From: a virus
Reading direction: 5' to 3' (one strand)
DNA: 33,385 nucleotides
Virus record (IMG/VR): IMGVR_UViG_3300022204_000014
Location: 1 to 33,385 of that record
Shown here: piece after piece, positions 1 through 33,385 of the stretch
How positions within the stretch are numbered: position 1 is the first letter of the stretch
How the letters are laid out: each line of letters opens with the position of its first letter
Made by a program: the position numbers and the translations under genes
Notes under the pieces: model-generated
Told to the model about the DNA's origin: nothing
What the model saw: only the letters and a program-made list of their open reading frames with translations
The model's database searches: none

Positions 1-1
1 C

Positions 2-85
2 ACCCTGCTGCAGAATAATGAACAGCAGCTCGTCCACCAACTGCTCACCGACACCCTGACCGGTCAACCGAACCGGGTGCTGTAG
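2..85 (+). CDS. 3' end of a probable host gene (partial)
   Basis: An open plus-strand frame runs from the window edge to a TAG and gives 27 residues ending in TGQPNRVL. It lies outside the inferred prophage terminus and points opposite to the neighbouring phage genes, so it is best read as the tail of a host gene beside the insertion. The fragment is too short for a family call. The phage appears to have inserted just after this stop codon, so the host gene would be intact. Confidence 0.4.
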   Translation, partial: TLLQNNEQQLVHQLLTDTLTGQPNRVL

Positions 86-95
86 CCCGCCGCGC

Positions 96-109
96 GGTCT
101 GGAACCAAA
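96..109 (+). repeat. prophage terminal inverted repeat, biological right end
   Basis: GGTCTGGAACCAAA here matches the reverse complement of 33330-33343 (GGTGTGGAACCAAA) with one mismatch. The inner ten bases, starting at T100, are identical and start with TG as expected for a MuA-type end. The methyltransferase stop codon is only about 45 bases inside. Confidence 0.6.
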
Positions 110-111
110 TG

Positions 112-131
112 ACGCGAGGTTTGAAACCGCG
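112..131 (-). terminator. palindrome at the right end, possible terminator after the methyltransferase gene
   Basis: Read on the minus strand just after the methyltransferase stop, CGCGGTTTCAAACCTCGCGT can fold on itself. It lacks a proper U tract (it is followed by CATTTGG). Nineteen of its twenty bases match the hairpin of the strong terminator at the other phage end (33194-33213), in mirror orientation. It may be a decayed terminator or part of the end-binding region. Confidence 0.4.
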
Positions 132-143
132 CTTAAAGGCCCT

Positions 144-910
144 TTAACTCAAATTTGAAATGAACAACTCGGTGCGCGTTTTGCCCCTCGCCGTGGTCTC
201 TTTCGACATGCTGTACTTGAGCGTCACTTCCTCGATCTGAAACCCTCCGAATATCTCCCGGATCTCCGGCGTATCATTGATCGTCATCAGGAACTTGCCT
301 TTGACCTTGCCTAATATCTCGGCAAGGTCGAGAAAGTCCTGCTCGACAAAGTCATGGCGATAGCCTGGGATCTTCCAGTATGGCGGGTCCATAAAGAAGA
401 AGGTCGCGGGGCGATCATAGCGTGGAATCAGGTCGCGGAAGGACAGGCACTCGACGGTCACCCTGGCCAGACGCTGCCAGGCGGCGGTGATTGTCTGCTC
501 CAGCTCAAAAAGGTTCATCCTGGGTGGGTTGGTGGTGGCGGTGCCGAATGTCTGGCCAACCACCTTGCCGCCGAAAGCCGACCGTTGCAGATAATAATAG
601 CGCACGGCCCGCTGCACGTCGGTCAGGGTCTCGGGGTTGGTTTTGAGTAAGCGGCTGAATTCGTCGCGGGCGTACAGCACATATTTAAACTGTTTGTGGA
701 ATTCTTCAGGGTGATGCTTGACCACCCTATATAATGTGATCAGCTCCTTGTCCAGGTCGTTCAGGATCTCGACAAAAGATGGATCCTTTTTGAAAAGTAC
801 CCCGGCACCGCCTGCAAACACCTCCACATAGCAGGCATGCTCTGGGATCCTCTCGATGATTTTTTTGCCAGCCGGTTCTTGCCTCCGAAATACGGAACTA
901 AAACTCCCAT
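144..910 (-). CDS. D12-class DNA adenine-N6 methyltransferase, out of frame at an A7 tract
   Basis: This protein would methylate adenine N6 in DNA, probably shielding phage DNA from host restriction, the job done by mom in Mu. The full-length reading starts at ATG 910, seven bases after AAGGGG, and begins MGVLVPYFGGKN, the family's N-terminal SAM motif. It then needs one extra A in the run at 860-866 to continue into IIERIPEHACYVEVFAGG and the catalytic DPPY (about residues 175-178) and would total about 255 residues, a normal length. As written, the A7 run shifts the frame and the ATG reading stops early. The catalytic frame alone is open from a GTG at 827, but that codon has no ribosome binding site and lies past the first motif. 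Causes could be phase variation, a real null mutation or a homopolymer sequencing error. Confidence 0.8.
860..866 (-). other. A7 homopolymer breaking the methyltransferase frame
   Basis: On the coding strand a run of seven A follows the codons for GGKNRLA. Eight A would join the initiating frame to the catalytic frame without any other change. Such tracts are typical sites of slipped-strand phase variation and also of sequencing error. Confidence 0.7.
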
Positions 911-1060
911 GTTGCCCCTTGATAATAGGCAGGCAGTCTGCTAGATTCGCGGTCGCTACACAGCAACGAGACTAAGCAGGTGAAGCCTGCGGACCTCCTT
1001 TCCGCGTTGGTGCGCAGAGGGATGGTTCGGGGAGCGCGCTAACGCTCCCCGTCTCGACCT
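911..1060. other. intergenic segment with two hairpins, no gene recognised
   Basis: These 150 bases separate the secreted HExxH protein gene from the methyltransferase start. They hold the 8-bp hairpin at 1029-1050, a short GCAGG/CCTGC hairpin near 975-989, and an AAGGAGG-like stretch on the minus strand that has no start codon at a suitable distance. No tRNA fold or conserved coding frame is seen. It could be an untranslated leader of the methyltransferase. Confidence 0.4.
1029..1050 (-). terminator. stem-loop after the secreted protein gene
   Basis: GGGGAGCG and CGCTCCCC form a perfect 8-bp stem around a 6-base loop, ten bases past the stop of the minus-strand gene at 1061. No U run follows on either strand, so it may be a weak terminator or a 3'-end protecting structure. 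Confidence 0.4.
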
Positions 1061-1576
1061 TCACCACTTCACGGTGATCAAATTCCCGCCAGCCCATACA
1101 GCATATAGGGCATACTCCCCGGTTTTGTTCCCCCCATTATCACCCAACGTAAACAGATCCCCATTAGTCGGCCGTCTGATTGGGTATGTCAAAATCTCAA
1201 GTGCCGCCATCTGTGAATACCCGGACGTGAACGCGGAGTCCTTGGTGGCTGGGAGCAGCCGGAGCGCACTCCCCACCAGCAACTGCCCAAGCATCCCGGA
1301 TCGGGCTATCCAGCGCATCTCCCTATCAGTCTCCGTTGTTCGGTCGATGTGGAAGGCGAGACCACCGTTATACTCATAGTCCCCACCGACAGCCTCGAAG
1401 GCGATTAGATGGCTTATTTCGTGGACCGCTAACGATGCAGCAAAACCAGCTGCCACATAAAACGGATTTTGGGCAAAAATTTCGTCAGCCGACTTGCCGA
1501 ATAATTGGACCTGAAGTGCGCCAGCCGTCTGGGGCCAACACACAGTCAGTAGAATGGCTGCAATTAGTTGTTTCAT
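1061..1576 (-). CDS. exported protein with a zincin-like HExxH motif
   Basis: The 171-residue product starts with a clear signal peptide (charged MK, hydrophobic to about residue 18, cleavage near TAGA). A hydrophobic helix follows carrying AVHEISHLIAFEAVGG, with HEISH at residues 52-56. HExxH is the zinc-binding and catalytic signature of zincin metallopeptidases, and its place inside a hydrophobic helix resembles site-2-protease-like membrane enzymes. A third zinc ligand cannot be assigned with confidence. The start has a strong SD (AGGAGG), which overlaps the stop of the tail gene before it. Its position after the tail genes and before the methyltransferase is a usual spot for phage cargo. 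It may act on the host envelope, in entry or superinfection exclusion; none of this is shown. Confidence 0.7.
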   Translation of the reverse strand: MKQLIAAILLTVCWPQTAGALQVQLFGKSADEIFAQNPFYVAAGFAASLAVHEISHLIAFEAVGGDYEYNGGLAFHIDRTTETDREMRWIARSGMLGQLLVGSALRLLPATKDSAFTSGYSQMAALEILTYPIRRPTNGDLFTLGDNGGNKTGEYALYAVWAGGNLITVKW

Positions 1577-1577
1577 G

Positions 1578-2372
1578 TTATCCTCCTGCGTTTATAACCC
1601 CACGATAAATTCCTTTAACGCGGACATTGGTATCGGTATATCCACCAAACGAGAACTCTGCGTATGCACCGGTTGCAGATCCCTCGAAGATCTGCAGCTC
1701 GTTGTGATAATTAGCCAGTATCCCGACTGATGCATCGACCCCTGTTGCCAACGGCAAGCTAATAAAAACGGTTGTTGTACTTCCCTGGTTCTGCGTCAAG
1801 AAATACCGCACGGGGTTCCCTGTTTCATTGCGCAAGACAACTAAACCATCCGTGCCGCTTTTTTTAAGCAGGATTCCGCCAATGTCAACCACCGTGGCAG
1901 AGGCGTCCGTGGTATCAAAATCAAAATGGCCCATGACAATCCCGTCAACCGCGCCATCTTTCAGCGTGACGCCGTCAACGGTAACCCCGGCACCAGTGGT
2001 CTTCTCGTTAATCGTGTCGGCAGTTAATTCTCCCGCCAGCGACTGAACCAGCCACCGTTTGGTCCCGGCATTAACGTCAGGCGCGATAATATCCGGCGAT
2101 GCCTCGGCCGCCCCCGAGGCATCGTCCAACTCGTACACATAAAATGCGCCGCCCGTCACCACAAAGGCCCGGTCGCCGTCAAGCAAGTCCGCCCCGTCAA
2201 TGGCATCCAAAGCCCCGGCCGCCCCGCCGGTCAGCGCCGTGCGAAAATAAAACTGCTCGGTATCCATGGCCTCCGCATTCGTTCGCCATTGCTCCAGGGC
2301 CGCGCGGGCCACGGCCTCGAAACCATCGACCCCGGAGACCGGGAAGGTATCCCATGTGTATTTCTGGCCCAT
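1578..2372 (-). CDS. tail fibre or tail tip protein
   Basis: The 264-residue protein is the last of the tail genes. Its N-terminal part has a segment (DGDRAFVVTGGAFYVYELDD) of a kind often seen in fibre-like proteins of Mu-like prophages in delta-proteobacteria. The rest is Gly/Thr/Val-rich and beta-like (about residues 100-264), as expected for a host-contact protein. The ATG at 2372 overlaps the preceding stop (TGATG) behind an AGGTGG sequence, so it is translationally coupled. The fibre role rests on position and composition; no catalytic motif is seen. Confidence 0.55.
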   Translation of the reverse strand: MGQKYTWDTFPVSGVDGFEAVARAALEQWRTNAEAMDTEQFYFRTALTGGAAGALDAIDGADLLDGDRAFVVTGGAFYVYELDDASGAAEASPDIIAPDVNAGTKRWLVQSLAGELTADTINEKTTGAGVTVDGVTLKDGAVDGIVMGHFDFDTTDASATVVDIGGILLKKSGTDGLVVLRNETGNPVRYFLTQNQGSTTTVFISLPLATGVDASVGILANYHNELQIFEGSATGAYAEFSFGGYTDTNVRVKGIYRGVINAGG

Positions 2373-3118
2373 CAAACCACCTCTTTAATAGAATAATCGA
2401 GCATGCTCTTATGCGATTTATGGCCACCACCCGGAGGGGCTTCAAATTTGCCGAAAACCGCCCATTCCCTGTCATCCTGGCTACTGACCACCCTAAACGG
2501 CAGCGGGTCAGGCCCCACCCCGTCATATATCTTCATGAACTGATAAAAGTCAGGGGACCGGTCAACGCGGATCTGCCCGGCAAAGGTCCGAACAATGTCC
2601 CGTTTTCGGGTATAAAACGCGCCGTTGTTCAGCTCCTTGACGATCGAATAATCAACCCGCCCCTCGCCCAAATCGCCCACCGGATCGGGAAACGTCCTTA
2701 CCAGGCCCGCCCAGACGATCCCGGCCTGTGCCACATTCGGCGTTTGGGCTAGAAAATCAATCTCGATCGTGTGCTGTAGCGTCTGGTAGAGATATTCAAC
2801 CCATAGGGATGTATAAATTTCGCCGGCATCGGTGATCAGCTCCAGATAGGTGTCGATTACGTCGCCGAGGGTATAGGTGTTGCTTTCCACCACAACCCCG
2901 TCGCCGTCTTTAACCGTCACCGTCATCTCGCGGGCATTGGTGTTGAAGATGGCCAGCCCGTTGGAGCTGCCGACCACGGTCACGATCAGCTTGGCATCGG
3001 CGCTGGTTGCCTTCCAGATCTTTTTCGGATACTTATCCAGGACGTTGTCATCCGGGAACTCGGCATCTTCCTCGTCAGCCACGGCCGCGCTTATGTTGTT
3101 CGGATAGATCACTTTCAT
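2372..3118 (-). CDS. tail protein of unknown function
   Basis: The 248-residue protein lies between the presumed distal tail protein and the fibre. Residues about 35-120 are rich in beta-type alternation (LIVTVVGSSNGLAIF, MTVTVKDGDGVVVE), suggesting a beta-sandwich as in binding modules of tail-tip proteins. The start ATG overlaps the previous stop (ATGA). I recognise no named domain. The tail assignment comes from its place in the unbroken run of tail genes. Confidence 0.5.
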   Translation of the reverse strand: MKVIYPNNISAAVADEEDAEFPDDNVLDKYPKKIWKATSADAKLIVTVVGSSNGLAIFNTNAREMTVTVKDGDGVVVESNTYTLGDVIDTYLELITDAGEIYTSLWVEYLYQTLQHTIEIDFLAQTPNVAQAGIVWAGLVRTFPDPVGDLGEGRVDYSIVKELNNGAFYTRKRDIVRTFAGQIRVDRSPDFYQFMKIYDGVGPDPLPFRVVSSQDDREWAVFGKFEAPPGGGHKSHKSMLDYSIKEVV

Positions 3119-4089
3119 GCGGCCGTAATTTCCCCCTCGCCCTCAATCTCCACCACCTCGTTTTCAAAGTCATACGAGATCCGCCGCGCCCGAATATAGG
3201 CGGCGGTATCAACCACCAGTGAACTGTCGGTCCACGAAACCTTTTTGCCCGGCGCCGGCAACCCGCCCAAAAGTGGCACCCTCAACCGGCAGCGCGGTCG
3301 ATTGATCACGGAAAGTATGTCATCCAGGGCCGCCTCAATGTTGGCCTGGGCGCTATGATAGGCCTCAGACAAAGATAGCGCCTCACCGTAGGGATAAGCG
3401 CTGGCCCGCGAATAATCGCCGCCGGTAATGATCGAGGTGGGCACCACGTCCTCGTAGGTGGACGGAAAATAGTCATACTCGGTCAACACCTCCGAGCCGT
3501 TATCCGCCAGCATGTCCACCAGGTACAGCGTCCCGGCTTCGATGTGAAAACAGTGCGAAAAGAAGGCGCAGAAATCGGAAATCGTGTCGATCAGCAGCCG
3601 GTCGCTGGTCATGGTGTGGATCAGGGCGGGCGAAGGCGCTCGGGCCGCTGTCGTGTCCAGGGTCAGGTTAAGCCGCGTGGGGTCGGCCGCCCAGGCCATG
3701 ACGTTTGCCAGGGTGTCGTCAAAGGCCTGGTTGGTGGCCACCACCGTGTCGTAAGCCGTGCCGTGTAAATCATAAGAAATCGAATCCCGATCAAACCCGG
3801 CCCGGTGCGCGGTACCGGAAAACAACGTCTCGGCCGAGGCCTCGTCGGTAGCCGTGTATTTGACCGTGATCGGGCAGGATGCCGGCGGCGGCCAATCGCC
3901 CTTGAAAAGATCAGGCGACAAGATGATCGACCCGAAATCCAACCGGGCATAGCCGCCGTAATCCTTCGGCAGGCTGTATTGCGGCGGGGTAAACGAGGTG
4001 ATCATATTGGCCCACCAATGGTCCAGGGCCAAGCCTTCCATTGAAAGCCGCTTTAAAACCGCGTTTATGCTCATTTCAACCAGCAGCAT
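3115..4089 (-). CDS. tail tip or baseplate-like protein
   Basis: The 324-residue protein comes shortly after the tape measure gene, where siphophages encode the distal tail and hub proteins. The start is chosen at ATG 4089, which overlaps the stop of the previous gene (TAATG). An upstream TTG (4101) and an internal ATG (4074) are also in frame but have no better ribosome binding site. The sequence ends in GEGEITAA after a segment rich in charged beta strands. No enzyme motif is visible. Confidence 0.5.
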   Translation of the reverse strand: MLLVEMSINAVLKRLSMEGLALDHWWANMITSFTPPQYSLPKDYGGYARLDFGSIILSPDLFKGDWPPPASCPITVKYTATDEASAETLFSGTAHRAGFDRDSISYDLHGTAYDTVVATNQAFDDTLANVMAWAADPTRLNLTLDTTAARAPSPALIHTMTSDRLLIDTISDFCAFFSHCFHIEAGTLYLVDMLADNGSEVLTEYDYFPSTYEDVVPTSIITGGDYSRASAYPYGEALSLSEAYHSAQANIEAALDDILSVINRPRCRLRVPLLGGLPAPGKKVSWTDSSLVVDTAAYIRARRISYDFENEVVEIEGEGEITAA

Positions 4090-4373
4090 TACTCGCCCCA
4101 AACTTGTCTGTGCTTCGGATCACGGTTAACCATCTGCTTGGCCTCTTTGCAGCAATGACCCGGATCCAACCAGTTCAGGAAACGCTCAATGAGCCATAAT
4201 ATGGGATGGGACCTTTGAAAATCATCTCTACCGTGGGCCTCCAGGATGAAGCCAATGCGAGCCGACAGCGTGGAGTAAGGCGATCCACCGCATACGGCGT
4301 TCACGGCACAGTCAAACGCGATTAGTTGATTCAACAGGTATTGCGCAATAGACCATCTGAGATTTTTTGTCAT
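4089..4373 (-). CDS. small conserved phage protein downstream of the tape measure
   Basis: A 94-residue protein. ATG 4373 is chosen because AAGGAG lies seven bases before it; the GTG 18 bases upstream would place that SD inside the gene. It shows the pattern of a widespread phage family of unknown function: a helix with LLNQLIAFDCAVNAVCGGSP, then YSTLSARIG, then a C-terminal FLNWLDPGHCCKEA. The Cys/His cluster (GHCC) could bind metal. Its place between the tape measure and tail tip genes suggests a tail role, but that is inference. Confidence 0.65.
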   Translation of the reverse strand: MTKNLRWSIAQYLLNQLIAFDCAVNAVCGGSPYSTLSARIGFILEAHGRDDFQRSHPILWLIERFLNWLDPGHCCKEAKQMVNRDPKHRQVWGE

Positions 4374-4387
4374 ATCATTGCTCCTTG

Positions 4388-7300
4388 TCACATCACCATG
4401 GGCCGAGCGCCCAGGCCCCGTCGTTCCGCTTTTACCCGCACATTGTCGGCCCGCTGGTCGATATAGGCGTCGAACTGCTCACTGCCCACCATCACCGTGA
4501 TCTGCAGCGGCCGGCTGTTATAGTTGCGGTTTTCCTCGGCGGTTAAAATCCGCTCGCCCCGGTGGATCTTGGCGGGCATGTCGTATGGGACATAGTCGGT
4601 GCCTCCGGCGAATCCGGGTAACGGGGACATGTCCCACGGCGAGTCGCTGATTGTGGCCTTGTATATTTCCTCGATCTGTTTCCCGAGATGGTCGGCCCAG
4701 TGGATTGACCGTCCCGGGGTCACAAGATCCTCGAAAAAGGGGATCAGGGCAGCGTCCACCGAATCGATAGTGGCCTTGCCTGGTCCGACCAGGTAGTCAT
4801 TGTCCCAAATAAAATGAGCCAGCGTATCGAGTTTCGAGTTCTTGGGCATTTTGTCCATTAACTCGGTCAGATCATTGCTCACCAGCAACATCGGGTCATC
4901 GATGATCTCTTTTGGGGTTGGAGCCAGCCCGGGCAACGGTGAGCCACCCAGCAAGTCATCAAAAAAACCGCCAAGACCGAAGTTGCGCCGGCCTATCAAA
5001 CCACCGTCGGCAAAGTTTTCGCCAAGCTCTTTTCCGGCGATGCCTCCACCGATGACCTCGCCGTAATAAACCACGGCCTTGGCGATCGCCGAGTAAAGGC
5101 TCTCGCCGTCGCCCAGCCAGGCCTGTATAAATGTGGCAAAACCGCCGGCGTTGGTATCATTTGCCAGCTCACGAACCTTATCCCGGTCGGCGATCATGCC
5201 GCCCTCGGCAAAAACTGCCCGCTTCTGCCCGTTAAACCATTGCAGGAAGCCAAGATTGTTGGCCGTGGTCTCTTTATCAATGACAAATTCGCCGCCCATG
5301 CCGTAGTTGGCCACCGCGCCGCCGTTGGTCAATCCGAGGAACACATCGTCCCTGAAACCTGATCCCTGCCTGATATGTCCACCGCCGGGATGGGAACCCA
5401 ACCAGCCGCCGGTAGCGAAATTTTCCGCCAATAGGCGGCCCCCCACCAGCTCAAGGGCCACGCCACCCAGGTATCCCGCCACCGAGGCAATCCGGCTTTT
5501 CCAGTCATCCCCCTCTGTGCCAGATTCGGCCGCACCGAGACCGATCCACGATCCCATTATATCGAGCAGTCCGCCGGCTATTGCCCCGTAATTGGCCCCT
5601 CCAGTTGAGGTCACATAGCTATCGGATTTGTCGGTTGCCCCTTTAGTTGCGGTTCCCACGCCGGTCCATAGTCCGGACACCTCACCGAGCACGCTGGATG
5701 CCGATGTATAGACCGCGCCCATGCCATCGACGGAATCTTTATCCCCGAACGCCGTAACCATTTTGCCGATACTGCCGCCCCACTTGGTCTGCATGTCATC
5801 CCACGGCCCGCCGGTCTTGGTCAACTCGGTGGTGGTTCCCTTGGCCGAGGCCACCACGTCGGCGCTGTACTCGGAATCCAGCGTCCGCATCTTGCTGAGG
5901 TATTCAGTCTCATAGTGGGTGTTTTTCCGGCCGTTGTTGTCGATCAGGTCTTTGTACTGATCATCAAGGAGTTGCCGTTTATGCTCCAGCTCCTCGACAT
6001 CCAGCCGCTTGATCCGGCCCATGTAATCCTGGTAGGCCAGCTCTTTGTCAACGCCGGAGTCAACCGCCGCGCTATAATCGTCCTCATACTGGTCGGCCAG
6101 GTGGTCATAATAGCCGTCGGCCTGCCATTTCAGGCGGCCATACATCTTGTCGGTGATTGCCGCCTGTTCTTTGGCGGCCTTGATCGCCGCATTAGCTGCC
6201 TCTTTAGCGGCCTTGCCGGTCAGTTCCTGCTCTTGGGCCGTTTTTTTGAGGGCGTCTTGGATCTTTTTCTGACCCTCGATCACTTCTTCTTCGGTCTTGC
6301 CGCTGGTCACCGGGATGGCGGCGATCTTGTCACGCAGGGCGTGGACCTTATCGCCGACCGCGTCATAGCCTTTGCCGACATCCTCGAAGTCTTTTATTGA
6401 TTGCAGGGTAGTGGCATGGCTCGATAGGCGAAAAGTCGCCAAGCCGCTTTCCATCGAATCAAACGGGTTTACATCCAGAGTCCCCAGCTTTACCAACCCA
6501 TCGAAAACCAGATCAAGTGGCGCTAGGAGCGCCCGGAGCGCCTGAAGATCCGCCTCCAGCATCATGCCGATGAATTCGAGGGCCACGTTTGCCGCGACCT
6601 TGAATCCGGCCCACGCCTGATGCCCGAACTTGATAACATCTATGGCAGTGACGAGACCGTCGGCTAACCACAAAACCCCGTCTTTAACCAGGCTCATAAG
6701 GTATTCGCGGTTTTCTTTGATCTGGGCTCCCCATCCAGCGAACTCAACCCCGGCCATCTTGACCAAATCCACCAGGAACTGATTCTTGGTGATGACGAAA
6801 CCAAGTTCTTCCTTAGTGTCGCCAAGGATATTCTGGGTCTGGGTCAATGCACCGCCGAACGTGTTAGTTGCTGCCGCAGCCGCGCCACCGAACTGGCTCT
6901 CCAACTCGCCCAGGACAATGGCCTGGGCTCCAACCATGTCGCCCGATTCCTGCATGGTCCTTATTTGATCTTTCTGCTGTTCGGTAAAGGTGACGCCCGC
7001 CCTAGTGAGGGCGGTCATGCCGGTGATCGGGTCATTGGCCGCCTTGCCCACCAATAGCATCGAGCTTTTCAGGTCCTGGTCCATAACCTGGCTCATATCG
7101 AGCGCCGCCTGGGTAGCCCGCTCAAAGGCCTCCCCTTTGATCTGCTTAAAGGTCGACAAGATGGCCATACCACCCAGGGTCACCTCATCGCCCACCGTGG
7201 TGACTTTCTGAAAACCGGAGGCCATCTCCTTGAGTTGGTCGATGTTATACCCGGCCGCATGGCCGGTGGCCTGGAGCACCGCCTCCAGTTTGTTCTCGGC

Positions 7301-7588
7301 AGCCTCTTGCACATTGGCAGCGCCTACATACTCAACAACCGAGCCTTTCAGGGCGTCGTAACCCCGCTTGACCCCCATGATCCCCACCACGGCGCCGCCG
7401 ACTTTCATCAGCGACCCGGTCATGGACTCGGCTTTCTGCTCGGTCTCCCCCAGGGTCCGACCAAAGCCCAGAAAGGACTTCGTGCCCTTGTCCCCCGCCT
7501 TCTCGCCTTCCTGGCCGATCTGGCGGAGCACAACAGCGCCCTTGTCTGTTACTTTGACTTCGAGGTTGACGGTGCCGACGTTAGACAA
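4388..7588 (-). CDS. tail tape measure protein
   Basis: The 1066-residue protein fixes tail length and may help DNA cross the envelope. The N-terminal 300 residues have the usual tape-measure core (GQEGEKAGDKGTKSF; AANDPITGMTALTRAGVTFT; QFGGAAAAATNTFGGALTQTQ). Hydrophobic stretches follow at about 305-380, then a long helical, Lys/Ala-rich part (about 400-560), Gly-rich repeats with FATGG and FADGG motifs, and a C-terminus typical of the family (PAKIHRGERILTAEENR). The start is TTG 7588 behind GGGAG; it overlaps the end of the chaperone's second frame. By the usual scaling of about 0.15 nm per residue the tail would be roughly 160 nm. Confidence 0.9.
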   Translation of the reverse strand: MSNVGTVNLEVKVTDKGAVVLRQIGQEGEKAGDKGTKSFLGFGRTLGETEQKAESMTGSLMKVGGAVVGIMGVKRGYDALKGSVVEYVGAANVQEAAENKLEAVLQATGHAAGYNIDQLKEMASGFQKVTTVGDEVTLGGMAILSTFKQIKGEAFERATQAALDMSQVMDQDLKSSMLLVGKAANDPITGMTALTRAGVTFTEQQKDQIRTMQESGDMVGAQAIVLGELESQFGGAAAAATNTFGGALTQTQNILGDTKEELGFVITKNQFLVDLVKMAGVEFAGWGAQIKENREYLMSLVKDGVLWLADGLVTAIDVIKFGHQAWAGFKVAANVALEFIGMMLEADLQALRALLAPLDLVFDGLVKLGTLDVNPFDSMESGLATFRLSSHATTLQSIKDFEDVGKGYDAVGDKVHALRDKIAAIPVTSGKTEEEVIEGQKKIQDALKKTAQEQELTGKAAKEAANAAIKAAKEQAAITDKMYGRLKWQADGYYDHLADQYEDDYSAAVDSGVDKELAYQDYMGRIKRLDVEELEHKRQLLDDQYKDLIDNNGRKNTHYETEYLSKMRTLDSEYSADVVASAKGTTTELTKTGGPWDDMQTKWGGSIGKMVTAFGDKDSVDGMGAVYTSASSVLGEVSGLWTGVGTATKGATDKSDSYVTSTGGANYGAIAGGLLDIMGSWIGLGAAESGTEGDDWKSRIASVAGYLGGVALELVGGRLLAENFATGGWLGSHPGGGHIRQGSGFRDDVFLGLTNGGAVANYGMGGEFVIDKETTANNLGFLQWFNGQKRAVFAEGGMIADRDKVRELANDTNAGGFATFIQAWLGDGESLYSAIAKAVVYYGEVIGGGIAGKELGENFADGGLIGRRNFGLGGFFDDLLGGSPLPGLAPTPKEIIDDPMLLVSNDLTELMDKMPKNSKLDTLAHFIWDNDYLVGPGKATIDSVDAALIPFFEDLVTPGRSIHWADHLGKQIEEIYKATISDSPWDMSPLPGFAGGTDYVPYDMPAKIHRGERILTAEENRNYNSRPLQITVMVGSEQFDAYIDQRADNVRVKAERRGLGARPMVM

Positions 7589-8303
7589 TGGATCAATTCT
7601 CCCAGGTCAAACCATTCTTCCAAGTTGAGGGAATTCGCCTCGAGGGGGAATCCCGCGTTTTGCAACCGGCGGATCCGCAGCAGCTTGTGCGTGTACGGAT
7701 GCAGATCCGCCAGGCTTCTTTTTTCACAACTTTTGCACGACCAGGCCAGGTGCGCCCCGAACTCGGCCGCGCATTTTGCCTTTTCCTGCGGGTCACAGAG
7801 ACCTGACTGCAGGGTGATCAGGTCTCTTTCGAGTTTCCCGCCGCGTCATCCGGGGCCGGGGTTTCCGCCTGCCCGGGCTCGCCATCGCCGGGCAGCTCTT
7901 CCGGGTCTGGTTTCGGCTTCTCAGTGGGGTTACGCTTTACCGCCACCGAGCTCTCGAAAACAAACAGCGCCAACACCTCCACGATGTCGGCGGCATACTT
8001 CTCGATCAGATCCCGCCAGTTTTTGTTGTAGTGCGGCGACTGCGGATCGCTGGACATGGGGTTGCCGTCCGCGTCGGCAAAATCGCCATCTTTAAATCCG
8101 ACGAAGATCTTCATCCCATATTCCTGCCGCACCGGGCCGTGGTTGAAAACCACCTTGCCACCCTCGCGCACCACGCTCTTGTTCGAGTAATGCAACCGCT
8201 CGGTGGCGGTCGGCATCCGGTAATAGACCACCAGTTCCGAGCCGGACAGATTGTCGTTAATGCGCAACTCGTTACGGGCAGAGCCCCCTAGTGTACGTGC
8301 CAT
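7549..8303 (-). CDS. tail assembly chaperone made by -1 frameshift (GT-like fusion)
   Basis: The long product reads the 0 frame from ATG 8303 to the GGGAAAC site at 7833-7839, slips back one base and continues to TAA at 7549-7551, about 251 residues. The second frame is open, has no start of its own, and encodes a credible globular segment with CKSCEKRS, DLHPYTHKLL and LEEWFDLGELI. It ends 37 bases inside the tape measure gene, just as lambda gpGT-type products do. In the family, the short and long forms coat the tape measure during tail assembly in a fixed ratio. The frameshift is inferred from the sequence only. Confidence 0.75.
7818..8303 (-). CDS. tail assembly chaperone, short form (G-like)
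   Basis: The 161-residue unshifted product lies directly before the tape measure gene. It starts MARTLGGSARNELRI and ends in a Pro/Glu/Asp-rich tail (ETAPDDAAGNSKET). The start has AAGGAG a few bases upstream and one copy of the TTTAAA direct repeat overlapping the leader. In siphophages this protein is an abundant assembly chaperone, absent from the finished particle. Confidence 0.8.
   Translation of the reverse strand: MARTLGGSARNELRINDNLSGSELVVYYRMPTATERLHYSNKSVVREGGKVVFNHGPVRQEYGMKIFVGFKDGDFADADGNPMSSDPQSPHYNKNWRDLIEKYAADIVEVLALFVFESSVAVKRNPTEKPKPDPEELPGDGEPGQAETPAPDDAAGNSKET
7833..7839 (-). promoter_or_regulatory. -1 programmed frameshift slippery heptamer GGGAAAC
   Basis: On the coding strand the 0-frame codons are GGA AAC preceded by G, the canonical X XXY YYZ arrangement; lambda G/GT uses GGGAAAG. 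It lies 12 bases before the 0-frame stop. The -1 frame is then open for 94 codons. Confidence 0.75.
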
Positions 8304-8313
8304 TTTTTTCTCC

Positions 8314-8330
8314 TTAAAAGGCTGTTTAAA
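8314..8330 (-). repeat. TTTAAA-N5-TTTAAA direct repeat, copy A
   Basis: On the coding strand TTTAAA CAGCC TTTTAA lies directly before and partly within the SD of the tail chaperone gene; the two halves are 11 bp apart. See copies at 12930, 15294, 24620 and 33264. Confidence 0.5.
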
Positions 8331-8356
8331 TCGTTTTCAAAAGATTGTTGGAAAGC

Positions 8357-8665
8357 TCAGCGAACATCGTGCCTATCTGCTACAACAGCACGGAAGTTCA
8401 GTGTGTCAAATTCTGCGTCGCAAACGATGTCAAAAATCTCATTCCACGTCGGAGCCTCGTTGCTATCAAACAGGCGATCTACTCGATTTTTAGGCGTCAA
8501 TGGCCCTTTTCCTCGCGGGGGTCTGAATATAAACCCCAGTCCAGATTCAACTACAAACATTCTGCCATCCCGAACAGCGGCGTTTATTTCTTCGTGGTGG
8601 CACTGCCCGGTTGAAACTATCACTCCGCCGTTGGCAAGCATCTCCAAAAATTTAACTGCGTCCAT
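8357..8665 (-). CDS. small protein between tail tube and chaperone genes
   Basis: A 102-residue protein. ATG 8665 is chosen because AAAGGAG stands five bases before it. It opens MDAVKFLEMLANGGVIV and is mixed alpha/beta in look, with a basic loop (RPPRGKGPLTPKNRVDRLF) in the middle. I do not recognise a family. The place is where many siphophages carry an extra small tail gene or a short inserted gene. Confidence 0.6.
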   Translation of the reverse strand: MDAVKFLEMLANGGVIVSTGQCHHEEINAAVRDGRMFVVESGLGFIFRPPRGKGPLTPKNRVDRLFDSNEAPTWNEIFDIVCDAEFDTLNFRAVVADRHDVR

Positions 8666-8770
8666 GGCTTCTCCTTTTACGGTTCGCATTTCCAACAAAT
8701 CGCGTCAGCAGACCGCGTGTCGCGTTGTCTATCAATTAGCCGCCTTGGCGCGGTCGGCTGCGCTCAGGCG

Positions 8771-10048
8771 TTATGCCGCGTACGCCGCTTGCAGATTTTT
8801 GACCTTGGCGATCACCGAGCCGTAGGTGCCATCCTCCAGCACCACCAGATCGCCGGCCTCGGCCAGCCGCTTACCGTCCACCGACAGCGGCGCGGTGAGC
8901 ACGGCGCAAAGCGGAAAGATCAACTCCACCTGGTATTTGTGCGGATCGTCGAAGATGGCGCCCTCGGCCAGGATGTGGACCCCGAATGTGTCGTTGGCCG
9001 CGATATGCTGTTGCATGATCATCTCGCGGAATTCGCGGGTGAGCTTGATGGTCTGGGTCCGGCTGTCGCGGGAGATCCGCGAGGCATAGGCCCCGCCGGC
9101 GCCGGGCACGAACTCCGCCGCCACGCCGTTGTTGATCGTCCAGTCAACCGACTTGATCTCGCTGGTCAGCTCGCGGCCGCCGGCAAACGTCGTACCGTTC
9201 CAGGCACCGCCCAGCATGACGGTGAGTTCCGAAACCCGCAACGGGGTCTCGGTAACCCGGCTGGGGAATACCATCCATCCCGATTCGGTGGGGATGTAGA
9301 GCACCTCATAGTTGACCACGGTGACGTCCCCACCCGGGGCGGCAATGGTGATCACCGCCGGGGTGGCGGCGGATACCGCCGAATAGGTCACCTCGGTCCA
9401 GACGCCGGCGGTCAGCTCCACGCGGATCCGCTGCACGTTGTCCAGCCGGGTGGCCGCGTCGGCCCCCTCCACACCATTGGCCGCCAGGGTCAACTCGGTA
9501 ACATTGCCCGCCGCCGCAATGGTCTCGGACGCCACGTTATCGGTGACCTTGCCGGTGCCCTTGGCCTGGCCGGTGATCTTTACCCAGGTGTCTTTGGCAA
9601 AGGTGGCGCTGATCGTCTCTATGGCCATGGAGGCAAAGCGGCGCTTGAGCACGGTCTTGCCGTAGCGCTGGGCCACCGTAAAGGTCGGCAGGTCTCGGTC
9701 GGCGTCAACGCCGGCGGCAATCGGCGTGATGGTGTGCTCGTAGCCGGTCCCGGCCGCCGCCGAGGAGATCGAGCCCAGGCCGTAGGCCAGCAGAAACGCA
9801 AAATGCTGGGGCTGGGCCTTCTCGAAATTAAACGGGATGCCCGAGGTGGCGCCCAGGTCATACACGGCGTCCGGCTCTTCCTTGCCGGTCAGCTCGTCGG
9901 CGTTGGATTCGCGCCGCGGCTCCAGGTTGGCGATGTCGCTCATCGAGACCAGGAGCGACAGGTCCAGGGTCTGCTCGGTATTAATACCGGTCTCTTGACT
10001 GCCCGCCGATACCGCGACAAGGTTATGTTGCCCGCGAAATGATCTCAT
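8771..10048 (-). CDS. major tail tube protein (siphovirus type)
   Basis: The 425-residue protein starts MRSFRGQHNLV, sits after the tail terminator and DUF2635-like genes and before the chaperone, and is beta-rich throughout with an inserted Ig-like stretch (about residues 165-260, GTGKVTDNVASETI to GGDVTVVNYEVLY). A C-terminal part (SRDSRTQTIKLTREFREMIMQ) resembles tube proteins. In Mu this slot holds the sheath and a tube gene; here there is one gene only and no sheath-like sequence, which is the main reason to predict a non-contractile tail. Its start codon overlaps the previous stop (ATGA). Confidence 0.7.
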   Translation of the reverse strand: MRSFRGQHNLVAVSAGSQETGINTEQTLDLSLLVSMSDIANLEPRRESNADELTGKEEPDAVYDLGATSGIPFNFEKAQPQHFAFLLAYGLGSISSAAAGTGYEHTITPIAAGVDADRDLPTFTVAQRYGKTVLKRRFASMAIETISATFAKDTWVKITGQAKGTGKVTDNVASETIAAAGNVTELTLAANGVEGADAATRLDNVQRIRVELTAGVWTEVTYSAVSAATPAVITIAAPGGDVTVVNYEVLYIPTESGWMVFPSRVTETPLRVSELTVMLGGAWNGTTFAGGRELTSEIKSVDWTINNGVAAEFVPGAGGAYASRISRDSRTQTIKLTREFREMIMQQHIAANDTFGVHILAEGAIFDDPHKYQVELIFPLCAVLTAPLSVDGKRLAEAGDLVVLEDGTYGSVIAKVKNLQAAYAA

Positions 10049-10239
10049 GACTTATTGGCTCCCTTCTTGGTTGCGGTCGGCGCAGCCTTCGCATGCTCCG
10101 GAACCTTTTCAAATTTTTTCCGATCTCCGGCCGGGATCTCCGTTTCGTCATACTCGACGCCCGGCTTATAACTCCGTCCGGCCAGCGGCCCGTCAACCAC
10201 CTGGAACCGCTCTTGCCCTTTTTTCAGCCTGCATTTCAT
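10045..10239 (-). CDS. DUF2635-like small protein
   Basis: A 64-residue basic protein. ATG 10239 follows GAGGAACGGCC and overlaps the previous stop (ATGA). It has a short beta-rich core (FQVVDGPLAGRSYKP, EYDETEIPAGD) and a Lys/Ala-rich tail. Small proteins of this kind (gp38/DUF2635 in Mu) sit just before the sheath or tube gene in many Mu-like phages. The function is unknown. Confidence 0.55.
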   Translation of the reverse strand: MKCRLKKGQERFQVVDGPLAGRSYKPGVEYDETEIPAGDRKKFEKVPEHAKAAPTATKKGANKS

Positions 10240-10685
10240 GGCCGTTCCTCCTCGTAGACGTATTGATAGGTGATAAGCTGCCGCTGCAGGGATTGCTTTT
10301 GATCGCCGAACAGCTGGCTCGGGGTCTCGGACGATGAAAACGCCCACTGCATCCCCGAAATATTCAGGTGGTTTCTGTCGAGCACGGCGTGAATCTCGGC
10401 CGTCATCTCCAGCACCCCTTTTTTCCCGGCCACCGCATCGCCCATGATGCTGGCCTCGGCCTTGTAGAGCTGGACATATGGGACGATGATCACCTTGGCG
10501 GTCACCTCCCACATGTCGGCCACCAGCTCCACCCTGTTTTCCCCGCCGTCCTTGATGCCGACGCAGGGCGGCTTGGCCGTGGCCGGGATGTAATTCTCGT
10601 GGGGCGTGATGTAGATATCGCTATCCCGGATACCGGTCAGGTTGGCCTGCAACTCCTGTTTTATGGCGGCGAGCAATGCTTTCAT
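10236..10685 (-). CDS. tail terminator/completion-like protein (Mu gp37 position)
   Basis: A 149-residue protein between the gp36-like connector and the tube gene, the usual site of the protein that caps the tail tube. The fold order fits (N-terminal helix MKALLAAIKQEL, then strands around VELVADMWEVTAKVIIVPYV, then a helix with EMTAEIHAVLDR). ATG 10685 overlaps the previous stop (TGATG). The identity is by position and size, not by a specific motif. Confidence 0.55.
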   Translation of the reverse strand: MKALLAAIKQELQANLTGIRDSDIYITPHENYIPATAKPPCVGIKDGGENRVELVADMWEVTAKVIIVPYVQLYKAEASIMGDAVAGKKGVLEMTAEIHAVLDRNHLNISGMQWAFSSSETPSQLFGDQKQSLQRQLITYQYVYEEERP

Positions 10686-11134
10686 CAATAGTTATCCAGC
10701 GATCCGGAGCTGTTGTCCGAGGCCCGCCCCCGGGAGAAAATGCGATCGCTTTTTGTGGTGGACGCAGCCGGTCCGGACGCGTCGCTGACCGCCGGGGCGT
10801 TAGCGCCCAGGGTGACCATGCCCCTGGATATATCCTTCAGCAATCGCCCGGCTGCGGTGTAGCGCTCCTTGCGATCGTCCGGAGCGCCGCGCCGCCTGGC
10901 ATAGAGGTTGTAAACCGCGATATCCACCGACAGCTTGCGGATGATGGCCGGTACGGTATCAAACGGGATGCTGTATTGGGTGCCGCAATAGCCATCGATC
11001 TCGGCATCGGCGTCGGCAATGGCCCGGTCGACCACCGTGGTGTCCACCTCGCCGAGATCATTATCGTCCGTCAGCTGGACAAGCTCCTCGGCCGGTACCT
11101 GCTCCTCAATATCCGCCTGGGTGCAATAGCCCAT
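10685..11134 (-). CDS. DUF1320 protein, Mu gp36-like head-tail connector
   Basis: The 149-residue protein starts MGYCTQADIEEQVPAEELVQLTDD and has the DUF1320 features AIADADAEIDGYCGTQYSIPF and IRKLSVDIAVYNLYARR. The family is mainly helical and is thought to form the connector ring below the portal. It follows the capsid and a small gene, exactly as in Mu-like phages. Confidence 0.85.
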   Translation of the reverse strand: MGYCTQADIEEQVPAEELVQLTDDNDLGEVDTTVVDRAIADADAEIDGYCGTQYSIPFDTVPAIIRKLSVDIAVYNLYARRRGAPDDRKERYTAAGRLLKDISRGMVTLGANAPAVSDASGPAASTTKSDRIFSRGRASDNSSGSLDNY

Positions 11135-11466
11135 TACTCACCGCCCCGGTTCTCGGCGTTGATTGACTCCCATGCCTCGTCGCGATCCTTGGCGGTTATT
11201 TTCCGGCACAATACGGCCTCCAGCGCCGCGACCTGGGGTTTGTCGTCTCCCGTCCACAAATCGCGGTTGTCCGGATCCAGGCCTTTAATTGCCGAAACAA
11301 TCTCGGCCTGGCCAACCGGCGGCGGGGTGGAGGCTTTTCCGGGCTTGAGATCGCCGCGCGCCAGCAGCCGCTCGGCCGCCTTTTCCGACATCTTTACCGG
11401 ATCGCCGATCTCGTATCTTTTTCCGTCATGTTGCAACGGGCAATTTTCCACTGTGTATTCCGGCAT
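11134..11466 (-). CDS. small head-region protein (HI1506-like position)
   Basis: A 110-residue protein. ATG 11466 is chosen for its AGGAG nine bases upstream; a longer in-frame reading would run into the hairpin. It opens with a beta hairpin (YTVENCPLQHDGKRYEIGD) followed by SEKAAERLLARGDL, a pattern shared by small proteins encoded between capsid and gp36 in many phages. The C-terminal half (WTGDDKPQVAALEAVLCRKITAKDRDEAW) looks like a short helical domain that binds a partner. The role is not known. Confidence 0.6.
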   Translation of the reverse strand: MPEYTVENCPLQHDGKRYEIGDPVKMSEKAAERLLARGDLKPGKASTPPPVGQAEIVSAIKGLDPDNRDLWTGDDKPQVAALEAVLCRKITAKDRDEAWESINAENRGGE

Positions 11467-11485
11467 GACTTTCTCCTGGCTGGAA

Positions 11486-11513
11486 CCATGGCGGGCGACT
11501 TGGCCCGCCATGG
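11486..11513 (-). terminator. perfect 11-bp hairpin downstream of the capsid gene
   Basis: CCATGGCGGGC and GCCCGCCATGG pair without mismatch around a 6-base loop, about 40 bases past the capsid stop and just before the SD of the next gene. There is no U tract, so it is more likely a partial terminator or mRNA-stabilising structure lowering expression after the abundant capsid message. Confidence 0.5.
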
Positions 11514-11549
11514 CAGATTTTACGATTTAGCTGCTACCGATCCGGCTTG

Positions 11550-12476
11550 TTACGCCACCGCGTCCTGGATGAAATAGCCCAGGTCGTTGGCAAGGATCAG
11601 CTCTTTAAGCGACTCACCGGCACGCACCTCCTTGCCGCCCCGCAGGCCGATATTCTTATCAAACGTGCTGCCGGCAATTCGGCCGCCATGCTGAGCGGTC
11701 AAACCAAAGGTCATGCCGCGCCTGGTGTCGGCCAGTTTGTTGCGGTATTGCAACGAAATGTGTTTGCCCCAGGCCCGGCTTAATGAGGCCGTCTGGCCCT
11801 TTTTGGCGGTGTTGACCCAGGCCTCGCCGACCAGTACTTCCTCCAGCTCAAACAGGTCGGCAATGGCCTGGCGGGTGGCAATACCAGCATCGCCGGAGTT
11901 TCTATTGATTGCCTTGAGGATCATGGGGTGTCGCGCCAGCACCGAGAAGGCGGGGCGGCCGATGGTCATGGCATTAGGCCGCATGATGCAGGCGTCCAGG
12001 CAGGCGGTGAGCCGCTCCACCGGGTCCGAGTTGGAGAAGTCGGAAAACTGGTCCGTGCCGGATAGGGTCACCTTGTTGGCGGCGCCATAGTTGGCGGCAT
12101 TGAACACCATGTTCGCCACCCGGACCTCGCGATCCAGCAACACCAGATCCATGATGCCCTCGACCGCCCGCCCCTCCGGGTCATAATTGGGCGGCGCGTT
12201 GTTGATGTCAGAGATCGGGATAGGATCGTCCAGGCCGTAATCCTCCACCGAGGCCGTTTCCTCGGTGGCCGAGAACTCGACCTGGTTCGGTTTTGATTTG
12301 CGGCCCACCCTGGTATCGGGCAGGGTGAATCCCTCGGCCATGGCATACTTGAAATACTTAAACTCGCTTTTGCCAACCGGGACTCGAGGCATTACCTCGT
12401 CGGCGATGAGTCGCGTGTTGCGGTAGGCAATGGCGATGGCGGTCAGTTCCGCCTGAATCGGGAATGTTGCTTTCAT
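11550..12476 (-). CDS. major capsid protein
   Basis: The 308-residue protein has the look of a short HK97-type capsid of Mu-like phages: MKATFPIQAELTAIAIAYRN, then VMPRVPVGKSEFKYFKY, a central DLVLLDREVRVANMVF helix, and a C-terminal NDLGYFIQDAVA. It lies between the decoration protein and the small gene before gp36, the conserved order. A strong SD (GGAGGAAGC) precedes ATG 12476. The 60-base AT-rich leader differs from the GC-rich surroundings and might hold a promoter, but no good sigma-70 pair is seen. Confidence 0.85.
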   Translation of the reverse strand: MKATFPIQAELTAIAIAYRNTRLIADEVMPRVPVGKSEFKYFKYAMAEGFTLPDTRVGRKSKPNQVEFSATEETASVEDYGLDDPIPISDINNAPPNYDPEGRAVEGIMDLVLLDREVRVANMVFNAANYGAANKVTLSGTDQFSDFSNSDPVERLTACLDACIMRPNAMTIGRPAFSVLARHPMILKAINRNSGDAGIATRQAIADLFELEEVLVGEAWVNTAKKGQTASLSRAWGKHISLQYRNKLADTRRGMTFGLTAQHGGRIAGSTFDKNIGLRGGKEVRAGESLKELILANDLGYFIQDAVA

Positions 12477-12536
12477 GCTGCTTCCTCCAATAAATATCGT
12501 TGCAAATTAATTACGGTTATCAATAGGGGCCTATAC

Positions 12537-12914
12537 TTATGCCCCCTGGATCTGACCCGGCGCCAACTGCACCAAACCGATGTCTCCAGCCACGCCGGAG
12601 ACGCGGGCAATGCCGCCGACCCGGTTGTTGACCCCGGCAGCCGGGGCAGCGGTGACCGCCTTACCATCGGCATCAGAGGTCAATTCGTCGCCCCTGGTGA
12701 CCGTGCCGCCGTATTCGACCTCAACGGGTCCGAGGGTGTGCACGTCGAGTCGATCGCCGCTGGCGTCAGCACCCATGGAATCGGAAACACCGAATATGGC
12801 ATCGGTAACGGCAGCGGCCTGAACAGCCCCGCCGTCGGCAGCGCCGGGCTTGACGAATCGGTAAGGGTTGACAACCGCCTCAGCGGTGAAATTTTCTGTC
12901 AGTACAGGTTTCAT
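12537..12914 (-). CDS. DUF2190 capsid decoration (cement) protein
   Basis: The 125-residue protein has the DUF2190 pattern: an N-terminal NPYRFVKPGA, a middle GVSDSMGADASGDRLDVHTLGPVEVEYGG and a C-terminal NNRVGGIARVSG. Family members coat or bridge capsid subunits. The gene stands directly before the capsid gene with SD AAGGAG, and has a TTTAAA repeat copy in its leader. Confidence 0.85.
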   Translation of the reverse strand: MKPVLTENFTAEAVVNPYRFVKPGAADGGAVQAAAVTDAIFGVSDSMGADASGDRLDVHTLGPVEVEYGGTVTRGDELTSDADGKAVTAAPAAGVNNRVGGIARVSGVAGDIGLVQLAPGQIQGA

Positions 12915-12929
12915 GCTTTGCTCCTTATC

Positions 12930-12946
12930 CTTAAATTTGGTTTAAA
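12930..12946 (-). repeat. TTTAAA-N5-TTTAAA direct repeat, copy B
   Basis: TTTAAACCAAATTTAAG on the coding strand, 11 bp between halves, in the short leader between the I/Z gene and the decoration gene. Confidence 0.5.
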
Positions 12947-12982
12947 ACTGAGGGTCTTTTTTCTCCGGTGTTGCCGGGCCGC

Positions 12983-13474
12983 CTACTTGCCGCCCTTGAC
13001 GTGACCCACGGCTTGGGTGACCGTAATGGTCCGGCCGGCCTTTGCTTCGGATTCTTGATATTCGATCGCTCGCTTGGCAAGACCCTCGGCGTCCTGGTTG
13101 TCCACATCGCCCGGATCATCATCCCGGCCGGCCAGCTCGCCAAACTCGACCAGCTTGGGCAGCCCCTCCAGAAACTCCTGGAACCAAGCCCCGGCGGTCT
13201 GCTTCTCGCTGCCTTCAGCAAAGGCAATAGCCTCCTCGCCGTCGAGCTGCTCCATGAACTCCTTGATCCCAGCCTTGACCCAGGCCGGGGCGATCTTGCC
13301 GGCCTTGATTCCCTGGTCGACAAAGTCGGCGACCTGCTGCTTGCGCGCCACTGCGTTCCGTGTCCGCTCCTTTTCCGCGAACTCGGCCTCGACGTCTTTC
13401 CTGGCCTTGGCCGCCGCCGCGTCCTCTGCCGTCTTTACGTCGGCTTCGGTAAAGCTTTTCACTTTCGGATCCAT
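12983..13474 (-). CDS. Z: internal in-frame scaffold product (Mu gpZ-like)
   Basis: An ATG at 13474, in frame inside the protease gene, is preceded by GAGGAGG eight bases upstream. It would give a 163-residue product starting MDPKVKSFTEADV, consisting only of the charged helical scaffold part. In Mu the scaffold Z is made in exactly this nested way from gene I. That the start is used here is inferred from the ribosome binding site. Confidence 0.6.
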   Translation of the reverse strand: MDPKVKSFTEADVKTAEDAAAAKARKDVEAEFAEKERTRNAVARKQQVADFVDQGIKAGKIAPAWVKAGIKEFMEQLDGEEAIAFAEGSEKQTAGAWFQEFLEGLPKLVEFGELAGRDDDPGDVDNQDAEGLAKRAIEYQESEAKAGRTITVTQAVGHVKGGK

Positions 13475-14101
13475 GTCCTCATCCTCCTCGTTGTTGCCCA
13501 CCAGGCCGCCCTCGGCATAGGCTGACATGGCGGCGGTTTCGGTTTGCGGCCCTCTGGCCTCGTCTTGCAAATACTCCACATCCCAATCCGGGATGATTTG
13601 GTCGGCGGTCTCCTTGCCTTCTTTTTCAATCATCCAGTCCCGCAGCCGCCGGAAGAGGCGGGCGACGGTGCCGTCTGATTCGCCGAACTCAAAGGTCACG
13701 GCCTCGTCTGTCGCCGCAAACCTGAGATCAGCCAGCCCCTTGACCGCCGGGGGCATGGCGCCCAGGAATCCGACATGGCGCAAACGGCCGTCCGGGTAAA
13801 AGCTGGCCGAGCGTTTTTTAAAGCGGCCCGTGGCCACCATTTCCTCAAACTCCGGGACCACGTCCTTAAACTTTGCCAGCAGCCGGTCGCCTTCCTTTTT
13901 CAACCCCGCGACCCAACCGAAGGCCGGCGCGTTGTCTTTCGGGTGTCCGATCACCGCCGGCGGCTCGTGCTCGGCCGCGTTGAATGAGGCCACCGCCTTG
14001 TCGATCAGGGCGTCGCCGTCGTGTTCTTTGCCCTTGCTGTCGATCTGCTTGCCGCCCTTGAAGATCTCTATCCAGTCGCCAAACCCTTTAAAGTCCGCCA
14101 T
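12983..14101 (-). CDS. I: Mu gpI-like head maturation protease with scaffold
   Basis: The 372-residue protein matches the Mu protease I family: N-terminal GDWIEIFKGGKQIDSKGKEHDG, then EHEPPAVIGHPKDNAPAFGWV, then GRFKKRSASFYPD and a LRHVGFLGAMPPAVKGL segment. The conserved His and Ser of HPKD and RSASFY are the likely catalytic residues, as in other prohead proteases. The C-terminal third is acidic and helical (about residues 210-300), which fits a scaffold released by self-cleavage. The gene lies between gpG and the capsid group. Confidence 0.85.
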   Translation of the reverse strand: MADFKGFGDWIEIFKGGKQIDSKGKEHDGDALIDKAVASFNAAEHEPPAVIGHPKDNAPAFGWVAGLKKEGDRLLAKFKDVVPEFEEMVATGRFKKRSASFYPDGRLRHVGFLGAMPPAVKGLADLRFAATDEAVTFEFGESDGTVARLFRRLRDWMIEKEGKETADQIIPDWDVEYLQDEARGPQTETAAMSAYAEGGLVGNNEEDEDMDPKVKSFTEADVKTAEDAAAAKARKDVEAEFAEKERTRNAVARKQQVADFVDQGIKAGKIAPAWVKAGIKEFMEQLDGEEAIAFAEGSEKQTAGAWFQEFLEGLPKLVEFGELAGRDDDPGDVDNQDAEGLAKRAIEYQESEAKAGRTITVTQAVGHVKGGK

Positions 14102-14110
14102 GTCGCGCTC

Positions 14111-14560
14111 CTATCCGTGTAAGATGTAGTCTTTCAATGCCTCGGCCATTTCGGTCCAGTCTTCATCCTGGAGAACCAGATACGGCCGAGCCGGGATCGT
14201 TACTTTTTTGCCGCGCCCGGCCTGGCCGCCGAACTGGTGGATGGCACCGTATTTCTTGTTGGTGCCGATCAATACCTTGTCCGACTTCGCTTTATAGTTA
14301 ATGCTGCCCGCCAGGCCGCCGGCCATGCCCTGCTCCATGAGGATCTTCGAGCCGTTCTTCTGATCCAGGGTCACCTGCTTGAGCGGCTCCCAGGCCTGGG
14401 GCCGGCCGCCGACCTCGAAGTTGCGGAGAATCGAGACGGTGGCGATCTCGCCGATGATCTCGTAAGCGTCTTTCGGATGCTCGATGCGCTGGATCATGGC
14501 GCCCAGGTTCTGCATTACGTCCCGGGAGTCCACCTTGAATTCAATCGCCGAACCAGCCAT
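14111..14560 (-). CDS. G: Mu gpG-like virion morphogenesis protein
   Basis: The 149-residue protein begins MAGSAIEFKVDSRDVMQ and has the family signature: SILRNFEVGGRPQAWEPL, GSINYKAKSDKVLIGTNKKYGAIHQFGG and IPARPYLVLQDEDW. The family (phage virion morphogenesis) acts in head-tail joining or tail assembly. ATG 14560 is chosen because GGAG lies ten bases upstream, inside the end of the F gene; an upstream in-frame start would run back into F. Confidence 0.85.
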   Translation of the reverse strand: MAGSAIEFKVDSRDVMQNLGAMIQRIEHPKDAYEIIGEIATVSILRNFEVGGRPQAWEPLKQVTLDQKNGSKILMEQGMAGGLAGSINYKAKSDKVLIGTNKKYGAIHQFGGQAGRGKKVTIPARPYLVLQDEDWTEMAEALKDYILHG

Positions 14561-14562
14561 GC

Positions 14563-15267
14563 CTACTTTTCTCCGTATGCCGCCATGCCCGGGTTGTAGT
14601 CCCACCCGGGGTCAATGCCCTTGGGTACCTGGTGGACCTCACCGGTGCGCTTATCGATCCACTCGTAGGTTTCTTCCTGCCTGGGCGCTTTGGTCTGGAT
14701 CCTCTCGCCCTGTTCTTTAAGTTTTTCCACCTCACGGGCGGAAGCGCTCACCACGCCGCACTTTCAGCCCCAGCCGTTGGGCGGATAATGGGTCCGCCAG
14801 AACGGATCGTCCGCCGGCAGCACCAGATTGCCCCACGCGGCATGTTCTGGCCTGGGGTTGCCCGAGCTGGACGGCACATAGCGCAGGAACGGTCGCACCG
14901 CCTGCACGGCCGGCGACATCTGCTGCTTGTAGCGCCCGGCCGAATAAGACGTGGACAGGTTGGTGTTGAAGATGGTCGCCGTGCGCCAGTTCCGGCCGCC
15001 GTTATATTCCCAGCCAGCCCGGGCCACGGTGTCGTCAAAACTTTTCCGGAACTCGGCCAGGGTTGTGCCCTGGGCAATGCCCTGGTCAACCGCCGCCCGC
15101 AGATCGTCCAGCAGATCCTCTTTCATGGCGCCGGCCACGGTGAACGCCTTGGAATGCGCTCCTTGCCAGATATCCTTCCAGGTGGCGGTTGGCAGGTTGA
15201 GCTTGGCCCGAAAAAAGGCGATCGCCTCCTCAAAGGGCAGGTCAACATATTGGGCGCTCTCAGGCAT
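14563..15267 (-). CDS. F: Mu gpF-like head morphogenesis protein with in-frame UGA (candidate selenocysteine)
   Basis: This minor head protein is needed for building the head around the portal. The first 167 codons (MPESAQYVDLPFEEA to HYPPNGWG) match the family, including NTNLSTSYSAGRYKQQ and RPEHAAWGNLVLPADDPFWRTHYPPNGWG. A UGA follows at 14764-14766, then the same frame stays open for 66 codons (KCGVVSASAREVEKL to MAAYGEK). The family has a Cys at this very spot (PNGWxCxC), so UGA-Lys-Cys stands for Cys-x-Cys. Full length would be 234 residues. The open frame beyond the stop still looks like the family C-terminus. UGA could mean selenocysteine, readthrough, or a single-base nonsense mutation of TGC/TGT. 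No canonical bacterial SECIS is evident. At 234 residues it is also shorter than Mu gpF. Confidence 0.8.
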
Positions 15268-15395
15268 CGTGCCCCCGGCCGTGCAAAACCATGTTTAAAA
15301 CCCGTTTAAAATCGCCTGTGCGGGTCGCGGCAGTTCTCCGGCGAACACTCGGCCGCTTTCCAGGCTGCTCCAGCCGCAGGCGGCCTGGGCGCGTT
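15268..15395. other. portal-F intergenic segment
   Basis: The 128 bases between the portal stop and the F start have no credible frame: an in-frame TAA lies about 30 bases before the F start. They contain a TTTAAA repeat copy. F has only a GGGGG-like SD, so its leader may matter for expression. Confidence 0.5.
15294..15310 (-). repeat. TTTAAA-N5-TTTAAA direct repeat, copy C
   Basis: TTTAAACGGGTTTTAAA on the coding strand, 11 bp between halves, about 27 bases upstream of the F start codon. Confidence 0.5.
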
Positions 15396-16883
15396 TTAGC
15401 GTTCAACGTCGAACCTCCCGGCCAGGTCGGCCACTACAAAGGCCCGCTGCATGAGGTTGCCCAGGTCTGATTCGTTCATCTCCGCGCCCAGGTCCAGCAG
15501 GCTGTCCCGGAACTCCTCAAGCGATCCGGCCTTGGCCAGTGCCCGCTCGATCGGCTGCATGAATTTGCCCATGTCCGCCTGGGCCAGGGTCTTGGCGCCC
15601 AGGGCGTCGAGGGTAGGGGCTGGTGACATGTCCAAATCCGCCTCGGCAAAGTAGCCGCCCAGGTCGTTGCCCGGATCCCGGCCACCGGCAATTTGCCCGC
15701 CGACAACCTCGGCGCCTTTTTCCGGCTCCGGGATCCCGTAGGTGTCGTAAAAATAGCGCTTGGCCACCGGCAGGCCGATATCCTTGACCAGCACCTTGTC
15801 GCGATCGGCCAGGGCCTTGAGATCCTGCTCCTCGGCGGTGCGTATTCTCAGCTGGGGATAGTCCGCGAGATTGGGGTGGTTAAAATCCGCGATCCACCGG
15901 ACCACGGTTTCGTTCAGCACCTCGCAAAGCAGGTCGGCATCCGCCTTGACGATCTCCTGACGCACGCCGTCCTGGGCATCGTCGTTGCCGAGCTTGCCCG
16001 GCGTGCCCTCGGTGCTGGCGGTCTGCGACAGCACCGCCTTGGATATCTGCCGGTCCATGTAATCGCACAGGGTCTCGTAGGTGACTTTGCCGCCGCGAGT
16101 CGCCTCCAGCAGATCGATGGACATGGTGTCCGGGATCTTGACCCCGGTTTCCTGCTGTATGGCGTCGATGGCCTCCAGCAGGGCGTCCTGATCCTTCTTG
16201 TCCGTGCCGGATGGGTACTTGCCCACAGCGGTGGGTGAGCCGAATTTCTCAAGAAAAACCAACCAGAATTTAATGCCGTGTTTCTTGAACCAGACCGGCC
16301 ACCAGAGTTTCTGCCCCAGCCCCTTGCCGTAGGGGTTGTCGCTGGAGCCATAGCTGAAGACGATGAACTTCCGGTCCGGCGTCTCTTCGCCCGCGATCAT
16401 GTTGGTCCTGGTCAGCAACCGCAGGCTGCGATCCTCGGCAAAAACAAACCGGCGCGGATGCTTGGCCCGGATCTTTTTGGGCATGATCTGACCCTTGCGC
16501 ACGGTCCACATGACCTCGCCGACGAAATAGCCGTAGAGAATCGCCTGCAGCAGCTCCTGGCAGAACTGGCTGAAGTTGCACCCGCCCAGGCCCGTCTCGA
16601 CGGTCTCGGCCACCGCCTTTGCCGCCTCGGAATCATCGGCCGGCAGAACCTCCCATTCCTTGCCGGTGACCGCCAGGTAACGGCTCTGCAGCACAGCCCC
16701 GGCATGGGCGTCGCGGTCCACCTCGTCGTAGAGCTTGAGCCCCTTGCCGTTGGCCTCGGTCCGCAGGGTGGGGTCGGGGTTCTCCATCCGGTTCGTCCAA
16801 CCGGCAAAAATATCGATATCATTGCTCGCGGCGGCGATCTCGTCGGTGTTTGGCTCCGGCGTTTTTTTGTCCTGGTCGGCCAT
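15396..16883 (-). CDS. DUF935 portal protein (Mu gp29-like)
   Basis: The 495-residue protein is the dodecameric portal through which DNA enters the head. DUF935 features are clear: RTEANGKGLKLYDEVDRDAHAGAVLQSR, TGKEWEVLPAD, FCQELLQAILYGYFVGEVMW, the FVFSYG-like stretch FIVFSYGSSDNPYGKG and LWWPVWFKKHGIKFWLVFLEKFGSPTAVGKYP. Its length is usual for the family. It starts one base after the terminase stop. Confidence 0.93.
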   Translation of the reverse strand: MADQDKKTPEPNTDEIAAASNDIDIFAGWTNRMENPDPTLRTEANGKGLKLYDEVDRDAHAGAVLQSRYLAVTGKEWEVLPADDSEAAKAVAETVETGLGGCNFSQFCQELLQAILYGYFVGEVMWTVRKGQIMPKKIRAKHPRRFVFAEDRSLRLLTRTNMIAGEETPDRKFIVFSYGSSDNPYGKGLGQKLWWPVWFKKHGIKFWLVFLEKFGSPTAVGKYPSGTDKKDQDALLEAIDAIQQETGVKIPDTMSIDLLEATRGGKVTYETLCDYMDRQISKAVLSQTASTEGTPGKLGNDDAQDGVRQEIVKADADLLCEVLNETVVRWIADFNHPNLADYPQLRIRTAEEQDLKALADRDKVLVKDIGLPVAKRYFYDTYGIPEPEKGAEVVGGQIAGGRDPGNDLGGYFAEADLDMSPAPTLDALGAKTLAQADMGKFMQPIERALAKAGSLEEFRDSLLDLGAEMNESDLGNLMQRAFVVADLAGRFDVER

Positions 16884-18377
16884 TTACGCGTCCATATAGT
16901 TTTGGATCCGGGATGAGGATCGTTTCTTGCCGGTTGATTCGTGTTCGATTGGCCCGGCAATATCCTGCCGAGTCGCAAACCAGGCCAGCGCCCCGGCAAT
17001 ACCGGAATCGCCGTGCCGCTTCTTGCCGTCTCCGCCCTTGATCTTTCCCTCCGGCAGCCGGGCCACGCCCTTGATCACCTTGAAGGCCCGGTGGTCGGCA
17101 ATTACATCGGCGTCCTTGGGTAGCAGGATCGACCGATCCTCAAAGGCCGCCTTGTATGGAGGCATGTTCTCCCGGTACCAGGCCTCGGAGAGCATCACCT
17201 GGGCAATCCGCTGATTGCCGTATTTCTGCATGGCCCGTTCGGCCAGGTACTGACCGTTGCCTCGGGCATCGAGCGCGCCGAACCGAAAACGCGGCAGCCG
17301 GTCGATCACATAACAGAGGATCTGCTCCTGTTGCTTAAAAGGCACGTTGCGCAGCTCAACAATGAACGGGCAGCGGAATGAGGCGTCTTGCTGTTCGCCC
17401 AGGGGAATGATGTCGGTCAAGTCGCCGTTCCGGGCAAAGTCCTCGCCGAAAAAATGGTCACGGTTCGGATCCAGCTCGGCCAAGAGCGGCGCCAGGTGTT
17501 CCTCGCACCAATCGTTGACCTCGGCATGTCGGATATGATCGGGCAACTCGGCAAATTCAGTTGTTTTTTCGTAGCGCAGCACCGGCAGGTCGGGCGACAT
17601 GCAGTTTTCAAGCAGTGCCCTGGTCAGGTAGGTGCCGTTGCCCTGGCTTGGGACGCAGAACAATTCTTCGTCGGCGTCGTCACCGTAAAAATCGACCAAA
17701 GATTGCCGCCACTCGGCCTCGGCCTTCTTGGACCACTTGCGGCCCAGCTTCAGGCAGATCCGCTTATATAGCCCTTGGGCCAGCGCGTCATCCAGGGTGA
17801 CCCGGTGCAGGCTGTACGGTTTTTTTCCGGCCCGGATATCGTTGATCAGTTCATTGAACGGGTTGGAATCGCCATTATGGGTGGAGATCACCCGGACCTC
17901 GCCGCCCCACATAAGCAGCGCGATCGCCGCCTTGAGGAGCTGGTCGAGCCCTTCATGGAAAGCCGCCTCATCGATCACCACCCGGCCCGCCTTGCCGCGC
18001 AAGTTGGATGGCCGAGACGACAGCGCCGTGATCTTGTGGCCGCTGGCGAAATTGATGCGGAATGCCAGGATGTCTTTATCCTGGTCCTTGAAGATTTCCT
18101 CTTCCAGCTCGCCGGCCGCCAGGTTGTACTGTTTCGCCCAGGCGGCGCAGTCGCTGATGAACTCCTCGGCCATGTCCTTGTTGTAGCCGATATACCAGAC
18201 ATCATCGCCCGACTCGGACGCGGCATAGAGCGCGTCATCCGCCGCCTCAGACCAAGAAAGGCCGACCCGGCGGGACTTCTCCATCACCTTGACCGGGCTC
18301 TTGTCCGCCAGCCACTTCTGCTGATAGGACAGCATGACGGCCGGGGCTCTGTTTGCTGTGAGGACGTCGCTGGTCAT
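16884..18377 (-). CDS. terminase large subunit (Mu gp28-like)
   Basis: The 497-residue ATPase-nuclease packages DNA into heads. The N-terminal ATPase has a Walker-A-like KSRRVGLSWS (residues 34-43) and a Walker B RVVIDEAAF (132-140). The C-terminal RuvC-type nuclease shows GEDFARNGDLTD (about 311-322), FGALDARGNGQ (367-375) and later conserved acids. As in Mu, packaging would start from integrated copies and carry flanking host DNA. The start overlaps the small-subunit stop (ATGA). Confidence 0.93.
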   Translation of the reverse strand: MTSDVLTANRAPAVMLSYQQKWLADKSPVKVMEKSRRVGLSWSEAADDALYAASESGDDVWYIGYNKDMAEEFISDCAAWAKQYNLAAGELEEEIFKDQDKDILAFRINFASGHKITALSSRPSNLRGKAGRVVIDEAAFHEGLDQLLKAAIALLMWGGEVRVISTHNGDSNPFNELINDIRAGKKPYSLHRVTLDDALAQGLYKRICLKLGRKWSKKAEAEWRQSLVDFYGDDADEELFCVPSQGNGTYLTRALLENCMSPDLPVLRYEKTTEFAELPDHIRHAEVNDWCEEHLAPLLAELDPNRDHFFGEDFARNGDLTDIIPLGEQQDASFRCPFIVELRNVPFKQQEQILCYVIDRLPRFRFGALDARGNGQYLAERAMQKYGNQRIAQVMLSEAWYRENMPPYKAAFEDRSILLPKDADVIADHRAFKVIKGVARLPEGKIKGGDGKKRHGDSGIAGALAWFATRQDIAGPIEHESTGKKRSSSRIQNYMDA

Positions 18378-18802
18378 TCACCAATACCTAAAATAGAGCG
18401 CCGGATACTATCCACCGACTCGTCTGTGAGCCCGGCCTTCTTTACTTCCCGGACCACGTCGGCCGCGACCTTCTGCGCTTTTTCCATCTTGTCCCAACGC
18501 TCCAGGAGCGCGCCCATCTTGGAGAGCGTGTCCATCATCGGCGCGGTGCGCTCCTCGGGCCGGAGGTTTTCAAAATATTCAAGCTGCTCGTTGAACAGAT
18601 CCCGCAGCCGCTGGATATTGCCGCGCTTCTGCTGCCTGGCCTTGTCCCATTCATCAACCCCGGAGACCGGATCCTTGGTGGCGGTTTTCCACTTGGAAAG
18701 CGAGACCACCGAGACCCCCAACTGGCCGGAGATCTCTTCCAGGGTCATGCCGTCGGCGTACAGCCGTCGGGCGATTGGTTCCTGGCCCGCCTTCTTAGCC
18801 AT
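18374..18802 (-). CDS. terminase small subunit-like protein (DUF1804/DUF3486 type)
   Basis: The 142-residue protein begins with an HTH (RRLYADGMTLEEISGQLGVSVVSLSKWK, residues 12-39), followed by DEWDKARQQKRG and a long helical region (LRDLFNEQLEYFENLRP). This is the layout of Mu gp27-like proteins placed before the large subunit, and it would recognise the DNA for packaging. The stop overlaps the large-subunit start. Confidence 0.8.
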   Translation of the reverse strand: MAKKAGQEPIARRLYADGMTLEEISGQLGVSVVSLSKWKTATKDPVSGVDEWDKARQQKRGNIQRLRDLFNEQLEYFENLRPEERTAPMMDTLSKMGALLERWDKMEKAQKVAADVVREVKKAGLTDESVDSIRRSILGIGE

Positions 18803-19037
18803 TGAGAGCCCGCTTGATCTTGGAGATCTCGCCGCCCAGAGACAGCAACTCGGCCTGGCATTTGACTAATTCGTCCATCCAGATATCGGCCTCGGCCAGA
18901 TTCAGCTCATCCGGCGACACCGTGGGGTCCAGCAGGTCGCGCATGGTCTTGATCAGCCCCTCCATGCGGAGCATAAGGCGTTCCGCCTCCAGCTCCCGCT
19001 CCTTGAGCCTTCCCAGATATTTCAATCGCTCGCTCAC
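18795..19037 (-). CDS. Mu gp26-like small coiled-coil protein
   Basis: An 80-residue protein. The start is taken as GTG 19037, which overlaps the previous stop (GTGA). It starts VSERLKYLGRLKERELEAERLML and is helical and charged, with the last residues KIKRALNG running into the next gene. It takes the place of Mu gp26, just before the gp27-like gene. The function is unknown. Confidence 0.6.
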   Translation of the reverse strand: MSERLKYLGRLKERELEAERLMLRMEGLIKTMRDLLDPTVSPDELNLAEADIWMDELVKCQAELLSLGGEISKIKRALNG

Positions 19038-19417
19038 TTGGGCACCCCGATAGTTTTTTCTTTTCCCACCCGCAACATGGGGCAGAACTTGTTCCCGGCT
19101 ATATCCTCGCGCACGGACTGCACTTTGCCGTGGGCCTTCTGCCATTCCTGCGTATTCATGATGACGATGTCGCGGAGGTCGCTTGTAATGGTCTGGGTTG
19201 TTTTCACCAGCTCGACGTTGTCTTCATACATCTGGACCACTGCGTCGAATCGTTTCTCGTTGGCCCGATCACGCCGATCCGCCGCCGTGGACAAAAACAG
19301 AATCAGACCCCACGGCCCCAGAAGCACAACAATCACCAGCACTCCCACCGGCCATTGACTGACCATTTGCAGCACCCCAAGAAGGGCATTTATTGCCGCC
19401 AGCTGCTCTGGTGTCAT
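19034..19417 (-). CDS. small membrane-anchored coiled-coil protein (Mu gp25/DUF2730-like)
   Basis: A 127-residue protein with one transmembrane helix (VGVLVIVVLLGPWGLILFL, about residues 24-42) and then a long charged helix (ADRRDRANEKRFDAVVQMYEDNVELVKTT). A start at ATG 19417 behind GGGGGGTG is taken over an upstream GTG. Small proteins with this topology occupy this place in Mu-like phages, and some may serve in lysis (spanin-like), but no proline-rich outer-membrane partner is seen here. Confidence 0.6.
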   Translation of the reverse strand: MTPEQLAAINALLGVLQMVSQWPVGVLVIVVLLGPWGLILFLSTAADRRDRANEKRFDAVVQMYEDNVELVKTTQTITSDLRDIVIMNTQEWQKAHGKVQSVREDIAGNKFCPMLRVGKEKTIGVPK

Positions 19418-19436
19418 CCGCACCCCCCGTTATCGA

Positions 19437-19643
19437 TCATCGTGGTCTCTCAATTTCTCGTTGACATTCAATGCACAACTCACAACCCGGCACCGCCTCG
19501 CGCCGCGCGATCGGAATCTCGTCGCCGCATTCCACACAAACCTCCGAACCGGGTCCCGGCTTGCCGGCCTGTTTTTTGTGGGCCTCCAGCGCCTGCTTCC
19601 GATAGCGCTCCTCAAGGTCCTGCGCCTGGTCGAACTGGTCCAT
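19437..19643 (-). CDS. DksA/TraR-type zinc finger protein
   Basis: A 68-residue protein with the C4 finger CVECGDEIPIARREAVPG followed by CELCIECQ, the classical pattern of TraR. TraR/DksA proteins bind RNA polymerase in the secondary channel and shift promoter use without ppGpp. Many Mu-like phages carry such a gene between lysis and packaging genes. It overlaps the holin stop (ATGA), so it is expressed late; it may favour phage over host promoters. Confidence 0.88.
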   Translation of the reverse strand: MDQFDQAQDLEERYRKQALEAHKKQAGKPGPGSEVCVECGDEIPIARREAVPGCELCIECQREIERPR

Positions 19644-20191
19644 CAGCCGCCGCCATTGCCCCGGATTGCCTTTATGGCGCTTTCAATCATGCCTGGTCTA
19701 ATGTCTCCGGCCTTGGCGCGTTTTTCTTTACCGCGCCCCCAGGTTGTGACACCCAGGATGGCGCCCCAGCCGACCCAGATAAACTCCGGTACCGGCGGCA
19801 CCACCTTACCGATTAAGGGCAAAACAAAATAGATGGCCACGACGGCGATCCCATACAAAAAGCCGTTAAACGGCCGCCAGGAATACTGCGGCCAGTGTTC
19901 ACTTTTGGCCTCGGCCTGCATGGTGGCGTTGACCACGGCCAACTTGCTCGCCTCGACCTTGGCCATGCGCACCTCGTGGTCCATAGCGGCCCGCTGCAAC
20001 TCCACGAACAATTCGGGGTGGGCGTCGATCTCCGCCGCCACCTGGTCTATGGGAGTGTCCGGCGATGCACCGGTCACGGAGCGCATCAGATTATGCAGCA
20101 CAGGGCCGGAGCCCGGCACCACCATATTCGCCACCGTGGGTGCCACAGCGGCAATGCCGTTGATGATTTTGGATAGAATGCCGTCGCTCAT
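19643..20191 (-). CDS. holin (3-TM holin family, DUF3154-like)
   Basis: The 182-residue protein has a hydrophobic N-terminal segment (IINGIAAVAPTVANMVVPG), a middle helical part (EIDAHPELFVELQRAAMDHEVRMAKVEASK) and two transmembrane helices (RPFNGFLYGIAVVAIYFVLPLIG, WVGWGAILGVTTWG). This is the pattern of the 3-TM holin family. It would form holes in the inner membrane at lysis time. It directly follows the peptidoglycan enzyme candidate with an ATGA overlap. Confidence 0.85.
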   Translation of the reverse strand: MSDGILSKIINGIAAVAPTVANMVVPGSGPVLHNLMRSVTGASPDTPIDQVAAEIDAHPELFVELQRAAMDHEVRMAKVEASKLAVVNATMQAEAKSEHWPQYSWRPFNGFLYGIAVVAIYFVLPLIGKVVPPVPEFIWVGWGAILGVTTWGRGKEKRAKAGDIRPGMIESAIKAIRGNGGG

Positions 20192-20796
20192 GGGGTCGCG
20201 CCGAAGTCTTTTTCGTTTAACAGCGTGTAGGTGAACCTGTTGCCGTAAGCCTGTTTACCGGCCTTGCACAACGCCATAAATATTTGAAAATCCCACCAGT
20301 TGGCCAGAACCTGGCAAAGGGCCGACCATTTGCCCACCTGGGTGGGTTCGGAAAGTTCGCCTGCGTGATGGATGTTGCACCCGAAATAGCCGGTCTCTTC
20401 GCGGCCGCCGTCAAAGTCCAGCACACCGTCACGGTTGAAGTCCCGAATCACCGGCAACTCGCCGCCAGTCTGCACCAGGGCCTCATATTTTCCTTGGTGT
20501 TTGCCGACCTGATACACCCCTCGGTGTTGACCTTCCTTGAGAATGCCGGTTCCGCTCTCGACCATGGGGTTTTCTAGCCAATAGCGACCGGGGTCGGTTG
20601 TGCAAGGGAAGACGTTGTAGCACCAATGTCCGGCCCGGCGATGAAACACGACCATCAGGTCGTCAAACTTTTCAGACCTGGCCTCTTTGGCGCGAATGCC
20701 GACAATGTTCAGGTCAAAACCTCCAGGGCTGTCAAAAACCGCATAGCCCTTAATCCTCATGGCTTTTATGACTTGCTCGACCGTTGGTGTTCGCAT
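20188..20796 (-). CDS. putative peptidoglycan-active lysis protein (L,D-transpeptidase-like C-terminus)
   Basis: A 202-residue protein just before the holin. The C-terminal half has the motif pattern of YkuD-like L,D-transpeptidases: GYFGCNIHHAG followed by VGKWSALCQV (His about residue 144, Ser about 158, Cys about 161), compared with H...S-x-G-C of that family. The usual Gly before Cys is replaced by Leu, which is a mismatch. Other segments (PCTTDPGRYWLENPM, GVYQVGKHQGKYEALVQ, DFNRDGVLDFDGG) recur in a class of uncharacterised phage proteins next to holins. It is probably the endolysin, as no other lysin candidate exists in the window. Confidence 0.55.
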   Translation of the reverse strand: MRTPTVEQVIKAMRIKGYAVFDSPGGFDLNIVGIRAKEARSEKFDDLMVVFHRRAGHWCYNVFPCTTDPGRYWLENPMVESGTGILKEGQHRGVYQVGKHQGKYEALVQTGGELPVIRDFNRDGVLDFDGGREETGYFGCNIHHAGELSEPTQVGKWSALCQVLANWWDFQIFMALCKAGKQAYGNRFTYTLLNEKDFGATP

Positions 20797-20935
20797 CACG
20801 TTGCAACCTCATCTAGCTATAGCGGGAAGGAGCCGGAGCCCCTCCCCGCACCCGGAGAAAAATGAAAAACGATGGGGTAGATTTAACTGGTCTGGGTTGA
20901 GAAAATTAGCTGAACCACTTCAGTGGAAAAGAAAA
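20797..20935 (-). promoter_or_regulatory. leader of the lysis-packaging operon, possible late promoter
   Basis: This gap lies between the cargo terminator and the first lysis gene, where Mu places its activator-dependent late promoter. A TATAGC within the palindrome GCTATAGC (20816-20823) could serve as a -10, and no -35 is apparent, which is normal for Mor/C-type activated promoters. No binding site of a known activator is recognised. Confidence 0.3.
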
Positions 20936-20956
20936 CGGCCGGGCAAATGCCGGCCG
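20925..20956 (-). terminator. rho-independent terminator of the lipoprotein unit
   Basis: On the minus strand CGGCCGG and CCGGCCG form a 7-bp all-GC stem, followed at once by TTTTCTTTTCC. It lies 29 bases past the lipoprotein stop and closes the cargo unit. Confidence 0.75.
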
Positions 20957-20984
20957 CTTGAGGGAAGGGGGTGAGGGGGTTGAT

Positions 20985-21344
20985 CTATTCGCTTGATACC
21001 TCTTCATCTACAGGCAGCTGCTCAACCCGCAGAACCTTGTAACTGCCGATCGGCCACCTGGCCCGGGTGAAAATGATACGGCCTCGGCCCTCATAATCCC
21101 AGGCGACCCGCCGTGTGTCGCTGCCGTGATAAAACGGCACCAACGCCTTGCCGGTATACCAGTCGGCGGTCTTGGTCGGCTGGCCCAATATGCCGACAAC
21201 CGTATCGCCGGTCATGTTGCGCTGGATTTTCTCCATACCCGGCCCCAGGGGCAGGGTGGCGACCTGGGGCCGGGGAGCCGTGGCCGCACAGGCCGTTATG
21301 GCCAAAAGGGCCGCCATCATCACTATTGTTAATAATCGTTTCAT
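20985..21344 (-). CDS. BamE/SmpA-like outer-membrane lipoprotein (cargo gene)
   Basis: A 119-residue lipoprotein: signal MKRLLTIVMMAALLAITAC with lipobox ITAC (Cys at about residue 19), then a BamE-like core (PGMEKIQRNMTGDTVVGILGQPTKTADWYTGKALVPFY, WDYEGRGRIIFT). ATG 21344 follows GGAGG by five bases. After export and lipidation it should sit on the outer membrane's inner face. It has its own promoter and terminator, so it can be expressed in the lysogen. Phage lipoproteins of this sort may block re-infection or alter the envelope; the function here is open. Confidence 0.7.
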   Translation of the reverse strand: MKRLLTIVMMAALLAITACAATAPRPQVATLPLGPGMEKIQRNMTGDTVVGILGQPTKTADWYTGKALVPFYHGSDTRRVAWDYEGRGRIIFTRARWPIGSYKVLRVEQLPVDEEVSSE

Positions 21345-21378
21345 TTTTTCCTCCTTCATTTGTGGGTTGTTTACGCCA

Positions 21379-21407
21379 TCGTTAACCGTGTTTCACGTCG
21401 CTGTCAA
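21379..21407 (-). promoter_or_regulatory. sigma-70-like promoter of the lipoprotein gene
   Basis: A perfect -35 TTGACA (21402-21407) is followed by a 17-base spacer and a weak -10 TAACGA (21379-21384). It begins right after the stop of the DUF4376-like gene and is 35 bases before the lipoprotein start. Confidence 0.5.
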
Positions 21408-21409
21408 GC

Positions 21410-21916
21410 CTACCAGCTGACGGCATTAACGTCAGCCACCGTCTCGGCTGCCGCGACAGCCGCCCGCAATGTTTCCAGTTTAGTGAGGCATGCGAGCTTG
21501 TAGTTTACCCCGTCGGCAAAAACCTGCGCCATCTGCGCGGCGGTGTGAAACTTAAACGACTTTGTACTTTCACCAACGGCTCGGGCACGGAATTGCAGAT
21601 CGGTTTGCGCCAGGGCCGCACCGACCAGGTTCAGCTGGTCCTCAATGCCGCCGTCGTAAAAAATTTCTTCACCGATGGCGCTTGAGGCGAATCCGGCTTC
21701 AATGTCGGCCTGGCAATCGGCGGACAGTTCGGCAATTTTCCGCGCCCTGGCGCTCTCCACAAAATCAAAACTCGAAGCAAAGGCCACGCCATCCGCCTCG
21801 TTTTCGCCGTCGATCCACACCTCGCAATCCAGGTGCGTGACGAACAGGCCGAGTGCGGACAGGCCAGCCATGAAATCTTCACATGCCTGGCTTGAGGGGA
21901 TATTCAAATTGACCAT
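21410..21916 (-). CDS. DUF4376-like phage protein
   Basis: The 168-residue protein has a C-terminal DUF4376-like region (KIAELSADCQADIEAGF, LNLVGAALAQTDLQFRAR, HTAAQMAQVFADGVNYKLACLTKLETLR), which is common in phage tail-fibre and fibre-assembly genes. The start ATG 21916 overlaps the stop of the previous gene. The N-terminal part (residues 1-50) is unlike this domain and may carry a partner-binding region. Its place between mor and lysis is unusual for a fibre-related gene. Confidence 0.6.
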   Translation of the reverse strand: MVNLNIPSSQACEDFMAGLSALGLFVTHLDCEVWIDGENEADGVAFASSFDFVESARARKIAELSADCQADIEAGFASSAIGEEIFYDGGIEDQLNLVGAALAQTDLQFRARAVGESTKSFKFHTAAQMAQVFADGVNYKLACLTKLETLRAAVAAAETVADVNAVSW

Positions 21917-22551
21917 CACACTGCCCTCCATTTGAGATATGCGACTATGGGTTTAAAAGGGGTGGCGGCCAAAACAGATTCGGCAACCTCTGCCGCCGGG
22001 GTGACTAAATCAACAGTGATGCTGCCGACATAGGTAGCCGCCGAAATAACATTTGTACCGCTTACAACTCCCGACATCCCCGGCACCGGCCCTGCTGACT
22101 TACCCGCCTGAGCATTAACTTTTTCCGAGGCGGTCGAACGGAATGGGCCTTTGATGCTCAGGGTAAACATCGTCGGCACCTTCTCTGTCAGGCCGGAGGC
22201 GAGAGTGATGATCCCGGAGGCGTTATCCGCCACGGTCGTTGTGCCGGTATAGATGATCCGTGATACCTTCATGCCGGCCGAGGCCGCAGCAACCGATGGC
22301 CGCACCTCGCAAAGCGAAAATGTGAAATTTCTCGCTACCCCGGCCCCGGTGTTGCCCTGGGCGACAAAATATAACCCGGTGACAATGCCTCCGGTCGGCA
22401 GAATAAACCCGGTATGGATATGGCTTACCCCGCACAGGTCGGCATTGTTGACGGTGTCCGGATCCCCCAGGATAGGGGAGCAAACAATCTGTTCGGTTGA
22501 TGGGGTTGACGGGACCACATTGTGGACCTTAACCTTGCGTGCGATCTGCAT
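21916..22551 (-). CDS. structural-like beta-rich protein
   Basis: The 211-residue protein begins MQIARKVKVHNVVPS and is Gly/Thr/Val-rich with repeated strand-like segments (TGFILPTGGIVTGLYFVAQGN, RNFTFSLCEVRP, SGIITLASGLTEKVPTMF). It resembles virion decoration or fibre proteins. It stands between a 116-residue protein of similar make-up and the DUF4376-like gene, so the three are likely one functional set. No domain name can be given. Confidence 0.5.
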   Translation of the reverse strand: MQIARKVKVHNVVPSTPSTEQIVCSPILGDPDTVNNADLCGVSHIHTGFILPTGGIVTGLYFVAQGNTGAGVARNFTFSLCEVRPSVAAASAGMKVSRIIYTGTTTVADNASGIITLASGLTEKVPTMFTLSIKGPFRSTASEKVNAQAGKSAGPVPGMSGVVSGTNVISAATYVGSITVDLVTPAAEVAESVLAATPFKPIVAYLKWRAV

Positions 22552-22553
22552 AA

Positions 22554-22904
22554 TTATGCCCCCGGAGTAACATAAACCGTGCCCGTCTCACCTGCGGTGA
22601 TAAAGGCCAGTTTATTGGTGGCGATAAGGCCGGACAGCCGATAGGTATTCCCCCCGAACAGCGGCAGATCCCCAGGGGTGCCGACCACCGGCGCCAGCGC
22701 GCTCGGCGCCGCCCCCTGGACAACGAAGCAGTCAACCGTCGGCGTTACCAGTGCGCTCGATGCCCCGATTCCATCCACCGTTGCCGCCGACACGCCGCTA
22801 ATTTCCAGCGCAACGGTCGTGTGGACGTCCGGCACTTTCACGCTGGTCGCCAGTTGCGCCGCTGCAATCTCGGCAATTTTTGCCGCTCCAAGCTCACCAT
22901 CCAT
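22554..22904 (-). CDS. small structural-like protein
   Basis: A 116-residue protein with a strong SD (GGAGGT) seven bases before ATG 22904. After a short helix (GAAKIAEIAAAQLATS), it is beta-rich and ends in FITAGETGTVYVTPGA. Similar make-up to the 211-residue protein that follows after two bases suggests both make one virion part. The family is not recognised. Confidence 0.55.
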   Translation of the reverse strand: MDGELGAAKIAEIAAAQLATSVKVPDVHTTVALEISGVSAATVDGIGASSALVTPTVDCFVVQGAAPSALAPVVGTPGDLPLFGGNTYRLSGLIATNKLAFITAGETGTVYVTPGA

Positions 22905-23001
22905 ACTGCTACCTCCATGTGTTTAATATGTGCCTGGTTTAGCCCAGGGCTTCCTAGCCAAACGTCTCAATTTTCACCCAATTACAAAATCAGCATGGCA
23001 A

Positions 23002-23142
23002 TCACTTGGTCCTATCCAGATACAAAATCAGACCCAACCCGGCCAGCCAGGGCGAGGCGGCTGCCGCGTCGAAACAGGAACAGGCCCAGAAGAGCAGGGC
23101 GGTACCGCCGAATGCGAAACAATAGCGCGTCTTTCTGGTCAT
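23002..23142 (-). CDS. very small membrane protein
   Basis: A 46-residue product starting MTRKTRYCFAFGGTALLFWACS with two hydrophobic stretches separated by a short loop. The start ATG 23142 is five bases after the mor stop, behind GGGTGA. Small membrane proteins near the middle promoter occur in phages as antiholins or anti-superinfection factors, but nothing specific is seen here. Confidence 0.5.
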   Translation of the reverse strand: MTRKTRYCFAFGGTALLFWACSCFDAAAASPWLAGLGLILYLDRTK

Positions 23143-23146
23143 TTTT

Positions 23147-23506
23147 TCACCCGAATATTTTGAGTTGTTGAGAATCATCTTCTTGGCCGGTGCTGCCGGA
23201 GATGCTCCAGACATGCCGCGAACTCAGGCCGTGTGCCCTGGCCAGATCCTGCACCGCCTTGGTTATCGTCTCGCCGGTATTGATCCGCCGGTCGATCTCG
23301 GCCCGGATAAAGTCATCGCGCCGGGTGCGTGTCAAGTGGTCGAGGTTGCGGAAATACACATAGGTGCCGCGTAGCCGCTCAACCAGGGCCAGGGTCATCC
23401 GCACGCCAATCACCTCGGCCACCAACGAGAGATCGCCGGGCAGCTCCGTGATCTCGGGCAGGGCCTCGTCGGGCAGGCCGCTGATTCTGTCTTTATCTTG
23501 GCTCAT
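23147..23506 (-). CDS. mor: Mor-family transcription activator
   Basis: The 119-residue protein is Mor/C-like: LPGDLSLVAEVIGVRMTLALVERLRGTYVYFRNLDHL (residues about 23-59) followed by the C-terminal HTH region DLARAHGLSSRHVWSISG. In Mu, Mor turns on the middle promoter and its relative C the late promoters; only one member is seen here, so it may activate late transcription alone. It overlaps gemA by 14 bases. Confidence 0.88.
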   Translation of the reverse strand: MSQDKDRISGLPDEALPEITELPGDLSLVAEVIGVRMTLALVERLRGTYVYFRNLDHLTRTRRDDFIRAEIDRRINTGETITKAVQDLARAHGLSSRHVWSISGSTGQEDDSQQLKIFG

Positions 23507-23918
23507 CAGCTCGTTTCTGCCATTTCTTCAGCGACTCAATCACCAGACATTTCTCGTTATCGTCGCACCATTGCAGGGCCTCGACCCCGGTGAGCCGTTT
23601 TATATAGGCGCCCAGCGCCCTCTCGGACGGATCCCGGACGATCCCGTCCTGATGCATGGTGATCCATAACGCCCGGATCTTGCGCGACATGGGATCGGTG
23701 GCCGCTTGCCGTTTGGTTTTCGCGGCCTTGCCCGGTTTGACCCGCCACCCCAGGGCTCGGAAGTGGCTCAGTAGGGCCCCAACCTGACGCGGCTTTAAAT
23801 CCTTGGCAGATCGCACCTTGAAACGGTCCCACAAAAGGTTGCGGTATTGCTCGTCATCAAAGCCAAGCTCCTTGGCGGCAATGTGGATTTTGGCGTAATC
23901 AGCCCTGGTCGGTTTCAT
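23493..23918 (-). CDS. gemA: GemA-like regulatory protein (Mu gp16 / DUF1018)
   Basis: The 141-residue protein has the family pattern (TRADYAKIHIAAKELGFDDEQYRNLLWDRF, LLSHFRALGWR, DPMSRKIRALWITMHQDGIVRDPSERALGAYIKRLTG). GemA in Mu alters host gene expression and DNA supercoiling, and is co-transcribed with mor as here. ATG 23918 is chosen over a pair of in-frame TTG codons just upstream. Confidence 0.85.
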   Translation of the reverse strand: MKPTRADYAKIHIAAKELGFDDEQYRNLLWDRFKVRSAKDLKPRQVGALLSHFRALGWRVKPGKAAKTKRQAATDPMSRKIRALWITMHQDGIVRDPSERALGAYIKRLTGVEALQWCDDNEKCLVIESLKKWQKRADEPR

Positions 23919-24444
23919 CAACAACCTCTCCTCTCAACATCGCCTGAATTTTCCGGAGATTCTCTCGGGCCACCGCGTCGGAACTGCGGGCCTCGGTCGG
24001 ATCATCAACCGGCCGACGAAATGGTGTTTGACGCTCAACGTCGCGGCTCTTTTCCACCTGTAAATCCTCGGCGTCGGCCATGGACCAGGCCACCTGCCGT
24101 AGGTAATTATGATTTTTCATGGGTCGCTTGAGGGTGTCGCGCTGGGCCACCATCTGATCCATGGCCAAGGCCCAGGTCGGCGCCGGACAGGGTCGGCTCA
24201 CCTGGCCCTGGACCTGGACATTCCCGGTCCCGGTGAGGGCGGCGATTTCGCGGACCAGCTTTAACGCCTTACTCCAGGACATGGCGCTGGATGTTGGCCG
24301 GAACAGCGACAAATAGTGCAGCACAGCAGGTGGGAGGGGTTGCGCCAGGGTAGACATGGCCACCAGCATCTCACGAATGGCGGCGTCATTCACCCACCCT
24401 TCGGCGCTGCAAGTCAACCCGCAGCCGGGACAAACTAGCCGCAT
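23899..24444 (-). CDS. early protein with N-terminal zinc finger-like CPxC
   Basis: The 181-residue protein starts MRLVCPGCGLTCSAEGW, a Cys cluster likely to hold zinc, followed by LVAMSTLAQPLPPAVLHYLSLFRPTSSAMSWSKALKLVREIAALTG and a polar C-terminus that overlaps gemA. ATG 24444 overlaps the end of the small membrane protein gene. The LSLFRP...W..AL+LV pattern is common in early proteins of Mu-like prophages, possibly replication-linked. The function is unknown. Confidence 0.65.
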   Translation of the reverse strand: MRLVCPGCGLTCSAEGWVNDAAIREMLVAMSTLAQPLPPAVLHYLSLFRPTSSAMSWSKALKLVREIAALTGTGNVQVQGQVSRPCPAPTWALAMDQMVAQRDTLKRPMKNHNYLRQVAWSMADAEDLQVEKSRDVERQTPFRRPVDDPTEARSSDAVARENLRKIQAMLRGEVVDETDQG

Positions 24445-24605
24445 ATCGTCCGCTCCAGGACACGGTATAAACGCCAGACCGGCACCATGTAGATGGCCAA
24501 AAGCAACGCCGTGGGCAGGGCCTTGAGCCGCCATTTGGAACAGAGCGCCACCATGGGCCAACAAACCAGGAACCCGTAACCGGACCGCAAAACCTCATCA
24601 ATCAT
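24435..24605 (-). CDS. 56-residue membrane protein
   Basis: A short frame from ATG 24605 with AAGGGGG upstream encodes MIDEVLRSGYGFLVCWPMV and so on, with one or two hydrophobic segments (FLVCWPMVALCS, ALPTALLLAIYMVPVW) and a basic end. It overlaps the next gene by ten bases, fitting the tight packing of this operon. No family is known to me. Confidence 0.55.
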   Translation of the reverse strand: MIDEVLRSGYGFLVCWPMVALCSKWRLKALPTALLLAIYMVPVWRLYRVLERTICG

Positions 24606-24619
24606 GATTTTAATCCCCC

Positions 24620-24637
24620 TTTAAACCGCTGTTAAAA
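24620..24637 (-). repeat. TTTAAA-N5-TTTAAA direct repeat, copy D
   Basis: TTTTAACAGCGGTTTAAA on the coding strand; halves 11 bp apart (first half one base off), in the leader of the 56-residue membrane protein and next to its SD. The CAGC spacer is shared with copy A. Confidence 0.5.
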
Positions 24638-24805
24638 CTTCAACCATTGACATTTGCCGCACCATTCACCCCGACTTTTCCGACACCATTCGACCGGGGC
24701 CCCGGTTATCCGCCCGGTGGTCGGGTAGGCCGTGCAGCCCGCCAGCCGTTGTTCACCCGGCCGGGCCTTGGGGTAGATAACCTTTGGTGCTTGCCAACCT
24801 GGCAT
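24632..24805 (-). CDS. 57-residue Cys-rich protein
   Basis: A small protein beginning MPGWQAPKVIYPKARPGEQR with four Cys (LAGCTAY, EWCRK, EWCGKCQW), likely a zinc-binding fold. ATG 24805 has AAGGAA at the right distance. It belongs to the early operon; a gene so short might escape routine annotation. Confidence 0.55.
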   Translation of the reverse strand: MPGWQAPKVIYPKARPGEQRLAGCTAYPTTGRITGAPVEWCRKSRGEWCGKCQWLKF

Positions 24806-24854
24806 TAAATTTCCTTTTGGCTGCTCATCAGGCCGAGGCCGCCACGCCCCGGCG

Positions 24855-24875
24855 ACTCCCCAAGCGGCGGGGAGT
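24855..24875 (-). other. intergenic stem-loop in the early operon
   Basis: ACTCCCC and GGGGAGT form a perfect 7-bp stem around 7 bases, between the DUF3164 stop and the small Cys-rich gene. No U tract follows. It may be a processing or attenuation site. Confidence 0.35.
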
Positions 24876-24884
24876 TTCGCACTC

Positions 24885-25490
24885 TCACAGATCCAGCCGC
24901 ACCCCTTTCCAGTCCCCGGTCCGTTCCGGCCGCTCGGAAAAATAGGTATAGGTTTTCCGGCCGGTGATGGTGATGGCATTGGAGATCAGTTCCATGGCCT
25001 GTTCCCATTCGGCGTCCTTGATTTTCAACCGCCGCAGGCCCAGGATCCGCTTGACGTCGACCTGACCCTTGATGTCGACTTTAAATGCATCGAAAACCAC
25101 GGCCCGCAAGTTGGCGTTGCCGCCCTCGGACCAGCGGTCCAGGCATTTATCGATGGTCTCCTTGGCAAATTGGAGCCGCTCGTCAAAGTCGATGCAGGCG
25201 CAGGTCTTGATCTGCAACCGCCGATCGCCGGAAAAATTGGAGAAAATATAGTTGCCGCCCGGGTTGAGGCAGTCGGCGCCGGCATCCTCGGCCGACTGGG
25301 CCAGAAACTTCTCCACCTCGACGTCGATGGCCCCGCGCAGTTTGTCCAGCCGCTCGGAAATTCGCTTGGCCTCGGTGATCAGCCGCTCCACCATGGCGTC
25401 GCGTTTCTTGTCGATGGGCTTGATGTACCTGGCCGGCACACTGGCGCCGGTCGAGTCGATCCAGACCCCGTTTTTATCTTTAGTTGCCAT
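24885..25490 (-). CDS. DUF3164 protein
   Basis: The 201-residue protein begins [31 protein letters not shown], the typical N-terminus of DUF3164, followed by helical [21 protein letters not shown] and later [14 protein letters not shown]. The family is found in the early region of Mu-like phages of many hosts; its function is not known. ATG 25490 follows GGAGCAAGTG and overlaps the SEC-C gene. Confidence 0.85.
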
Positions 25491-25722
25491 CACTTGCTCC
25501 TTTGTTTTTTCGTTCTGATAATACCGGCTTCCGTGCCGCCCCATGAAGGCAACATTTCTTGAATTTAATCCCACTCCCACACGGACACATAGAATTACGC
25601 CCAGTCTTTGCCGTTATCTTTTGAGGTGGAACTGGCTTGAAAAACTCTTCGTCTTCTGGTTTTCCTGCCATCCGGAACAACATTTCTGCGTATGGCATAA
25701 CCTCACCTGTTCTGATGTCCAT
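25480..25722 (-). CDS. SEC-C motif zinc-binding protein
   Basis: An 80-residue protein with [16 protein letters not shown] at about residues 46-61, the SEC-C zinc motif seen at the end of SecA and in many small proteins. A short N-terminal part ([17 protein letters not shown]) precedes it. ATG 25722 follows GGAGG. The motif binds zinc and mediates protein contacts; the partner is unknown. Confidence 0.75.
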
Positions 25723-25739
25723 AACTCCCTCCACTATCT

Positions 25740-26024
25740 TTAAGCCACGTCTCGCGGTCCATTATGCACCCGCGCCTTTTGGTACCGCCGGATCCTGTCC
25801 GCCGCCACCTCGCAGAGCAGGGCCGCTTCCTGCAAGTCCTCGTCGGACATCTCCTTGGCCACCGGCTTCTCCAGCAGCGTGGTGACCAGTTGACAAATCG
25901 AGGTCACGGCCTCGCCGCGATACCCGGACACGATCTGTGCCCCTGTCTGGTCGCTGTTGATTACCTTCATTATTGGCGCCAGCTTCACCGGCTGGATTGT
26001 TTGATGTCTGTTCGATTTGTTCAT
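25740..26024 (-). CDS. small early protein
   Basis: A 94-residue protein starting [25 protein letters not shown] and mostly helical after that ([39 protein letters not shown]). The start has a strong AAGGAGG and overlaps the previous stop (ATGA). The family is not recognised. It is part of the early operon. Confidence 0.6.
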
Positions 26025-26221
26025 CGTTTTCCTCCTTGGGTTGCAGGTAGCTTGTCGATTTCTCGTACCGTATCCATGGCCGCAGCCCGTACCCGGTGCA
26101 GATTGGCTTTCTTTATGCGCAACATGCCGCCCGTCAGTAACAGGTCGGTCATGGCCTCGGCTAATGGGTACAGGGTCGTCAACAACACCTTTTGATATCT
26201 CACGCCGTTTGTCATTTTCAT
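26021..26221 (-). CDS. small early protein
   Basis: A 66-residue basic helical protein (MKMTNGVRYQKVLLTTLYPLAEAM, then LRIKKANLHRVRAAAM). GGAGATAAGCC precedes the ATG. It lies between the HTH protein and the 94-residue protein. No function can be given. Confidence 0.55.
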   Translation of the reverse strand: MKMTNGVRYQKVLLTTLYPLAEAMTDLLLTGGMLRIKKANLHRVRAAAMDTVREIDKLPATQGGKR

Positions 26222-26224
26222 GGC

Positions 26225-26548
26225 TTATCTCCTTACCGCACAACGCTTACAGGCCGCATGCAGCCTCTGGGTGGCCGGATTGCCGCACCGGAGACCCACC
26301 TTCTTGGCACGCTGCCAGGTTTCGGCACATTTCCCCGGCTCGATCTCGCCCAATTCCGGGCAGTCGATCAAACCAGATTCGCTGCCGTAAACCGCCATCA
26401 CCTTGCGCTCGATATTGTCGGTGGATGCCCCGTAGTTGCCGGACAAAACCAAAGATATGGAGGCCGGGGAAATCCCCACCTCCTTGGCCGTGGCCGCTGC
26501 CCCTTTGGCATCCACATGCTGCCGTAAAATTCCCAACCAGGCCGTCAT
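26225..26548 (-). CDS. HTH protein with C-terminal Cys cluster
   Basis: The 107-residue protein has an XRE-like HTH in its N-terminal half (AAATAKEVGISPASISLVLSG, about residues 17-37), then NIERKVMAVYG, and a second half with five Cys (DCPELG, GKCAE, GLRCG, ACKRCA) that could hold one or two zinc ions. The start overlaps the previous stop (ATGA), behind GGAGG. It probably regulates early genes or replication; metal dependence is inference. Confidence 0.65.
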   Translation of the reverse strand: MTAWLGILRQHVDAKGAAATAKEVGISPASISLVLSGNYGASTDNIERKVMAVYGSESGLIDCPELGEIEPGKCAETWQRAKKVGLRCGNPATQRLHAACKRCAVRR

Positions 26549-27045
26549 TTGGATGCCTCCTTGATTTGCGGCCGTTTCGGGCCGGGGTCTTTTGCCAGTA
26601 GCCACAGGTTCTCCAGGCCATCCTTGCCGATCTGGCGGACATAACCGTCACGGACCAGCAGCTTGGTGAAGGTCCTGGCGCCGTCGTGTGATACCGTGGC
26701 CAGCAACATCAAATCGCCAAGGGTAAACCGCCGCTTGGCCCGGATGACGGTCCACATCTTGTCACGCAGGTTCCGGGGTTTGGTCTTAACGCGCGGCCGT
26801 TCGGCAACGTCCTTTTTCTGGTTGATCCGCCAGGTGGGGTTGCGGCGATATGGCCCGCATTCGCCATAACCGGGCGACACCGGCTCGTCACTAATCTCGA
26901 CCAGATACTCTTCCCGGGCCAGGATATCAAGCACCCGCAACACCGGCACCCTGGGCCGAGCCACCGCCGCCACCACCTGGTCCAGGGTGATCTTCCGGCC
27001 CTTAAAATCGGCCAGCCATTTGCGTACCGGCTCCAGGATCGTCAT
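26545..27045 (-). CDS. winged-helix-like early protein downstream of MuB
   Basis: The 166-residue protein begins MTILEPVRKWLADFKGRKITLDQVVAAVARPRVPVLRVLDILAREEYLVEI and later has LGDLMLLATVSHDGARTFTKLLVRDGYVRQI, two stretches with the rhythm of winged-helix DNA-binding domains, joined by a basic linker. ATG 27045 overlaps the MuB stop. It could assist MuB or transcription; no family name can be given. Confidence 0.6.
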   Translation of the reverse strand: MTILEPVRKWLADFKGRKITLDQVVAAVARPRVPVLRVLDILAREEYLVEISDEPVSPGYGECGPYRRNPTWRINQKKDVAERPRVKTKPRNLRDKMWTVIRAKRRFTLGDLMLLATVSHDGARTFTKLLVRDGYVRQIGKDGLENLWLLAKDPGPKRPQIKEASK

Positions 27046-27737
27046 CACCTGGCCTCTTTAGTCGAGCGCAGATGCGTGCCGGTGACCATTTCCAGGCTAT
27101 TGTGCTTGGCCAATCGCTCGGCCCTGGCGAACCAAACCATGGTCCGCCGGAATTTCCCCTGGCCCCTGGCGTGGATGAACTGGATCCCGCTCTCGTCGAT
27201 CCCCACTTCACAGATCTGTCGGGCCAGCTCGGCAATATCGTCCTGGTCGAACAATTGGAACCGGACAACGGCCGAGAACCGATCAAACAGATGGCGAAAT
27301 CGTTGTAGTTTTTTGCTGATTTGGTGCATGCCCACCATCACCACCGGGCAGTTGGTCATGTCGTTGATATCCCGGAGCACCTCGACCATCCCGTCTTTGA
27401 CCAGATAGTCAACCTCGTCGACGATCAGGGTCCGCGGCCGCTCCAGGAGCTGCTCCAAAATCTGCTGGAACAGGTCGTCGGTTCGAAAAGCCGGGGCCTC
27501 GCCCAGCTCGCCGACAATGGCGGCCAGCAGGCTGCGGCGGGTCATGATGTCGGTGGCCCGCACATAGATGCAGTGGTCGTTGTCGGCCGCGAACTTCTGG
27601 GCCATCTCGGTTTTCCCGGTGCCCGGATCGCCTTCCACCAGGATGTTGCCGATCCGCCCCTGGTTGGGGTTTTCGACCGCCTCCATCCCCACCAGGAACC
27701 GGCTGACGTTTTTGGTTGTTGCGAAAACTCGTTTCAT
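27045..27737 (-). CDS. B: MuB-like AAA+ ATPase, transposition target selector
   Basis: The 230-residue ATPase has Walker A GDPGTGKT (36-43), Walker B TLIVDEVD (103-110), a sensor region VVMVGMHQ and the arginine-bearing RFRHLFDRFS. MuB binds target DNA and brings it to MuA, and blocks transposition into the phage itself. At 230 residues it is shorter than Mu B (312) and matches the short B proteins of B3/D3112-like phages, with no N-terminal HTH extension. GGAGATTAATGA precedes the ATG. Confidence 0.88.
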   Translation of the reverse strand: MKRVFATTKNVSRFLVGMEAVENPNQGRIGNILVEGDPGTGKTEMAQKFAADNDHCIYVRATDIMTRRSLLAAIVGELGEAPAFRTDDLFQQILEQLLERPRTLIVDEVDYLVKDGMVEVLRDINDMTNCPVVMVGMHQISKKLQRFRHLFDRFSAVVRFQLFDQDDIAELARQICEVGIDESGIQFIHARGQGKFRRTMVWFARAERLAKHNSLEMVTGTHLRSTKEAR

Positions 27738-27770
27738 TCATTAATCTCCGTTCAAGATGGATTGATTTCT

Positions 27771-27800
27771 GGGCCGGAGGATTTCGTGGATCCCCGGCCC
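27771..27800 (-). other. stem-loop between A and B genes
   Basis: GGGCCGG and CCGGCCC, with an inner GGAT/ATCC extension past one bulged base, form a strong hairpin in the 67-base gap between MuA stop and MuB start. No U run follows. It may separate the expression levels of A and B. Confidence 0.35.
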
Positions 27801-27804
27801 GCCT

Positions 27805-30048
27805 TTATTCCGCCGCCTGCATTCCGGCGGCCTTGCCCCGCAAATCCCCTTCCAGATCCAGATACATCCGGCCCGCCCGGGTTGCGTAAAACTCCCCTAA
27901 AAACTCGTTTTCCGGCCCGCTGGGCATTTTGCCGGACCGCACCCGGTCGCGGATCCACTGATAACGCTCAGTAGCCGAGGCAAAGATCGGCACGATCCCG
28001 GCCGCCGCTTTCTTCTTGACGACCACGGCCTCATGGTGGCGCTCGGCTGCCAGCTCGTCGATCAATTCGGCCATGTCGTCATGGTTCTGCTGCGCCTGCT
28101 CCCGGCCCAACACCGCCCGCGCCGCCTCGCCCAGGGCCGGGGTGGTGTAGTCGTTCGCCGGTTTCGGCAGGTCGATTATGTCGGCGATCTGCGCCTCGCG
28201 GTGCTCCAGGATCTCCATGTGGATGTCGCGGGTCGCCGTCACCCTGGCGTTGCGCTTCAGCTCCTTGCTGCCCTCGCGCATGATGGTCTTCTGCCGCTCG
28301 CGGGTGCGGGATGCGATCTCGGCCCGGTCGTGACCGGTGCGGATCGGATCCACCGCCGTGCAGACAAACTCGCCGGACTCGGCATCGAACAAAAAGATGG
28401 TGCCCAGGTCGGTGGAATCCAGCAAGACGCGGACTTTTTTGCCCTCATACCCGGCCATCTCCGGCGCGATATAGCCGACATTGTCGACCCGGATGCCCTT
28501 CTTGGTGACAGTCCGCAGGCCGCCCTCGGACGGCGCCTCGGAAAGCAGCACGTCCAGCGCCCGCTCGTTGGTGATCCGCCGCACCGGCCTGGTCCAGGCC
28601 CGGGCCACGTCGGCCGGTTTTCGATCCTGCAGCCCGGCGTGGGGGTTCTGCTCGTAAATTGCCCGGCACCAGCGGTCGCAGATTGTCTGTAATTCGTCGG
28701 CGGTCAGTTGTTTGATCTCCACCGGATCGCCGCCGCGCCGCATCAGCCGGTCGGCAAAGGAGCGCCGCGCCTCGATGGCCTTGCGGTCCGCCACGCTGTG
28801 GCCTATATAGCCGGGCAGCAGCTCGACGATATCGTGGGAAAAGGTTTTAAAGAAGCGCTCGATATGCGGCTTGGATTCCGGGGTGAACGGCGGGCACAAT
28901 TTTTGCTCGATGTCCAGGGCCTCGAACACCCGGACCATGTGTTTGGAGACATAGTCGGCGCCGTTGTCGGTCTTGGCGACCTCGGGCACGCCCCAATCGA
29001 TGATTGCCCGCCGGGTAAGGGCCGCCACCGCTGTCGAGCGTGACGATGGGCTTACCAGGAGTTTGGGTCGGCGGCTGTAAACATCGACTACGCCGATCAC
29101 GGCAAAACGGCCGTCTTTCAGCATGATATCGGCCGGGGTTGAGTCGAATTCCCATACCTGATTGAGCCGTTCCACCTGCTCAGAGGCATCGCCCAGGGCA
29201 AACTGGTGCTTATTCTTCCAGGCGTCCGGGTTGCTCATATAGAGCAGTAAGCTGCCGTGCTTGGCCGTCCAGGCCTTAACGTAGCGCCGAACCGAAGATA
29301 TATGCGGGGTTTGGCCGTTGAACCTGGCCGCCATGGCATCGCCGATCTTGATTAATGAGATGTGCGGGTGTTCGGTGAGCAGCCCCTTGACAAAGGCGCG
29401 TTGTTGCGGGGTGAGGGTGGTTTTGCCCTTGTTGGGCGACCGGTAGCCGTTGGCCAGCCCGGCCAGGCCCGCGTCATCATATGATTGCTGCCAGCGGTTG
29501 AGGGTGGACCAGGAGAGAGTCGGGCCGATCGGACCGGTGATCCAGGTCGGCAGCCGGAGGTTGCCCTCGATATATTCGGTGCAAAAGAGCTGCGAGCCGC
29601 GTTTTAGCGGTAATCCGGCGGCCGCGATAAAGGCGTTGCGGGCCATCAATATTTCCAGTCGGGCCTCGGCCTCGGCTTGCCGCTCGGCAGGCAGTTGGTT
29701 AAAGGCCACCAGGCCCCGTTCCCGGTTGATCCGCGCCCGTTCCGCCGATTCTGCCGCGTCCTGGGCAATGGTTGTGCCGTGCAAAGCCCCGACCACGGCG
29801 CCGCCCTGGGGGGAGAGGGCGACGCCGAGGCCATGACCGGTGCCGGTGGGGGGGGAAACGGCATCCTGTCGGGCGATGGCGATGCGGGTTGACTCGGGCA
29901 ACATTTTGGAGAGATAAGCCTTGGCCCGGCCGCCCCGGCCCTTTTTCCACACGTATTTCCAGCCGTCGGCGTCGGCCTGCCGGCTTACGCTGCGTGCTGT
30001 TTTGCCGAGCAGCTCGGCCAGCTCGTTGGCGGAATAGGTCGGGTTCAT
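27805..30048 (-). CDS. A: MuA-like DDE transposase
   Basis: The 747-residue transposase (Mu A 663) cuts the phage ends and joins them to target DNA for integration and replicative growth. The N-terminal winged helix (SANELAELLGKTARSVSRQADADGWKYVW, residues 6-34) would bind the enhancer. Two end-binding HTH regions follow (about 180-260). The RNase H core has D302 (WEFDSTPAD), D361 (KTDNGADYV) and E397 (SKPHIERFF), fitting the catalytic DDE triad. A beta-barrel and a C-terminal helical part that would contact MuB follow. The start has a weak SD and lies two bases after the ParB-like stop, so it is translationally coupled. Confidence 0.95.
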   Translation of the reverse strand: MNPTYSANELAELLGKTARSVSRQADADGWKYVWKKGRGGRAKAYLSKMLPESTRIAIARQDAVSPPTGTGHGLGVALSPQGGAVVGALHGTTIAQDAAESAERARINRERGLVAFNQLPAERQAEAEARLEILMARNAFIAAAGLPLKRGSQLFCTEYIEGNLRLPTWITGPIGPTLSWSTLNRWQQSYDDAGLAGLANGYRSPNKGKTTLTPQQRAFVKGLLTEHPHISLIKIGDAMAARFNGQTPHISSVRRYVKAWTAKHGSLLLYMSNPDAWKNKHQFALGDASEQVERLNQVWEFDSTPADIMLKDGRFAVIGVVDVYSRRPKLLVSPSSRSTAVAALTRRAIIDWGVPEVAKTDNGADYVSKHMVRVFEALDIEQKLCPPFTPESKPHIERFFKTFSHDIVELLPGYIGHSVADRKAIEARRSFADRLMRRGGDPVEIKQLTADELQTICDRWCRAIYEQNPHAGLQDRKPADVARAWTRPVRRITNERALDVLLSEAPSEGGLRTVTKKGIRVDNVGYIAPEMAGYEGKKVRVLLDSTDLGTIFLFDAESGEFVCTAVDPIRTGHDRAEIASRTRERQKTIMREGSKELKRNARVTATRDIHMEILEHREAQIADIIDLPKPANDYTTPALGEAARAVLGREQAQQNHDDMAELIDELAAERHHEAVVVKKKAAAGIVPIFASATERYQWIRDRVRSGKMPSGPENEFLGEFYATRAGRMYLDLEGDLRGKAAGMQAAE

Positions 30049-30050
30049 TT

Positions 30051-30668
30051 TTATGCCTCGATGGCGGCCAGTAAAGCTTCAAGGTGCCGAATGACCTCGG
30101 CCTTGTCGGTGGTTGCCCAGTCGCTGTCGATTTCCACCTGGATCTGACTGAGCAGGGAATTGAAGGCCTCTGAAAAATCCGGGCTTATCTTGGTTTTAAA
30201 GCCGAGATTAAGCTGGGTTTGTCTGACCCTTGTGGTGATCTTCTTTTTCTTCCCCTGGTTGACCGTATTATTGATGTGAGAGGCCGTGACCTTGCCGTCC
30301 GGCGCCGTCTCCACCGCCTGTTCCCACAATTCAAGCTGCAGCGTGGGTTCCAGGCCGACCAGGGCGCGGGCCTGGCGCTCGTTTTTTGGTGTTTGTCTAC
30401 CATTGGTAGACAAATTCTCCGCCACCGTGGCCGCCTCGATAAGCTGGTATGCCCTGGGCCGGCTGAGTTCCCATAGGGCACCGACGTATTCGGCAAAGGT
30501 TTGGTGCGAGGCGCGATATAACCGACCGTCGTTGATCTCCCGCAGGGCCAGGCCGACCACCACAAAGGCCGCGAAATTCTCCTCGACCACCTTTTCCAGC
30601 TTGGCCAGCCTGGAGGATTCGGTTTTGGATAATGGTTTTATCTGGTCTATTTCAATCAATCCGCTCAT
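30051..30668 (-). CDS. ParB/KfrA-like early protein upstream of MuA
   Basis: The 205-residue protein has a helical N-terminal part (ESSRLAKLEKVVEENFAAFVVVGLALREINDGRLYRASHQTFAEYV) and an HTH-like SRPRAYQLIEAATVAENLS. This is the pattern of ParB-related or phage stimulatory proteins found in front of transposase genes in Mu-like prophages. The C-terminal half is basic (QGKKKKITTRVRQ). ATG 30668 follows AAAGGAG. It could bind DNA to regulate the early operon or to act as an accessory protein in transposition. Confidence 0.65.
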   Translation of the reverse strand: MSGLIEIDQIKPLSKTESSRLAKLEKVVEENFAAFVVVGLALREINDGRLYRASHQTFAEYVGALWELSRPRAYQLIEAATVAENLSTNGRQTPKNERQARALVGLEPTLQLELWEQAVETAPDGKVTASHINNTVNQGKKKKITTRVRQTQLNLGFKTKISPDFSEAFNSLLSQIQVEIDSDWATTDKAEVIRHLEALLAAIEA

Positions 30669-30691
30669 TGTTTTCTCCTTTTGTTCGGCCG

Positions 30692-30910
30692 TCATGCGGC
30701 CTTTTTCATATCTTCCGGCAGCGCCAAAAGCTCTGCCGGGCAACCCTCAGCCAACAGCAGCCGCAGCACCTTCCTGAGGTGTCGCCGCCCCGCCAGGGTA
30801 TTGCTGATCCCGGTGTGGGTCTCATATCCAAGCGCGGCCTGGATCTTGGCAACCGACCAACCGTTGCGGTCCATCCAGACGCCGATCTCTATTCTGTTGC
30901 GCTCGGTCAT
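30692..30910 (-). CDS. small HTH regulator (Ner-like position)
   Basis: A 72-residue protein: MTERNRIEIGVWMDRNGWSVAKIQAALGYETHTGISNTLAGRRHLRKVLRLLLAEG has an HTH in which the recognition helix would be HTGISNTLAGR. The ATG overlaps the previous stop (ATGA). In Mu the small Ner in this region turns down early transcription. This gene may do the same; sequence similarity to Ner itself is not obvious. Confidence 0.6.
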   Translation of the reverse strand: MTERNRIEIGVWMDRNGWSVAKIQAALGYETHTGISNTLAGRRHLRKVLRLLLAEGCPAELLALPEDMKKAA

Positions 30911-31398
30911 GAGATTTCCTCTTCCAGCTTCCGCATCTGCTTGCGCAGGTCTTTGGTTTTGTGATAACGCCTGGCCCATTCCAGCATGGCTATGTCGTTG
31001 CCCTCGATAATCATGTGGCCCAACAGCCTGGTCATGGGTTCCAAGGGAGAGGCGGTGCCGAGTACGGCGCAGAAGATGGTCAACCCCTTGATACCCGGCA
31101 TGCGGCTCTCTTCTTCGACGTTCAGCCATTTTTCAAAGGTGTCCTTGCTGAGGCCACCTTTACCGTTCATCCGCACCCCTCGCCGTTCCGCCAGGTCATT
31201 CATCAGATCGAGCACCTGCTCTCGTTTTAGATTGGATTTTTTGATGGCCTGATTCATGGCCGACTTGATATCGCGGGTAATGGTGTGGAAGGAAGGTCGG
31301 TTGAAGAGGTCTAGCTGTTTGGGAGTCTTGGGAGTCAAATTCTTTCTCCGTCCGCCGAGATGGCGGTGATCGTCCGAACCGTGGAATAAGTTGGACAT
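30907..31398 (-). CDS. first early gene, probable DNA-binding regulator
   Basis: The 163-residue protein is the first gene read from the early promoter, divergent from the repressor. After a polar N-terminus (residues 1-40, NLTPKTPKQLDLF) it has helices LKREQVLDLMNDLAERRGVRMNGKGGLSKDTFEKWLN that resemble an HTH, and a basic C-terminus (YHKTKDLRKQMRKLEEE). ATG 31398 has only a weak SD; Met48 is an alternative. Proteins of this kind open the early operon in many Mu-like prophages of delta-proteobacteria, with unknown function. Confidence 0.6.
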   Translation of the reverse strand: MSNLFHGSDDHRHLGGRRKNLTPKTPKQLDLFNRPSFHTITRDIKSAMNQAIKKSNLKREQVLDLMNDLAERRGVRMNGKGGLSKDTFEKWLNVEEESRMPGIKGLTIFCAVLGTASPLEPMTRLLGHMIIEGNDIAMLEWARRYHKTKDLRKQMRKLEEEIS

Positions 31399-31438
31399 TG
31401 ACCCAGTCGCGCGGGGTTAGTAAGATGCTGCGTAGCTA

Positions 31439-31452
31439 GTAACTTTTGTTAC
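31439..31452. promoter_or_regulatory. palindrome downstream of the early promoter
   Basis: GTAAC TTTT GTTAC lies about 12-25 bases inside the -10 hexamer of the early promoter, a suitable place for a regulator of early transcription (perhaps the Ner-like protein). Confidence 0.4.
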
Positions 31453-31463
31453 CAACAGGGACC

Positions 31464-31493
31464 ACTATAAACGCAACTTGTGACGCATGTAAA
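31464..31493 (-). promoter_or_regulatory. early promoter of the transposition operon
   Basis: TTTACA (31488-31493), an 18-base spacer and TATAGT (31464-31469) match the sigma-70 consensus well on the minus strand, about 65-95 bases before the first early start codon. A repressor-like repeat (31504-31515) lies just upstream. Confidence 0.6.
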
Positions 31494-31503
31494 GACAAAA
31501 ATG

Positions 31504-31640
31504 GCGTCCGGCTTTATTTTTTACGCACCATTTGTCTTTTGCTGCGTAACCTGTTGTTTACTTGTGGTAATTACATTAAGCAGTTGCCGATAGGTGGATG
31601 TCCGACTTTGCGTCCGACTTTCACCTAGAAAGCCGGACGC
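31504..31640. promoter_or_regulatory. candidate repressor operators (GCGTCCGRCTTT repeats)
   Basis: The 12-mer GCGTCCGGCTTT is at 31504-31515. GCGTCCGACTTT recurs at 31610-31621, a near copy TGTCCGACTTT at 31599-31609, and the inverse at 31629-31640, the last two forming a 13-bp palindrome with one mismatch. One site flanks the early promoter, three sit over the repressor's own start, which suggests early repression and autoregulation. A separate inverted repeat TTACGCA/TGCGTAA (31521-31549) lies between. Confidence 0.6.
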
Positions 31641-32164
31641 AAAAAATGTCTACAGACTCGATTGTCGATAAGTTAAAAGCTGCTCGTAGCTTTCTCGGGA
31701 AAGATCAGAAAGAAATGGCGGCGCTATGCAGGATGGCCCATCGATCTTGGCAAAGATACGAACAAGGAGAAGGTCTACCGTCCGGCCAAGTTTTCGAGGC
31801 ATTAACGGAACTCGGTTTTAACATCACTTGGTTTTTCCGTGATGATGTGCCTATGAGAACTGAGGAAGAGAGGGCTACCCACATAGATACTTCAGCCGAC
31901 GCCGACCTCGCCTGCACCCCTAGCGACAACTTAGGCCTGGGCGAGAGCGTCGAGCTGCTGGCCAAGATCTACCACTCCGGCAACAAAGTGCTGGTCCGCG
32001 CCATTGCCGCCAACCTCAACGCCTTCGGTGAGGCTATCGACAACAAAGCCTTGGCCGCCGCCACAATGATTGAGTTGGAACAGATGAAAAACAGAATGCT
32101 GGTGATGGAAAAGAAGGTCGCCGGACTGGAGTCCATCCCCAAGAAAGTGGTAAATGGTATGTAG
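31598..32164 (+). CDS. phage repressor (XRE-type HTH), Mu c-like position
   Basis: The 188-residue protein is the only clear regulator on the plus strand and is divergent from the early operon, as the c repressor is in Mu. The HTH is KDQKEMAALCRMAHRSWQRYEQGEGLPSGQVFEALTELG (about residues 35-73 from ATG 31598). The C-terminal half is helical and ends in a coiled coil (MIELEQMKNRMLVMEKKVAGLESI), likely for oligomerisation. The start is uncertain: ATG 31598 has AGGTGG directly adjacent, and ATG 31646 has no SD; both overlap operator-like repeats. It lacks a LexA-type Ser-Lys peptidase domain. Confidence 0.75.
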   Translation: MSDFASDFHLESRTQKMSTDSIVDKLKAARSFLGKDQKEMAALCRMAHRSWQRYEQGEGLPSGQVFEALTELGFNITWFFRDDVPMRTEEERATHIDTSADADLACTPSDNLGLGESVELLAKIYHSGNKVLVRAIAANLNAFGEAIDNKALAAATMIELEQMKNRMLVMEKKVAGLESIPKKVVNGM

Positions 32165-32326
32165 AACAAGGGGGAGGTAAAAGAGGTGACCGTATATATA
32201 TAGTAGTTAAGCTCGCCAGCTACCAATGGACCCGCAGCCATAACGGCAAGATTGTCTACCCTTTCAAAATAATGTAGGCTGTGTAGCTGTTGTTCGTTTT
32301 AATTAACTGAAAAAGGAGAATAGAGG
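32165..32326 (+). other. AT-richer gap with a coding-like remnant
   Basis: This stretch separates the repressor and the zinc-ribbon gene. A plus-strand frame without a start codon runs from inside the repressor gene to a TAG at about 32278 and encodes YIVVKLASYQWTRSHNGK and so on, which looks protein-like and could be a remnant. A (TA)5 run stands at 32191-32200. No good promoter pair was found for the next gene. Confidence 0.3.
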
Positions 32327-33163
32327 ATGGCTCTCAAAAAATGTAAAGACTGTGGCGAGAAGGTCAGTAAAAAAGCAGATTCATGTCCCAAGTGCGGATC
32401 ACCTGTAAAACGTAAAAGTATTGGCTGCGGCGGTTTAATTGTGGCCCTCGTTTTCCTTGCTATTATGGGAAGCGTAATATCCAGCTTTCAAGAATCGAGC
32501 AAAAAGGCTACTGAGCAGCGGCAACAAGCCGAACTTGCACAAAGACTTAAGGATGCAGGGGAAAAAGCCAGAGTTGATTTTGAAAAAAATATTGTAGAGC
32601 ATTATGCAAAGTTAGAGAACTTTGTGAAAAACAAGGATTTTTCAGGGGCCATTTCCCTTTTAGATAATTTCAAAAAGCACAACCAGTTGCCTTATAAGGA
32701 TGTCCATGAAATTGACAAATTAGTTCGAACTAATTTTTATCTCAAAAAGCTCAAAACAATACCGACAGAGAATGCAGAGGAGAATTTATCAATTTACAAC
32801 TCCCTCGTCGTATTGAACCCTTTAAGTCAAAAATATATAACCAAAAGAGATCACTACCAAAAAATCATAACTGAAAAAGAAAGAAAATTAAAAGCTGAGA
32901 CCGAAAGGAATAATCAAATTGAAAAACAATTTAGTGGTTGGGATAATTCGCACAGAAACCTTGAAAAGGTAATCAAAAAATCAATGAACGATCCATCGTC
33001 CTATGAACATGTCAAAACCAATTATTGGGATAAAGGTGGCTATCTTATTGTTCAAACAACCTTTAGAGGAAAAAACGCTTTCGGTGCTGTCGTTAAAAAT
33101 TGGGTTAAAGCAAAAGTTGACCTTCACGGAAACGTTCTTAATATCATTGAACAAGGGCCATGA
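32327..33163 (+). CDS. zinc-ribbon membrane protein (AT-rich cargo gene)
   Basis: The 278-residue protein starts with a zinc ribbon (Cys 6, 9, 20 and 23: CKDCGEKV, DSCPKCGSP), then one transmembrane helix (GLIVALVFLAIMGSVISSF, about 36-54), a long Lys/Glu-rich helical region (about 55-210) and a small C-terminal domain (WDNSHRNLEKVIKKSMNDPSSYEHV). The layout suggests an inner-membrane protein with a cytoplasmic sensor head. Codon and base use is much AT-richer than the phage body, a sign of recent gain. It lies between the repressor and the left terminus, where transposable phages keep superinfection-exclusion and defence genes. AAAAAGGAG precedes the ATG. Confidence 0.7.
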   Translation: MALKKCKDCGEKVSKKADSCPKCGSPVKRKSIGCGGLIVALVFLAIMGSVISSFQESSKKATEQRQQAELAQRLKDAGEKARVDFEKNIVEHYAKLENFVKNKDFSGAISLLDNFKKHNQLPYKDVHEIDKLVRTNFYLKKLKTIPTENAEENLSIYNSLVVLNPLSQKYITKRDHYQKIITEKERKLKAETERNNQIEKQFSGWDNSHRNLEKVIKKSMNDPSSYEHVKTNYWDKGGYLIVQTTFRGKNAFGAVVKNWVKAKVDLHGNVLNIIEQGP

Positions 33164-33185
33164 TCAAGCATAGGTAGCCAGGAAT

Positions 33186-33227
33186 AAAAATAACGCGGTT
33201 TCAAACCCCGCGTTATTTTTTTGTTTC
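33186..33227 (+). terminator. strong rho-independent terminator
   Basis: AAAAATAACGCGG and CCGCGTTATTTTT form a 13-bp stem followed by further T residues. It lies 23 bases past the stop of the zinc-ribbon gene and would stop transcription before the phage end. Confidence 0.85.
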
Positions 33228-33263
33228 TGGCTGTTTTTTTTAATTTTGGATGCACCAACCTTT

Positions 33264-33311
33264 TTTAAACCTCTTTTAAACTTTTCTTTAATTAAATCAA
33301 AACTTTTTAAA
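33264..33311 (-). repeat. TTTAAA repeats in the left terminus, copy E
   Basis: TTTAAA occurs at 33264 and 33275 (11 bp apart, the same pattern as the other copies), with a degenerate TTTAAT at 33287 and another TTTAAA at 33306. This AT-rich region lies 30-75 bases inside the terminus and might hold transposase or bending-protein sites. Confidence 0.45.
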
Positions 33312-33329
33312 TCTTATTCGTTGCCCTGG

Positions 33330-33343
33330 TTTGGTTCCACACC
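33330..33343 (-). repeat. prophage terminal inverted repeat, biological left end
   Basis: The reverse complement GGTGTGGAACCAAA matches 96-109 in 13 of 14 bases. The phage would end with CA at 33339. The remaining 46 bases to the window edge look like host intergenic DNA with no recognised feature. Confidence 0.6.
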
Positions 33344-33385
33344 CCTCATCCCCCTACACCGGGACGAGAAGTCACCCTTCACCCT

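Follow-up and report, generated by a model that had tools for sequence, protein, structure and literature searches.

The window, as the whole analysed stretch of 33,385 bases is called here, is a virus record and not a host genome. Its minus strand carries a gene for a Mu F-like minor head protein, flanked by genes for a portal protein and a virion morphogenesis protein (Table 1). With TGA taken as a residue, the F frame runs from ATG to TAG and gives 234 aa, the single in-frame TGA being codon 168. The translated sequence matches Pfam PF04233 (Phage_Mu_F) with an E-value = 2e-16 and 61.1 bits, above the family cut-off of 29.6, and F is described as a minor head protein in a survey of the MuF family (PMC5512222). 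The order portal - F - gpG is the usual late gene order of Mu-type transposable phages. MuA- and MuB-like transposition genes are also found in the window, and its other late genes consist of long open frames that are closely packed.

Table 1. Features at the F locus of the window
Feature	Position	Strand	Remarks
Mu portal gene, upstream neighbour of F	15396..16883	minus	PF06074, E = 2.2e-109
Mu F-like minor head protein gene	14563..15267	minus	234 codons including one UGA presumed read through; translation and PF04233
In-frame UGA, codon 168, inferred selenocysteine at first Cys of CxC	14764..14766	minus	translation, homologue column
UGC, C170, second Cys of CxC	14758..14760	minus	UGA instead in 14 other F loci (8 distinct)
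Candidate bacterial SECIS hairpin UUCCGCC-CGUGA-GGUGGAA	14725..14743	minus	structural model, covariation, MFE fold
C-terminal 66 codons and stop TAG, would be made only upon UGA decoding	14563..14763	minus	translation
Virion morphogenesis gene (gpG / Phage_tail_S), downstream neighbour of F	14111..14557	minus	PF05069, E = 5e-24

The motif at the UGA reads PPNGWG-U-KCGVV and lies in the sequence HYPPNGWG-U-KCGVVSASAREVEK. A first-pass annotation had described an F-like frame with UGA in PPNGWG-UGA-K-C and 66 further open codons, and this was confirmed, the coding strand being the minus strand. An alignment of 58 homologues, in which residue 168 of the window protein was entered as C, displays 31 invariant columns; these include C168, C170, H142, H160 and P163-N164-G165-W166. 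We know of no function for the CxC of F. An AlphaFold model of F has a pLDDT of 87. A Foldseek comparison of the model with solved structures showed none that are similar (best E = 1.1), and PDB sequence searches with F gave nothing useful.

About 20 of the other genes predicted in the window terminate at TGA. Thus UGA is not reassigned wholesale, and wholesale reassignment (codes 4 and 25) was rejected on this ground. No tRNA gene is found in the window, therefore a host Sec system would have to serve this phage.

Two other features of the window were observed. A type II hammerhead ribozyme at 24815–24882, minus strand (Rfam RF02276, 71.4 bits, E-value = 3.5e-13), is situated directly 3′ of the stop of the gene at 24885–25580. 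At 8717–10048 there are two long open reading frames on opposite strands with near-total overlap, of 441 aa (plus) and 425 aa (minus). The minus frame is kept in related phages with 52–56% identity, thus the 441 aa plus frame is probably spurious.

UGA codons in other F genes

Codon 168 is TGC or TGT in all 80 of the best loci listed by an IMG/VR protein search, which suggested a lone mutation in the window copy. The first-pass annotation had named uniform TGC/TGT in close relatives as evidence against a selenoprotein. This holds for the best 80 listed but is misleading, and the suggestion of a lone mutation was overturned by a direct DNA scan of the virus collection with the pattern PNGW-xxx-TGA-xxx-TGY. 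The scan gave 115 matches, 21 of which are viral F homologues with UGA at exactly the codon-168 column. A stricter pattern applied to the bacterial genome collection gave two more F homologues with UGA, L296 in a Desulfobacteraceae MAG and L301 in a Nitrospirae MAG. The comparison with homologues that the first-pass annotation had proposed thus yields UGA at the first Cys in 23 other F records, 20 of them distinct, and at the partner Cys (PNGWG-C-x-U) in 14 F loci, of which 8 are distinct. The scan for the second Cys had been designed as a negative control and came out positive.

A scan for UGA at the motif Trp, which a single transition of TGG would produce, returned 18 matches, and one for UGA at the Gly preceding the Cys returned 4; there are no F homologues in either set. 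This confinement to the two Cys codons is not as expected from random nonsense mutation or assembly error. K, T, R, Q, H, L and N all occur between the UGA and the second Cys, and because this residue varies the UGA copies are not one sequence duplicated. The frame is open on either side of the UGA in all UGA copies with no other stop, a few of them reaching contig ends, and portal homologues adjoin most of these genes. UGA copies are a small minority among F genes, and a survey of 389 and 230 genomes from two host classes added no full F match with UGA to the two already known.

Pairs of other UGA copies show a dN/dS of 0.09–0.18 on the 3′ side of the UGA and similarly low values upstream. 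The low values beyond the UGA indicate that the C-terminal region is translated and has been retained. On a tree built by a quick method from 125 F proteins, in which many forks are open, Cys and UGA must have interchanged 18 times; well-supported branches force 11 or more of these changes. First- and second-position UGA are interleaved on this tree. L013 (positions 6922–7599) is a Cys copy nested among the UGA copies L154, L158 and L194, and it has kept their SECIS-like hairpin intact. It is a candidate for a recent Sec-to-Cys reversion, with the hairpin as the expected footprint.

Six UGA copies (L154, L158, L194, L128, L183 and L189) display a longer frame, which runs about 230–250 codons past the UGA. 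The extra C-terminal domain ends like VAQSKNGVMEAWTMVPTSDFKYLNRQRRGKLIWAR and presumably resembles a phage BECR-type nuclease domain. A Sec codon would gate this fused domain as well in the six copies.

The candidate SECIS hairpin and host Sec machinery

A published model of the bacterial SECIS specifies an apical loop of 3–9 nt with G at either of its first two positions, a stem of 4–16 bp, a distance of 16–37 nt from the UGA and an energy of −7.5 kcal/mol or lower (PMC13188914). It was applied here as an unbulged-hairpin test. The window hairpin has a 7-bp stem and a 5-nt loop, CGUGA, with G at position 2 followed by U; its energy is −8.6 kcal/mol, and the spacing from the UGA to the start of the apical loop is 27 nt. 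The window hairpin passes the model. The pass rate is 24 in 28 for the distinct UGA copies, versus 7 in 68 for Cys copies and 13 in 109 for a further set of Cys copies; when the codons of the UGA copies are shuffled synonymously, 3.05 of 28 are expected to pass. Fisher p-values for UGA versus Cys copies are about 1e-12 to 1e-13 but are descriptive only, because relatedness is ignored. Among the UGA copies that fail, L296, L140 and L209 have the right geometry and fall short in energy, and L187 has a weak 4-bp stem. A UGA at the second Cys is served by this hairpin as well, at a distance of 21 nt, and the loop is found within 16–27 nt of the UGA whichever Cys is replaced.

The first-pass annotation had drawn two other structures just after the UGA, AAGUGC/GCGCUU and GGCG/CGCC. 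These can be drawn, but their spacing is wrong and they are not conserved, and they are not the SECIS. The same annotation had placed the loop nearer to the UGA than in standard elements, whereas the candidate at 14743–14725 shows standard spacing.

Thirteen UGA copies aligned on the hairpin have 78 of 78 pair cells intact over the inner 6 bp and show both-sided (compensatory) changes at three of the six pairs; as these copies were picked for using the window hairpin register, this choice biases the pairing figure upwards more than it does the compensatory changes. Of the 28 UGA copies, 14 form all six pairs; of the 68 Cys copies, 3 do. A fully paired 7-bp SECIS-like hairpin is common to the window, L154 and L194. 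UGA copies in other registers mostly display other strong hairpins 16–25 nt away, with loops such as GGU, GGC, GUC, GUCU and AGGUCA. Taken alone, the window hairpin stands out only modestly from synonymous shuffles (p = 0.12), and the whole 55-nt fold of the window is not unusual (z = −0.96); the case rests on the family. An overlapping GC-rich hairpin can form closer to the UGA in close relatives, and an Rfam search of the UGA region showed no matching family.

Both bacterial genomes that contain a UGA copy of F, which are hosts of related phages, have SelA, SelB, SelD and tRNA-Sec above curated cut-offs. The selD genes of both (L366, L367) carry an in-frame TGA, thus selenophosphate synthetase itself is likely a selenoprotein in these hosts. 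In the genome with L296 (G002), a comparable element, UCCAGG-GGA-CCUGGA, comes after the selD UGA, and its loop lies 20 nt from that codon. The Nitrospirae MAG has selB on the contig of its UGA copy of F, which argues against a binning artefact. SelB is above cut-off in 206 of 229 and 323 of 389 genomes of the two host classes (83–90%). A host SelB is therefore necessary but weak evidence, and its presence was rejected as statistical proof.

Interpretation and relation to known systems

The window F is read here, with a probability of about 0.91, as a Mu/B3-type minor head protein with selenocysteine encoded in place of the first Cys of an invariant CxC and decoded through host SelB. The proposal of a candidate phage selenoprotein in the first-pass annotation has gained support from the recurrence of UGA at either Cys, its absence from neighbouring codons one step from UGA, the bSECIS hairpins, the purifying selection and the Sec machinery of related hosts. 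As judged from sequence comparisons, the best reading of the UGA copies of F is that they form a new selenoprotein family in phage heads. During late expression, a host SelB-GTP-Sec-tRNA(Sec) complex would bind the hairpin just 3′ of the UGA. With Sec delivered at the UGA, the ribosome would complete the 234-residue F; with no delivery, the product would be a 167-residue F that is missing the C-terminal part. The simplest account would be ordinary bacterial Sec insertion, with host SelB acting on phage mRNA.

A rival explanation is that the window copy has suffered a point nonsense mutation, or contains a sequencing error, with a truncated F and a dead prophage as the result. It needs only one change from TGC and agrees with the TGC/TGT codons of the best 80 protein matches listed, as well as with the p-value of the window hairpin by itself. 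It is nevertheless very improbable, as it does not account for the same-column UGA in 23 other F records from many clades, the purifying selection 3′ of the UGA in close UGA relatives, or the lack of UGA at the adjacent Trp and Gly. It also fits poorly with a window in which the other late genes are long, open and tightly packed and the hairpin is fully paired over 7 bp like those of L154 and L194.

Decoding of the UGA as Cys or another standard residue by an opal-suppressor tRNA can be given next to no weight. Such suppressor tRNAs exist in some bacteria, and the homologues of F have Cys at the UGA column. However, a suppressor leaves the bSECIS-like hairpins in 24 of 28 UGA copies unexplained, many genes of the window end normally at TGA, there is no tRNA gene within it, and the hosts that could be examined have a true Sec system. 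UGA-A is a leaky stop context, and a programmed readthrough or a programmed short product, with the inserted residue immaterial, would give both a truncated and a full product. Such a device would be indifferent to Cys, but UGA is confined to the two CxC Cys codons and was not seen at neighbouring codons, and the hairpin geometry obeys the SECIS rule for both UGA positions; this explanation is extremely unlikely as well.

Under the selenocysteine reading, we infer that Sec is inserted at residue 168 and is present in the virion, and that it has a chemical role there. This role is probably that of a selenenylsulfide/thiol redox pair, which is favoured because lineages differ in which Cys of the pair is replaced by Sec. 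An alternative role for the CxC is a metal site with the invariant His142 and His160, but Sec alternating between the two Cys would fit a redox/selenenylsulfide pair more easily than a purely structural metal ligand. A further proposal, which is tentative and rather doubtful, is that the virion selenoprotein is made only with host selenium, so that Sec supply would gate head assembly or genome ejection, and that Sec and Cys are exchanged repeatedly at two positions as the phages switch between Sec-using and other hosts.

If the selenocysteine reading is true, selenium is a component of some phage particles, and gene callers that stop at UGA cut these head proteins short. UGA-F phages should then grow well only in Sec-decoding hosts, so that the codon would serve to mark host range. 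The recurrent switching between Sec and Cys at two motif positions would be a natural experiment on the reasons for Sec use.

The mechanism of Sec decoding is already known; what would be new, with priority not certain, is a head protein using Sec, and at either of two positions. A literature search, with most subscription papers and bioRxiv preprints outside its scope, found no earlier report of a phage-encoded selenoprotein, structural ones included, and phages and viruses go unmentioned in a 2026 review of prokaryotic selenoproteomes. Genes for tRNA-Sec have been annotated in some phages (PMC6145125, PMC10747093). These are a hint of phage contact with the Sec system, as are the UGA copies of F, but they consist of an annotated tRNA with no selenoprotein gene, whereas the window phage has no tRNA gene. 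The known viral selenoproteins are the glutathione peroxidases of poxviruses, which like the phage F would be virus-encoded selenoproteins; unlike F, which is a phage structural protein, they are acquired host enzymes of a eukaryotic virus with a eukaryotic SECIS (PMC8310308).

The window F resembles Mu F and SPP1 gp7 (MuF, PF04233) in full-length homology, in the PPNGWGCxC motif and in its place between portal and gpG, but known members have Cys where the UGA copies have UGA. The MuF survey, in the sections consulted, treats MuF fusions and does not raise Sec (PMC5512222). As in bacterial selenoproteins such as SelD and formate dehydrogenase, the UGA is found at a Cys column and is followed 16–37 nt downstream by a hairpin whose loop has G at either of its first two positions (PMC13188914). 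In contrast to these, F is a phage head protein and not a host oxidoreductase, and Sec would occur at either of two Cys. Sec-to-Cys reversions with a remnant SECIS have been described for the bacterial FdhA and HesB-like genes (PMC1794560), and the Cys copy L013 likewise retains its hairpin. Here, however, the genes are those of phages, and at least 11, probably about 18, changes are found on one tree.
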